From assembly GCF_006538365.1 (NCBI RefSeq), contig NZ_BJKN01000001.1, positions 613,639-677,638 on the forward strand: DNA of 64,000 nt, read 5' to 3'. This DNA is from Moorella sp. E308F. GTDB lineage: Bacteria; Bacillota; DSM-521; Neomoorellales; Neomoorellaceae. This document shows positions 1 through 64,000 of this stretch, piece after piece (position 1 is the stretch's first letter; every line of letters begins with the position of its first letter). Under the pieces are notes generated by a model that was not told where the DNA came from, did not search any database, and saw only the letters and a list, made by a program, of their open reading frames with translations. A program made the position numbers and the translations under genes.

Positions 1-552
1 TTTATGCTCGGCCCCGTGATACTGGAAGACGCGCTGGACGTCTTTGACCCGGCCAATGGCCGCCACGTAGCCTAAAAAGAGGAGCATCCTGAGCAGCCCC
101 TCGACTACATTCTGCCAGAAGATAGATAAATGGTTATGGAGGAGCAGGGCCGCCCCGGCCGGAAGGAGGACAAAGAAACCCACGGTTGCCGCCAGGGCAA
201 TGGCTACCGTCAGGACCAGGTCCCTGGTGCTTAACTCCTCCTCTTCTCCCTCCATAGCCTGGTTGGCCGAAAAGGTTAGATACCGGATACCCAGGATTAA
301 AGACTCAAATAAGGCCACAACGCCGCGGAGCAGGGGCAGTTTTAAAACAGGGTAACGGGCAGTGATGGAACTGTTGGGTTCGGCCTCGACCAGGATCTCG
401 CCGCCGGCTTTACGGATGGCTACTGCCGTTTTGTGCGGCCCCCGCATCATCACGCCCTCAATGACGGCCTGGCCGCCGTATTGCACCTCGGGGGCCGCCG
501 GCAATAGGAAAAAGCAGAGCCTGCGGCTCCGCCTTCTTGCCCTAGCGACCAT
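1..552 (-). CDS. yqhQ: DUF1385 family membrane protein YqhQ, 3' end outside window
   Basis: The first 184 codons of a gene that runs off the left edge. From the ATG at 552 the protein reads [10 protein letters not shown], then the family hallmark [15 protein letters not shown], a hydrophobic stretch near [13 protein letters not shown] and the conserved FQYHGAEHK just before the window edge. This is the DUF1385/YqhQ integral membrane family of Firmicutes, whose biochemical role is unsettled. The ATG lies 11 nt inside the end of rpmE, so the two are translationally coupled. The order rho, rpmE, yqhQ is common in clostridia. A shorter start just before YGGQAV cannot be excluded. Confidence 0.9.
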
Positions 553-742
553 ATTTTTTCCGGAAACGCTCAATCCGCCCGCCACGCTCAACTACCCTTT
601 GCCGGGTACCGGTGTAAAAGGGATGGCACTGGGAGCATATCTCTACCCGGATCTCTTTTTTTGTGGAGCGTGTCTCAATGACATTACCGCAGGCACATAT
701 AATCCGCGCTTTGTCGTAATTGGGATGAATATCCGGTTTCAC
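542..742 (-). CDS. rpmE: 50S ribosomal protein L31, zinc type
   Basis: A 66-residue L31 of the large ribosomal subunit. The cysteines C16, C18, C37 and C40 (CAC and CSQC) form the zinc site of the C-plus form, which is the form replaced by a cysteine-free paralogue when zinc is scarce. No such paralogue is in this window. Translation begins at GTG, ten bases after GGAGG, and the gene has its own good promoter. It overlaps the start of yqhQ by 11 nt. Confidence 0.96.
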
Positions 743-779
743 GCCATCTTCACCTCCGCGGAAAAATCAAACTCATATC

Positions 780-808
780 AGTATAACATGAAAGAGCCGC
801 CAGTGCAA
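780..808 (-). promoter_or_regulatory. Promoter of rpmE
   Basis: TTGCAC (803-808), a 17-base spacer and TATACT (780-785) read on the minus strand, a sigma-A type promoter about 40 bases upstream of the rpmE start. It directly follows the terminator of the upstream peptidase gene, so rpmE-yqhQ is an independent transcript. Confidence 0.75.
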
Positions 809-841
809 AGAAAAAAATTGGCGCGGAATACCGTTACCATC

Positions 842-869
842 AAAAAAGGCCGGCGAACCGGCCTTTTTA
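842..869 (-). terminator. Terminator of the M23/LysM gene
   Basis: A GGCCGG/CCGGCC stem with a 4-base loop, flanked by A and T runs on both sides. On the minus strand it overlaps the stop codon of the peptidase gene and ends in a U run. Its symmetry would let it work on both strands. Confidence 0.85.
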
Positions 870-1763
870 CCTGTTTAAGAAACGTTCGGGATTGACGGCC
901 TTGCCCCTTTCCCTGATTTCAAAATGAAGATGGGGACCGGTGGCATTGCCCGTACCACCCACTTCGGCAACGGGCTCGCCGGCCCGGACGTACTCGCCAA
1001 CCTTGACCAGGTTGCGGGAGTTATGGGCATAAACAGTCTCCAGGCCGTTGCCATGGTCGAGTTTAACCATGTTGCCATAGATACCGTTACCCCAGCCGGA
1101 AAAAGTTACCACCCCGGACCAGGCAGCCCGGATTTTATCTCCGACCTTACCTGCTATATCCAGGCCGTGGTGGAACTCATTATCCCGCCAGCCAAAGCCG
1201 GAGGTAATGGCACCGATGAGGGGCCAGAGAAAGGAAATCAGCCTTAAGCTACGGGAAGCAGGTACCGCCTCTACCCTGGTGACCGGTACCCCACCCGGTG
1301 AACCGGGGATGGTAAGGACCATACCAATTCGCAGCCGCCTGGCATCGACAATACCGTTGGCGGCGGCCAGGTTTTCCACGCTGGTGTCAAAACGCCGCGC
1401 AATATCCCAGAGGGTGTCCCCGGCAGCTACCGTATAGCTCTGCTCTGCTTCGTGAGGCAACACCAGGAACTGTCCCGGTACCAGGGCGGCATCAGGTTCC
1501 AGGTAGTTCATCACCGCCACCAGTTCGGGGTCTGTCTGGTAGCGGCGGGCAATGCGTTCCAGGGTATCGCCCTCTTCTACCCGGTAGATGCGGGTATAGT
1601 TATTAACCCGGGCGGCCAATTCCTGGTAGGTTTCCGGGGCGAGGACAGTGGCCACCTGCTGCAAATCCTCGATGACGGCCCCTTGCGCCGGGAGGGCGAA
1701 AAAGCTGTTAACCAGCAGGGCCAACCCCAGGGCCAGGCTTACCGCCATCTTTTTGTACAGCAT
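867..1763 (-). CDS. Secreted LysM-LysM-M23 murein endopeptidase
   Basis: A 298-residue exported cell-wall hydrolase. A signal peptide (residues 1-29, ending LPAQGA) is followed by two LysM peptidoglycan-binding repeats (about 59-102 and 109-152) and a C-terminal M23 (lysostaphin-like) domain. The zinc-site motifs HHGLDI and HLHFE are present. M23 enzymes cut peptide cross-bridges of peptidoglycan. I chose the ATG at 1763 because AGGAG lies 8 bases upstream; the frame stays open for 17 more codons without a better ribosome site. A second M23 protein with different architecture is at 21906-23333. The exact cellular role (growth, sporulation or germination) cannot be read from the sequence. Confidence 0.9.
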   Translation of the reverse strand: MLYKKMAVSLALGLALLVNSFFALPAQGAVIEDLQQVATVLAPETYQELAARVNNYTRIYRVEEGDTLERIARRYQTDPELVAVMNYLEPDAALVPGQFLVLPHEAEQSYTVAAGDTLWDIARRFDTSVENLAAANGIVDARRLRIGMVLTIPGSPGGVPVTRVEAVPASRSLRLISFLWPLIGAITSGFGWRDNEFHHGLDIAGKVGDKIRAAWSGVVTFSGWGNGIYGNMVKLDHGNGLETVYAHNSRNLVKVGEYVRAGEPVAEVGGTGNATGPHLHFEIRERGKAVNPERFLNR

Positions 1764-1842
1764 TTTTTCACTCCTGTTCTTTACCATTATGGTATAAGTT
1801 GCCTTTCTTCCCATTTAGCCTTTATTTTAGCCATACGTGAAC

Positions 1843-1869
1843 AAAAATATACCCCGTTCTGGACGGGGT
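1843..1869 (-). terminator. Terminator of rho
   Basis: A 7-bp stem ACCCCGT/ACGGGGT with a 5-base loop, followed on the minus strand by ATATTTTTG. It lies about 90 bases downstream of the rho stop codon. Confidence 0.75.
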
Positions 1870-1954
1870 TAGTCTTGCAATTGCCAACTGCCGATTTTGG
1901 CTGGGCTTAGTTTATACTATTTTTAGCATTTTGCTAACGGGGTTGCTAGCCTCA

Positions 1955-3235
1955 CTAATGCTCCCGGGGGAACATGGCCGGGAGGGCGCGCAGGAGGTCT
2001 TTGTTGCTTTTGGTCTTTTGCATGGACTCAATTAAAACCTCGGCCACTTCCACCGGTCCCATACCGCTGGTGACCCGCCGGAAATTCCAGACCAGCTCCA
2101 GCTCCTCGGGGCTTAACAACAATTCCTCCCGCCTCGTGCCGGAGCGCTTGACGTCAATGGCCGGGAAGATGCGGCGTTCGGCCATCTTCCGGTCCAGGAT
2201 GAGTTCCATATTGCCCGTTCCTTTGAATTCTTCAAAGATAACTTCATCCATGCGGCTGCCGGTTTCAATCAGGGCTGTCGCCACAATGGTGAGACTCCCG
2301 CCCTCTTCGACCTTGCGGGCAGCGCCGAAGAAGCGTTTGGGTTTGTAAAGGGCGGTTGGATCAACGCCGCCGGAAAGGGTGCGGCCGCTGGGAGGGACGA
2401 CCAGGTTGTGGGCCCGGGCCAGGCGGGTGATGCTGTCCAGGAGGACGACGACGTCTTTCTTATGCTCCACCAGGCGTTTGGCCCGTTCCAGGACCATATC
2501 GGCCACCTTGACGTGGTTCTCCGGCAGCTCGTCAAAGGTGGAGCTCACCACCTCGCCCCGCACCGAGCGTTCGATGTCGGTGACTTCTTCGGGTCGTTCG
2601 TCGATTAATAAAATTATCAGCTCAACGTCGGGATAGTTGGTAGTGATGGCATTGGCGATTTTTTTCAGCAGCACGGTCTTGCCGGCCTTGGGAGGGGAAA
2701 CGATCAGGGCGCGTTGGCCTTTGCCCAGAGGAGCAATCAGGTCGATAATCCGGGTGGAGGGATCGCCATTCTCCGTCTCCAGGGTATAACGTTCGTAAGG
2801 ATAAATGGGCGTCAGGGCATCAAAGTGCAGCCGTTCCGGTGATGTCTCCGGGTTTTCCCCGTTGACCTTCTCTACCCGCAGCAGGGCGAAAAAACGCTCG
2901 TTATCCTTCGGAGGGCGGACCAGCCCGGCTACCTTGTCTCCAGTGCGCAGGTCAAAGCGGCGGATCTGGGAAGGGGAGATATAGATATCGTCGCCGCTGG
3001 GTATGTAGCCGAAGGGTCGTAAGAAGCCGTAGCCATCCGGCAGGATCTCCAGGATGCCCTGGGCCTGCAGCTGCTCTTCCTTTTCCTGTTCCTGCTGCTC
3101 CTTCTGGGCCAGGGCCTTGGCAATTTCAAAGACCAGCTCTTTCTTGCGCAGGCGGTAGTAGCCGCTTAAATTGAGCTCCCTGGCTATCCGGTAAAGCTCA
3201 ACCATGGTCTTGCTTTCTAACTCGGCAGTATTCAA
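1955..3235 (-). CDS. rho: Transcription termination factor Rho
   Basis: A 426-residue hexameric RNA-dependent ATPase that terminates transcription. In order: the Rho N-terminal helical domain (1-45), a charged linker rich in Glu/Gln (45-60), the cold-shock RNA-binding domain (DGYGFLRP onward), then the RecA-like ATPase with Walker [13 protein letters not shown] and Walker [13 protein letters not shown]. Length matches other Firmicute Rho proteins without large insertions. The start is TTG, ten bases after GGAGG. It lies between transaldolase and the peptidase/rpmE genes. Confidence 0.97.
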
Positions 3236-3254
3236 ATGGTAATAACCTCCATAA

Positions 3255-3902
3255 TTACTTATCCTTTACTTTCTCCCAATCGGCGAGAAATTTAGCCAGG
3301 CCGGCATCTGTCAGGGGGTGCTTTACCATCTGCATGATAACTTTATAGGGAACGGTGGCAATATCAGCACCCAGGCGGGCGGCCTGGAGCACATGGAGGG
3401 GATGGCGGATACTGGCGGCAATAATCTGGGTTTCCAGGCCGTACTGGGCATAAATGGGAACAATATCGGCAATGACCTGCATACCGTCGTGGTTGATATC
3501 ATCGAGGCGCCCAACAAAGGGACTCACATAGGTTGCGCCGGCCAGGGCGGCGAGAAGCGCCTGGTTGGCGGAAAATACCAGGGTAACGTTGGTTTTAATA
3601 CCTTGAGCCGCCAGTTTTTTGACGGCTTTAAGGCCTTCGGCTATCATGGGGATCTTGATGACAATGTTGGGGGATATGGCTGCCAGTTCCTGGGCTTCGG
3701 CTATCATGGCCTCGGCTTCCGTACTGATTACTTCTGCACTGATAGGGCCGTCAACAATAGCGGCGATCTCTTCCACGACCTGGCGAAAATTACGCCCTTC
3801 CCTGGCAATCAGGGAAGGATTGGTTGTTACACCTGAAATTATACCCAGATCACTGGCTGCTTTAATCTCTTCAATATTGGCGGAATCGATGAAAATACGC
3901 AC
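3255..3902 (-). CDS. Transaldolase / fructose-6-phosphate aldolase family protein
   Basis: A 215-residue enzyme of the small TalC/FSA subfamily. It starts [10 protein letters not shown], contains GVTTNPSLI, the Schiff-base lysine in IVIKIPM and the conserved [10 protein letters not shown]. Members transfer dihydroxyacetone units (transaldolase) or split fructose 6-phosphate. In clostridia with fba next door this copy is usually annotated transaldolase of the pentose phosphate pathway; the sequence alone does not settle which activity dominates. The start is GTG behind GGAGGTG. It is 19 nt upstream of rho. Confidence 0.9.
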
Positions 3903-3928
3903 TTCTCAGGGGCACCTCCGTAAAATGG

Positions 3929-3956
3929 ATGTAAGATGTGGGAAGTGAGAGGTTGG
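3929..3956 (+). repeat. Intergenic heptamer repeat (4 units)
   Basis: Four back-to-back 7-base units ATGTAAG, ATGTGGG, AAGTGAG and AGGTTGG, consensus A-R/T-G-T-N-R-G, in the leader upstream of transaldolase. The same kind of repeat occurs at 45899-45926 and 42960-42980. Confidence 0.6.
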
Positions 3957-3973
3957 ATACTTATAGGTGAAGG

Positions 3974-4001
3974 GCTATAAAAAACGAAAGTTATCTGGCA
4001 A
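3974..4001 (-). promoter_or_regulatory. Possible promoter of the transaldolase-rho unit
   Basis: TTGCCA (3996-4001), a 16-base spacer and TATAGC (3974-3979) on the minus strand, in the 234-base gap between the DUF1540 gene and transaldolase. The -10 box is only a moderate match. Confidence 0.4.
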
Positions 4002-4084
4002 AAAAAGAAGGGTAATACCTTAGTAAATCATTCACCATGTAATGCCAGAATCCTGCTGGCGATTGGAAAAAGTCTAGATTAAGG

Positions 4085-4119
4085 ATAAGAGCCCGGCGGC
4101 AGGGCCGCGGGGCTCTTAT
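4085..4119 (-). terminator. Hairpin after the DUF1540 gene
   Basis: A perfect 10-bp stem ATAAGAGCCC/GGGCTCTTAT around a GC-rich loop, shortly after the DUF1540 stop. On the minus strand it lacks a strong U run; on the plus strand ATTTTAAA follows. It is probably a terminator or an mRNA 3' end stabiliser. Confidence 0.55.
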
Positions 4120-4136
4120 TTTAAAGCCCGCTGAAG

Positions 4137-4289
4137 TTATCTCTTCTTGGGGCGGAAAGTATGGCAGGCTGTCCCATCAGAAGTGGTGACTTGGCGGTCG
4201 CCACTGGACCTGACTTCAATGGAATCAGCAGTACAGGCCATGTTATCCCAGAAATGACACTCTTCTACGCCACATTTTATGCCCGCCAT
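4137..4289 (-). CDS. DUF1540 domain protein, small and cysteine-rich
   Basis: A 50-residue protein starting MAGIKCGVEECHFW with four cysteines (C6, C11, C19, C42), matching the DUF1540 pattern of small Cys-rich proteins in spore-forming Firmicutes. The spacing suggests a single metal (probably zinc) site. The start ATG is preceded by GAGGAGGTAGAGAAA, a strong ribosome site. It lies 37 nt downstream of fba. Function is unknown. Confidence 0.85.
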   Translation of the reverse strand: MAGIKCGVEECHFWDNMACTADSIEVRSSGDRQVTTSDGTACHTFRPKKR

Positions 4290-4326
4290 TTTCTCTACCT
4301 CCTCAGGGTGTTTACCTATAGGGTTC

Positions 4327-5199
4327 TCACCTCCGGGGAGAAATATGCACGCGGCCGGCACAGCCAAAGACCTGCATTTTATGGCGGATAATACCGGTGG
4401 CAGCTTCCCGTGCCGGTCCCAGCACTTTGCGGGGGTCGATTTCGTCGGGGTTGGCTGCCAGGGCCTGGCGGGCAGCTTCGACAAAGGCGATACGAATATC
4501 GGTATCGATGTTGATCTTGCGGACGCCCAGTTCCACAGCGCGGCGGATATCGGCATCGGGAACGCCGGAAGAACCGTGGAGGACTATGGGGGTGGGGATC
4601 AGGCGGTCAATGGCGGCCAGGCGGTTAAAATCCAATTTGGGCGTACCCTTATAACGGCCATGAGCCGTACCGATAGCAATAGCCAGGGCGTCGACGCCCG
4701 TCTCGGCGACAAAACGCCTGGCTTCTTCGGGGTCGGTCATGGTCGCCTCACGCTCGGACACGCTGATGTGGTCCTCGGTGCCACCGATTCTACCCAGTTC
4801 CCCCTCGACAGAAGCGCCCATGGCATGGGCAATCTCTACAACGCGCCTGGTCAGGGCGATGTTTTCTTCCAGAGGGTATTTGGAACCGTCGATCATGACC
4901 GAGGTGAAACCGGCCCGCAGGCAGCGCAGGACCTGGTTGAAGTCAGTGCCATGGTCAAGGTGCAGGACCACCGGGACTGAGGTCCCTGCAGCCGCCGCCC
5001 GCACCAGGGCTGTTATATACTCCAGGCCGGCATATTTAATCGCTCCCTGGCTGGCCTGGATGATGACCGGTGCCCCTTCCGCCTCGGCGGCATTGATAAT
5101 GGCCTGAACAATTTCCATATTATTACAGTTAAAGGCGCCGACGGCGTACCCCTTAGCATCAGCGTCTTTGAGAACCTCGGCCAGGGTAACTAAAGGCAT
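4327..5199 (-). CDS. fba: Class II fructose-1,6-bisphosphate aldolase
   Basis: A 290-residue zinc-dependent aldolase of glycolysis and gluconeogenesis, cleaving fructose 1,6-bisphosphate into dihydroxyacetone phosphate and glyceraldehyde 3-phosphate. It starts MPLVTLAEVLKDA, carries the metal-binding HLDHGTD, the conserved VEGELGRIGGTED, the AIGTAHGRY histidine and the LHGSSGVPD loop. I place the start at 5199, where AAAGGAGC precedes ATG; the 32 extra in-frame residues upstream do not match the family. The gene sits between spo0F and transaldolase, a frequent clostridial neighbourhood. Confidence 0.95.
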   Translation of the reverse strand: MPLVTLAEVLKDADAKGYAVGAFNCNNMEIVQAIINAAEAEGAPVIIQASQGAIKYAGLEYITALVRAAAAGTSVPVVLHLDHGTDFNQVLRCLRAGFTSVMIDGSKYPLEENIALTRRVVEIAHAMGASVEGELGRIGGTEDHISVSEREATMTDPEEARRFVAETGVDALAIAIGTAHGRYKGTPKLDFNRLAAIDRLIPTPIVLHGSSGVPDADIRRAVELGVRKINIDTDIRIAFVEAARQALAANPDEIDPRKVLGPAREAATGIIRHKMQVFGCAGRVHISPRR

Positions 5200-5242
5200 A
5201 GGCTCAGCTCCTTTTAAAAATTGTGCCTCTAACTTCCGTTCA

Positions 5243-5917
5243 TTATACCCGCGATTTCTGGCGGCGGCGATAACGCTGCTTGGAAAGAGTTTCATTTCTA
5301 CTTACCAGGTGACCGGGCAGGCGGATTTCCTGCAAGTTTTCTACCTGCTCCAGGTCGGCCATGGTAGCGGCGGGTAGGTTTTTTTCCGCCCGGCAGGCCT
5401 GGCAGCGCAGCTGCAAATGGCCGGGAAAAATTTCAATTTCTATGTTTTCGCTGCCACAGCCGCAGCTCACCCGGCCTTCTTCGGCCAGCTGGTAAATAAG
5501 GGACAGCAGTTGATACATGACGTCCGGTTCCTCAAAATAATCGCTGAAACCAAGGTCTCGGGCTACCTGGGCCAGGGTGCGGTCATGACGCTGCACCGCG
5601 CGCTGCACCTTTTCCCGGGGACCGATGAAGCCTACCTCCAGCTCTGTCTCCTTACAGGTCAGGGTCAGGAGCTCCCGCGACCACAGTTCCTTGCGGGTAT
5701 GGCGGCTGATATGGAGGCTGTCACACATGCCGCAGCGATACTGGAGCCAGAAGCTTTTCCCTTTTTTCCTGCTGATGGTTAGCAGGGGGGTACCGCAACT
5801 GCACTCTACCTGCCATGTCCGGCCGCCGGCAAAATTAAAGAGGGAAAAACCGCGGAACTCCAGGCGACCGCAGGATGGACAGCGTAAAACCACAACATTC
5901 AGGGTGTGGATAATCAC
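5243..5917 (-). CDS. Uncharacterised zinc-ribbon protein
   Basis: A 224-residue soluble protein not assigned to a named family here. It contains five cysteine pairs: CPSC (13-16), CSC (39-41), CGMC (62-65), CGC (152-154) and CQAC (172-175). The first three fall in an N-terminal module and the last two in a C-terminal one, as expected of tandem zinc ribbons. The middle is a helical region containing a helix-turn-helix-like stretch (LAQVARDLGF), and the C-terminus is very basic (RYRRRQKS). Position between spo0F and fba, plus zinc ribbons and a basic tail, suggests a nucleic-acid-binding or regulatory role; this is inference only. The probable start is GTG behind AGGAGG with a longish spacer. 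Confidence 0.75.
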   Translation of the reverse strand: MIIHTLNVVVLRCPSCGRLEFRGFSLFNFAGGRTWQVECSCGTPLLTISRKKGKSFWLQYRCGMCDSLHISRHTRKELWSRELLTLTCKETELEVGFIGPREKVQRAVQRHDRTLAQVARDLGFSDYFEEPDVMYQLLSLIYQLAEEGRVSCGCGSENIEIEIFPGHLQLRCQACRAEKNLPAATMADLEQVENLQEIRLPGHLVSRNETLSKQRYRRRQKSRV

Positions 5918-5982
5918 TTTTATTTAATCCTCCTCACCCCTCCATATTCGCCGCAGCCGGAGAAATTCCTGCTCCAGGGTAA

Positions 5983-6012
5983 ATTTAAAAGGGCCTGCCA
6001 GCAGCAGGGCCC
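5983..6012 (-). terminator. Terminator of spo0F
   Basis: A GGGCCCTGC/GCAGGCCC stem followed on the minus strand by TTTTAAATTT, about 55 bases after the spo0F stop codon. Confidence 0.8.
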
Positions 6013-6066
6013 CCTTACCTTTCGTAACAACAACTTTACAACTGTTTCCGCTACCTGGATCCGGCA

Positions 6067-6435
6067 TTATTCCGGCTGCAAAGCCGCCTGCACCAACCGG
6101 TATAGCTGCTTGATATCAAAGGGTTTCTGCAGGACATACCGGGCACCGAATTCACTCGCTTGTTCTACCAGATCCAGCTCATTATACGCCGTGATGATTA
6201 TCACCGGTGTGGCAACAGAAAGTTTCCGCAATTCCTTCAAAAACTCCACTCCATTCATGCCTGGCATCTTTATATCCAGGATCACCAGGTCTGGCGCTTC
6301 GCTGGCAATTTTTTCGAGGGCCTCCCTACCTTCACTGGCTACACATAAGCTATAACCAAGCTGTCTCAAGGCTTCGCAAATTAAACGACGTACACCCGGC
6401 TGGTCGTCAATTACCATTACCTTTTTGTCTATCAG
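6067..6435 (-). CDS. spo0F: Spo0F-type single-domain response regulator
   Basis: A receiver-only phosphorelay protein that in Bacillus passes phosphate between sporulation kinases and Spo0B/Spo0A. The acidic pair VIDDQ, the phospho-acceptor in VILDIKMPG, the Thr in IIITAY and the Lys in VLQKPF are present. Beginning at the first ATG (6417) truncates the first beta strand. The only strong ribosome site, GGAGG, is 9 bases before a CTG at 6435, giving a 122-residue protein MIDKKVMVIDD. With that start the key residues fall at D10, D11, D54, T82 and K104, the same numbers as in B. subtilis Spo0F. The start is therefore inferred to be CTG. Confidence 0.85.
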   Translation of the reverse strand: MIDKKVMVIDDQPGVRRLICEALRQLGYSLCVASEGREALEKIASEAPDLVILDIKMPGMNGVEFLKELRKLSVATPVIIITAYNELDLVEQASEFGARYVLQKPFDIKQLYRLVQAALQPE

Positions 6436-6531
6436 ACCAGCTCACCTCCAACCGCGGCGGTCCCAAAGCCCCCCTTTCTTCAGCACTTCGCTCAAGCTCC
6501 TCTATATCATCCAATATTTAGCTATAAATCG

Positions 6532-7770
6532 CTAAATTCCTGCTTCAGGAGCTAAACTTTGGGCGGCGGAGGAACCTACCGGCACCATCTCCCCGGAGGT
6601 CATCCGCACCAGGTAGGGTTGTCCCTCCCGGCAATAGACCCGGGGCAAGCGGGCGTTGGCCGTCGGTCGCCGGATATCCACCTCTACTTCCTGCCCAACC
6701 TCTACCTCCGTAAGGTGACCTACGTCGACTATGGAGAGCTGCATGCCCACCCGGCCTATCACCGGCGCCCTCCGCCCGGCAATGGTAACTGCCGTCCCCT
6801 CCCCGCCACCACGGCCCAGGTAGGCCAGGACGGTCTTCGCCAGGTGGCGGGCCAGGTCGTTTAGATTTTTGGGGCGGCTCACGGCCGTTAAAGCAAAGCC
6901 ATCGGCATAACCCACAGGGATGACGGCCAGCCGGGTGGCCTTTTTGACTACATAATCGCCACCATAGCCAACGGGAGTACCGGCCGCCACATCATGGATA
7001 AAGAGAATGCGGGCTTTAAACTGCCAGGGATTCTTTAATTCCAGGCCCCGACGGGGAGCCCGGTAAGGGAACTGGCCGTACAAAAGGGTGCCGGCCCGCA
7101 CCATATCAAGGTGCATTTCCGGATGGAGCAGCAGGCCGGTGCTGTTGCAGATATGCTTTAAAGGCAGGGATATTTGCTGCCCTTCCAGGTCCATAATAAC
7201 TTTTTGGAAACATTGCAGCTGCCTGCGGGCTGCCCCCGGGCGGGCCGCTTCGGCTAGATGGCTGTAGAGTCCTTCCAGTTGCACCCCGGGCCAGCACTGC
7301 ATTTCCTTTGCCAGGGGGACCACTTCTCCCGGTTCCAGGCCGGTGCGCTGCAGGCCGGTCTCTACCTTCAGGTGCACCCGGGCCTGCCGGCCCATCGCCG
7401 CCGCGGCAGCCGCTGCCGCTTCAGCCCCGCTGCGGCTGCTGATGGTCAGGGTGAGGTCATTGTGCAGGGCCTGCGGCAGTTCCTCCGGCAGCAGGGGGCT
7501 CATTAACAGGATGGGAGCCGTAATGCCGGCCCGGCGTAACTCCAGCCCTTCGGCCAGGGTAGTAACCCCCAGGTAGTCTGCTCCTGCTGCCGTAAAAATC
7601 CGGGCTGCCTCGACGGCGCCGGCACCGTAGGCATCGGCCTTGATGACGGCCAGCAGCCGGGTCGGGGGTTGGAGCAGGCTTTTGACGGCGCACAGGTTAT
7701 GCTCCATGGCTGTAGCTTCGATCTCAATCCAGCGGGGGCCGACCAGCCGGGTTAGCTCTGCTAAGTCCAC
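6532..7770 (-). CDS. alr: Alanine racemase
   Basis: A 412-residue PLP enzyme converting L- to D-alanine for peptidoglycan. The PLP lysine is K44 in AVIKADAYGAG; the second catalytic tyrosine is in PVGYADGF on the opposite face, as in the family. The conserved RAGTLLYG is also present. The usual RVCMDQ loop reads RVGMQLS here, a mild departure. Length is slightly above the usual 360-390. The start is GTG with a weak upstream GGGTGG. It is the last gene of the ywiB-argS-pyrG-femX-alr run. Confidence 0.93.
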   Translation of the reverse strand: MDLAELTRLVGPRWIEIEATAMEHNLCAVKSLLQPPTRLLAVIKADAYGAGAVEAARIFTAAGADYLGVTTLAEGLELRRAGITAPILLMSPLLPEELPQALHNDLTLTISSRSGAEAAAAAAAAMGRQARVHLKVETGLQRTGLEPGEVVPLAKEMQCWPGVQLEGLYSHLAEAARPGAARRQLQCFQKVIMDLEGQQISLPLKHICNSTGLLLHPEMHLDMVRAGTLLYGQFPYRAPRRGLELKNPWQFKARILFIHDVAAGTPVGYGGDYVVKKATRLAVIPVGYADGFALTAVSRPKNLNDLARHLAKTVLAYLGRGGGEGTAVTIAGRRAPVIGRVGMQLSIVDVGHLTEVEVGQEVEVDIRRPTANARLPRVYCREGQPYLVRMTSGEMVPVGSSAAQSLAPEAGI

Positions 7771-7806
7771 AGGGGATTGGCACCACCCTATCTTGAAAGA
7801 GTAATT

Positions 7807-10532
<2,726 letters not shown>

Positions 10533-10537
10533 TCAGC

Positions 10538-12220
10538 CTACATCCTTTCCGGGGCGCTGACCCCAAGGAGGTGCAGGACGTTGCGCAACGTTATACGCGT
10601 AGCTTCCACCAGTACCAGGCGCGCCTTCCTTAACTCCGGGTCGTCGGCCAGGACGCGGCAGCTGGTATAAAAACTGTGGAACAGGCTGGCCAGGTCATGG
10701 GCAAAACGGGTGAGCCTGTGGGGCTCCAAAGCCTGGGCCGCCCCGGCCACCGTTTCCGGTAAAGTGGCAATCTGCTTGATTAACTCCATTTCGGCCGGTT
10801 CTTTTAAAAGATCCAGGCGGGCCTCCCGGGCCGGGGGGACTTCCAGGCCCCTTTCCTTCGCCAGGCGCAGGATACTGCAAATACGGGCATGGGCGTACTG
10901 GACGTAAAAAACGGGGTTGTCGGCCGTCTGCGACCGGGCCAGGTCGAGGTCAAATTCCAGGTGGCTGTCGCTCTTCAGCATGACAAAGAAATAACGGGCG
11001 GCGTCCCGGCCCACCTCTTCAATTAACTCATTCAACGTTACGTAACGGCCGGTACGCTTGGACATGCGTAAAACCTCGCCGCCCTGGTAAAGACGGACGA
11101 GCTGCATGAGAACCACTTCCAGGCGTCCCGGGTCATAACCGAGGGCCTGGAGGGCCCCTTTCAGGCGGGCCACATGACCGTGGTGATCGGCGCCCCAGAT
11201 ATTGATGACCCGTTCAAAGCCCCGTTCAAATTTATTGCGGTGGTAGGCGATATCGGCCGCAAAATAGGTAGGCAGGCCATTCTTGCGCACCACCACCTCA
11301 TCCTTTTCGGCGCCAAAACGGGTGGCTTTAAACCACAGGGCGCCGTCCTTTTCATAAATATAGCCAGCCCTGTCCAGGTCGGCTATGGCCCGGGCAACAG
11401 CCCCGGAATCATGCAGGGACTGTTCACTGAACCAGACATCATAGGTAACGCCAAAATCCTCCAGCACCTGGCGGATGGCGGCCAGCTTTTCCTCCAGGGC
11501 AAAGCGGACCAGCATTTCCCGGCGTAATGCCGGGTCGGCGTCCAGGTACTTGTCTCCGTACTGGTCGATAAAATGGCGCACCGTCTCCACCAGGTCTTCC
11601 CCGTGGTAACCGTCGGGGGGAAGGGTCGCATCAAAGCCCAGGGCCTGCAGGTAGCGGGCTTCCAGGGAAAGGCCGAAATTCTCTATCTGGTTGCCGGCAT
11701 CGTTTATATAGAATTCCCGCGTAACGTCGTAGCCCACGGCTGTAAGGAGGTTGGCAATGCTATCCCCCAGGGCCGCCCCCCGGGCATTGCCCATATGCAA
11801 GAGCCCGGTAGGATTGGCGCTGACAAACTCCACCTGGACTTTAACCCCCTGGCCGATATTGGACCAGCCGTAATGTTCGTCTTCGGCCAGGACGGCCGGC
11901 AATACCGGCAAGAGCCACTGGTTGTCCAGGGTAAAATTAATAAAGCCCGGTCCGGCCACCTCGATCCTGGCCACGCCGGGTTGGGGTATTTCCAGGTGTC
12001 GCACTAAAATTTCCGCTACGTTCCTGGGTGACTGGCGGGCCTGCCTGGCCAGCAGCAAGGCCAGGTTAGCAGCAAAGTCGCCGTGAGATTTATCCCGCGG
12101 CGCCTCAATTACAAAATCAGGCAGCGCCTCAAAGCTTATATCACCGGCTGCCCGGGCGGCGGCAGCGGCATCACGCAGTGCCGCTGCCAGCCGCCTTTTA
12201 GTTTCCTGTACTATATTCAC
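10538..12220 (-). CDS. argS: Arginyl-tRNA synthetase
   Basis: A 560-residue class I synthetase charging tRNA-Arg. It has the N-terminal additional tRNA-recognition domain, the HIGH-type motif as LLHMGNARGAA, the KMSKS-type motif as RMSKRTG, and the C-terminal DALR anticodon-binding domain (YVQYAHARICSILR). Length is normal. It sits 43 nt after ywiB and before pyrG; the pairing with ywiB is common in Firmicutes. Confidence 0.97.
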   Translation of the reverse strand: MNIVQETKRRLAAALRDAAAAARAAGDISFEALPDFVIEAPRDKSHGDFAANLALLLARQARQSPRNVAEILVRHLEIPQPGVARIEVAGPGFINFTLDNQWLLPVLPAVLAEDEHYGWSNIGQGVKVQVEFVSANPTGLLHMGNARGAALGDSIANLLTAVGYDVTREFYINDAGNQIENFGLSLEARYLQALGFDATLPPDGYHGEDLVETVRHFIDQYGDKYLDADPALRREMLVRFALEEKLAAIRQVLEDFGVTYDVWFSEQSLHDSGAVARAIADLDRAGYIYEKDGALWFKATRFGAEKDEVVVRKNGLPTYFAADIAYHRNKFERGFERVINIWGADHHGHVARLKGALQALGYDPGRLEVVLMQLVRLYQGGEVLRMSKRTGRYVTLNELIEEVGRDAARYFFVMLKSDSHLEFDLDLARSQTADNPVFYVQYAHARICSILRLAKERGLEVPPAREARLDLLKEPAEMELIKQIATLPETVAGAAQALEPHRLTRFAHDLASLFHSFYTSCRVLADDPELRKARLVLVEATRITLRNVLHLLGVSAPERM

Positions 12221-12263
12221 GCCTTACCTGTACTCCTTTTTACCCCGTAGCTTCTCTCCATGC

Positions 12264-12707
12264 TTAAGCATAGTTTTCCAGGTGCTCAACGGTGATTTCC
12301 AACTGGTTGTCACTGATTTTCTCCTGGCCGACCTGCAATTCATACTCTAGATTAATACTTCCGCCCCGTTCTGTCAAGTCAACTTCTACTTTCGAAGGTA
12401 AAACTGTAATCTTCATAGTACCATAAGGAGTTACATAGAAACCGGCATTTAAAATACCTGCTTCAAAGGTTGTTTTCTGCTCGGCCGTACCCATGCGGTT
12501 CAAGGTTACCCGCCGGGGTTCGACCTTTAAAGTGGTAGTGGTACCCTCCATTCCCGATAGGCAGGTTTCATTATAAAGGATGTAGTAGTGTTGATCCCGG
12601 ATGAAGAAGCGACCTTCGGTAACCAGCTCGATGGAATCCTTTTCCCCCAGCTCGTTGGTCTGGGTGCCCTTAACCTTGACCAGTACGTCCTTCTTCAAGC
12701 TACGCAC
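12264..12707 (-). CDS. ywiB: DUF1934 family protein (YwiB-like)
   Basis: A 147-residue protein of the DUF1934/YwiB family, a small lipocalin-like beta barrel of unknown function. Family features visible are the opening MRSLKKDVLVKVKGTQ, RFFIRDQHYYILYNE, TTLKVEP and the C-terminal LEYELQVGQEKISDNQLEI. It is the first gene before argS, its usual partner in Bacillus and clostridia. Confidence 0.85.
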   Translation of the reverse strand: MRSLKKDVLVKVKGTQTNELGEKDSIELVTEGRFFIRDQHYYILYNETCLSGMEGTTTTLKVEPRRVTLNRMGTAEQKTTFEAGILNAGFYVTPYGTMKITVLPSKVEVDLTERGGSINLEYELQVGQEKISDNQLEITVEHLENYA

Positions 12708-12785
12708 ATCCCTTCGGGATTTTTTGGGTCCTCAAGTTATAATTCTCCAGAAAAGAACGATCTCCTTTTTATTTTTAATGATAAT

Positions 12786-12810
12786 TTAACAATTCTTGTT
12801 GTTAATTATA
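12786..12810 (-). promoter_or_regulatory. -10 box and inverted repeat upstream of ywiB-argS
   Basis: A TATAAT on the minus strand (12805-12810) is followed immediately by TTAACAA-N6-TTGTTAA (12786-12805), a 7-bp inverted repeat positioned to cover the transcription start. No good -35 box lies at 16-18 bases; TTGACC is 23 bases upstream, within the aroF terminator region. This is a likely promoter with a candidate operator. Confidence 0.45.
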
Positions 12811-12833
12811 CCCTGCTATAACAATTATCACCT

Positions 12834-12865
12834 GGTCAAAAAAGAAAGCTCCTGGCTGAGAGCTT
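12834..12865 (-). terminator. Terminator of aroF
   Basis: AAGCTC and GAGCTT pair around an 8-base loop, followed on the minus strand by TCTTTTTT. It is 14 bases beyond the aroF stop. Confidence 0.8.
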
Positions 12866-12878
12866 ATATAAACTGTGG

Positions 12879-13943
12879 TTACTTATCGACCGTAAGGGAG
12901 GCAGCCTTTTCTAGAAATAGCCCTGTGGGGGCCAGGCCGCGGCCGACGGCCAGGGCTACCGGCGCCAGTTCGCCCATCAGGCGGTCAAAGGTTTCCGGGT
13001 GCAGGGACTGGGGACCATCGCACAGGGCCCGGGCCGGATCGGGGTGCACCTCGATGATTAGCCCGTCGGCGCCGGCGGCCACCGCAGCCCGGGCCATGGG
13101 CAGGACCAGGCGCCAGCTGCCCGTGCCGTGGCTCGGATCAACGATCACCGGCAGGTGGGAGTTTTCCTTTACCACAGCTACGGCGGCCAGGTCCAGGGTG
13201 AAACGGGTGGCCGTCTCAAAGGTACGGATCCCCCGCTCGCATAAAATCACGTTGGGGTTGCCGCTGTCCAGGATGTACTCGGCCGCCATGAGCCACTCTT
13301 CGATGGTCGCCGCCAGGCCCCGCTTCAGGAGGATGGGTTTACCGGTAGCCCCGGCTTCCTTCAGGAGACGGAAGTTCTGCATATTGCGGGCGCCAATCTG
13401 AATGGCGTCGGCATATTCGGCTACCAGGGCTACATCCCGGGTGTCTACAACTTCGGTGACAAAGGGCAATCCTGCCTCCTCGCGCACCCGGGCCAGCATT
13501 TTGATGCCTTCTTCTTCCAGGCCCTGGAAGGCATAGGGAGAAGTCCGCGGTTTAAAGGCGCCGCCGCGCAGGATCTGGGCACCAGCGGCCTTGACGGCCC
13601 GGGCCGTGCTCAAAAGCTGTTCCTCGCTTTCCACGGCACAAGGCCCGGCCATAACCACCAGACCGCGGCCGCCCACCGGCACCCCGCCGACCCGCACTAT
13701 GGACGGTGTCTCCTTCAGTTCCCGGCTGACCAGCTTGTAGGGCTTCATAATGGGAACGATTTTTTCTACGCCGGGCAGGTTGATGATGGCTTCCGAACTC
13801 AGGGCTTTCTTATCGCCAATGGCGCCGATAACAGTCTTTTCCTGGCCGTAAATGGGGTGAGTCTTAAAGCCCAGTTCCACCAGGCGCTCGCTCACAGCCT
13901 CGATCTGCTCCCGGGTTGCTCCCGGTTTCATAACGATGATCAC
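12879..13943 (-). CDS. aroF: 3-deoxy-7-phosphoheptulonate (DAHP) synthase
   Basis: A 354-residue enzyme condensing phosphoenolpyruvate with erythrose 4-phosphate, the first step of aromatic amino acid synthesis. It has an N-terminal ferredoxin-like regulatory domain (residues 1-70) and a type I-beta barrel with [34 protein letters not shown] and VDPSHGTG. This is the AroF/AroG-like class of Thermotoga and Bacillus. The start is GTG 8 bases after GGAGG. It is preceded by a T-box leader, so it is probably induced when an aromatic tRNA is uncharged. Confidence 0.95.
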
Positions 13944-14030
13944 AGTCCGTTCCTCCCATCCTGCGAAAATAGGATTGTGTTATTTTGACGGGGCTTAACG
14001 CCTTATAAGGAGCTTCTGGAAATAACGGCA

Positions 14031-14343
14031 AAATAAAAACTCCCCGTCCTAGGGACGAGGAGTTATACCCGCGGTACCACCCTATTTGGCTGCCAAAGCA
14101 GCCCGCTCATTAAAGGGTACGGGAAAGGCATCACCAGGGGTCCCTTCCGATACCCCCTCCCTTTTAACGGCGGGAGCTCCGGCCCGGCCTACCCAGCCGG
14201 CTGTTGCCGGCCTTCAGCCTGCTCCTCCGGGGCGAACTTCAGCTCTAGCTTCCCGGCCGGTCTCCCACCGCCACCGGCTCGCTGGGCAGGCCGCTAAAGC
14301 CTACTTTTCCCCTTCATGGGATTTATTTTACCTGGTTGTGTAA
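14031..14343 (-). ncRNA. T-box riboswitch leader of aroF, probably Phe-specific
   Basis: The minus strand carries the T-box sequence AGGGTGGTACCGCGGG (14068-14083), followed by an intrinsic terminator (ACTCC-CGTCC stem, then TTTTTATTTT, 14031-14063). The Stem I region upstream includes the AGTA-type motif and a specifier loop with GAAGTTCGCC (14231-14240), read here as UUC (Phe). The UGGU bulge pairs with an ACCA tRNA end, fitting discriminator A of tRNA-Phe or Tyr and not G of tRNA-Trp. Uncharged tRNA would stabilise the antiterminator and switch on aroF. Confidence 0.9.
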
Positions 14344-14348
14344 GGATA

Positions 14349-14377
14349 ATTTAACAGATGGACGCGGCCGGCGTCAA
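14349..14377 (-). promoter_or_regulatory. Promoter of the T-box leader
   Basis: TTGACG (14372-14377), 17 bases, TTAAAT (14349-14354) on the minus strand. The -35 box overlaps the stop codon of the transporter gene upstream, which leaves no room for a terminator between the two. Confidence 0.65.
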
Positions 14378-15714
14378 GGGGTAAAAGAAAGTTCCTCCAG
14401 GGTTTTACCCCTTGTTTCAATCCCCAAGATAAGCATTCCCAGAGCCGTGACGACAAAGACAGCGGTAAAGAGGAGGAAGATCACCGGGTAGGCGGCCGCC
14501 TGGCCCATAAGAACCAGCATCTGCCCTACTATCAGGGGAGCGAGGATGGCGCCAATGCGGCCGCAGAAGGAGGCCCAGCCGGAACCGGTAGCCCGGATGG
14601 CCGTGGGGTAAAGTTCCGGCGTATAGGCGTAAAGGACACCCCATGCTCCCAGGTTGAAGAAGTAGACTGCCAGGCCCCAGAGAATAAGCTGGCCGGTGGT
14701 GGTGCTCAGGGAGAACATGTAGGCCGCTGCCCCGCTCAGGGCCAGATAAGTCACCAGCGTGGCTTTACGGCCGATCTTCTCCACCAGGTAGGCGGCACTG
14801 AAATAGCCCGGTACCTGGCCCAGGGTCATGATTAAAACGTATTCAAAGCTCTTGATGATGGTAAAACCCCTGCCCACCATCAGGGAAGGCAACCAGGTGA
14901 CAATGCCATAATAAGAAAAGTTAATCCCGAACCATAAAAGCCACAGGCAGAGGGTGCGCCGGAAATAGCGCCGCGACCAGAGATCCCTTACGGTTACCCT
15001 GGCTGCAGTCTCTCCTTCCCCTTCCTGGCCAGGTGGTGTTTCTCCCGCAGGGCCGCCGCTGCTTTTCTCCACCATGGCCACTATTGCTTCAGCCGCTTCA
15101 ACTTTACCTGTTTTCTCCAGATAGCGGGGGGATTCCGGTAGAGCCCGGCGTAAAACGGCAGCATACAAGGCCGGCAGGGCACCGATAAAAAAGGCCAGGC
15201 GCCAGCCCCACCGGGGTACGGCCAGGTAGCCTATCAGTGCTGCAGCAATCCACCCAAAGGCCCAGAAGCTTTCCAGCAAGACCGCCATTCGACCTCGGTA
15301 CCGGGCTGGTGAAAATTCGCTCATTAGGGTAAAGGCTACCGGCACCTCTGCCCCTAGACCCAGGCCCACCAGGAAGCGCCAAAACATCAGCCAGGGGTAA
15401 TTAACTGCCAGTGCTGCCAGGAAAGTAGCTACACCGTAAAAAATCAGGGTATAAGTAAAGACCCTTTTGCGGCCCAGGAGGTCACTTAAAGTTCCACCCA
15501 CAACTGCGCCCAGGCCCATCCCCAAAAGGCCAATACTGCCCAGGGCCCCCAACTGGGCGGCAGAAAGATGCCATTCTTTACCCACTGCCGGCAGGACAAA
15601 GGCGACCAGGCCCACGTCCATAGCGTCGAAAAGCCAGCCGATGCCGCAGATAAAGAGCAGCCGGTAATGAAAGCCCCCTAAGGGTAGTCCTTCTAAACGA
15701 CGGGCAATACTCAA
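14374..15714 (-). CDS. MFS transporter, NiaP-like (probable niacin/organic acid carrier)
   Basis: A 446-residue twelve-helix major facilitator. Characteristic stretches are CGIGWLFDAMDVGLVAF, DLLGRKRVF, LVGLGLGAEVPVA, FSYYGIVTWLPSLMV, IKSFEYVLIMTLGQVPGYF and LGAWGVLYAYTPELYP. From memory these resemble B. subtilis NiaP (niacin transporter) more than sugar carriers, but the SV2/AAHS-like clade also holds aromatic-acid and sugar transporters. The charged insert at about 200-235 is the central cytoplasmic loop. The start is TTG behind AGGAGG. A palindrome in its promoter suggests regulation by a dedicated repressor. Confidence 0.8.
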   Translation of the reverse strand: MSIARRLEGLPLGGFHYRLLFICGIGWLFDAMDVGLVAFVLPAVGKEWHLSAAQLGALGSIGLLGMGLGAVVGGTLSDLLGRKRVFTYTLIFYGVATFLAALAVNYPWLMFWRFLVGLGLGAEVPVAFTLMSEFSPARYRGRMAVLLESFWAFGWIAAALIGYLAVPRWGWRLAFFIGALPALYAAVLRRALPESPRYLEKTGKVEAAEAIVAMVEKSSGGPAGETPPGQEGEGETAARVTVRDLWSRRYFRRTLCLWLLWFGINFSYYGIVTWLPSLMVGRGFTIIKSFEYVLIMTLGQVPGYFSAAYLVEKIGRKATLVTYLALSGAAAYMFSLSTTTGQLILWGLAVYFFNLGAWGVLYAYTPELYPTAIRATGSGWASFCGRIGAILAPLIVGQMLVLMGQAAAYPVIFLLFTAVFVVTALGMLILGIETRGKTLEELSFTP

Positions 15715-15757
15715 AGAACGTCTCCCTCCTTAACCTCACCAAACTGGCGGCATCACT

Positions 15758-15786
15758 ATCTTATCATATGTCAAGACAGATGTAAA
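15758..15786 (-). promoter_or_regulatory. Promoter with palindromic operator for the NiaP-like gene
   Basis: TTTACA (15781-15786), 17 bases, TAAGAT (15758-15763) on the minus strand. The spacer holds the perfect dyad TGTC-TT-GACA (15769-15778), an ideal place for a repressor. NiaR is the natural candidate if the gene is niaP, but that link is inference. Confidence 0.55.
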
Positions 15787-15819
15787 TATTATGTGTAAAG
15801 ATATAGTGGTAAAACATGT

Positions 15820-15864
15820 TATAAAAGCAATGGCGCCTCCTTTCACCCCTCTGGAGGCGCCATT
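15820..15864 (-). terminator. Terminator of the pyrophosphatase gene
   Basis: A perfect 12-bp stem AATGGCGCCTCC/GGAGGCGCCATT with a 12-base loop, followed on the minus strand by GCTTTTATAA. It starts 6 bases after the stop codon. Confidence 0.85.
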
Positions 15865-15869
15865 ATCTT

Positions 15870-17180
15870 TTACTTCTGCAACAGGCGCTGTAAAGGCGGT
15901 ACCACCTGTTTTTTGCGGGACATGACCCCGGGCAAAAAGACGCTGCCCGCTCCTGCAGCAACATTAAAGGCCCGTTCCACGGCCCGTGCCTGGGGCCCGG
16001 TAAACAGCAGCTCCGTACCGTTACGCATCAAATCGGTGACCATCAGGACAATTAAATCATAATTTCTTTCTACCTGAAGCTTTTCCAGTTCGGCCATGAG
16101 TTCCTGGCGGCCAACCGGCAGGGTGCCGGAATCGATAATCTCAATCTGGCCAATGCCGACGGTGGTACCGCCAAAGTTGAAGTTTTTAAAGTCCTCCAGG
16201 ATAATTTCCCGTCCCGAGCGGCCGACCAGGGAAGAAGCGGCCCGGAACATATCCCGGCCAAAATCATTAACGTCTATCCCTGCTATCCCGGCCAGCCACC
16301 CTGCCTGCTCTTTATCGGTTAAAGTGCTTGTTGGTGATTTAAAAAGCAGGGTGTCGGATAGGATGGCCGCGCACAGGACGCCGGCAATGCCTTTATCGGG
16401 TTCAAGGCCCTGTTCGCGGTACATCTTGCTGACAACTGTTGCCGTGCTCCCTACCGGTTCATTGCGAACCATCACGGGCTCGGCCGTTTCGATATCAGCC
16501 AGGCGATGGTGATCGACGACCTCCAGGATCTTCGCTTCTTCAATGCCGGGCACGGCCTGGCTCTTTTCATTATGGTCGACCAAGATAACCCTTTTGCCCC
16601 GCATGGCCAGGAGGTGATAGCGAGCAATTAAACCCACCAGGCAGTGGTCATCGTCGACTACCGGGTAATTGCGGTAACGCGTGTCCAGCATGGTCTGGCG
16701 GACTTCCGTGATAAGGTCGTCCTGGTGAAAAACCACCAGGTTATCCCTTTGCATCACCTGCTGAACGGGTTCGTCCATAGGCACGTTGCCCGTATCCCAG
16801 GCTTCCAGGAGTAACCGTGCCAGGTCCCCCATAGTAAAAAGACCCAATAAACGCCGGTCGTTATCGACAACAGCCAGGGTTTTAACGCCATGCTGGCGCA
16901 TAAAAATACCTGCCTGGCGCACTGTAGCTTCCGGATGGATGAAGAGGAGCCCGCCGTCCAGGACATCCTTTACCCGGGTACGGACATCGTTAACTAAAGG
17001 CGGGGCAGTGACATCGAAATAAGATAGGACAAACTCCGTTTCCCGATTGAGTTTGCCGCACCTGGCGGCCTGGAACCCCCCCTGGTGCAGTTCATTCTTT
17101 AAAGCGGCATAACCAATGGCCGCGGCAATAGAATCCGTATCCGGTCGCTGGTGCCCAATTACCAGGATCTCTTTCCCCAT
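15870..17180 (-). CDS. ppaC: CBS-domain-containing family II inorganic pyrophosphatase
   Basis: A 436-residue Mn/Co-dependent pyrophosphatase of the DHH superfamily. The catalytic domain starts with GHQRPDTDS (H10, D14, D16), continues after an insertion with the DHH motif in EVVDHHRL, and ends with the DHHA2 domain containing SRKK. The insertion (about 66-190) is a pair of CBS domains without an intervening DRTGG domain, so shorter than many clostridial CBS-pyrophosphatases. This is the arrangement described for the Moorella thermoacetica enzyme, which AMP and ADP inhibit and ATP activates. It couples PPi removal to adenylate energy state. Confidence 0.95.
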   Translation of the reverse strand: MGKEILVIGHQRPDTDSIAAAIGYAALKNELHQGGFQAARCGKLNRETEFVLSYFDVTAPPLVNDVRTRVKDVLDGGLLFIHPEATVRQAGIFMRQHGVKTLAVVDNDRRLLGLFTMGDLARLLLEAWDTGNVPMDEPVQQVMQRDNLVVFHQDDLITEVRQTMLDTRYRNYPVVDDDHCLVGLIARYHLLAMRGKRVILVDHNEKSQAVPGIEEAKILEVVDHHRLADIETAEPVMVRNEPVGSTATVVSKMYREQGLEPDKGIAGVLCAAILSDTLLFKSPTSTLTDKEQAGWLAGIAGIDVNDFGRDMFRAASSLVGRSGREIILEDFKNFNFGGTTVGIGQIEIIDSGTLPVGRQELMAELEKLQVERNYDLIVLMVTDLMRNGTELLFTGPQARAVERAFNVAAGAGSVFLPGVMSRKKQVVPPLQRLLQK

Positions 17181-17258
17181 AGTCTTGATCCCCTTTCAAA
17201 AGAACTGCTTACGACTTCGTTCTCAAGGCAGCTTACCCTCCACATTTTACGCTGAACT

Positions 17259-17287
17259 TATATAACCTCACTAAATTCTATTGTAAG
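17259..17287 (-). promoter_or_regulatory. Possible promoter of ppaC
   Basis: CTTACA (17282-17287), 17 bases, TATATA (17259-17264) on the minus strand in the 216-base gap between rlmH and ppaC. The rest of the gap (17288-17396) is GC-rich with imperfect GGTGGC/GCCACC pairing but no clear terminator and no supported gene. Confidence 0.4.
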
Positions 17288-17396
17288 AAGCAAGAAAAGA
17301 CAAGGGCTCGGGAAGGTGCCACCCCTGGCGGTCAGCCACCATCCGCAAAGGCGTGCACATGCGGGGCTGGCGTTTATGGAATTGAGGATGGGATCT

Positions 17397-17879
17397 TTAG
17401 CGGTGATAGGTTTCTCCGCGCTGGATTTTATAGGCACGGTAGAGCTGTTCGAGCAGGATTAACCGCATGAGCTGGTGCGGGAAAGTAAAGCGGGAAAAAG
17501 AGAGGCGCAGGTCGGCAGCTTCCAGGAGGTCTCGAGCCAGGCCCAGGGTACCGCCAATAACAAAGGCCAGGTTATTGCGCCCGGCCAGGGCTAAATCGGC
17601 AAGCCGCGTTGCTAGCTCTTCTGAAGATAGCATCAAGCCTTCCCGATCCAGGGCGATGGTATAAGCGCCCGGCCGCAGGAGACGCTTCAGTCCTTCTCCT
17701 TCAGCGGCCAGGATCTGCTCGACCCGGGCCGGATTCAAAGGCTCCGGGACCTTGCTTTCGGGGCCTTCCAGGATGCGCACCCGGGCATAGGGCTGCAGGC
17801 GCTTTAAGTATTCGTTTATCCCGGCACGCAGGTATTGCTCCCGTACACGGCCCACGGCTACAATATCAATATGCTGCAT
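17397..17879 (-). CDS. rlmH: 23S rRNA pseudouridine(1915) N3-methyltransferase
   Basis: A 160-residue SPOUT-class methyltransferase that modifies helix 69 of 23S rRNA. It starts MQHIDIVAVGRV and has the SAM-binding knot residues LAFVIGGTLG and the C-terminal FTFPHQLMRLILLEQLYRA with the final YHR. Length is typical. The start lies 6 nt after the htrA stop, so the two are cotranscribed, as in Bacillus (htrC/yyxA-rlmH). Confidence 0.96.
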   Translation of the reverse strand: MQHIDIVAVGRVREQYLRAGINEYLKRLQPYARVRILEGPESKVPEPLNPARVEQILAAEGEGLKRLLRPGAYTIALDREGLMLSSEELATRLADLALAGRNNLAFVIGGTLGLARDLLEAADLRLSFSRFTFPHQLMRLILLEQLYRAYKIQRGETYHR

Positions 17880-17885
17880 GCTTCC

Positions 17886-19025
17886 TTATTTCGACGGCAA
17901 CTCACCGAGGGTTACTGTAAAATTAAGCTGCTTTTTGCCGGCTAGGCGCACAGCAGTTAAAGTTACCTTATCCCCCGGTAATTTTTTATTAATCAAGCTC
18001 TGGATATCGGCATAGCTCGTCACTTTATTGTTGTCCACAGCGATAATGACATCGCCTACCTGTAGCCCGGCCCTAGCCGCCGGGCCATCATTAAAGATGC
18101 CGCCGATATATACCCCCTCCGGTATATTATACCACCGAGCCATTTCCGGGGTAATCTCCCGGAGGTTATAAACGCCTAGAAAAGGATGGGTAACATAGCC
18201 CCGGGTTAAGATCTGGTCGATAATAGGACGCGCATCGTTGATGGGGATGGCAAAACCCATCCCCTCTACCCCGCTGGCGGCTATTTTAACGCTGTTAATG
18301 CCGATAATTTCTCCCCTTAAATTTACCAGGGCACCGCCGCTGTTGCCGGGGTTAATGGGAGCGTCGGTCTGCAGGGTCCGCAGGGTGATCTCTGCTCCGT
18401 GGGGCCCGGGCACGGTCACTTCCCGGTTCAAGGCACTGATGACCCCCACCGTTACCGAACGGGCAAATGCCCGACCCAGGGGGTTGCCAATAGCCACTAC
18501 CGTCTCTCCCACCTGGACAGCGCCCGAATCTCCCAGGCGGGCCTGGGGTAAATTGGTTCCCTTGATCTGCAAAACTGCCAGGTCGCTTCGCTCATCGACT
18601 CCCACGACGGTGGCCGGGTAAACATGGTCATGATCGAGGCTGACGGTGACCCTCTCAGCGCCGGCAATGACATGGTTATTAGTGACGATATAGCCGTTAG
18701 CACCGTCAAAAATAACGCCCGAACCCTGTTTTATCCCGCCTTCACCCGTAAAGCTGCGGCCCGTCATGGCCGCCACCCCAACGACGGTCGGGCCAACCTG
18801 CCTGGCAATGGTAACTACCGGTGAACTGTCCGTAAACTGGACCGGTTGTCCCGCTGGTGGAGTTAAGGGGGCCGTAGATCCAGGTGCCGGCGCCAGGGGC
18901 CGCTGCATCAGGCGGGGGGCCATGACAATGGCCGTCCCGGCACCGAGGACCGCACCGAAAAAAAACAGCAGGATTATTGCCACGATCCGCACGTACTTTA
19001 AGCTGCCGGGAAAAGGATAACGCAA
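17886..19025 (-). CDS. htrA: Membrane-anchored HtrA/DegP-like serine protease
   Basis: A 379-residue quality-control protease facing outside the membrane. A short N-terminus is followed by one transmembrane helix (about 10-32), a Pro/Ala-rich linker, a trypsin-like domain with the triad in TNNHV (His), SDLAVLQI (Asp) and PINPGNSGGAL (Ser), and one C-terminal PDZ domain (GPAARAGLQVGDVIIAVD). The start is TTG at 19025 because AAGGAGG lies 7 bases upstream; the ATG seven codons earlier contains that ribosome site. It directly precedes rlmH. Confidence 0.94.
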   Translation of the reverse strand: MRYPFPGSLKYVRIVAIILLFFFGAVLGAGTAIVMAPRLMQRPLAPAPGSTAPLTPPAGQPVQFTDSSPVVTIARQVGPTVVGVAAMTGRSFTGEGGIKQGSGVIFDGANGYIVTNNHVIAGAERVTVSLDHDHVYPATVVGVDERSDLAVLQIKGTNLPQARLGDSGAVQVGETVVAIGNPLGRAFARSVTVGVISALNREVTVPGPHGAEITLRTLQTDAPINPGNSGGALVNLRGEIIGINSVKIAASGVEGMGFAIPINDARPIIDQILTRGYVTHPFLGVYNLREITPEMARWYNIPEGVYIGGIFNDGPAARAGLQVGDVIIAVDNNKVTSYADIQSLINKKLPGDKVTLTAVRLAGKKQLNFTVTLGELPSK

Positions 19026-19110
19026 AATAATGCCTCCTTGCTCCAAATGAAGACTGCTTGCTCTCCTTCAGTTCTAATATTACCTGCCGACCACTATTTT
19101 ATAATTTAAA

Positions 19111-19145
19111 GATAAAAAAAGCTCCCGGAAGCCATTCCAGGAGCT
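19111..19145 (-). terminator. Terminator of the small 19.2-kb transcript
   Basis: AGCTCC/GGAGCT with an inner GGAA/TTCC pairing, followed on the minus strand by seven T residues. It closes the region between the peptidase gene and htrA, so htrA is not simply read through from upstream and the 19150-19310 region forms its own short transcript. Confidence 0.8.
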
Positions 19146-19198
19146 AAGGAAAAAGCTATAAGGGAGGATGGTTGGGCAGTTTAACGTCATGCCCAGGA

Positions 19199-19264
19199 CT
19201 ACCTACTGTGACCGCCGGAACAGTGGGCCACCGGGCGCAAGAAGTACCTCTTGAGCCTGAGCAT
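19199..19264 (-). CDS. Possible 21-residue Cys/His peptide
   Basis: A 21-codon frame starting MLRLKRYFLRP and ending HCSGGHSR. GGAGGTG stands 8 bases before the ATG, an excellent ribosome site. It lies between a promoter-like sequence (19319-19324) and a strong terminator (19111-19145), with a CsoR-like palindrome just before the ribosome site, so it looks like an independent mini-gene. The peptide is basic, with one Cys and two His near the end that could bind a soft metal. Alternatives are a regulatory leader peptide or a small RNA whose frame is fortuitous. I know no family for it. The rest of the 310-base gap holds no other gene. Confidence 0.45.
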   Translation of the reverse strand: MLRLKRYFLRPVAHCSGGHSR

Positions 19265-19289
19265 GTAAATCGCACCTCCATTTCGAAGA

Positions 19290-19324
19290 ATACCCTTATA
19301 GGGTATCTGTTTGGTTTTAATATA
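19290..19324 (-). promoter_or_regulatory. Promoter -10 and CsoR-like operator of the 19.2-kb mini-gene
   Basis: TATATT on the minus strand (19319-19324) with a poor -35. Downstream is the palindrome ATACCC-N5-GGGTAT (19290-19306), placed where it would cover the start of transcription. The form resembles copper-sensing CsoR operators and the palindrome at copZ (20592-20606). Confidence 0.5.
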
Positions 19325-19356
19325 ACCCGCAGATGTGATATTTTTGTGAAGAAAAG

Positions 19357-20229
19357 TTAAAGGCTTTGTGAAAACCTGCTTACCGGAAATTCCCGGGAAA
19401 AGGCTTCCTCAAAGGTAACAGTGCTGACGCCAAGGACTTCCTGGAAGGCTCTTTCCAGGGGAGCCCCCCGGCCGAGGCGTTCCAGGACCTGGCGTAAGGC
19501 CGGTAAGCCCCACTTTTCTACCAGGTAGGCAACCATTAAAAACGACTGGCGGTACGCCAGGGCCTGATCAGGCAGGCTATCAAATCCATAATCCATGGCC
19601 TTTAATGGATACCAGCCAGTAGCATCCGGCGAACCCGGCATAGTAAAGCCGGTAAGTTCCTTTTCTATATACTGGGCAATACCTTCCGTCAGCCAGCGCG
19701 GGTAGTTACCCCGCGCCTTCTCGTCCACCATAAGGTGGGTCAATTCATGGGCTACGGGTCCTGAAACAGCAAAAATATGGGCAATCTCTTTCAGGTCCCG
19801 GCCGGCCACCCAGTCAAAGGGCGAAAGGACACGGATAACCCCGCCCCAGTAAACCCCCATGGCACTTTCGCTGGCTGCCCAACCAAACTGGCGCGCAAGA
19901 CTCTCCCGGTCAGGGTAAAGTATAATTAAAGTTTTACCATGGGGTGCATGTTGTAACATCGCACCCACCGGCCCGTAAGCCTCCTCGGCGGTTGCCAGGA
20001 CCAGGGGGGCGATAGCGGCATCCTCCTGCCGGTAGCGAAGGCGGAAATGGGAGCTATCTATCTCCTGCCAATTACGGGTCTGCCAGGCGGTATGTGCTGC
20101 CACTATCTGGCGGACCAGGCTATAGCTTAAGGTACGCGGTAAAGCTGTAGTACGCGCCAGGATAACTACTGCAACTGCCAGCACAGCCAGGCAGCTAACA
20201 ATAATTACCTGCCACCAGTGTTGTAACAA
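19357..20229 (-). CDS. Membrane-anchored zinc metallopeptidase (peptidase MA-like)
   Basis: A 290-residue protein with an N-terminal transmembrane or signal segment (residues 5-27) followed by an extracellular gluzincin domain. The zinc motif is HELTH with the third ligand in WLTEGIAQYIEKEL, the arrangement of the peptidase MA-like family found in many Firmicutes. No substrate is known. The start is TTG preceded by GGGGAG. It lies downstream of copZ, separated by a terminator. Confidence 0.8.
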   Translation of the reverse strand: MLQHWWQVIIVSCLAVLAVAVVILARTTALPRTLSYSLVRQIVAAHTAWQTRNWQEIDSSHFRLRYRQEDAAIAPLVLATAEEAYGPVGAMLQHAPHGKTLIILYPDRESLARQFGWAASESAMGVYWGGVIRVLSPFDWVAGRDLKEIAHIFAVSGPVAHELTHLMVDEKARGNYPRWLTEGIAQYIEKELTGFTMPGSPDATGWYPLKAMDYGFDSLPDQALAYRQSFLMVAYLVEKWGLPALRQVLERLGRGAPLERAFQEVLGVSTVTFEEAFSREFPVSRFSQSL

Positions 20230-20302
20230 GTTTCTCCCCTCCCCCAGGGGCTCTCCCGTTTCGATTATACTATATTGCTGGCGGCAGCTTCACTGGTAAT
20301 GA

Positions 20303-20338
20303 GTGTAAAAAATCCGGAGCAGGCTTGGCTCCGGATTT
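20303..20338 (-). terminator. Terminator of copZ
   Basis: An 11-bp stem AAATCCGGAGC/GCTCCGGATTT with a 7-base loop, followed on the minus strand by TTTACAC. It is about 30 bases after the copZ stop. Confidence 0.85.
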
Positions 20339-20368
20339 TGTAAAAAAGTTTGCTTGGTAATATCCTGT

Positions 20369-20575
20369 CTATTTTACTTCATAACCTGCCTCAGTTACAG
20401 CCTTTTTCATAGCTTCCAGGTTTACCTTAGCAGGATCATAAGTAACGCGGGCCGTCTTGGCCGCCAGGTCGACTGCTACTGCCGTGACGCCTTCCAGGCC
20501 CCCCAGGGCCTTTTCCACGCTCATTTTACAGTGATTACAGGTCATCCCCTCGACCTGCAGGACAACTTCCGCCAT
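20369..20575 (-). CDS. copZ: Copper chaperone, heavy-metal-associated domain
   Basis: A 68-residue single HMA-domain protein of the CopZ/Atx1 type, with the Cu(I)-binding GMTCNHC loop (cysteines 13 and 16) and the beta-alpha-beta-beta-alpha-beta pattern ending AVTEAGYEV. Such proteins carry Cu(I) to CopA ATPases. No copA or csoR is in this window. It is monocistronic, with a consensus promoter, a palindrome over the transcription start and its own terminator. GAAGGAGGTGACGGT precedes the ATG. Confidence 0.92.
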   Translation of the reverse strand: MAEVVLQVEGMTCNHCKMSVEKALGGLEGVTAVAVDLAAKTARVTYDPAKVNLEAMKKAVTEAGYEVK

Positions 20576-20591
20576 ACCGTCACCTCCTTCC

Positions 20592-20642
20592 TACCCGGTA
20601 CGGGTATATAGGTATTATAATCTACCGGAAAACAAGTGTCAA
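20592..20642 (-). promoter_or_regulatory. Consensus promoter and palindromic operator of copZ
   Basis: A perfect TTGACA (20637-20642), 17 bases, TATAAT (20614-20619) on the minus strand. Just downstream is the 15-bp palindrome TACCCG-N3-CGGGTA (20592-20606). So strong a promoter with a dyad at the start implies tight repression; a CsoR-type copper sensor is the likely regulator. Confidence 0.75.
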
Positions 20643-20668
20643 ACATGTCGCTCCCGGACCTTCCTTTT

Positions 20669-21583
20669 TCACAGGCCGGCCAGATAGCGCTCAGCCGCCA
20701 TGGCCGCCACTGCCCCGTCGCCTACAGCCGTACTCACCTGGCGGAAATCCTTGGCCCGGACGTCGCCAGCGGCAAAGACCCCGGGGATGGAAGTGGCCAG
20801 ATTTTCGCGGGTAACAATATACCCCTGGGAATCCAGGGTCAGGGTCCCCTTCAGAAAACCAGTGTTGGGCTCCAGGCCGATAAAGATAAAGACCCCGTCG
20901 AAGGCTTCTTCCCTGGTGGCTCCACTGTTTACATCTTTTAACTCCAAGCTGCCGACTTTTTCCTTGCCCTTTATCCTCGTTACAACCGTATTCCAGCAGA
21001 AAGAAATTTTAGGGTTGTCCCGGGCCCGTTCCTGAAGCACTTTCGTCGCCCTCAAAGCGTCACGACGGTGGATAATGGTCACCTGGCTGGCAAAACGGGT
21101 TAGAAAGAGGGCTTCTTCCACAGCCGAATCGCCACCGCCGACTACAGCGACCTTTTTGTCCCGGAAGAAGGCGCCGTCGCAGGTAGCGCAATAGGAAACA
21201 CCCCGGCCGCGAAATTCTTCTTCCCCTGGTACTCCCAGGGGCCGCGGATGAGCCCCGCTGGCGATGATTACTGCCCTCGCAGTAAACTCACCGCTCCCGG
21301 TAAAGGCTTTTTTTATCTCCCCGTTAAGCTCCACTCCCTGGACTGTGGTCATTTCTATCCTGGCACCGAAGCGCCTGGCCTGTTCGGCAAATTTCATGGC
21401 AAGTTCCATACCATTAATGCCTTCGGGAAAGCCGGGGTAATTTTCAATCCTGTCTGTCAGCCCGGCCTGTCCACCGGGAGCACCCATCTCCAGCACCACG
21501 GTATCCAGCCCGCCCCGGGCACCGTAAAGAGCCGCTGTCAGCCCGGCCGGCCCACCACCAATAATAAGCAAATCATGGGGCAT
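20669..21583 (-). CDS. trxB: Thioredoxin-disulfide reductase
   Basis: A 304-residue FAD/NAD(P)H flavoenzyme reducing thioredoxin. It has the FAD-binding IIGGGPAGLTAALYGAR, the redox-active SYCATCDGAFF, the nucleotide-binding VVGGGDSAVEEALFL and the C-terminal GVFAAGDVR. The ATG at 21583, 8 bases after GGAGG, is preferred over one 11 codons upstream. Its long leader contains a coding-like frame interrupted by TGA codons. The final stop is 27 bases before the copZ promoter -35. Confidence 0.95.
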   Translation of the reverse strand: MPHDLLIIGGGPAGLTAALYGARGGLDTVVLEMGAPGGQAGLTDRIENYPGFPEGINGMELAMKFAEQARRFGARIEMTTVQGVELNGEIKKAFTGSGEFTARAVIIASGAHPRPLGVPGEEEFRGRGVSYCATCDGAFFRDKKVAVVGGGDSAVEEALFLTRFASQVTIIHRRDALRATKVLQERARDNPKISFCWNTVVTRIKGKEKVGSLELKDVNSGATREEAFDGVFIFIGLEPNTGFLKGTLTLDSQGYIVTRENLATSIPGVFAAGDVRAKDFRQVSTAVGDGAVAAMAAERYLAGL

Positions 21584-21797
21584 CTTGCCTACCTCCTTCG
21601 GAAATAACCTTGTCACAGGCTTGCATTGTACCGTTCGTTCCCTGGCCCTTGCGGAGCGCCCCCGCTTCGATCAGCTTCACCGATCAGGCAAAAGTTCTCT
21701 CCCGGACCAAGGCCTCACGGCATTTTCATAGTATCGCTTGATTTCAATTCAATGGGTCCACTTTGGCTATATTATGCGCCTGCTTCCAGTCCGTCAT
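21573..21797 (-). other. TGA-interrupted coding-like frame in the trxB leader
   Basis: A 75-codon frame beginning MTDWKQAHNIAKVDPLN that is open except for in-frame TGA at codons 18, 24 and 38; no TAA or TAG occurs. Codon third positions look like those of neighbouring genes, and the later part contains stretches such as SVKLIEAGALRKGQGTNGT. It overlaps the trxB start. It could be a decayed gene, a structured leader with a chance frame, or (less likely) a Sec-decoded protein. The remainder of the 320-base gap upstream of trxB holds only a promoter and the terminator of the preceding gene. Confidence 0.3.
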
Positions 21798-21822
21798 GCC
21801 CTTTTCGGTTTAAACTATAGTT

Positions 21823-21851
21823 ATTATACGCTCTCGCTTTTAATTAGGCAA
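21823..21851 (-). promoter_or_regulatory. Promoter of trxB
   Basis: TTGCCT (21846-21851), 17 bases, TATAAT (21823-21828) on the minus strand. It would give an unusually long 5' leader of roughly 230 bases before the trxB start. Confidence 0.7.
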
Positions 21852-21860
21852 GGTCGGGCA

Positions 21861-21893
21861 AGAAAAATATCCCTGAGGCTTGTCCTCAGGGAT
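21861..21893 (-). terminator. Terminator of the M23/G5 gene
   Basis: A 10-bp stem ATCCCTGAGG/CCTCAGGGAT with a 5-base loop, followed on the minus strand by ATTTTTCTT, 12 bases after the stop codon. Confidence 0.88.
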
Positions 21894-21905
21894 GGCGATA
21901 ATAAT

Positions 21906-23333
21906 CTAATTTAAAAATCCCGACGGGTTACGGAAACTGCCATTGACCAAAACTTCAAAGTGCAGGTGCGGTCCGGTAGTACGCCCACTAACCCCTACAT
22001 AGCCGATGACCTGTCCCCGGTTCACCCGCTGGCCTACGCGGACGTTAAAGCCCGATAGATGGGCATATCGGGTTACCAGGCCCCCGCCGTGATCAATGGT
22101 AATCATTCGGCCGTAGCCGCCGTCGTAACCGGCAAAGGTCACCGTTCCGTCCTCGGCGGCCCCTACCGGCTGTCCAACGTAGCCGTCAATATCCATACCT
22201 GAGTGGAACTCCCGGCCACGGTAACCATAGGGGGAAGTAATAATTCCCCGGATGGGCCAGGCCAGCCGGCCGGAACCGCCGCCGCGGGAAGCCAGAACTA
22301 CCCGCGTCCCTCGTTCCACTATTTTAGTTACAGGTTCTTTCAGCACCTGCTGCTGAATAACTTTCTTCTCAACCTGGACGCCGTTTTTAGTCACTACCTG
22401 GTAGGTAACCAGCCGTTCGCCCTCTGACCCAGCCTGCTTTACCCTTTCCTGGCCCCGTAAGAGGTCGGTATTCGTTTCTATTTTCACTTCATAGGGAACA
22501 GGTTCTTTCACTTCCTGTCTATAGACGACCATTACCTGGAGGAGTGGCTTCGCTGTCGTGAGTCTTAAGCGCTGGCCGATGTCCAGGCGTTCGCCCTGGA
22601 GTTCCGGATTGGCGGCTCTAATATCGTCAACTAGCAACCCGTGTTCCCGGGCTATGGTCCACAGAGAGTCCCCTTCTTTAACTACATACTCCTGGCTCGC
22701 CGTCGTAGTCCCCTTGAGCCTGGCCAGGGCCGCCTCCGGGTTTAAAATTTCTTCTGGCCGGACCGACCGGTGCTCATAGGCTACCTCCTCCAGGAATTTG
22801 ACCTCCTGGACCTCCCCGCTCCCCGGCGGTGGCAGATAGGATTGTTTTAATTGGGCCAGGACCGCATCCGCCACACTATCATCCCGCACCACAAGTTCGG
22901 GTTGACCGTTAATGGTTATTACTGTCGCTGCCGCAACAAAATGCAGCGTCTCCTGGAGAATATTTTTTAATTGCTGGCCATCTATAATTTCCCGCGGGTT
23001 GACCCGGACTTTTTTATAATCAATCTGATCGGTAATCTTTAGGCCCTGGTAGTTGCCTGACCCGCTTTCCTTGAGAATATCCTGGATGGCCTGATTGATA
23101 TCTACCTGACGGCTAACTACAGCCACCTGGCGACCGTTGACCATCACTGCCCAGGCATTGGGAACAGTTAGCCGGTACCATCCGGCCAGCAACAATAATC
23201 CCCCGGCCAGGATACCGCTTATTATGAAAAAAATTTTTTTATTCCTGGGTGCTTCTTTCCACCGTGCCGGCCAATCCTTTAAAAGGCGACCCGCTATGGC
23301 CGCCACATCCGGCAGCTTACCCGGCGGCGGCAT
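21906..23333 (-). CDS. LysM-G5-M23 cell-wall endopeptidase
   Basis: A 475-residue membrane-anchored peptidoglycan hydrolase. In order: a cytoplasmic N-terminus (1-33), a transmembrane helix (about 34-52), an uncharacterised extracellular region (55-210), a LysM repeat (about 217-262, YVVKEGDSLWTIAREHG), a G5 domain (about 265-345) and a C-terminal M23 domain with the zinc-site motifs FHSGMDID and HLHFE. This architecture recurs in clostridia. The ATG is 6 bases after GGAGG. It differs from the peptidase at 867-1763 by having an anchor and a G5 domain. Confidence 0.92.
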   Translation of the reverse strand: MPPPGKLPDVAAIAGRLLKDWPARWKEAPRNKKIFFIISGILAGGLLLLAGWYRLTVPNAWAVMVNGRQVAVVSRQVDINQAIQDILKESGSGNYQGLKITDQIDYKKVRVNPREIIDGQQLKNILQETLHFVAAATVITINGQPELVVRDDSVADAVLAQLKQSYLPPPGSGEVQEVKFLEEVAYEHRSVRPEEILNPEAALARLKGTTTASQEYVVKEGDSLWTIAREHGLLVDDIRAANPELQGERLDIGQRLRLTTAKPLLQVMVVYRQEVKEPVPYEVKIETNTDLLRGQERVKQAGSEGERLVTYQVVTKNGVQVEKKVIQQQVLKEPVTKIVERGTRVVLASRGGGSGRLAWPIRGIITSPYGYRGREFHSGMDIDGYVGQPVGAAEDGTVTFAGYDGGYGRMITIDHGGGLVTRYAHLSGFNVRVGQRVNRGQVIGYVGVSGRTTGPHLHFEVLVNGSFRNPSGFLN

Positions 23334-23357
23334 GGCATGCCTCCTCTCCCCGAAAAT

Positions 23358-23380
23358 ACGGCAGGAACTGCTTCTTCCTG
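23358..23380 (-). other. Hairpin in the leader of the M23/G5 gene
   Basis: A perfect 8-bp stem GGCAGGAA/TTCCTGCC with a 7-base loop, followed on the minus strand by GTATTTTC, located 25 bases upstream of the start codon. It could be a weak terminator or attenuator. Confidence 0.4.
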
Positions 23381-23490
23381 CCCTTTACCTTCCTATTATT
23401 CTACCTTTGAAGCCAGGATTCCTCCCCATTTAGAAATTTTTTGCCCTTTTTTAACCCTGGAGGCCCGGCGCGCTGTAAATCCGGGTAAAA

Positions 23491-24906
23491 TCAGGCTCCA
23501 ATGGCTTCCTTGACCTGCACATAAAGAGCCGCTTCCAGGCGCATCTTCTGGATGGCGCAGGGTACAGGCGCCGGTTGCCGCAAATTCCCGGTAGCGGCCA
23601 GGTTGGCCGCATGGCAGCCGCCGCTACAGTAGAAGCGTGCCCAGCAACGGCTGCAGGCCGGCTGGTTATATACATGGGCCTGGCGAAAATCTTCTCGTAT
23701 TTCAGGACGCAAGATCCCTTCCCGGACGTTGCCGAGGCAGTACTCCTTTCTCCCCACTAGCTGGTGGCAGGGATAAAGGTCGCCGCCGGGGGTGACTGCC
23801 AGGTAACTGGTGCCCGCACCGCAACCGGTAAGCCTTTTGGTAAGGCAGGGGCCGGCACTAGCGTCAATGTTGAAGTGGAAAAAGTTAAAGGGTGTACCTT
23901 TAGCCCTCGCTTCCAGGTAGGCCCGGGCCAGGTGGCGATATTGTGCCGCCAGCAGGTCCAGATCTTCCTCCCTAATAGCATATTCAGCCTCCGGAGCCGC
24001 TACTACCGGTTCCAGGGACAGGTAGCGAAATCCTAATTCTACCATATGCAGGATATCCCTGGTAAAATCGAGATTCTGGCGCGTGTAGGTTCCCCGCACC
24101 CAGTAGTCCACGTGCTCATACGCAGCGACAAAATGCTGCTCCCTGGGGACCACTAAGTGATAAGTGCCCTGGCCGGTGCGGGTCCTCCGGTTTAGGTCAT
24201 GAATTTCCGGGCGACCGTCAAGGCTCAAAATAACACTGATCTGGTTCTCAATGAGGTACTCCTCGATGGCCGGCGTCAAGCCCAGGCCGTTGGTGGTCAG
24301 GGTAAAGCTGATTTTTTTCCCGGCCGCCGCAGCCTTTTCCCGGCCGTAAGCTACCAGGTCCTGTACGACGCTGAAATTGAGCAGCGGCTCGCCGCCGAAG
24401 AAGTCGACCTCCACCCGGGGGCGGTTGCCGGATTCTTTAAAAAGCAAGTCCAGGGCCTGGTACCCCGTCTCCCGGCTCATTAAGCCCCGCTCGCCGCCAA
24501 AAGGGCCCCCGCCGGCAAAGCAGTAACGGCAGCGCATATTACAGTCATGGGCAACGTGGAGGCAGAGGGCCTGGAGGCTGGGTGCCGGCGGCTGGTAACT
24601 GCGGCCAACCTCATCGACGGTAAAGAGAGTCCCTTCGGCCTGTTTGGCAGCCAGTTCCCGGCAGACTTCCAGGACTGTGCCGGCACCCCACTCCCGGACA
24701 GACCGGGGCAGGAGCGCAGGCCAGTCGGCTTCGGTGAAGGTACCGCGCTCATCCCCGGACCGCAATTCTTCCAAAACGGCCCGGGCAGGAGCGTCGATTA
24801 TATGGAGAGCGCCACTATTGACGTCCAGAAGCAGGCAGAGGTCTTCAAAGTCGAACCAGTGGACATCCCCCTGCCAGTCAACATTTTGGAGATTTAGGGA
24901 TGGCAA
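23491..24906 (-). CDS. Radical SAM SCIFF peptide maturase (thioether-forming)
   Basis: A 471-residue SPASM-type radical SAM enzyme that installs a thioether cross-link in the SCIFF peptide encoded just upstream. It has an N-terminal peptide-recognition region (1-110), the radical SAM cluster motif CNMRCRYC (C122, C126, C129), FFGGEPLLNF, and a C-terminal SPASM domain with cysteines in TGCGAGTSYLAV, YPCHQ, YCLGNV and CSRCWARFYCSGGCH for two auxiliary Fe-S clusters. The start is TTG behind AGGAGGAG. Homologues such as Tte1186 and CteB join a Cys to a Thr in the precursor. The role of the finished peptide is unknown. Confidence 0.93.
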   Translation of the reverse strand: MPSLNLQNVDWQGDVHWFDFEDLCLLLDVNSGALHIIDAPARAVLEELRSGDERGTFTEADWPALLPRSVREWGAGTVLEVCRELAAKQAEGTLFTVDEVGRSYQPPAPSLQALCLHVAHDCNMRCRYCFAGGGPFGGERGLMSRETGYQALDLLFKESGNRPRVEVDFFGGEPLLNFSVVQDLVAYGREKAAAAGKKISFTLTTNGLGLTPAIEEYLIENQISVILSLDGRPEIHDLNRRTRTGQGTYHLVVPREQHFVAAYEHVDYWVRGTYTRQNLDFTRDILHMVELGFRYLSLEPVVAAPEAEYAIREEDLDLLAAQYRHLARAYLEARAKGTPFNFFHFNIDASAGPCLTKRLTGCGAGTSYLAVTPGGDLYPCHQLVGRKEYCLGNVREGILRPEIREDFRQAHVYNQPACSRCWARFYCSGGCHAANLAATGNLRQPAPVPCAIQKMRLEAALYVQVKEAIGA

Positions 24907-24924
24907 TATTGGTCTCCTCCTAAC

Positions 24925-24952
24925 AATAAAAGCCCGACCGGAAAAGTCGGGC
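24925..24952 (-). terminator. Terminator/attenuator between the SCIFF peptide and its maturase
   Basis: A 7-bp stem GCCCGAC/GTCGGGC followed on the minus strand by TTTTATTG, directly after the peptide gene. Partial readthrough would give more peptide mRNA than maturase mRNA. Confidence 0.8.
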
Positions 24953-24960
24953 CTTGGTGG

Positions 24961-25107
24961 TTACTTCTTTTCTTCACGTTCGCAGGGCTGATTGCTGACG
25001 GTAATGGATGTTTTGCAGGCCGACTGGCAGGAAACATGGCAGTTGCCGCAGCCGCCCTGCCTGATACTCTCCTGTAGGCGGGGCGTAAAAACCGTCTTGA
25101 TGTGCAT
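24961..25107 (-). CDS. SCIFF ribosomally synthesised peptide precursor, five-Cys variant
   Basis: A 48-residue precursor of the SCIFF family (six cysteines in forty-five residues), substrate of the maturase downstream. It starts MHIKTVFTPRLQES and carries CGNCHVSCQSACKTSITVSN followed by a last Cys: C20, C23, C27, C31 and C42, only five. The family usually has a Cys where this one has Ile35 (KTSC becomes KTSI). The residues cross-linked in studied homologues, a Cys and the Thr five positions later, are kept as C31 and T36. AAGGGGTG precedes the ATG. It follows rpsI by 15 nt. Confidence 0.92.
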   Translation of the reverse strand: MHIKTVFTPRLQESIRQGGCGNCHVSCQSACKTSITVSNQPCEREEKK

Positions 25108-25122
25108 ATGAAACACCCCTTC

Positions 25123-25515
25123 TTATCGCTTGGAGAATTGTGGCGCCTTACGGGCTTTCTTTAAGCCGTACTTCCTTCTTTCCTTCATCCTTGGATCACG
25201 GGTAAGGAAACCATGGCTTTTCAAAACCGGGCGCAGGTCGGCGTCAGCCTGTAACAGGGCCCTGGCAATGCCCATCCTGATGGCACCGGCCTGGCCGCTG
25301 ATCCCGCCGCCCCTAACTTTAGCCAGAACATCAAAGCGGCCCGTGTTGTTGGTTACTTCCAGGGGCTGGCGTACCTGCATAGCCAGGATCTGCTGGCCAA
25401 AATATTCATCGAGGGGGCGGTCGTTAACTAACACCCGGCCCTCGCCGGGAACCAGGTACACCCGGGCCACGGCATTTTTTCGCCTTCCCGTGCCGTAAAA
25501 TTGAACCTGGGCCAA
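25123..25515 (-). CDS. rpsI: 30S ribosomal protein S9
   Basis: 130 residues, the normal bacterial length. It begins [19 protein letters not shown] and ends with the basic tail [11 protein letters not shown] that reaches the ribosomal P site tRNA. It follows rplM by 18 nt, the universal rplM-rpsI pair. Confidence 0.97.
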
Positions 25516-25533
25516 AATTTTCCCCTCCTTCGA

Positions 25534-25968
25534 TTAATCCTTGATCTCCCAGACTTCCGGCCGCTGGGCCGCGTGGGGATGGCTATCGCCGCGGTAGACC
25601 TTGAGCTTCTTGACCATCTGCCGGCCCAGGCGATTATGCGGGATCATCCCTTTCACGGCCTTCTCAATGGCTCGCTCGGGAAAAGTCTTTAAGAGCTGGG
25701 CATAGTTCATAACCTTTAAGCCACCGGGGTAACCGCTGTGGCGAATATATTTCTTCTGCAGGAGCTTTTTACCGGTGAGCCGTACTTTTTCTGCGTTAAT
25801 GACAATAACGTGATCGCCACAATCCACATGGGGGGTAAAGATGGGTTTATGCTTGCCTCTGAGGAGGCGGGCAGCTTCGGTGGCTACGCGACCCAGCGTT
25901 TTACCGGCCGCGTCAATGATATACCACTTTCGCTCCACCTCATGTGGTTTGGCCATAAAGGTGGACAT
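25534..25968 (-). CDS. rplM: 50S ribosomal protein L13
   Basis: A 144-residue early-assembly protein of the large subunit. Family signatures are [26 protein letters not shown] and MIPHNRLGR. It has its own promoter, with a leader too short (about 20-25 bases) to hold the L13 leader RNA known from Bacillus. GGAGGGAGAAA precedes the ATG. Confidence 0.97.
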
Positions 25969-25997
25969 TTTCTCCCTCCTGTTCCTATCACGAGACT

Positions 25998-26026
25998 ATT
26001 TTAAGCAATTAACTACGGCAAGTCAA
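25998..26026 (-). promoter_or_regulatory. Promoter of rplM-rpsI
   Basis: TTGACT (26021-26026), 17 bases, TAAAAT (25998-26003) on the minus strand, in the 63-base gap after truA. Confidence 0.75.
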
Positions 26027-26031
26027 GAAAA

Positions 26032-26772
26032 TTAGTATGCTACCCTCTCCAGACACAGTCCCTGGGGCGGGGCCGTCGGGCCGGCCTTTGCCCGGGAACG
26101 GGCGGCAAGTATAACCGGAACATCCTCCGGCAGCAGTCGGCCCCTGCCGATTTCTACCAAGGTGCCGACCATAATTCTTACCATATGATAAAGAAAACCG
26201 TTGGCCACCACATCAAAAAAAATGAAGTGACCCTGGCGGTGCAAGTGCGCCTTAACTACCTCGCGTTCAAATTGGCGCACCGGGCTGCCGGCGGCGCAAA
26301 AGGAACGAAAATCATGGCGGCCTGTAAAGTAACTTGCACCCCTGGCCATGGCGGCAAAGTCCAGCGGGTAACGTACCTGCCAGCTGTAACGGCGACTGAA
26401 GACGTCAGGCAGGCTGTGGTTGTAAATGGTATAGCGGTACCATTTCCACCGGGCACTGTAACGGGCATGAAATTCAGGTGATACTACCTCAGCGTCTAAT
26501 GCCGCAATATCTTCCGGCAGCAGGCTGTTCAAGGCCAGGGGCCAGCGCTCCACCGGTATGCGGCTGGAAGTGCAGAAGCTGATTACCTGGCCGCGGGCAT
26601 GGACCCCGGCGTCCGTCCGCCCCGCAGCTACCGGGCAGATCCTTTCCCCTGTCAGCCGGTTTAAGGCTGCGGCTACGACACCCTGGATGGTAGGCCCGTG
26701 GGCCACCGGCTGCACCTGCCAGCCGGCGTAATTGGTGCCGTCATAGGCCAGGGTAATTTTCAGGTGCGGCAT
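26032..26772 (-). CDS. truA: tRNA pseudouridine(38-40) synthase
   Basis: A 246-residue enzyme modifying positions 38-40 in the anticodon stem of many tRNAs. The catalytic Asp is in GRTDAGVHARGQV; LAYDGTNYAGWQ and FLYHMVRIMVGTLVEIG are also family motifs. It follows ecfT by 97 nt, the usual order (rplQ, ecfA1, ecfA2, ecfT, truA, rplM, rpsI). Confidence 0.96.
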   Translation of the reverse strand: MPHLKITLAYDGTNYAGWQVQPVAHGPTIQGVVAAALNRLTGERICPVAAGRTDAGVHARGQVISFCTSSRIPVERWPLALNSLLPEDIAALDAEVVSPEFHARYSARWKWYRYTIYNHSLPDVFSRRYSWQVRYPLDFAAMARGASYFTGRHDFRSFCAAGSPVRQFEREVVKAHLHRQGHFIFFDVVANGFLYHMVRIMVGTLVEIGRGRLLPEDVPVILAARSRAKAGPTAPPQGLCLERVAY

Positions 26773-26869
26773 GGGCGGAAGTTAGCCTCCTAACATATGG
26801 GAGGGATATGTCCCGGAGACGCAAAAACATAAGCGCCTCCTCCCCCTTTCCTTAGCGGCGTCTTCAATC

Positions 26870-27658
26870 CTAACTTCCGACTCTTAGCCGGAAATAGGCC
26901 GACCCGGCGGCCAGAAGGCCGGCCAGCAGGAGGAAGATATAGTCAGCCGCCTTAAAATGCAGCTCCCGCATCCGGGTACGGCCTTTACCACCCTGATAGG
27001 CCCGGGCTTCCATAGCTTCGGCCAGGCCTTCGGCCCGGCGAAAGGCACTGATAAAGAGCGGGATGACCAGAGGCATCAGGTTTTTGATGTGGCTGCCCCG
27101 GAAGGTCGCTCCCCGGGCAACCTGCGCCCGCATAATCCGCTCGGCCTCTTCCAGCAGGGTGGGCACAAACCTGAGGGCCATGGTCAGCATCAGGGCCAGT
27201 TCAGCGGCCGGCAGGCCCAGTTTCTGCCCCGGTCGCAGCAGCCGCTCCAGGCCGTCGGCCAGGGCCAGGGGATCGGTCGTAGCCATGAGTACAGCCGCGG
27301 CCAGGACCAGGAAAAACACCCTGGCCAGGGCCAATAAGCCGTAGTTGAGCCCCTCCCGGGTAATCCTCACCGGCCCCACCACAGCCATTATTTCCCCCGG
27401 GGTAAAGGCTGCCTGAAGGATAAAGATAATTACCAGGAAAACAATAAGCGGCCTCAGCTGGCGCCATATAAAGGCCGGTGCCAGGCCGGCCAAGATTATT
27501 ACCGGTAATATAGCTGCCCCGGTAAGGCTCGCTGCTATACCAGTTGGCGCGGTTAGAAGAGCTATTCCGTAAAGGAGCAAGCCTAGCAGTTTGGCCCGGG
27601 GATCCATGTTATGGATGCTGCTTGTCCCCGGGACATATTGACCCACTTCAATAACCAT
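26870..27658 (-). CDS. ecfT: ECF transporter transmembrane component EcfT
   Basis: A 262-residue integral membrane protein (about six helices) linking the two ATPases to interchangeable substrate-binding S proteins for vitamin uptake. The two coupling motifs with Ala-Arg are seen as QVARGATFRG and EARAYQGG, and the start has SSIHNMDPRAKL. It begins 4 nt after ecfA2. No S component lies in the window, as expected for a shared group II energising module. Confidence 0.94.
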   Translation of the reverse strand: MVIEVGQYVPGTSSIHNMDPRAKLLGLLLYGIALLTAPTGIAASLTGAAILPVIILAGLAPAFIWRQLRPLIVFLVIIFILQAAFTPGEIMAVVGPVRITREGLNYGLLALARVFFLVLAAAVLMATTDPLALADGLERLLRPGQKLGLPAAELALMLTMALRFVPTLLEEAERIMRAQVARGATFRGSHIKNLMPLVIPLFISAFRRAEGLAEAMEARAYQGGKGRTRMRELHFKAADYIFLLLAGLLAAGSAYFRLRVGS

Positions 27659-27662
27659 AAGG

Positions 27663-28514
27663 CTAAGCCCCCAGCCAGGCCAAGATGGCTTCCCGGGCCT
27701 CGGTCAACGTTAGGACTTCCATGGTGACCGGGGCTCCCTGGCGACGCAGCTCCTGCATCAGGCGGGTGAGGGGCGGAGGGATAAGACCATAGGATCTTAA
27801 GGCTTCGCCCTGGCGGAAAATTTCCCGCGGCGTACCCTGGAGAGCCACCCGCCCCCGGTGTAATACTATAACCTGCCGGGCCAGTTCGGCCACTTCGGCC
27901 ATATTATGAGAGATAAGGACTACTGCCTTCCCGGGCCGGCGGTAAAAGGCCCTGATTACATTGAGTATCTGTTCCCGGCCGGCCGGGTCCAGACCGGCCG
28001 TCGGCTCATCTAGGATTAGAACCTCCGGCTCCATGGCCAGGATCCCGGCAATGGCTACCCGCCGTTGCTGTCCCCCGCTTAAGCTAAAGGGGGAACGCCC
28101 ACTCACCCTTTGCGGCTCCAAGCCTACAGCACGGAGGGCCGCCTTGACCCTGGCTTCGAGCCCGGTACCGTTAAGGCCCATGTTCCTGGGGCCAAAGGCT
28201 ACATCTTCAGCCACCGTTTCGGCAAAAAGTTGCTGCTCCGGCTGTTGAAAGACCATGCCCACCCTCTGCCAGGATAAGGTATCTTTCCCTTTACCCCGCC
28301 CCCGGACCGGTCGCCCGTCCAGGGTAACCCGGCCTGCCGTCGGTTCCAGCAGGCCGGCCATAAGCATGGCCAGGGTTGATTTCCCCGAACCCCCGGCCCC
28401 GGTAATCGCCAGGAAATCACCCGGGGAGACTTTGATATTGATGTTTTCCAACACCGGTAACTGCCTGCCGGCTACTCTGTAGGCAAAACTTACTTCCTGG
28501 AGGCCAATTTCCAT
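27663..28514 (-). CDS. ecfA2: ECF transporter ATP-binding protein EcfA2
   Basis: A 283-residue ABC ATPase, one half of the EcfA1-EcfA2 motor. Walker A is GAGGSGKST, the Q-loop is [10 protein letters not shown], the signature is SLSGGQQRR and Walker B is [13 protein letters not shown] set the start at the ATG at 28514 ([10 protein letters not shown]); the frame is open 113 codons further upstream, but that part is the ecfA1 gene in another frame. It overlaps ecfA1 by 25 nt. Confidence 0.93.
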
Positions 28515-29320
28515 AGGGCCCGGGCCATCTCCTCCACTGTGACTAAATTGGCCGGTAATTTTAGCCCTGCCTGCCTTAAGCTCTTGCCCAGGGCAACAGT
28601 TACCGGCGCCTTTAGCCCTGCTGCCGCCAGCCTCTCCTCCTGCTGCAGCACTTCTGCAGGCGGGCCGGCCAAAAGTATGCGCCCGGCATTCAGGACCAGC
28701 ATCCGTTCTGCCAGGGCCGCCTCTTCCATAAGGTGGGTTATAAGGATAACGGCCAGCCCTTTTTCCCGGCGTAAATCCAGTACTTTCTTGAGCACTTCCT
28801 CCCGGGCTACCGGGTCCAGCATGGCCGTAGCCTCGTCCAGCACCAGATAACACGGTTCCATGGCCAGGACGCCGGCCAGGGCCAGGCGCTGTTTCTGCCC
28901 TCCGGATAGGTGGTGGGGGGGCCTGGTCCTTAAATCTGCCAGCTCCACGGCCTCCAGGGCGGCCGCAACCCGCTGCCTGATTACAGCCGGTGGCAGGCCC
29001 AGATTTTCCAGCCCGAAGGCCACATCATCTTCGACGGTAGCGGCCACCAGCTGGTTGTCAGGGTCCTGGAAAACCATCCCTACCCGGCGGCGAATCTCTA
29101 CCAGGGAAGCTTCGTCACCGGTGTCCAGCCCGTCTACCAGGACACGGCCTTCCCCGGGGCGGAGCAGGCCGTTTAATAGCCGGGCCAGGGTTGATTTGCC
29201 GGAACCGTTGGGGCCAGTGACGGCCACAAATTCCCCCGGCTTGATGGTTAAACTTATATTTTCCAGGACCGGTTCGGTAGTTCCCGGGTAGAAAAAAGTG
29301 ACGCCCCGGACCTCGATCAT
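28490..29320 (-). CDS. ecfA1: ECF transporter ATP-binding protein EcfA1
   Basis: A 276-residue ABC ATPase, partner of EcfA2. Walker A is GPNGSGKST, the Q-loop [10 protein letters not shown], the signature LSGGQKQR and Walker [13 protein letters not shown]. It starts 3 nt after the rplQ stop, so vitamin-transport capacity is tied to ribosomal protein transcription. Confidence 0.94.
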
Positions 29321-29323
29321 CGC

Positions 29324-29662
29324 TTAAACCAGTTCAATGCGGACCATGGGCGCGCCGTCACCCCGCCGGAAGCCGGTCTTAATTATCCGGGTATAGCCGC
29401 CGTTTTTATCCTGATAGCGCGGGCCGATTTCTTTAAATAATTTGGTAACCACGTCTTCATCCAGCAGGTAGGCCAGGGCCTGGCGCCGGGCATGGAGGTC
29501 GCCCCTTTTGCCCAGGGTAATCATTTTCTCGGCCAGGCTTTTTAGTTCTTTAGCCCGCATTTCTGTAGTTTCTATTTTACCTTCCCGCAAAAAGGAAGTG
29601 ACGATATTGCGCAGCATCATTTTCCGGTGGCCGGACAGGCGACCTAATTTCCGGTAACCCAT
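29324..29662 (-). CDS. rplQ: 50S ribosomal protein L17
   Basis: 112 residues with [18 protein letters not shown] at the start and the C-terminal [20 protein letters not shown]. It is the last ribosomal gene of the alpha operon, 15 nt after rpoA. Confidence 0.97.
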
Positions 29663-29677
29663 CTAAATGTCACCCCT

Positions 29678-30619
29678 TTACCCATCACTCTGTCGCAGGG
29701 ACAGGCCCAGTTCCGCGAGCTTTTGCGTAACTTCTTCCAGGGATTTTTTGCCCAGGTTGCGTACCTTCATCATATCTTCTTCGGTACGCTGCAAAAGCTC
29801 GCCAACGGTATTAATGCCCGCCCGCTTCAGGCAGTTGTAAGAACGCACCGATAGATCAAGTTCCTCAATGGACATGTCCATGAGGCGATCCCGGCTTTCT
29901 TCTTCTTTCTCAACCATGGTTACTTCGTCGCTGACGCGCTCCGTTAAACCTAAAAAGAGACGCATGTGTTCGATAAGAATTTTGGCTGCCGAGCTCACTG
30001 CCTCATCGGGGGCAATAGTACCGTCAGTCCATACCTCCAGGGTAAGTTTATCGTAGTCAGTAACCTGTCCTACCCGGGTGTTTTCCACCTGATAGTTCAC
30101 TTTATGGACTGGCGAAAAGAGGGAATCGACGGGAATAATCCCGATGGGCTGGTCCTCTTTTTTATTTTTTTCCGCACTGACATAACCCCGCCCTTTTTCT
30201 ACCGTCATTTCAATAAACAGGCGGCCGCCTTTTTCTATGGTGGCAATGTGCAGGTCGGGGTTTAAGACCTCAACGTCAGCATCAGTAATAATATCGGCAG
30301 CTGTAACCTCGCCTTCGCCCTCAGCCTCAATTCTTATTACCTTGGGTTCATCGCTGTGGAGCTTCAGGGCCAGGGACTTGAGGTTTAAAATAATCTCTGT
30401 GGTATCCTCGACGACACCGGGAATGGTGGAAAACTCATGGAGGACCCCTTCAATTTTGACCGTGGTTACAGCAGCACCGGGCAGTGAGGAGAGAAGAATC
30501 CGCCGCAGGGAATTACCCAGAGTGATTCCATAACCCCGCTCCAGGGGCTCGACTACAAACCGCCCGTACTTATTGGACATTTCCAGGCACTCAATCCTGG
30601 GCCTTTCAATTTCGAGCAT
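29678..30619 (-). CDS. rpoA: RNA polymerase alpha subunit
   Basis: A 313-residue subunit. The N-terminal dimerisation domain (1-230, with [20 protein letters not shown]-type sequence) is joined by a short acidic linker to the C-terminal domain (about 250-310, [19 protein letters not shown] and [12 protein letters not shown]) that contacts UP elements and activators. Between rpsD and rplQ as in nearly all bacteria. Confidence 0.98.
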
Positions 30620-30657
30620 TGTTCCCCTCCTTCTCGTGAGCTCATCCAGCCTGCATC

Positions 30658-31284
30658 TTACTTGGAGTAAAGCTCAACGATGAGGTGTTCTTGCACCGGC
30701 ACATCAATCTGTTCCCGCGTCGGCAGGGAGAGGACGTGCCCTTCTAAAGCTGCCGGGTCAGCTTTAAGCCAGGCCGGGACCGTCCGGTGGGCTGCCGCCG
30801 CGGCAATCTCTTTGAAAAGGGGACTCTCCTTGCTCTTTTCCCGGACGGCAATGATATCACCAGGCCGGACCAGGTAGGAAGGGATACTCACCTTCTGGCC
30901 ATTTACCGTAAAATGGCCGTGCCGGACTAATTGCCTCGCCTGGGCACGGGAATCGGCAAAACCCAGGCGATAAACAACATTGTCCAGGCGCCTCTCCAGC
31001 AGGATAAGCAGGTTTTCACCGGTAACGCCTTTCATGCGCTCGGCCTTCTCAAAGTAGTTGCTGAACTGGCGTTCCAGGACGCCGTAAATGCGGCGGGCCT
31101 TCTGCTTTTCCCTTAGCTGCAGGCCGTATTCGGAAAGCTTTTTCCTGGTCTGGCCGTGCTGGCCGGGGGCATAGGACCGCCGGGCCACAGCACATTTATC
31201 AGAATAGCAGCGATCGCCTTTCAGGAAAAGCTTCATGCCTTCCCGCCGGCACAGGCGACAGGTAGCATCTTTATACCTTGCCAA
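30658..31284 (-). CDS. rpsD: 30S ribosomal protein S4, zinc-binding form
   Basis: A 208-residue assembly-initiating protein of the small subunit. The N-terminus holds four cysteines (C9, C12, C26, C31, in CRLCRREG and CYSDKCAVA), a zinc site present in many thermophile and Firmicute S4 proteins. The S4 RNA-binding domain follows ([20 protein letters not shown]). In the alpha operon between rpsK and rpoA. Confidence 0.97.
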
Positions 31285-31354
31285 AGTATTACCTCCTCTG
31301 CAAGTCGCATGCTTCTTAACGACGACGTGTTCTTGCGACCTTTAAAAGCTCCTG

Positions 31355-31744
31355 TTACACTCGCCGCCGCTTGGGAGGCCGGCAGCCGTTGTGGGGAATC
31401 GGGGTTACATCTTTAATTACGCTAACCTCAAGCCCAGCGGCCTGCAGGGAACGAATGGCAGCTTCCCGGCCGGCTCCCGGACCTTTTACGTAGCACTCTA
31501 CTTCGCGCATGCCATGTTCCATAGCCTGCCTGGCAGCTGCTTCGGCCGCCATTTGAGCGGCAAAAGGTGTGCTCTTGCGGGAACCTTTAAACCCCACGGT
31601 ACCGGCACTGGCCCAGGCAATAGTGTTACCATTTTTATCGGTGATGGTTACCAGGGTATTGTTAAAGGTTGATTTAATATGGGCCACGCCGCTTTCAATA
31701 TTTTTACGTTCGCGCCGGCGTGGCCGGGTAGTTTTCCTTGGCAT
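31355..31744 (-). CDS. rpsK: 30S ribosomal protein S11
   Basis: 129 residues with the family motifs [15 protein letters not shown] and [11 protein letters not shown] and the C-terminal [13 protein letters not shown]. It forms part of the platform near the mRNA exit. It lies 12 nt after rpsM; the 70-base gap to rpsD carries only the rpsD ribosome site. Confidence 0.97.
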
Positions 31745-31756
31745 AGCTTCTCCCCC

Positions 31757-32128
31757 TTACTTCTTGCGCCGCACGCCCACAGTCTTGCGGGGTCCTTTAC
31801 GCGTACGGGCATTGGTTTTGGTGCGCTGGCCGCGTACCGGCAGCCCCCGACGATGACGCAGGCCACGGTAGCAACCTATTTCCATCAATCGCTTGATATT
31901 TAACGCTACCTCCCGGCGCAAATCCCCTTCGACCGTTAAATTTTTATCTATATATTCGCGTAGCCGGCTTACTTCTTCTTCCGTTAGATCCCTTACCCTG
32001 GTATCAGGGTTAACGGCTGTCGCAGCCAGGATTTTATTTGCCGTTGGCCGGCCAATGCCATAAATATAAGTCAGGGCAATTTCCACCCGCTTATCCCGGG
32101 GAAGGTCTACCCCGGCAATCCTTGCCAT
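31757..32128 (-). CDS. rpsM: 30S ribosomal protein S13
   Basis: 123 residues, with [22 protein letters not shown] and the basic tail [16 protein letters not shown] that reaches tRNA in the decoding region. Between rpmJ and rpsK as usual. Confidence 0.97.
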
Positions 32129-32146
32129 TTACGCCTTACCCCCTGT

Positions 32147-32260
32147 CTATCCCTGTTTTTGCTTGTGCTTGGGATTTTCGCAAATAACCATAATTCTACC
32201 CTTGCGTTTTATGATCTTGCATTTTTCACAAATAGGCCGCACTGAAGGCTTGACTTTCAA
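32147..32260 (-). CDS. rpmJ: 50S ribosomal protein L36, zinc type
   Basis: A 37-residue protein beginning [15 protein letters not shown] with C11, C14, C27 and H32 forming the zinc site (CEKC, then CENPKH). The start is TTG behind GGGAGGG. It lies 16 nt after infA and before rpsM, its normal place. Confidence 0.96.
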
Positions 32261-32276
32261 ACTAAACCCTCCCAGA

Positions 32277-32495
32277 TTATTTATAGCGGTAAACGATGCG
32301 TCCCCGGTTGAGATCATAGGGTGACAATTCCACCATTACCCGGTCGCCCGGCAAAATACGGATAAAGTTCATCCGGATCTTACCGGAGACATGGGCCAGC
32401 ACCCGGTGCCCATTGGCCAGCTCTACCCGAAACATGGCATTGGGCAGGGGTTCGATCACCGTGCCTTCAACTTCAATGACATCCTCTTTGGCCAA
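32277..32495 (-). CDS. infA: Translation initiation factor IF-1
   Basis: A 72-residue OB-fold protein that binds the ribosomal A site during initiation. Motifs seen are [38 protein letters not shown] and the end RGRIVYRYK. Preceded by a KOW-domain gene and followed by rpmJ. Confidence 0.98.
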
Positions 32496-32510
32496 ATAAA
32501 CCCCTCCTTA

Positions 32511-32810
32511 TCAAGCCTGCTCAGTCTCTAAGAGCTGGGCAATAGCCCGTCGTACTTCGGCATCGGTAACTACTTCTCCCTGTTTTAACCGGTCAGCAAT
32601 AGCCGTCGCTACCCGGTTAACCGCCTGGACATGGAGGACGTTTTTCAGTTTAGGTTTACTGGTACGTCGTAAACGGCCGTCAACAAGATAAACCCGGCTG
32701 GGCCCGGCCAGCTGCCAGACCAGAAAAGGTCGCCCCCGGTCGCGCCCAGCCCGGGAATATACCAGTTGCCCCACCTTTAGTTCACCTGCCGGCATAACCT
32801 TCGCCTCCAC
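32511..32810 (-). CDS. KOW-domain RNA-binding protein (L14e-like)
   Basis: A 99-residue protein with an N-terminal KOW-type barrel (ELKVGQLVYSRAGRDRGRPF, residues 10-30) resembling archaeal/eukaryotic L14e, then a basic strand (GRLRRTSKPKLKN) and a short helical C-terminus. Members sit between map and infA in many clostridia and are annotated KOW domain-containing RNA-binding proteins; a ribosome-associated role is likely but not proven. Confidence 0.85.
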   Translation of the reverse strand: MEAKVMPAGELKVGQLVYSRAGRDRGRPFLVWQLAGPSRVYLVDGRLRRTSKPKLKNVLHVQAVNRVATAIADRLKQGEVVTDAEVRRAIAQLLETEQA

Positions 32811-32817
32811 CTGCCAG

Positions 32818-34235
<1,418 letters not shown>

Positions 34236-35498
34236 TTACTTCATAAAGCCCTGATAGTGCCGCAACAACAGGTGGGACTCCAGCTGTTTCATGGTTTCCA
34301 GGGCCACACCGACTACAATCAGGAGGGAAGTGCCCCCGAAATATACGTTAATGCCGGTAGCGGCCATCAGGATATTGGGCAGCACGGCGATAAAGGCCAG
34401 GAAAATCGCCCCTGCCAGGGTTATCCGGGTTAAGATCCGTTCAATATATTCAGCAGTCGGCCGGCCGGGTCTCAAGCCCGGGATGAAGCCGCCGTACTTT
34501 TTCATGTTATCGGCCACATCCTGCGGGTTAAAGGTCACAGCCGTATAGAAATAGGTGAAGAAGATGATCAGCAACGCATAAAGGATCATATAGAAAGCCG
34601 ACCGCGGGTCAAAAAACCTTACTATAGCCTGGGCCAGGCTGCTGTGGGGAAACCAGGAAGCCAGGGTGCTGGGAAAGAGCAGGATAGACATGGCGAAGAT
34701 CACAGGAATAACCCCGGCCTGGTTGACCTTTAACGGGATGTGGGTACTCTGGCCGCCGTAAATCCGCCGGCCCACCACCCTCTTGGCATACTGCACGGTA
34801 ATCCGGCGTTCCCCTTGTTGCATGGCCACTACTGCGGCAATGATTACCACGGCAATAATGGCAAAGAGGATTAACGAAATGATACTTACCTCTCCGGAAG
34901 TGAGGTACTGGTAGAGACTAACAGCACCAGCCGGCAGGCGGGAAACAATCCCGGCGAAGATAATCAGGGAAATGCCGTTACCAATACCCTTTTCCGTAAT
35001 TAATTCCCCCAGCCACATGAGGAAGGCCGTACCTGCTGTAAGCATTACCGCTACCACCAGGTAATTGTGCAGGCCTGGTCTTAAGAAAGCCCCCGAGCGC
35101 GCGAGATACAGGGCCATACCCAGGGCCTGAAGGAGGCCTAAAATAACCGTCCCGTAACGGGTATACTGGACGATCTTTTTGCGCCCTTCGATATCCTCTT
35201 TGGCCAGCCGTTCCAGGGCTGGAATGACCACCGTCAGGAGCTGCATGATAATCGAGGCATTGATATAGGGCATAATGCCCATGGCAAACACGGTAAATCG
35301 CTTAAAGGCCCCGCCGGAAATAACGTCAAAAAAACCCAATATCGTACCGCCCCGAACTAATTCCTGCAGGACGGCATTATTGATTCCAGGGAGGGGCACA
35401 TGGGCGCCAAGGCGGAAGACGATAAACATCATCAGGGTAAAAAATATCTTCTTCCGCAGGTCTTCCAGCTTCCAGGCGCTGGCCAGGGTGTTTAACAC
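34236..35498 (-). CDS. secY: Protein translocase subunit SecY
   Basis: A 420-residue ten-helix channel protein of the Sec translocon. Recognisable parts are the N-terminal KIFFTLMMFIVFRLGAHVPLPGIN, the plug-region ISGGAFKRFTVFAMGIMPYI and the cytoplasmic loop QQGERRITVQYAKR. It partners SecE at 59483-59716. It abuts rplO directly (no intergenic base). Confidence 0.97.
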   Translation of the reverse strand: MLNTLASAWKLEDLRKKIFFTLMMFIVFRLGAHVPLPGINNAVLQELVRGGTILGFFDVISGGAFKRFTVFAMGIMPYINASIIMQLLTVVIPALERLAKEDIEGRKKIVQYTRYGTVILGLLQALGMALYLARSGAFLRPGLHNYLVVAVMLTAGTAFLMWLGELITEKGIGNGISLIIFAGIVSRLPAGAVSLYQYLTSGEVSIISLILFAIIAVVIIAAVVAMQQGERRITVQYAKRVVGRRIYGGQSTHIPLKVNQAGVIPVIFAMSILLFPSTLASWFPHSSLAQAIVRFFDPRSAFYMILYALLIIFFTYFYTAVTFNPQDVADNMKKYGGFIPGLRPGRPTAEYIERILTRITLAGAIFLAFIAVLPNILMAATGINVYFGGTSLLIVVGVALETMKQLESHLLLRHYQGFMK

Positions 35499-35948
35499 TT
35501 ACATCACCTCAACTTTGCCGCCGGCAGCCTCAATTTTGGCAATGGCCTGGCGGCTGGCAGCCTGAACCCTGACGGTCAGGGGCTTGGTTATTTCACCATC
35601 GCCCAGGATTTTGACGCCGTTCCTGGCCTGCTTGACCAGGCCGGCCCGGGCCAGGACCTCCGGCGTCACTACAGTATCCGGTTCAAAGCGTTCCAGTTCG
35701 CCGACATTAATGACCGTTAACTCGCGGGCAAATTTATTGGTGAAGCCCCTTTTGGGAAGACGGCGGCTTAAGGGCATCTGGCCACCTTCAAAGCCCCGGC
35801 GGACACCGCCCCCGGAGCGGGCTTTTTGCCCTTTATGGCCACGGCCGGAAGTTTTGCCCAAGCCGGACCCGATACCCCGTCCTACCCGGGTAGGTTTAAA
35901 CCTGGAGCCAGGTGCTGGATGTAACTCATGCAGGCGCACCCCTGTCAC
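35499..35948 (-). CDS. rplO: 50S ribosomal protein L15
   Basis: 149 residues, with [20 protein letters not shown], the Gly/Arg-rich region ([13 protein letters not shown]) that penetrates 23S rRNA, and the C-terminal [15 protein letters not shown]. Immediately precedes secY. Confidence 0.97.
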
Positions 35949-35951
35949 CTC

Positions 35952-36140
35952 CTATTCTACTTCCTCGCACTTAACCAGGTGTGCCAGCTTTTTTATCTGG
36001 CCCCTGACAGCCGGTGTATCAGGGCGGATAATTTCCGCATGTAGTTTCTTAAGACCCAGTGCGCGGGCCGTCTTCCTTTCCGTTTCCGGTCGACCAATTA
36101 AGCTTTTTACCAGGGTAATCTTCAAATTTGCCAATGCCAA
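35952..36140 (-). CDS. rpmD: 50S ribosomal protein L30
   Basis: A 62-residue small-form L30, with LKITLVKSLIGRPETERKTA and GLKKLHAEIIRPDTPAVRGQ. It lies 3 nt before rplO and 6 nt after rpsE. Confidence 0.96.
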   Translation of the reverse strand: MALANLKITLVKSLIGRPETERKTARALGLKKLHAEIIRPDTPAVRGQIKKLAHLVKCEEVE

Positions 36141-36146
36141 CTCCTC

Positions 36147-36647
36147 CTAGCCAAGCAGCTCGGCCACAGTTTTACCCCGGAGGCGGGCTACGTCTTCAGC
36201 TCTCTTAAGACCCTTTAAACCTTCTAGGGCGGCATAGACGACGTTATTGGGGTTGGCCGATCCCAGGCTCTTGGTCAAAATATCCCTGATTCCGGCAGCT
36301 TCCAGGACCGCCCGTACCGGTCCCCCGGCAATAACTCCGGTACCGGGGGCTGCAGGTTTAAGCAAAACTTTCCCCGCACCAAAATGGCCTATAATTTCGT
36401 GGGGAATGGTCGTGCCCACCATCGGTACTTTAATGAGATTCTTTTTGGCATCTTCAATACCCTTACGGATGGCTTCCGGCACTTCACTGGCCTTGCCCAG
36501 GCCCGCACCTACATGGCCTTTACCGTCACCAACAACTACCAGGGCAGAAAAACTAAAGCGCCGGCCACCCTTTACGACTTTAGCTACACGGTTGATATGG
36601 ACGACTTTTTCCGTTAACTCCAGGTCCTTGTTTTCAACGCGCGCCAT
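36147..36647 (-). CDS. rpsE: 30S ribosomal protein S5
   Basis: 166 residues, with the S5 double-strand RNA-binding motif ([19 protein letters not shown]) and the C-terminal [19 protein letters not shown]. It contributes to decoding accuracy and lies near the mRNA entry channel. Confidence 0.97.
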
Positions 36648-36665
36648 TTTTCCCCTCCTTCCCTT

Positions 36666-37031
36666 TTAAAATTCCAGCCCTGCTTCTCGGGCGCCTTCGG
36701 CCAGGGCAGCTATACGGCCATGGTAAATATTGCCGCCCCGGTCAAAAACAACTTTTTTAATCCCTTTAGCCAGGGCTTTCTGAGCGATAAGTTCGCCCAC
36801 CTTCCTGGCGGCAGCTTTATTCCCGGTAGCTTCCAGGTCTTTTAATGCCGGGTCAAGGGTTGAAGCAGCCACCAGGGTTATACCCCGGGTATCGTCTACC
36901 ACCTGGGCGTAGATATGGCGCAGGCTGCGGTAGACACTCAAACGGGGCCGTTCAGGAGTGCCCATTATACGCCGCCGCACCCGCAGGTGCTTCCGCTGCC
37001 GCGTGAGTTTGCGGTCTATCTTCTTGAACAT
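36666..37031 (-). CDS. rplR: 50S ribosomal protein L18
   Basis: 121 residues binding 5S rRNA. Family motifs are [20 protein letters not shown] and the end [20 protein letters not shown]. Between rplF and rpsE. Confidence 0.97.
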
Positions 37032-37042
37032 TCCTTTACCCC

Positions 37043-37594
37043 CTATTTTTTACCGCCCTTGGCGCCAGTCTTACCAACTTTGCGCCGGATATACTCATCT
37101 TCATACTTAATACCTTTACCCTTGTAGGGCTCCGGGGGACGGACGTCGCGAATATTGGCCGCCAGTGCCCCTACCGCTTCTTTGTCAATGCCTTTAACAA
37201 TTATTTTGTTGGGGGCCGGCACTTCAATCTCCAGCCCTTCTCCCGGCACTATTTCTACTGGATGGGAATAGCCTACCGTCAGCACCAGTTTGTTCCCCTG
37301 CTTGGCGGCACGGTAGCCTACCCCCACCAGTTCCAGGCTTTTTTGAAAGCCCTTGGTGACACCATCAACCATATTTTGCAACAGGGCCCGGGAAAGACCA
37401 TGCAGGGCGCGGTGGGGTTTGGCATCCGAGGGACGGTTGACCTGCAATACATCCCCTTCCCGGCTAATGGTAATCTCGGCTGGGAACTGGCGGGTAAGTT
37501 TTCCCCTGGGGCCCTTTACCGTTACCGTATTGCCGTCAATGTTTACTTCTACCCCTGCCGGTACCTGCACCGGCTTTCTGCCTATACGTGACAC
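37043..37594 (-). CDS. rplF: 50S ribosomal protein L6
   Basis: 183 residues, two repeated L6 domains. It starts [17 protein letters not shown] and carries the signature [14 protein letters not shown] near the C-terminus. Located near the factor-binding stalk base. Confidence 0.97.
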
Positions 37595-37610
37595 TTAAAC
37601 ACCTCCAGCC

Positions 37611-38003
37611 TTACCAGATGTAACAGATAACTTCGCCGCCGACGCCTTCCCGGCGAGCCTGTTTATCCGTGAGTATCCCTTTGCTGGTAGAAATTATAGC
37701 CACTCCCAGGCCTCCCAGAACTTTAGGGATTTCGCCCTTCCTGGCATAAATCCTTAGCCCCGGGCGGCTGATGCGCTTTATGCCGGTAATAACCTTTTCC
37801 TTGTTGGGCCCATACTTGAGATAAATCCTCAAGGTGCCCTGCTTGTCGTCTTCAATATACTCGTAGTTCTTGATATATCCTTCGTTCTTCATGATTTCAG
37901 CTATAGCCCGCTTCATTTTGGAAGCCGGTACTTCCACCTTCTCCTGGTAGACCATGTTGGCGTTACGAATGCGGGTCAGGAAATCAGCAATGGGATCGGT
38001 CAT
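37611..38003 (-). CDS. rpsH: 30S ribosomal protein S8
   Basis: 130 residues from the ATG at 38003 ([15 protein letters not shown]); a TTG codon directly before could also start. The C-terminus has [20 protein letters not shown], the S8 signature. A key 16S rRNA-binding protein and, in enterics, the translational repressor of the spc operon. Confidence 0.97.
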
Positions 38004-38038
38004 CAATTTGAACTACCCCCTTCCTTCTCGTCCCGCAC

Positions 38039-38224
38039 TTACCAGCTGGCTTTCACTATACCAGGAAGCTCTCCCTTGTAGGCCAGCTCGCGGAAACAGA
38101 TACGGCACAGGCCGAACTTCCGCATATAAGCATGGGGACGGCCACAGCGCAGGCAACGGTTATACGCGCGAACCTTAAACTTCTGGGGACGTGCTTGTTT
38201 AACACGTAAAGATTTCTTGGCCAT
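38039..38224 (-). CDS. rpsN: 30S ribosomal protein S14, zinc type Z
   Basis: A 61-residue S14 of the short zinc-binding form, with CLRCG and CRICF forming the metal site ([19 protein letters not shown]). Together with zinc-type L31, L33, L36 and S4 it shows a full set of zinc-dependent ribosomal proteins in the window. Confidence 0.97.
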
Positions 38225-38239
38225 GGATTTCCTCCTTCA

Positions 38240-38782
38240 TCATTGTTCCCGGAACGGCATGCCAAAAGCGCGCAGGAGTTCCCGGGCTTCCTCATCGCTT
38301 TTTGCCGTAGTCACCATAGTTATTTCCAGACCCCGGGTTTTGTCGATCTTGTCATATTCAATCTCCGGAAAAATCAGCTGTTCTTTCAGGCCCAGGGAAT
38401 AGTTACCGCGGCCATCAAAGGAATTGGGCGACACGCCCTGGAAATCCCTGACCCGGGGCAGGGCCACATTGATCAGGCGGTCCAGAAACTCGTACATCCT
38501 GTTTCCCCGCAGGGTTACCTTGCAGCCAATACTGTTTCCCTGGCGCAGTTTAAAGGCAGCAATAGATTTTTTGGCCCTGGTAACAATAGGTTTTTGCCCG
38601 GTAATGGCCATCAGGTCCTGGACGGCACCATCAATGGCCTTGGGATTCTGGGTTGCCTCGCCAACACCCATGTTGACAACGATTTTTTCCAGTTTGGGGA
38701 TCTCCATGACATTTTTGTAACCAAATTTTTCCTGTAAGAGCTTACGTATCTCTGTCAGGTATTTTTCCTTCAGTCTAGCCAA
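38240..38782 (-). CDS. rplE: 50S ribosomal protein L5
   Basis: 180 residues binding 5S rRNA and the central protuberance. Motifs are [31 protein letters not shown] and the late [20 protein letters not shown]. Between rplX and rpsN. Confidence 0.97.
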
Positions 38783-38805
38783 AGCCAGCCCTCCTTTACC
38801 TGGGC

Positions 38806-39138
38806 TTAATCAATTACTTCGCCGCACTTTTTACACACCCGGGTCTTGGTTCCATCGGCCAGAAATTGTTTCCCGATTCGAGTAGGTCGGTTACATTTAT
38901 TGCAAAACAGCATAACATTGCTGCTGGCCACCGGAGCCTCCTTTTCAATAATCCCGCCTTGGGGCATCTTGGGGGTGGGACGGGTGTGCCGTTTAACAAT
39001 GTTTACCCCTTCGACGATGACCCGGCCTTTAGCGCGGTCGACGCTCAATACTTTGCCTTTTTTGCCGGCATCTTTACCGCTAATTACCATGACCAGGTCA
39101 CCTTTTTTAACGTGTACCTTAACTGGGGTCAATTCCAA
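38806..39138 (-). CDS. rplX: 50S ribosomal protein L24
   Basis: 110 residues with an N-terminal KOW domain ([20 protein letters not shown]) and the C-terminal Cys pairs CNKC and CKKC seen in many Firmicute L24 proteins. The first TTG is only 4 bases after GGAGG; a second TTG two codons later has a better 10-base spacing and may be the true start. Confidence 0.95.
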
Positions 39139-39153
39139 GCCACCTCCCTTTTC

Positions 39154-39522
39154 CTACAGGACTTCCGGGGCCAGGGAAATGATCTTCATGAAATCTTTTT
39201 CCCGCAGTTCCCTGGCTACCGGTCCAAAGATACGCGTACCCCGCGGGTTGTTTTGTTCGTTGATAATTACCGCTGCATTTTCATTGAAGCGGATATAGGA
39301 CCCGTCTTCACGTTTTATAGCCTTTGTCGTCCGTACCACTACCGCCCGGACGACATCCCCCTTCTTAACCACGCCCCCCGGCGTTGCCTCTTTTACGGAG
39401 GCAATAATCACATCTCCCACACTGGCATAACGCCTTTTGGAACCGCCGAGGACGCGTATGCACATCAGTTTCCTGGCGCCGGTATTGTCGCCGACTTTGA
39501 GGATCGTCTGTTGCTGGATCAT
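39154..39522 (-). CDS. rplN: 50S ribosomal protein L14
   Basis: 122 residues, the usual length: [20 protein letters not shown] at the start and [20 protein letters not shown] near the end. It contacts the small subunit at bridge B8. Confidence 0.98.
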
Positions 39523-39552
39523 GCTTTACCTCCTTCCCGGCGAAAAATAAGG

Positions 39553-39807
39553 CTACTTGGCCTTCTCCAGGATCTCAACTACCCGCCAGCGCTTTTCTTT
39601 ACTTAAAGGTCGGGTTTCCATAATCTTGACTTTATCGCCGATGCGGCATTCATTTTTTTCATCATGGGCCTTGAATTTCTTGGTTTTGCGGATAATTTTA
39701 CCGAGTAACGGGTGGCGCACCCGGTTTTCTACCGCCACTACCACGGTTTTGTCCATTTTATCGCTTACTACGCTGCCAATCCGCGTTTTACGGTGATTCC
39801 TTTCCAA
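39553..39807 (-). CDS. rpsQ: 30S ribosomal protein S17
   Basis: 84 residues, OB fold: [20 protein letters not shown] and the signature [20 protein letters not shown]. Between rpmC and rplN. Confidence 0.97.
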
Positions 39808-39840
39808 AAGGCCTGCCCCCTTTCTGTACCGTGACTGTCT

Positions 39841-40044
39841 TTATGCTTGTTCCCGTTTCAGTTCCCGTTCCCGTAATATTGTCTTGGCCCGGGCTATGCT
39901 CCGGCGGACTTCCCGCAGGCGCATGGGATTATCTATCTGACCGGTGGCCAGCTGGAAACGCAGGTTAAAGAGTTCCTGCTTCAGCTCGCCCACCTTTTGC
40001 AGCAGCTCTTCCGTGGTCAACTCGCGGATTTCTTTAGCTTTCAT
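39841..40044 (-). CDS. rpmC: 50S ribosomal protein L29
   Basis: 67 residues from the ATG at 40044 ([18 protein letters not shown]); starting upstream would add four residues the family lacks. It overlaps the end of rplP by 11 nt. The signature [19 protein letters not shown] is intact. L29 sits at the exit tunnel. Confidence 0.96.
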
Positions 40045-40468
40045 TGACCTCACCACCCACTTCCGACCGTTTTACGAACTTGGTTTTAATGGGCAGCTTG
40101 TGGGAGGCCAGGCGCATTGCCTCGCGGGCTACTTCTTCGGTAACTCCGGCCATCTCAAAAAGGATCCGCCCCGGTTTAACAACGGCTACCCAGTACTCCG
40201 GCGCTCCCTTGCCGCTGCCCATCCGGGTCTCAGCCGGCTTTGCGGTAATGGGGGTGTCGGGAAAAATCTTGATCCATACCTTGCCGCCGCGTTTAATATA
40301 ACGGGTCATAGCTATACGGGCAGCCTCAATCTGACGGCTGGTGATCCAGGCCGGTTCCAGGGCCTGCAACCCGTATTCCCCGAAGTGAATCTCATTCCCC
40401 CGGGTTGCCTTGCCCCGAGTACCCGGGCGGTGTGGTTTGCGGTATTTTACCCTTTTGGGCATTAACAT
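40034..40468 (-). CDS. rplP: 50S ribosomal protein L16
   Basis: 144 residues: [20 protein letters not shown] at the start and [20 protein letters not shown] in the middle. Its start shares one base with the rpsC stop (TAATG) and its end overlaps rpmC, so three genes are translationally coupled. Confidence 0.97.
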
Positions 40469-41127
40469 TATTTGCGGCCCCCTTCCTGGACCCTGGCCCG
40501 TTCAGGTAATACTTCACCTTTATAAATCCATACCTTAACGCCTATTTTACCATAGGTGGTACTGGCCTCGGCAAAACCATAATCGATATCCGCCCTCAAG
40601 GTATGCAGGGGTACCTTGCCCTCGCTGTACCACTCGGTACGGGCGATTTCGGCCCCTGCCAGGCGGCCGCCACAGGCTATTTTAATGCCTAAAGCCCCCA
40701 AACGCATGGCGCGGCTTACAGCCTGCTTCATGGCCCGCCGGAAAGCAACCCTTTTTTCCAGCTGGGCGGCAATATTTTCAGCCACCAGCTGGGCATTAAG
40801 TTCCGGTTTTTTAATCTCGACGATGTTGAGGCTTACCTGTTTACCGGTTAAACGCTCCAGTTCTTTCCGCAGGGCCTCAACTTCAGCACCACCCCGGCCG
40901 ATAATAACTCCCGGCCTGGCAGTATTGATTATCACCTTGACGCGATTGGCCGCCCGTTCAATCTCCACATTGGCAATACCCGCCTGGTAGAGACGCTTTT
41001 TTATGAACTCGCGTATTTTCAAGTCTTCGTGGAGCAAGGTTTTATATTCCTTGCCCGCATACCAGCGGGAATCCCAATCGCGGATAATGCCGAGACGTAA
41101 TCCCTTGGGGTGAACTTTTTGACCCAC
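40468..41127 (-). CDS. rpsC: 30S ribosomal protein S3
   Basis: 219 residues from the GTG at 41127 ([19 protein letters not shown]), 9 bases after GGAGG; the eight extra in-frame residues upstream overlap rplV and are not part of S3. It has the KH domain ([19 protein letters not shown]) and the C-terminal domain forming the mRNA entry. Confidence 0.97.
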
Positions 41128-41131
41128 GAAA

Positions 41132-41470
41132 TCAGTCCTCCTTTTCCCCAACCACCACAGTTATATGGCTGGTACGTTTCCGCCGGATATTGGCCCTGCC
41201 CATGGCCCGCGGCTGGTAGCGTTTCAGGGTCGGCCCTTCGTCAACATAAGCGCGGGTGACCACCAGCTTGCTGGCATCCATATCGTAATTATGCTCAGCA
41301 TTGGCGACAGCCGATTTTAATACCTTGGCTACCGCCCGGGCCCCCCGTTTGGGCGTGACCATCAGAATGGCCTCAGCCTCCCGCACTCCTTTGCCGCGTA
41401 TCAAATCAACTACCTGGCGGACGCGCCGCGGGGAAATCCGGATATATTTAGCTACCGCCCTTGCTTCCAT
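41132..41470 (-). CDS. rplV: 50S ribosomal protein L22
   Basis: 112 residues: [20 protein letters not shown] and the long beta-hairpin end [20 protein letters not shown] that lines the exit tunnel and is a known site of macrolide resistance changes. Confidence 0.97.
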
Positions 41471-41481
41471 CTGTTTACCCC

Positions 41482-41766
41482 CTACTTCAGCGCTGTGGAA
41501 CGCTCCGTATGGGCGCCATGCCCCCGAAAGACGCGGGTGGGAGCAAATTCGCCCAGCTTGTGTCCGACCATATCTTCGGTAATATAAATTGGTACGTGCT
41601 TGCGGCCGTCGTGAACGGCTATGGTATGTCCTACCATCTCCGGAAAGATAGTTGAACGGCGGGACCAGGTTTTAATCACCCGTTTAGTACCCTTCTCGTT
41701 CATTTCAATAATTTTCTTGAGCAGCTTTTCATCACAATACGGCCCTTTTTTCAGGGAGCGGCCCAT
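41482..41766 (-). CDS. rpsS: 30S ribosomal protein S19
   Basis: 94 residues: [19 protein letters not shown] and [11 protein letters not shown]-type sequence (here [20 protein letters not shown]). Located in the head of the small subunit with S13. Confidence 0.97.
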
Positions 41767-41790
41767 AAAAAGGAACCTCCTTTCACCCCT

Positions 41791-42621
41791 TTATTCATTC
41801 CGGCGCTTGACAATGAGCTTATCGCTGGGTTTCCGCTTTTTACGTGTTTTAACGCCCAGGGCCGGTTTACCCCACGGTGTCACCGGGTGCTTGCGGCCTA
41901 CCGGAGCTTTTCCTTCACCGCCACCATGGGGATGGTCCACCGGATTCATGACCACACCGCGCACCGTCGGCCGGATGCCCAGCCAGCGACTGCGCCCGGC
42001 TTTACCAATGGTGATGTTTTCCCAGTCGAGGTTGCCAACCTGGCCAATAGTTGCCCGGCATTCTTCCTGCACCTTGCGTAATTCGCCGGAAGGCAGGCGC
42101 AGGAGAGCATAACCGTTTTCTTTGGCCATCAGCTGGGCGCTGGTCCCGGCTGCCCGGACCATCTGGCCGCCTTTCCCGGGTTTAAGCTCAATATTGTGCA
42201 CCATGGTACCAACCGGTATCTGGCTTAAAGGCAGCGCGTTACCGATTTTTATGTCAGCCCCGGGGCCGCTGATAATCTGGTCACCAACCTGCAGGTTTTC
42301 CGGTGCCAGGATATAACGCTTCTCCCCGTCGGCATAATTAATCAGGGCGATATTGGCCGAACGGTTGGGATCATACTCAATGGTTGCCACGCGGCCGGGA
42401 ATGCCATCTTTATCACGTTTAAAATCGATTATCCGGTACAGGCGCTTGTGTCCCCCGCCCCGGTGCCGGACAGTAAGCCGACCCTGGTTATTGCGTCCCC
42501 CGGTTTTCTTTAAAGGGGCCACCAGGGGTTTATAAGGTTCCGCAACGGTAACCTCGGCAAAGGTAGATACTGTCATCTGCCGCCGGCCGGGAGAAGTGGG
42601 TTTAAACTTCTTAATGGCCAT
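41791..42621 (-). CDS. rplB: 50S ribosomal protein L2
   Basis: 276 residues near the peptidyl transferase centre. It starts [20 protein letters not shown] and carries the conserved [20 protein letters not shown] with the histidine close to the catalytic site. Confidence 0.98.
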
Positions 42622-42645
42622 CTTGCTTCTCTCCTTGATTTTAAG

Positions 42646-42936
42646 CTACTCCAACCCTTCAAAGACCTTTATTTTATCGCCAGGTCTTAAGGTAACAATA
42701 GCTTTTTTCCGATCTGGTTGTCGCCCCTGGAAACGACCCACCCGGCGCATTTTGCCGCGGTCCATCAGGGTATTGACCTTCAACACTTTGACGTTAAAAA
42801 GTTTCTCGACGGCATTTTTGATTTCAATCTTATTGGCCCCGCGGTCAACTATAAAAGTATATTTATTTTCCGCCATCAGGCCGGTAGACTTTTCCGTTAC
42901 CAGGGGCTGGATAATTATTTCTTCGGGAGCCCGCAT
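42646..42936 (-). CDS. rplW: 50S ribosomal protein L23
   Basis: 96 residues: [20 protein letters not shown] and [16 protein letters not shown]23 docks trigger factor and SRP at the exit tunnel. The 54-base gap to rplD is unusually long for this cluster and contains three heptamer repeat units. Confidence 0.97.
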
Positions 42937-42959
42937 TAAGCCAGCACCTCCTTATTTTG

Positions 42960-42980
42960 AAGTCAGAGGCCAGAAGCGTC
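42960..42980 (+). repeat. Intergenic heptamer repeat (3 units)
   Basis: Three consecutive 7-base units AAGTCAG, AGGCCAG and AAGCGTC between rplD and rplW, of the same type as those at 3929-3956 and 45899-45926 but more diverged. Confidence 0.4.
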
Positions 42981-42990
42981 ACTTTCTTAT

Positions 42991-43647
42991 TTATGCTTCC
43001 TGGGCAATTGCCGGTTTCTCAGCTGGCATAAGGGATTCCTCAATCAGGGATATCGCCTCTTTAGTAATGACCAGCTTGTCATGGGCAAGGAGATCATAGA
43101 CGTTCAGTCCCGCAGAGGTTAAACACGTCACTCCCGGTAGATTACGGGCCGACAACTCAACATTGGGTTCTTTGCCCGCGGTGACTACGAGGGCTTTATC
43201 TTCGACATGCAGAGCCCTGAGAACGGCCACCATATCCTTCGTCCGCGGCCTGGCCAGCTTTAACTCATCCAGGACAATTATATTGCCCTCACGTACTTTG
43301 CTCGCCAGGGCCGAACGTAGAGCTAAACGGCGCACTTTTTTGGGCAGCTTGAAGCCATAATCACGGGGCTGAGGACCAAAAATTACTGCCCCACCACGCC
43401 ATAGGGGCGAGCGGATACTACCCGCCCGGGCCCGGCCGGTTCCCTTTTGCCGCCAGGGTTTGCGGCCGCCGCCGCTAACTTCGGCCCAGGTGCGGGTCGC
43501 TGCCGTGCCACGTCGCCGGCTGGCCAGCTGCATGACCACAGCCTGGTGGAGGACGGCTTCGTTAACCTCGCCGCCGAAGATGCGCTCGTCCAGGTCCATT
43601 TCCCCTACTTGCTGGCCCTGTATATTGTACACGGCTACTCTGGGCAT
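42991..43647 (-). CDS. rplD: 50S ribosomal protein L4
   Basis: 218 residues: [19 protein letters not shown] and the tunnel-reaching loop [19 protein letters not shown]. In enterics L4 autoregulates the S10 operon; no such leader was recognised here. Confidence 0.97.
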
Positions 43648-43653
43648 TGCCTG

Positions 43654-44283
43654 TTAGCCTCCCTTTACCGAATTCTTAATTACCAGCAGCCCCTGGCGCG
43701 GGCCCGGAACGGAACCCTTGATCAACAGAAGATTACGCCCGGGGTCGTTCTTGATAACCTCCAGGCCCAGTACCGTAACCCTTTCGGCACCCATGTGGCC
43801 GGGCAGGCGGCGCCCTTTAAAGACGCGGGCCGGTCCTTTGGCCGCCAGGGACCCGGGACGGCGGTGATACTTGGAACCGTGCTCCATGGGGCCGCGGTGA
43901 AAACCGTGACGTTTAATGCCGCCGGCAAAACCTTTACCTTTGGATATACCGGTAACATCGACCTTTTCGCCGGGGCTAAAAATATCGGCTTTAATTTCCT
44001 GCCCCACTTGATAATCCTGGATATCCTCTAAACGCAATTCCCGGACATAACGAAAAGGGGTTACTCCGGCCTTGCTAAAATGTCCCCGCAAGGGTTTGTT
44101 AACCTTCTTTTCTTTGATAGGTTCAAAACCTACCTGCAGGGCTTCATAACCATCGGTAGCGACAGTTTTTTTCTGAATGACGACACAGGGCCCGGCCTGG
44201 ACTACTGTTACTGGAATGGCCCGGCCGGTGTCATCAAATATCTGGGTCATGCCTATCTTTTTTCCTAAAATACCCTTGCGCAC
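43654..44283 (-). CDS. rplC: 50S ribosomal protein L3
   Basis: 209 residues: [20 protein letters not shown] and the glutamine-methylation-type region [20 protein letters not shown] that reaches the peptidyl transferase centre. The start is GTG. Confidence 0.97.
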
Positions 44284-44297
44284 CCTGATACTACCCC

Positions 44298-44606
44298 CTA
44301 CAGCTTGATCTCAATGTCAACCCCTGCCGGGAGATCCAGGCGCATCAATGCGTCTACCGTCTTGGACGTTGGCTCGTGAATGTCGATCAAACGCTTATGG
44401 GTACGCATTTCAAACTGCTCCCGGGAATCTTTATTCACATGGGGTGAACGTAAAATCGTAAAGATATTTTTCTCCGTCGGCAGCGGGATGGGGCCGGATA
44501 CTACTGCCCCGGTGCGCCTGGCAGTCTCGACAATTTTCTGGGATGACTGGTCTAACAGGCGGTGATCAAAGGCCTTAAGACGGATGCGGATCTTCTGCCT
44601 GGCCAT
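44298..44606 (-). CDS. rpsJ: 30S ribosomal protein S10 (NusE)
   Basis: 102 residues: [20 protein letters not shown] and [20 protein letters not shown]. Acts in the small subunit head and in antitermination as NusE. It follows tuf1 by 62 nt that hold a strong hairpin. Confidence 0.97.
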
Positions 44607-44632
44607 GGGTTATTTACCCTCCTTCATGGCAC

Positions 44633-44657
44633 GGGATCAGGCATAAAGCCTGATCCC
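44633..44657 (-). other. Hairpin between tuf1 and rpsJ
   Basis: A perfect 10-bp stem GGGATCAGGC/GCCTGATCCC with a 5-base loop and no U run on either strand, so not an ordinary terminator. It ends about 10 bases before the rpsJ ribosome site and may be a processing or translational control element. Confidence 0.5.
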
Positions 44658-44668
44658 TGGCCTGGTAA

Positions 44669-45871
<1,203 letters not shown>

Positions 45872-45898
45872 GTGTCGTTTTGCCTCCTCTGGTATGAG

Positions 45899-45926
45899 AT
45901 GTAAGAAGCGGGAGGTTAGAGGTGGG
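45899..45926 (+). repeat. Intergenic heptamer repeat (4 units)
   Basis: Four units ATGTAAG, AAGCGGG, AGGTTAG and AGGTGGG in tandem between fusA and tuf1. The first unit is identical to that at 3929 and the block aligns with it unit by unit. Confidence 0.6.
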
Positions 45927-45934
45927 TTTGCGTC

Positions 45935-45956
45935 GGAACTGGCTGATGCCAGTTCC
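45935..45956 (+). other. Hairpin in the fusA-tuf1 spacer
   Basis: A perfect 9-bp stem GGAACTGGC/GCCAGTTCC with a 4-base loop. The T-rich tail (TTTTATTTTTTATTT) is on the plus strand, so as a terminator it would act against antisense transcription. A second stem AAAGGGA/TCCCTTT lies near 46012-46032. No gene is visible in this 218-base spacer. Confidence 0.5.
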
Positions 45957-46089
45957 CGGTTTTATTTTTTATTTCCACCTCATTCTCCCTTTCTGATTGC
46001 CAGGTGTGGTGCCCAAAGGGACTGCTTCCCTTTTTGCATTGCCCTGATAGGTTAAAATTCCTTGGGTTATCCCCTGTGCAATCAGTTAT

Positions 46090-48168
46090 TTATGCTCCCT
46101 GGCGTTTAGCTATAATCTCGGCGGCAATATTCTGGGGCACCTCTTCGTAATGATCAAACTGCATCACATAGGTGCCCCGGCCCTGAGTCCGCGACCGCAG
46201 GTCGGTGGCATAACCGAACATCTCGGCCAGGGGGACAAAGGCGCGTATGACCTGGGCACCGGCCCGTGGTTCCATCCCCTCCACTCGGCCGCGGCGGGCA
46301 TTCAGGTCGCCAATCACATCGCCCATATATTCATCCGGCACCACAACCTCGACCTTCATGACCGGTTCCAACAGAACCGGTCCGGCCTTTTTGGCGGCAT
46401 CCTTGAAAGCCAATGAGCCGGCAATCTTAAAGGCCATTTCTGAAGAGTCGACCTCGTGGTAGGAACCGTCTACCAGGGATACCCTGACATCTACTACCGG
46501 GTAGCCGGCCAGGACGCCGTTGCTCATGGCTTCCTGGACGCCGGCGTCAACTGCCGGTACATACTCTTTGGGTACGACCCCGCCGACAATCTTGTTGACG
46601 AACTCATAACCCTTGCCGGGCTCCTGAGGTTCTACTTCAATAACCACATGGCCGTACTGGCCGCGGCCGCCCGTCTGACGGATAAACTTGCCTTCGGCCT
46701 TGACCGGCCGGCGAATGGTTTCTTTGTAGGCGACCTGAGGCCGGCCGACCTTGGCCCCCACTTTAAACTCCCGCAGCAGGCGATCGACAATAATCTCCAG
46801 GTGCAATTCACCCATGCCGGAGATAATGGTCTGGCCGGTTTCAGGGTCGGTATGCATCTTAAAGGTTGGATCCTCTTCAGCCAGTTTCTGGAGGGCCAGA
46901 CTCATCTTTTCCTGGTCGGCTTTAGTTTTGGGCTCAATGGCTACAGAAATAACCGGCTCGGGAAATTCCATGGCCTCCAGGACAATAGGATGCTGTTCGT
47001 CACAAAGAGTATCGCCGGTGGTCGTTTCCTTCAAGCCCACCGCCGCCGCAATATCACCGGCATAGGCCTCGTCAACTTCCTCCCGGTGATTGGCGTGCAT
47101 GCGTAAAATTCGGCCGATCCGTTCCCGGCGACCCTTGGTAGAATTATAAACATAAGAGCCGGATTTTATGGTCCCGGAATAAACCCGGAAAAAGGTCAAC
47201 TTGCCCACGTAAGGGTCGGCCATGATTTTAAAGGCCAGGGCGGCAAAGGGCTCGTTATCGCTGGAGTGGCGCTCGTCCTCGGAGCCTGTTTCCGGGTCAA
47301 TGCCCTGGATGGCCGGCACGTCAGTTGGCGCAGGCAAGAAATCTACCACCGCATCCAGAAGCGGCTGGACGCCTTTGTTTTTAAAGGAAGAACCGCAAAG
47401 TACCGGCACCATTTTCACGGCAATAGTCGCCTTGCGAATACCGGCCTTGATCTCCTCTTCAGTTAGCTCTTCCCCTTCCAGGTACTTGAGCATTAACTCT
47501 TCATCGCTTTCGGCCACAGCCTCAAGCAACTTCTCCCGGTATTCAAGCACTAGGTCTTCCATATCGGCCGGAACAGGTCCTTCTTCAATAGTTGTTCCTA
47601 AATCATCAGTATAGTAAATGGCCTTCAGCCGGATCAGATCTACCAGGCCGCGGAAATTATCTTCGGCGCCAATGGGCAACTGGATGGGCACCGGATTGGC
47701 CCCCAGGCGGTCGGCAATCATCTTGACGCCCCGGTAAAAATCAGCACCGACGCGGTCCATTTTATTGATGTAGGCGATCCTGGGCACGCCGTACTTATCC
47801 GCCTGGCGCCAGACAGTTTCCGACTGGGGCTCTACCCCGCCCACAGAACAGAAGACGGCTATAGCCCCATCCAGAACGCGCAATGAGCGTTCTACCTCCA
47901 CCGTGAAGTCCACGTGGCCTGGCGTGTCGATAATGTTGATGCGATGATCACGCCAGAAGCAGGTTGTAGCAGCCGAGGTAATGGTAATACCCCGTTCTTG
48001 TTCCTGGACCATCCAGTCCATCGTTGCATTACCATCATGCACTTCGCCCAAACGATGCACGCGGCCGGTATAAAAAAGTATCCTCTCGGTGGTAGTTGTT
48101 TTACCGGCATCGATGTGGGCCATGATGCCGATATTCCTGGTTTTTTCCAGTGGGTATTGTCGAGCCAT
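46090..48168 (-). CDS. fusA: Elongation factor G
   Basis: A 692-residue translocase GTPase. G motifs are [26 protein letters not shown] and NKMDR; domains II-V follow, with the domain IV loop ([14 protein letters not shown]). Length and order rpsL-rpsG-fusA-tuf are standard. The 90-base leader contains a short AGGTTTC-AGGTACC repeat (48193-48206). Confidence 0.98.
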
Positions 48169-48258
48169 AAAGTTTCATCCCTTCTTGTAATCAGGTTTCA
48201 GGTACCGGAGGTCGCTGTGAGGTGAGACCCCCAGTTCCTGGGCCCCTGACCCCCACAC

Positions 48259-48732
<474 letters not shown>

Positions 48733-48749
48733 TTATCCCCCCCTTACCA

Positions 48750-49124
48750 CTACTTTTTGGGCCGCTTGGCCCCGTACTTGGAGCGGCCCTGGTTGCGGTT
48801 CTGGACGCCGGCAGAATCGAGGGCACCCCTGATAATATGATACCTGACACCCGGCAAATCCTTAACCCTGCCCCCTCTTACCAGAACCACTGAGTGTTCC
48901 TGCAAATTATGGCCAATACCGGGGATATAGGCGGTTACCTCAATGCCATTGGTGAGGCGTACCCGGGCTACCTTGCGCAGGGCGGAATTGGGCTTTTTAG
49001 GCGTAGTTGTATATACACGGGTGCAGACACCCCGCTTCTGGGGGCATTCCTTCAGGGCTGGCGCCGTCGACTTTTTGACGACCTTTTCCCGCGCCTCGCG
49101 TACCAGCTGCTGGATTGTCGGCAT
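48750..49124 (-). CDS. rpsL: 30S ribosomal protein S12
   Basis: 124 residues from the ATG at 49124 ([20 protein letters not shown]). The decoding-site loop [20 protein letters not shown] has the wild-type lysine associated with streptomycin sensitivity. Between rplGB and rpsG. Confidence 0.98.
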
Positions 49125-49145
49125 TCCTTCCACCTCCTTCCCCGG

Positions 49146-49397
49146 CTATTCTTCCAGGATAACGGCTGAGGCCGAGCCCACTTCGATGCCGCAGGCCCGC
49201 CCCAGCTCTTTCATTGAGTCTACCTCAATTATTTCTACACCCCGTGCGCGGCAAAGCTGAATTAATGGCCCGGTTACATGGGGTTCGGCATCCTTAGCTA
49301 TATAGACCACCCGGGCTGTCCCCTTCATTACCGCTTTGGTGACCTGCTTGGTGCCTACTGCTCGTTTTTTGGCCACCCGCAAACGTTCATAGGACAT
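49146..49397 (-). CDS. rplGB: L7Ae-family kink-turn protein (YbxF/RplGB-like)
   Basis: An 83-residue L7Ae/L30e-fold protein: KQVTKAVMKGTARVVYIAKD, the central ALVIAxD-like strand, and a C-terminal GIEVGSASAVILEE. B. subtilis YbxF binds K-turns and occupies the same spot between rpoC and rpsL. It has its own promoter at the end of rpoC. Confidence 0.92.
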   Translation of the reverse strand: MSYERLRVAKKRAVGTKQVTKAVMKGTARVVYIAKDAEPHVTGPLIQLCRARGVEIIEVDSMKELGRACGIEVGSASAVILEE

Positions 49398-49435
49398 AGT
49401 TCAACCCCCCTGGGCAGTCACACTTTCTTATAGTA

Positions 49436-52939
<3,504 letters not shown>

Positions 52940-52968
52940 TATTCCTGCCCCCCCTCGAAGAACTCGAT

Positions 52969-55900
52969 TTATTCTTCTTCATATTTATCGCCCGGGACTA
53001 CCCTGGCCCGTGGTTTGATGACCGAAAAATCACTGTCGAAATCATCGCCGTCGACCTCAAGTTCCAGCGCTTCAGGTTCGAGGTCGGCAGGTTCAAAATC
53101 CAGGTCTTCTTCCTCATCTTCTTCGGCCTCCCTGGCGGCTTCTCCCGGTTCGGCTTCAGGCTGCCCCTGGATATCCAGGCCCAGATCCTGGGCCGCTTCA
53201 ACACCATCATCCTCGTCTTCCTTAATCTCGATCTCTTCGTTTTCTTCGGATAGGACTTTGACATCCAGCCCCAGGCTCTGAAGTTCCTTAATTAATACCT
53301 TAAAGGATTCCGGCACCCCCGGCTCAGGGACATTTTCTCCTTTCACGATGGCCTCGTATGTCTTGACGCGGCCGACGACGTCATCGGATTTTACCGTCAG
53401 GATCTCCTGGAGGGTATAGGCTGCACCATAGGCCTCCAGGGCCCAGACCTCCATTTCCCCGAAACGCTGGCCACCAAACTGGGCTTTACCGCCCAGGGGT
53501 TGCTGGGTAACCAGGGAATAGGGGCCGGTAGACCGGGCGTGGATCTTGTCATCCACCAGGTGAGCCAGTTTCAGCATGTACATATAACCAACGGTAATGG
53601 GACGGTCAAAGGGCTCGCCGGTACGGCCGTCATAAAGTATGGTCTTGCCGTCTTCAGGCAGGCCGGCTTCTCGCAGTTTTTCCTTAATTTCCTCTTCTGA
53701 AGCCCCGTCGAAAACCGGAGTGGCTACATGGATCCCCAAGGTTTTGGCCGCCCAGCCCAGGTGGGTTTCGAGGATCTGGCCCAAATTCATTCGCGAAGGC
53801 ACGCCCAGGGGATTTAAAACAATCTCAATAGGCGTACCGTCGGGAAGGAAAGGCATATCCTCCTCAGGTAGAATGCGGGAGATAACGCCCTTGTTCCCGT
53901 GGCGCCCGGCCATCTTGTCACCTACGGAAATCTTCCTTTTCTGGGCGACGTAAACCCGGACCAGCTCATTGACCCCGGGCGCCAGTTCATCGCCATTCTC
54001 CCGGGAAAAGACCTTGACATCGACGACAATACCAGATTCCCCGTGGGGCACCCTTAAAGAGGTATCCCTTACTTCCCGGGCCTTTTCGCCAAAAATAGCC
54101 CTGAGCAAACGCTCTTCGGCAGTCAGCTCCGTCTCGCCCTTGGGAGTGACTTTTCCTACCAGGATGTCACCCGGGCGTACCTCGGCCCCGATCCGGATGA
54201 TGCCCCGCTCGTCCAGGTCTTTTAAAACGTCTTCACTGACGTTGGGAATATCGCGGGTGATCTCTTCCGGGCCCAGTTTGGTATCCCGGGCGTCGCATTC
54301 ATATTCTTCAATGTGAATAGAGGTAAAAATGTCTTCCTTGACCAGCTTCTCGCTAATGAGGATGGCGTCCTCATAGTTGTACCCTTCCCAGGTCATGAAG
54401 GCCACCAGGATATTGCGGCCCAGGGCCAGCTCGCCCTGATTGGTGGAAGGTCCGTCGGCTATGGGTTGGCCGGCCGTTACCCGCTCCCCTTTACGAACGA
54501 TGGGTTTCTGGTTAATGCAGGTGCCCTGGTTGGAACGGGCGAATTTTTGCAGGCGGTAGGTATCCAGAGTACCGTCATCGCTACGAATGACAATCTCGCG
54601 AGCCGTTACCCTTTCAACAATGCCGCTGTTTCTGGCCAGGACAACTGCCCCGGAATCGCGAGCCGCCCGCCATTCCATACCGGTACCTACCACCGGCGCC
54701 TCAGTCCGTAAAAGAGGTACGGCCTGGCGCTGCATGTTGGCTCCCATGAGGGCCCGGTTGGCATCATCATGCTCCAGGAAAGGGATGAGGGCCGTGGCCA
54801 CACTCACCATCTGCTTGGGAGATACGTCCATATAATCAACCCGGTCGGCCGGCACAACTACGATTTCCCCGGCATGACGGGCATTAACCCGCTTCTCTAG
54901 GAAGCGGCCTTCTTCATCAAGGGGAGCGTTGGCCTGGGCGATGACGTACTTGTCCTCTTCATCGGCAGTCAGGTAATGAATTTCGTTGGTGACGACGCCC
55001 TTTTCTTTATCTACCCGGCGGTAGGGGGTTTCAATAAAACCAAACTCATTAATGCGGGCATAGGTACTTAAAGAACCAATCAGGCCAATGTTCGGGCCTT
55101 CAGGGGTCTCAATGGGACACATGCGGCCGTAGTGGGAAGTATGCACGTCCCGCACTTCAAAGCCGGCCCGTTCCCGGGACAGGCCGCCGGGACCCAGGGC
55201 CGAAAGGCGCCGTTTATGGGTTAACTCGGCCAGGGGGTTAGTCTGGTCCATAAATTGGGACAGCTGGCTGGAACCAAAGAATTCCTTGATGGCCGCAACT
55301 ACCGGCCGGATGTTAATCAACACCTGGGGAGTGATGACGTCTACATCCTGAATGGTCATCCGCTCCCGCACCACCCGCTCCATGCGGGCGAGGCCAATGC
55401 GGAACTGGTTCTGGAGGAGCTCGCCGACGGAACGCAGGCGGCGGTTACCAAGGTGGTCAATATCGTCAGGTTTAACCTCGCCATCCATAAGGCGCAGGAG
55501 GTATTTGATGGCGTGGATAATATCCTCTTTTGTAAGGCAACGAATATATTCCTGCCGGCCGTTAACTTCCTGGGTCAAAATGCCATGACCTAACTTTTTG
55601 TTCAGCTTGTAGCGACCGACATTACCCAGATCGTAGCGCTTGGGATCAAAGAACAGGGATTCCAGGAGGTTCCTGGCACTCTCGACAGTTGGAGGCTCAC
55701 CAGGACGCAGGCGTTTATAGATCTCTACCAGGGCTTCCTCTTCGGAATCGGTGTTATCCTTTTCCAGGGTATTCTGGATACGCGTGTCATAGTCAAAGAG
55801 TTCGAGGATGCGGGCATTGGTGGTATACCCCAGGGCGCGCAGCAGGACGGTGACCGGGATCTTCCGCGTACGGTCAATACGGACATAGATGCTTTCGGTA

Positions 55901-56421
55901 TTATCGGTTTCGAACTCCAACCAAGCACCCCTGTTGGGAATAAGAGTGGCGCCGTATACTTTCGCCCCGCTGGCATCAATACTTTCCGTATAGTAGGCCC
56001 CTGGTGAACGGACCAACTGGCTGACAATAACCCTCTCGGCACCATTAATGATAAAGGTGCCCTTTTCCGTCATGAGAGGGAAATCCCCCATAAAGACTTC
56101 CTGCTCTTTAACCTCGCCTGTTTCTCTATTAATTAGACGAACCTTGACCCGCAGGGGGGCAGCATAGGTCATATCCCGTTCTTTGCATTCTTCCTGGGAG
56201 TACTTGGGCTCACCCAGGGAATAATCAACAAACTCCAGGACCAGGTTGCCGGTAAAATCCTGGATTGGTGAAATGTCATGCAAAATTTCCCGTAAACCTT
56301 CGTCAATGAACCACTGATAGGAGTTACGTTGAATTTCAATCAGGTTTGGTAACCCCAGGGTTTCCTTGATTTTGGCAAAGGTCCAACGTTCCCTGGTCCC
56401 GACTTTGACCGGATAAGCCAA
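52969..56421 (-). CDS. rpoB: RNA polymerase beta subunit
   Basis: 1150 residues from a TTG at 56421 ([18 protein letters not shown]), which has GGGGGGA 7 bases upstream; an ATG eleven codons earlier lies inside a hairpin and is less likely. It contains the rifampicin region ([20 protein letters not shown]) with wild-type residues and the catalytic [15 protein letters not shown]. The last ~90 residues form a very acidic tail ([16 protein letters not shown]), an addition beyond the conserved core. Confidence 0.97.
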
Positions 56422-56445
56422 CTTGAGTCCCCCCCACAAGAAATT

Positions 56446-56476
56446 CAAAAGCAAGGTGATGACAACCTCGCTTTTG
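56446..56476 (-). other. Hairpin in the rpoB leader
   Basis: CAAAAGC-AGGT pairs with ACCT-GCTTTTG (12-bp arms, one mismatch) between the rpoB promoter and its start. It lies just upstream of the ribosome site and is a candidate autoregulatory or stabilising structure. Confidence 0.45.
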
Positions 56477-56556
56477 ACCTTTAAAGTTCCTGCTACCTAT
56501 TATTGCCGTCCAAGGAAAGACTTAATCATGCGGCAGCAATTTAATGGCATTTTGAT

Positions 56557-56585
56557 ATGTTAGCATAAATAACGATTGCTGTCAA
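56557..56585 (-). promoter_or_regulatory. Promoter of rpoBC
   Basis: A perfect TTGACA (56580-56585), 17 bases, TAACAT (56557-56562) on the minus strand. The -35 box immediately follows the U run of the rplL terminator. Confidence 0.75.
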
Positions 56586-56622
56586 GGAAAAAATCATAGC
56601 CGGGGAGGGGCAGTCCCCGGCT
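56586..56622 (-). terminator. Terminator/attenuator after rplL
   Basis: A 9-bp stem AGCCGGGGA/TCCCCGGCT with a 7-base loop, followed on the minus strand by ATGATTTTTT. As in other bacteria, it probably lowers rpoBC transcription relative to rplJL. Confidence 0.8.
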
Positions 56623-56637
56623 TCTGGCAGCAGGCAA

Positions 56638-57018
56638 CTATTTGATTTCCACAGTGGCGCCGGCTTCTTCCAGCTTGGCCTTGATGCTTTCGGCTTCCTC
56701 TTTGCTAACCTTCTCTTTAACCGGCTTGGGAGCGTTGTCCACCAGGTCTTTGGCTTCTTTGAGGCCCAGAGCGGTAATTTCGCGTACTACCTTGATGACG
56801 TTAATCTTCTTGTCGCCGGCGGACTTCAGGATGACGTCAAATTCAGTCTGCTCTTCTGCCGGGGCTTCCGCCGGGGCAGCTGCTCCCGGGGCTACGGCCA
56901 TGGCTACCGGCGCGGCAGCACTGACGCCAAATTCTTCTTCCAGGGCCTTAACCAGTTCGGCGAGCTCCAGCACCGTCAAACCTTTGACGGCATCGATAAT
57001 TTCTTGAACTTTGCTCAT
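56638..57018 (-). CDS. rplL: 50S ribosomal protein L7/L12
   Basis: 126 residues. The N-terminal dimerisation helices ([20 protein letters not shown]) are joined by an Ala/Pro hinge ([14 protein letters not shown]) to the factor-binding C-terminal domain ([20 protein letters not shown]). Present in several copies on the stalk. Confidence 0.98.
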
Positions 57019-57048
57019 GATTGAGACTCACTCCTTTAAAAATAATTC

Positions 57049-57579
57049 TTAAGCTGCTTCTTCCTTCTTTTTGCGGATGGCCTCCAGGACGTAGACCAAA
57101 TTGCGGGTATTGCCGGCCAGGACGTTGACCAGCCCGGCCAGGGGGGCCTGGAAACCGCCCACCACTTTGGCCAGGAGTTGTTCACGGGAGGGCAGGTCAG
57201 CCAGGGCTTTGATTTCGTCCAGGCCAATAACCCTCCCCTGCAAAACGCCCGCCTTGATCTGGAAGGTTTTGCTGTTGCGCATTACTTCCGATAAAATTTT
57301 AGCAGGTGCCGCAGGGTCGTTTAAGCTAAAGGCCGCGGCAGTTGGCCCTTCCAGGAAAGGTTCAAGGCCATCCAGCCCCAATTCCTGCGCGGCCCTGCGT
57401 GTGAGGGTATTTTTCACTACTTTAAATTCCACTCCGGCTTCCCGTAACTGACGGCGCAGCCTGGTCATTTCAGCTACATTCATTCCCCGGTAGTCGGCCA
57501 GGATGGTTACTATAGAGTTACTCAGCTTTTCCTTTATTTCGGCCACTACCGCCGCCTTGGCTTCCCGCTGCTTGTTCAT
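57049..57579 (-). CDS. rplJ: 50S ribosomal protein L10
   Basis: 176 residues from the ATG at 57579 ([19 protein letters not shown]), 8 bases after GGAGG; eighteen upstream in-frame residues belong to the leader. It has the [19 protein letters not shown] motif and binds L12 dimers through its C-terminal helix. Confidence 0.96.
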
Positions 57580-57600
57580 TTTCCCACCTCCGTTCTGCCA

Positions 57601-57740
57601 AAAATAAAAGCCCCCGCAGACAAGCGAGGGCAAATGGCAAAATAAATAACAGACAATTTTATACTACCTCGGCAGGAAATATTAAGCCTTAAAGGCACCT
57701 GCTGTCTACGGTAAATACCGGTATGAAGTTTTAACTGTAC
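57601..57740 (-). ncRNA. Ribosomal protein L10 leader RNA with terminator
   Basis: The minus strand between rplA and rplJ carries the L10 leader signature: ACCGTAGACAGCAGGTGCC, then GCTTAATATTTCCTGCCGAGG (57661-57715). It is followed by a terminator (GCCC-CGC/GCG-GGGC stem, then TTTTATTTTT, 57601-57631). L10 (or L10-L12) bound to the leader represses rplJL. The terminator indicates control by attenuation rather than only at translation. Confidence 0.9.
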
Positions 57741-57748
57741 TTATTTAT

Positions 57749-58444
57749 TTACTTTGTGGCCCGCAGAGGATTAACTTTTATCCCCGGACCCATGGTCGAA
57801 GAAATACTTATGCTCTTTAAATACTGGCCCTTGGCCGCTGCCGGTTTGGCCCTTACCAGAGCCTCTATTAGGGCCTGGAAGTTTTCTTTAAGCTTACCTT
57901 CCTCAAAACTGGCTTTGCCTATGGGGGCATGGACAATGGCCGTCTTATCTACCCGGAATTCAATTTTACCGGCCTTGACTTCCTTGATGGCCCGGGCCAG
58001 GTCCATGGTCACTGTTCCCGACTTGGGATTGGGCATAAGTCCCCGGGGACCTAAAATACGGCCCAGCTTGCCAACCGTACCCATCATATCAGGGGTGGCA
58101 ATGGCCACATCAAAGTCGAGCCAGCCGCCCTGAATTTTTTCTACCAGGTCTTCGGCGCCCACAAAGTCGGCCCCGGCTTCCTCGGCTTCCCTGGCCTTTT
58201 CTCCCTTGGCAAACACCAGCACCCGCCGGGTTTTACCGGTACCATTGGGCAGGACTACCGTCCCACGTACCTGTTGGTCGGCATGGCGGGGGTCAACCCC
58301 CAGTCTTACAGCCACTTCAATAGTTTCATCGAATTTGGCGCTGGCCGTTTTCTTGACCAGGGCTATAGCTTCGCCGGGTTCGTAAAGCTGCTGCCTGTCT
58401 ACCAGTTTACTAATTTCGCGGTACCTTTTACCATGCTTGGGCAT
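57749..58444 (-). CDS. rplA: 50S ribosomal protein L1
   Basis: 231 residues of the mobile L1 stalk: [20 protein letters not shown], the domain II motif and [20 protein letters not shown], ending [14 protein letters not shown]. In enterics L1 represses its own operon. Confidence 0.97.
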
Positions 58445-58497
58445 TTGGGCATTCCTCCTTGTGGTTCCAGCGGATTACTCCTCCCACCAGCCTATGT

Positions 58498-58932
58498 TTA
58501 AGCCTCTACTTCCACACCCATGCTGCGGGCAGTGCCTTCAATCATGCGCATGGCAGCTTCAATACTGGCGGCATTAAGATCCTTCATCTTGAGCTCGGCA
58601 ATCTCCCGGATCTTTTCCCGGGAAACCTTACCGACTTTTTTACGGTTGGGCTCTCCGGAAGCCGTCTCTATGCCCAACGCTTTTTTTAGCAAAACGGCTG
58701 CCGGAGGCGTTTTGGTAATAAAGGTAAAGGAACGATCTTCGTAAACAGTTATCTCTACCGGGATAATCAGGCCCGCCTGGTTGGCTGTCCGGTCGTTAAA
58801 CTCTTTGACGAAGGCCATAATGTTAACCCCGTGCTGGCCCAGGGCCGGTCCTACCGGCGGTGCCGGCGTCGCCTTGCCTGCCGGGACCTGAAGTTTAACC
58901 ACTGCTGTTACTTTCTTGGCTTTGGGTGCCAA
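58498..58932 (-). CDS. rplK: 50S ribosomal protein L11
   Basis: 144 residues from the TTG at 58932 ([20 protein letters not shown]); the GTG three codons earlier lies inside the GGAGGTG ribosome site. The thiostrepton-region [17 protein letters not shown] is conserved. It forms the factor-binding centre with 23S rRNA. Confidence 0.96.
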
Positions 58933-58946
58933 TTTTAACACCTCCT

Positions 58947-59474
58947 TTAAACGATTTTCTCGATCTGGTTGATATCCAGCTCAATGGGCGTTTCCCGTCC
59001 GAACATGGAAACCATAACCTTTATCTTACCCTTATCGGGCTGGATCTCTTCTATCGAACCAATAAAGTTTTCAAAGGGGCCGCTGGTTACGCGTACATTT
59101 TCCCCCACGGCTACATCGATCCGTGGCCGCGGCTCTTCGACACCCATCTGTTGCAGGATTTGCTGAGCCTCTTCTTCCCGGAGGGGTATGGGCTTATTAC
59201 CTGTACCCACAAAACCGGTGACCCCCGGTGTGTTGCGCACTACATACCAGGAAGCGTCGGTCAAAATCATTTCGACCAGAACATAACCGGGGTATATTTT
59301 CCGTTTGACGATTTTGCGCTTGCCGTCCTTAACCTGGATCTCATCTTCCATGGGCACTACTACCCGAAAGATTTTATCGCCCATGTTCATAGATTCGACG
59401 CGCTTTTCCAGGTTGGCCTTGACCTTATTTTCGTAGCCAGAATAAGTGTGAATGACAAACCAGGCCTTTTCCAT
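58947..59474 (-). CDS. nusG: Transcription elongation/antitermination factor NusG
   Basis: 175 residues: the NGN domain ([55 protein letters not shown]) and a C-terminal KOW domain ([18 protein letters not shown]). Binds RNA polymerase and, through KOW, Rho or S10. Order secE-nusG-rplK is universal. Confidence 0.97.
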
Positions 59475-59482
59475 GTTAACCT

Positions 59483-59716
59483 CTACCGCAAAATCAATTT
59501 GCCTAGAAGAAAACTAAAGACAGAATCAAAGAGCCATAATAAGGCCGCCACAATGAATACCGAAACCAGTACCACGGCAGTATAGGTTACCAGTTCCTTG
59601 CGGGATGGCCAGTGGACCTTTTTTAACTCAGCCCACGATCCCCGGAAAAATTTGCTGGCCTGTTCTTTAAAACTGGTTTTGTTGTTAACGGTTCTGGCTA
59701 CAGTCTTGGTTGCCAT
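59483..59716 (-). CDS. secE: Preprotein translocase subunit SecE
   Basis: A 77-residue single-span protein. A basic N-terminal extension precedes the amphipathic conserved region (SWAELKKVHWPSRKELVTYT) and one transmembrane helix. Partner of SecY at 34236-35498. Confidence 0.95.
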   Translation of the reverse strand: MATKTVARTVNNKTSFKEQASKFFRGSWAELKKVHWPSRKELVTYTAVVLVSVFIVAALLWLFDSVFSFLLGKLILR

Positions 59717-59730
59717 TTAAAAAACCTGCC

Positions 59731-59880
59731 CTATTTCGTTTCTTTGTGCACAGTGTGCCTGCCGCAGTTACTGCAGTACTTTTTCAGTTCCAGGCGATCG
59801 GGGTCATTCTTTTTATTTTTGCTGGAAGTATAATTACGGCGCTTGCATTCAGTACATGCCAGGGTAATCCCCACCCGCAC
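59731..59880 (-). CDS. rpmG: 50S ribosomal protein L33, zinc type
   Basis: A 49-residue protein starting [20 protein letters not shown], with C9, C12 (CTEC) and C36, C39 (CSNC) as the zinc ligands. The start is GTG, 9 bases after GGAGG. It lies 14 nt upstream of secE with no tRNA-Trp gene between. Confidence 0.95.
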
Positions 59881-59905
59881 TGCCGGCCACCTCCATTTAT
59901 GATCA

Positions 59906-59955
59906 AAGTGGGGAGGTGGAAAATTGCCACCATGGCAATTCCCGCCTTCCCACTT
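59906..59955 (-). other. Long inverted repeat between tuf2 and rpmG
   Basis: Arms of about 23-24 bases with a few mismatches, 59906-59929 and 59933-59955, around a 3-base loop; the core is ATTGCCA-CCA-TGGCAAT. On the plus strand CTTTTAATTT follows; on the minus strand only CTTTGATC follows. It lies between the rpmG promoter and its start, so it forms a large hairpin in the rpmG-secE-nusG leader. Confidence 0.6.
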
Positions 59956-60028
59956 CTTTTAATTTCCCTACTTACAAAACCTTTCTTTACCGCCCTAGAT
60001 TTTCCCTGTACGGCTAAACACTTTAATT

Positions 60029-60057
60029 AGTTTGCCATAAATATAAAGCCCTGTCAA
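60029..60057 (-). promoter_or_regulatory. Promoter of rpmG-secE-nusG
   Basis: A perfect TTGACA (60052-60057), 17 bases, CAAACT (60029-60034) on the minus strand, starting 8 bases after the tuf2 stop. The -10 box is weak. Confidence 0.55.
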
Positions 60058-60064
60058 TATCTAT

Positions 60065-61267
<1,203 letters not shown>

Positions 61268-61441
61268 GTGTCGTTTTGCCTCCTCCTAAAATAGCATTCC
61301 TATTCGTATCCCTTGCGCCGCGCCTCTTTCACGTAGCCGGGCGTGGCTATTCGCAAAAGATATTTCTACATTAGTTAGCCTTTTCCTGCTTGTACCCTGT
61401 ATATTATTACCCCGATGCTGTAAAATAATTCCGGTAACAGG

Positions 61442-61469
61442 TTGCTTTTGCCAAAAACAAGGATATAAT
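61442..61469 (+). promoter_or_regulatory. Promoter of the transporter-Nudix unit
   Basis: TTGCTT (61442-61447), 16 bases, TATAAT (61464-61469) on the plus strand, 45 bases before the start codon. It is divergent from tuf2. Confidence 0.7.
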
Positions 61470-61513
61470 AGACTTGCGTCTAAACTTCAATTATTGGGGA
61501 GAAGGCCTAATCC

Positions 61514-61867
61514 ATGCCCGTCCTTTTCTTAATCTTTTTATCCGTCTTCCTGGGAGCCGGTGCTCAGGTATTATTTAAAGTCGGTGTCCTGCAGCTGGAT
61601 AGCCTTAAGTTTAATATTCCAGGGATCACCAGCTTGCTTTTCAGCCCTTACATCATAGGAGGCCTGGCAGCCTTTGCCACCAGTTTCCTCCTCTGGTTGA
61701 AAATCCTGGCCTCAGTCCCTTTAAGTTATGCCTATCCTATGGTCAGCCTGGGTTATGTCTTTGTCTTCTTGCTCTCCTGGTTATACCTGGGGGAAAGCCT
61801 GCCGGTCTTACGTATCGTAGGATTGGCCTTGATTATCAGCGGCATCCTTCTTATTGCCTGGAGCTAA
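61514..61867 (+). CDS. Small EamA/SMR-type membrane transporter
   Basis: A 117-residue protein with four predicted transmembrane helices and one conserved EamA/SMR pattern (PLSYAYPMVSLGYVFVFLLS, YLGES near helix 3-4). Proteins of this size act as dimers, as in small multidrug resistance exporters or the ArnE-type lipid-sugar flippase half; the substrate cannot be told. It is the only plus-strand unit in the window, with nudL. Confidence 0.8.
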   Translation: MPVLFLIFLSVFLGAGAQVLFKVGVLQLDSLKFNIPGITSLLFSPYIIGGLAAFATSFLLWLKILASVPLSYAYPMVSLGYVFVFLLSWLYLGESLPVLRIVGLALIISGILLIAWS

Positions 61868-61950
61868 TTTTTACTGTTTTTAGGATAAAATCCGTTACAG
61901 GGCTTTGCGGACCACTTTGACTGGAAAAATAGCAGGCAGGTGATACTTAA

Positions 61951-62577
61951 ATGCGGGATTTTCGTTTGGCAGATATAAAGGCTAAAGTAAAACAACACCA
62001 AAGCGGGCTCCTGGACGCCCGCCTGTATGCTCAATCCGCCGTCCTTTTACCCCTGCTAAAAGAAAATGACGGTTCCCTCTCGCTCCTTTTTGAAATACGT
62101 TCCCGCAATTTAAAAACCCAGCCAGGAGAGATTTGTTTCCCCGGCGGGCGTCTTCAACCCGGCGACAGGGGTGAGAAAGATGCAGCCTTAAGGGAAACCT
62201 GTGAGGAACTAGGGCTGGTCGCGGATTCTATTGCAATCTGGGGCGGCCTGGACATCCTGGTTACTCCCTTCCAGCAGGTCATCCACCCCTTTGTCGGCCT
62301 CTTGCGAGAGCCCCAAAGCATCAACCCCAACCCCCTGGAGGTAGAGAAAGTCTTTACGGCACCGCTGGACCGGCTCCTGAGGCTTACCCCTGAGTATCAC
62401 GAAATTACGCTACAGGTACAACCACCGGCAGATTTCCCCTTCCATAAGATTCCCTATGGCCGGCAATACCCCTGGCGCCGGGCCACCTGGCCTGAGCTGT
62501 TCTACGAGTTTGAAGGTTGGATTATCTGGGGGCTGACCGCTCGGATCCTGCACCATTTTCTTAGTATTATCAGATAA
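61951..62577 (+). CDS. Nudix hydrolase, NudL-type CoA pyrophosphatase
   Basis: A 208-residue protein with the extended NudL signature: LFEIRSRNLKTQPGEICFPG before the Nudix box, then GGRLQPGD and ALRETCEELGL with the metal-binding glutamates. NudL enzymes hydrolyse CoA and its derivatives to 4'-phosphopantetheine and 3',5'-ADP. The ribosome site GGCAGGTGA precedes the ATG. It lies 83 nt after the transporter gene. Confidence 0.88.
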   Translation: MRDFRLADIKAKVKQHQSGLLDARLYAQSAVLLPLLKENDGSLSLLFEIRSRNLKTQPGEICFPGGRLQPGDRGEKDAALRETCEELGLVADSIAIWGGLDILVTPFQQVIHPFVGLLREPQSINPNPLEVEKVFTAPLDRLLRLTPEYHEITLQVQPPADFPFHKIPYGRQYPWRRATWPELFYEFEGWIIWGLTARILHHFLSIIR

Positions 62578-62652
62578 CCCGGGAAATTTGAACTCAGGCT
62601 AGAAGTCGTGCTCTTGCTTGTTGGCGTAACCAGGGATTCGCTAGCGTATCGA

Positions 62653-62677
62653 AGGGTATCCGTATAACGAATACCCT
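62653..62677 (+). other. Near-perfect palindrome after the Nudix gene
   Basis: AGGGTATCCGT and ACGAATACCCT (one mismatch) around ATA. No U run follows on either strand. It could form a hairpin between the two convergent units, or bind a protein. A second hairpin AGGAGGG/CCCTCCT lies at 62693-62717. Confidence 0.45.
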
Positions 62678-62726
62678 GCCAGTTAGTATATGAGGAGGGA
62701 GCTAGTCGCCCCCTCCTACTCAATTG

Positions 62727-62813
62727 CTAGTTACCGAAGAACAGCAGGATGAGAACCAGGAACAGGATCAAGGCCCAGCTGCCGGAGAAACCTGGTCCGA
62801 AGAAGCCGCCCAT
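62727..62813 (-). CDS. Tiny membrane peptide, YjcZ-like (copy A)
   Basis: A 28-residue peptide with a Gly/Phe-rich start MGGFFGPGF, then SWALILFLVLILLFFGN, a single hydrophobic span ending the protein. It resembles the YjcZ/tiny-TM sporulation peptides of Firmicutes (Gly-rich head, Ala-Leu-Ile core). AAAGGGGGA precedes the ATG. It is the last of three consecutive related genes, and nearly identical to copy B. Confidence 0.8.
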   Translation of the reverse strand: MGGFFGPGFSGSWALILFLVLILLFFGN

Positions 62814-62847
62814 GATTATTCCCCCTTTCTATAATACCTAACCAGGA

Positions 62848-62934
62848 TTAGTTGCCAAAGAAGAGCAGGATAAGGATCAGAAACAGAATTAAGGCCCAGC
62901 TGCCAAATGGACCTGGTCCGAAGAAGCCGCCCAT
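62848..62934 (-). CDS. Tiny membrane peptide, YjcZ-like (copy B)
   Basis: 28 residues with the same MGGFFGPG head and C-terminal ALILFLILILLFFGN as copy A, differing at four or fewer positions in the middle. The ribosome site and spacer (AAAGGGGGAATAA) are also copied, so a recent tandem duplication is likely. It is 34 nt from copy C and 34 nt from copy A. Confidence 0.8.
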   Translation of the reverse strand: MGGFFGPGPFGSWALILFLILILLFFGN

Positions 62935-62968
62935 GGTTATTCCCCCTTTCTCCGGTAGTTATAGGCGG

Positions 62969-63049
62969 TTAATTACCGAAGAACAGCAGAATCAGTACCA
63001 GGAAGAGGATAAAAGCCCAGTTGCCAAAAACAAATCCGTCTGCCATCAT
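62969..63049 (-). CDS. Tiny membrane peptide, YjcZ-like (copy C)
   Basis: 26 residues, MMADGFVFGN followed by WAFILFLVLILLFFGN, sharing the transmembrane core and FFGN end with copies A and B but not the Gly-rich head. A second ATG directly follows the first. GGAAGGGGGG precedes the start. It is the first gene of the three-gene unit behind the sigma-K-like site at 63085. Confidence 0.75.
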   Translation of the reverse strand: MMADGFVFGNWAFILFLVLILLFFGN

Positions 63050-63084
63050 GTGGTCCCCCCTTCCAATTTCTCCAAGTTTTACTT

Positions 63085-63112
63085 TAACTTATGCCATTGC
63101 CTGCCATAAGGT
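63085..63112 (-). promoter_or_regulatory. Sigma-K-type promoter of the three-peptide unit
   Basis: AC (63111-63112), exactly 17 bases, then CATAAGTTA (63085-63093) on the minus strand, matching the sigma-K consensus AC-N17-CATANNNTA. It lies about 40 bases upstream of copy C. Confidence 0.55.
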
Positions 63113-63122
63113 TACACTCCAG

Positions 63123-63149
63123 GAAAAACGCCCGGCAGCTTACCCGGGC
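63123..63149 (-). terminator. Terminator of the 36-residue peptide gene
   Basis: GCCCGG/CCGGGC with an 8-base loop followed on the minus strand by GTTTTT. It begins at the stop codon itself. Confidence 0.8.
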
Positions 63150-63259
63150 TAAACAAAGATAAATAAAGCGATCAACAGGAACAGAAAAAGAAACACCAGA
63201 CCGCCATCGGCCAAAATATCCCGTACCTGGGCTTCAGGCTGGATCTGGACTTCAGCCAT
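63149..63259 (-). CDS. Tiny membrane peptide (copy D, unrelated head)
   Basis: 36 residues: a polar head MAEVQIQPEAQVRDILADGG followed by the hydrophobic span LVFLFLFLLIALFIFV. It lacks the FFGN end of copies A-C but shares their size, a G-rich ribosome site (AGGGGGTG) and a sigma-K-type promoter. Probably a sporulation membrane peptide; function unknown. Confidence 0.7.
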   Translation of the reverse strand: MAEVQIQPEAQVRDILADGGLVFLFLFLLIALFIFV

Positions 63260-63320
63260 GATGCCACCCCCTCTGAAAAAGATGCCGGCCCTTTAACCAA
63301 TGCTTTTAGGTCCCTCTTGG

Positions 63321-63348
63321 TAGTTTATGTATTGCTTACGCCGGTGGT
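63321..63348 (-). promoter_or_regulatory. Sigma-K-type promoter of copy D
   Basis: AC (63347-63348), exactly 17 bases, then CATAAACTA (63321-63329) on the minus strand, a second full match to AC-N17-CATANNNTA, about 60 bases before the start of copy D. Confidence 0.55.
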
Positions 63349-63353
63349 TACCC

Positions 63354-63383
63354 AATAAAAAATCCCCCCACGGGGGGGGATTG
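63354..63383 (-). terminator. Terminator of ychF
   Basis: AATCCCCCC/GGGGGGATT with a 4-base loop, followed on the minus strand by TTTTATTG, 16 bases after the ychF stop. Confidence 0.88.
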
Positions 63384-63399
63384 GACCGCTAATTTATGA

Positions 63400-64000
63400 T
63401 TAAACATTAAAGCGAAAGTTGATAATATCGCCATCCTGGACGATATATTCCTTGCCCTCCAGGCGGGCCAGGCCATTTTCCTTCACTTTATTCATGTCCC
63501 CGAGCCTTGCCAGGTCACTAAAACTTACCACCTCCGCACGAATAAAACCCCGCTCAATATCGCTGTGAATCTTGCCAGCGGCGGCCCGCGCAGTTGTCCC
63601 TTCTTTGATGGTCCAGGCGCGGACCTCATCTTCCCCCGCCGTGAGGAAGGAGATTAACCCCAGGCGGCGGTAGATAGCCCGGGCCAGACGGTCAATGCCA
63701 GGTTCGGTAATACCCATTTCTTTTAGAAAAACTTCCCGATCGGCAGGTTCCAGGCGGGCTATTTCGGCTTCCAATGCCGCACAAAGGTTTAAAACCGGAA
63801 TGCCTCTGGCGGCGGCATAAGCCTCAACCTCTTCCTGCCCCTCATAATGGCCTTCCCTGAGCTGCTCCTCGTCAATATTGACCACAATGATCATGGGCTT
63901 AGTGGTTAAAAACCCCATGTGGCGTAAAGCCTGCCATTCGTCGGGCGTAAGACCAGCTTCCAGTAAAGGCTTTTCCGCTTCCAGGGCTTCCTGGCAGCGG
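63400..64000 (-). CDS. ychF: Redox-regulated ATPase YchF (Obg-like), 5' end outside window
   Basis: The C-terminal 200 codons of a gene entering from the right edge. It shows the helical domain after the G motifs (TTKPMIIVVNIDEEQL, the NxxE-type region), a segment with SLE-like contacts, and the C-terminal TGS domain (LISFLTAGEDEVRAWTIKEG, GFIRAEVVSF, YIVQDGDIINFRFNV). YchF proteins bind ATP in preference to GTP and associate with ribosomes. The N-terminal P-loop part is not in the window. Confidence 0.94.
   Translation of the reverse strand, partial: RCQEALEAEKPLLEAGLTPDEWQALRHMGFLTTKPMIIVVNIDEEQLREGHYEGQEEVEAYAAARGIPVLNLCAALEAEIARLEPADREVFLKEMGITEPGIDRLARAIYRRLGLISFLTAGEDEVRAWTIKEGTTARAAAGKIHSDIERGFIRAEVVSFSDLARLGDMNKVKENGLARLEGKEYIVQDGDIINFRFNV

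Follow-up and report, generated by a model that had tools for sequence, protein, structure and literature searches.

Genes and signals around the mini-gene

The window, a stretch of 64,000 nucleotides from the genome of Moorella sp. E308F, contains copZ, a peptidase-like gene, a mini-gene of 21 codons and a protease gene, all read from the reverse strand. The relevant features are the following.

17886..19046, minus strand: gene of an HtrA-like trypsin/PDZ protease, downstream of the mini-gene terminator
19120..19145, minus strand: intrinsic terminator of the mini-gene, a stem followed by a T run
19174..19199, minus strand: pseudoknot GTCCTGGGCATGACGTTAAACTGCCC (GUC/GAC and GGGCA/UGCCC), its first base being the last base of the stop codon
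19199..19264, minus strand: mini-gene frame, 21 codons plus stop, reading MLRLKRYFLRPVAHCSGGHSR and then the stop; a member of the HCxxG[C/H] microprotein family
19220..19222, minus strand: invariant Cys codon TGT of the mini-gene, 23 nt upstream of the structure's first base
19274..19279, minus strand: Shine-Dalgarno sequence GGAGGT of the mini-gene, 6/6 match
19290..19306, minus strand: CsoR-type palindrome ATACCC-TATAA-GGGTAT of the mini-gene, assigned from the sequence and its conservation in sister species
19319..19324, minus strand: −10-like box TATATT of the mini-gene, assigned from the sequence
19357..20229, minus strand: gene of the Peptidase MA superfamily between copZ and the mini-gene, an order kept in related genomes
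20369..20575, minus strand: copZ, encoding a small heavy-metal-associated protein (MTCNHC)
20591..20607, minus strand: copZ palindrome ATACCC-GTACC-GGGTAG, conserved in sister genome G001
20614..20642, minus strand: copZ promoter TTGACA-N17-TATAAT, 12/12 consensus bases

An earlier note on this DNA had described the 21-codon frame with its ribosome site, terminator, −10 box and palindrome, and all of these are present in the sequence, as are the perfect promoter and the palindrome of copZ, 1.3 kb away from the palindrome of the mini-gene. The two palindromes were said to occupy the same relative position, which holds approximately: the distance from the −10 to the start of the palindrome is ∼6 nt at copZ and ∼12 nt at the mini-gene. 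A convincing −35 was not found for the mini-gene; the nearest TTCACA sits 20 nt upstream of its −10.

CsoR-type palindromes in the Moorella genome

The palindrome ATACCC-N5-GGGTA was searched in the complete genome of 3.06 Mb. Without mismatches it occurs at three places, versus none for the reversed control. These places are copZ, the mini-gene and the promoter of a CoA-ligase-like gene (L004:1501-1516, corresponding to C1:838414-838429 of the genome), where the palindrome lies just behind a −10; the gene looks like an ADP-forming CoA ligase and has no obvious copper link. With one mismatch allowed, 75 sites were found in the whole genome versus 56 in the control, which is close to background, and such sites were not used as evidence, except for that of copA, whose promoter layout matches. 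The genome encodes a single protein of the CsoR family (E 5e-29), with an operator-like half palindrome, ATACTGGATAAGGGTAT, near the start of its gene, and copA is preceded by a TTGACA-N17-TATAAT promoter with ATACCGGTGGGGGGTAG (one mismatch) behind it.

A DNA search revealed a second copy of the mini-gene in the same genome, ∼330 bp upstream of copA, with the peptide MTRKRWMLRAVAHCKEGC. This copy has no CsoR-type palindrome and is closed by its own terminator, 270 bp ahead of the promoter of copA. The palindrome of the window copy is kept in three sister Moorella genomes, that of copZ in one of them. In the sister genome G003 (L009:1501-1614) the ortholog of the window copy is decayed: the promoter, ribosome site and N-terminal codons are lost, and the HCSGGHSR end and the pseudoknot are kept. 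As the repressor is encoded and the promoter palindrome is conserved in sister species, the window copy is likely a (putative) member of the CsoR regulon; copper control is likely a property of this copy only.

A conserved peptide of about 20 residues

The frame of the mini-gene is genuine, its conservation across relatives being far beyond chance. Across at least ten phyla, 114 non-redundant relatives preserve R-x-V-A-H-C-x-x-G-[C/H] and vary at the third codon positions; the information amounts to 1.28 bits for codon positions 1 and 2 and to 0.40 for position 3. The Cys and the Gly are invariant in these frames, the Gly being encoded by all four codons. The peptides of the family are 16–27 amino acids long with HCxxG[C/H] as the invariant part, the second ligand being Lys or Ser in single members.

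The pattern TCCNGGGYANGACNTNAAACTGCCC matched at least 117 contigs, and the matches listed include Deltaproteobacteria, Omnitrophota, Zixibacteria, Nitrospirae, Actinomycetota, Acidobacteriota, Aminicenantes, Auribacterota, Neomarinimicrobiota and Bacillota; the reversed control gave no match in 398 Bacillota genomes. Among the matches listed, a frame with the HC motif precedes 124 of 139 pattern sites, and 122 of these 124 frames have at least four of six Shine-Dalgarno matches. Since the initial set was picked by the exact pattern, the invariance of the core is partly imposed, and its true spread is seen in the Geobacterales variants and the divergent copies described below. A covariance model found the element in 14 of 22 genomes of the class to which the window belongs. 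Further samples gave 55 of 58 for Geobacterales, 4 of 40 for a Desulfobacterales class and 6 of 38 for Omnitrophota, these three counts including a seed genome chosen for having the element. A mobile element was considered and rejected, as there was no plasmid match and the genomes hold 1–4 copies each.

Rfam, Pfam and NCBIfam gave no family match above cut-off. The peptide strings and a 15-nt stretch of the RNA motif were not found in the open-access literature, and the searched portions of the main text of two surveys of bacterial structured RNAs do not describe the element. A gene family of tiny peptides with a fold at a fixed distance appears to be undescribed. A peptide of ∼20 residues that spans ten or more phyla and was found in almost all of the Geobacterales genomes searched must matter.

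An RNA structure at a fixed distance from the Cys codon

The most conserved part of the element is the RNA structure downstream, which the earlier note had overlooked; in the DNA search of relatives the best conserved stretch lay directly behind the frame. In 116 of the 124 pattern-selected loci the structure, an element of 26 nt, starts 23 nt downstream of the invariant Cys codon. Its usual form is an H-type pseudoknot, GUCCYGGGYANGACNUNAAACUGCCC, in which GGGYA pairs with UGCCC and GUC with GAC. The G preceding the searched pattern was not required, yet it is invariant (91/91). Compensatory changes in both helices are present in two divergent copies (L232 and L233; AUCCUGAGYANGAU..., with AUC/GAU), and a third copy (L237) has lost one base on each of two paired strands. 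The outer pair −1/14, which the pattern leaves free, covaries, being paired in 55 cases in bacteria versus 36.6 after shuffling (p about 1e-4) and in 44 cases in phages versus 27.9 (p about 5e-5).

Most Geobacterales copies keep the peptide but carry an unrelated GC-rich hairpin (22–26 nt) with abundant compensatory pairs, starting at nt 22–23 in 36 of 38 copies. Another unrelated hairpin is found at the same place in a copy from the window's own family (L235). That two structural solutions share one distance suggests that the distance to the ribosome matters. The start of the second Cys/His codon is 11 nt upstream of the structure, and the stop codon is located before, at or inside the structure, depending on the copy, so that some ribosomes must unfold the fold.

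Several other roles for the structure were considered. An alternative fold, with the GGGC strand paired to GCCCA in the Ala-His codons, was dismissed since all four bases occur at the wobble position of the Ala codon. A SECIS element was rejected because the codon after the second Cys varies and no conserved in-frame UGA precedes the hairpin; programmed frameshifting because there is no slippery site; and programmed readthrough because the frame past the stop is not conserved. An attC-like reading was dropped as well.

The same fold in phages

The exact pseudoknot pattern is present, without the peptide, in 99 stretches of IMG/VR (L349-L447, for example L385, L360 and L370). A frame ends just upstream in 55 cases, and in 28 of these the pseudoknot lies 6–7 nt after the stop codon; the genes in front encode, for example, Hsp20, a protease or proteins of unknown function. 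A terminating ribosome on such a stop codon would again have the fold at its entrance. The phage pseudoknots are sometimes arranged in tandem or behind a tRNA gene, and one viral contig has an Rfam match to the Pistol ribozyme (L372:6968-7029) ∼270 nt upstream of tandem pseudoknots.

The position behind phage stop codons would also suit a barrier to exonucleases (RNase J or 3′–5′ enzymes) that mainly stabilizes the transcript, with the peptide being independent of it, and the pseudoknot resembles coremin, which stalls Xrn1 (PMC10520033). For such a barrier a precise spacing from a codon would be unnecessary, yet the spacing is constant for two unlike structures, and in many copies a terminator hairpin directly follows the fold in any case. 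We consider a role as mainly a barrier quite unlikely.

Genomic surroundings

Many copies look, from their sequence, like transcripts of their own. Promoter-like sequences lie directly upstream of copies in Geobacterales, and a terminator was found at 31 of 124 loci, mainly in Firmicutes and in most cases 1–45 nt behind the structure; these signals, together with the strong ribosome sites, were counted in favour of autonomy. The nearest downstream genes include those for Rrf2 regulators, copper P-type ATPases and hemerythrins, and the nearest upstream genes those for PDZ proteins, Metal_resist, ArsR and YHS proteins; some copies adjoin arsR and merR genes. A P-type ATPase is encoded within 2 kb of 22 of the 139 listed loci versus 3 of 444 control ORFs, and Rrf2 near 19 of the 139 versus none in the control DNA, which was drawn from a subset of such genomes, the loci not all being independent.

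The palindromes in front of the frames differ as well. CsoR-type palindromes are present 35–60 nt before the start in Moorella, Andersenbacteria and another of the Bacillota, and the palindrome AATGATACNNNNNTGGTATCATT occupies the same interval in about 14 Omnitrophota with an rrf2 gene just downstream. At Omnitrophota loci such as L056, L074, L099 and L101 a conserved AATGATACNNNNNTGGTATCATT precedes the micro-gene and rrf2 follows about 50 nt behind; further on lie genes for Hcp-like, FprA-like, rubrerythrin-like and ferredoxin-like proteins, and the loci represent a probable, uncharacterised redox regulon.

The earlier note had taken the matching palindromes as signs of a small copper-responsive regulon that includes a CsoR-controlled Cys/His peptide or small RNA. 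The conserved peptide, missing from Rfam, Pfam and NCBIfam, the csoR and copA genes and the kept palindromes support part of this for the window copy, palindromes being found at copZ, copA, csoR and the mini-gene and the peptide having Cys/His ligands. A copper role for the family as such was not supported: most members have no CsoR-type site, an Rrf2-type operator is found in Omnitrophota, the neighbours include ArsR, MerR and Rrf2 systems, and Lys or Ser can replace the second ligand. The second Moorella copy, with its own terminator and no palindrome, also speaks against it, as does the third exact palindrome, that of the CoA-ligase-like gene. A copper-specific peptide or small RNA is therefore an improbable explanation of the family.

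The surroundings also bear on a cis-acting leader, in which arrest on the peptide would act, through termination or translation, on the gene that follows (htrA in the window; copA, macA and rrf2 elsewhere). At about 106 of 137 loci the micro-gene shares its strand with the gene after it. In Firmicutes and Geobacterales the structure is closely followed by terminators, and in Omnitrophota the structure and rrf2 are about 50 nt apart; copies placed immediately before rrf2 resemble leaders. In many Geobacterales macA-like genes follow 150–260 nt behind. Against this, about 30 of the 137 copies face a neighbour on the opposite strand, copA has a promoter of its own behind the terminator of the second copy, the downstream genes differ widely and no antiterminator was seen. 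A cis-leader role may apply in some lineages, such as the Omnitrophota; it cannot explain the copies with an opposite-strand neighbour, and for the family we regard it as unlikely. At Geobacterales loci such as L273, L276, L283, L296, L303 and L306, one copy per genome often has a macA-like efflux gene at this distance downstream, separated from it by a terminator; rrf2 or doxX-like genes are found close to some of the remaining copies.

A microprotein gene with a putative ribosome roadblock

The reading that we prefer, with a probability of roughly one half, is that of a stress-linked microprotein gene, often autonomous, in which an RNA roadblock pauses the ribosome and the peptide or the paused ribosome acts in trans. 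With the second Cys/His codon in the P site, a fold at the observed distance would sit at the mRNA entrance of the ribosome. The pause should then occur while HCxxG[C/H] is in the peptidyl-transferase centre or adjacent to it. CsoR is probably the repressor of the window copy, with copper relieving the repression; elsewhere its place appears to be taken by different repressors that sense metals or redox state. We think that a trans-acting product, either the peptide or the ribosome paused on it, takes part in the response to metal or thiol stress. This explanation builds on the conserved peptide, the covarying structures at one distance, the copies that stand alone, the excess of stress genes nearby and the similar fold that blocks scanning ribosomes in vitro (PMC10520033); the pause, the copper response, the action in trans and any metal or thiol chemistry of the peptide are inferred. 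The varying neighbours count against it, as they fix no single pathway, and so do the need for some ribosomes to unfold the structure, the partly imposed invariance of the core and the leader-like copies of Omnitrophota.

A more far-reaching version is possible but doubtful: a hitherto unknown class of bacterial micro-genes in which the roadblock, in one form much like coremin, pauses the ribosome at HCxxG[C/H] and lets the growing peptide detect, or react with, soft metals or thiol-reactive compounds, the fold being employed by phages as well, after their stop codons.

The exact distance between codon and structure leads to a clear and testable prediction of ribosome pausing. If the preferred reading is true, a coremin-like fold that stalls ribosomes, known from viruses of eukaryotes, extends to bacteria and phages, and translation joins the responses to metal and redox stress.

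Comparison with known systems

Ribosome-mediated attenuators offer one parallel. The uORFC-8-2 motif upstream of cysS (PMC8632094) shares with the micro-gene a short ORF, two Cys codons and downstream stems. In the micro-gene, however, the second Cys can be a His, the peptide is conserved well past the Cys codons, and a consistent downstream target gene, as expected of an attenuator, was not found. Pseudoknots that stimulate frameshifting or readthrough are likewise stable folds at ribosome entrance distance, but the micro-gene has neither a slippery site nor a conserved downstream frame.

CruR (DUF2946), a copper-responsive upstream ORF of Bordetella that is thought to act via the ribosome (PMC9426467), is like the microprotein a short, Cys-bearing frame linked to copper genes. 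Its CXXC and C-terminal RAPP motif are absent from the consensus of the microprotein, which gave no Pfam match. The microprotein is also much shorter, is often not upstream of a target gene and has a putative RNA roadblock.

A structural parallel comes from coremin (xrRNA-C) of plant viruses and double-stranded RNA viruses (PMC10520033, PMC5869530), with the motif GUCCGAAGACGUUAAACUAC and the loop consensus YGAD, or YGNNAD for six nucleotides; besides Xrn1 it stalls scanning ribosomes, the latter in vitro (PMC10520033). Both elements have a GUC/GAC hairpin with a fourth covarying pair, a UNAAACU spacer and about the same size. The hairpin of ∼4 bp that characterizes coremin is found in the bacterial element, where GUC/GAC is invariant apart from the compensatory AUC/GAU and the outer pair covaries. 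The loop differs, having 8 nt (CYGGGYAN) and departing from the coremin consensus, and the second hairpin of coremin is absent, its place being taken by pairing of the 3′ strand with the loop (GGGYA/UGCCC). Coremin occurs in RNA viruses; the present element occurs in bacteria and phages. Because of the different loop and the missing separate second hairpin, the bacterial pseudoknot is, as judged from its predicted fold, coremin-like rather than a coremin.
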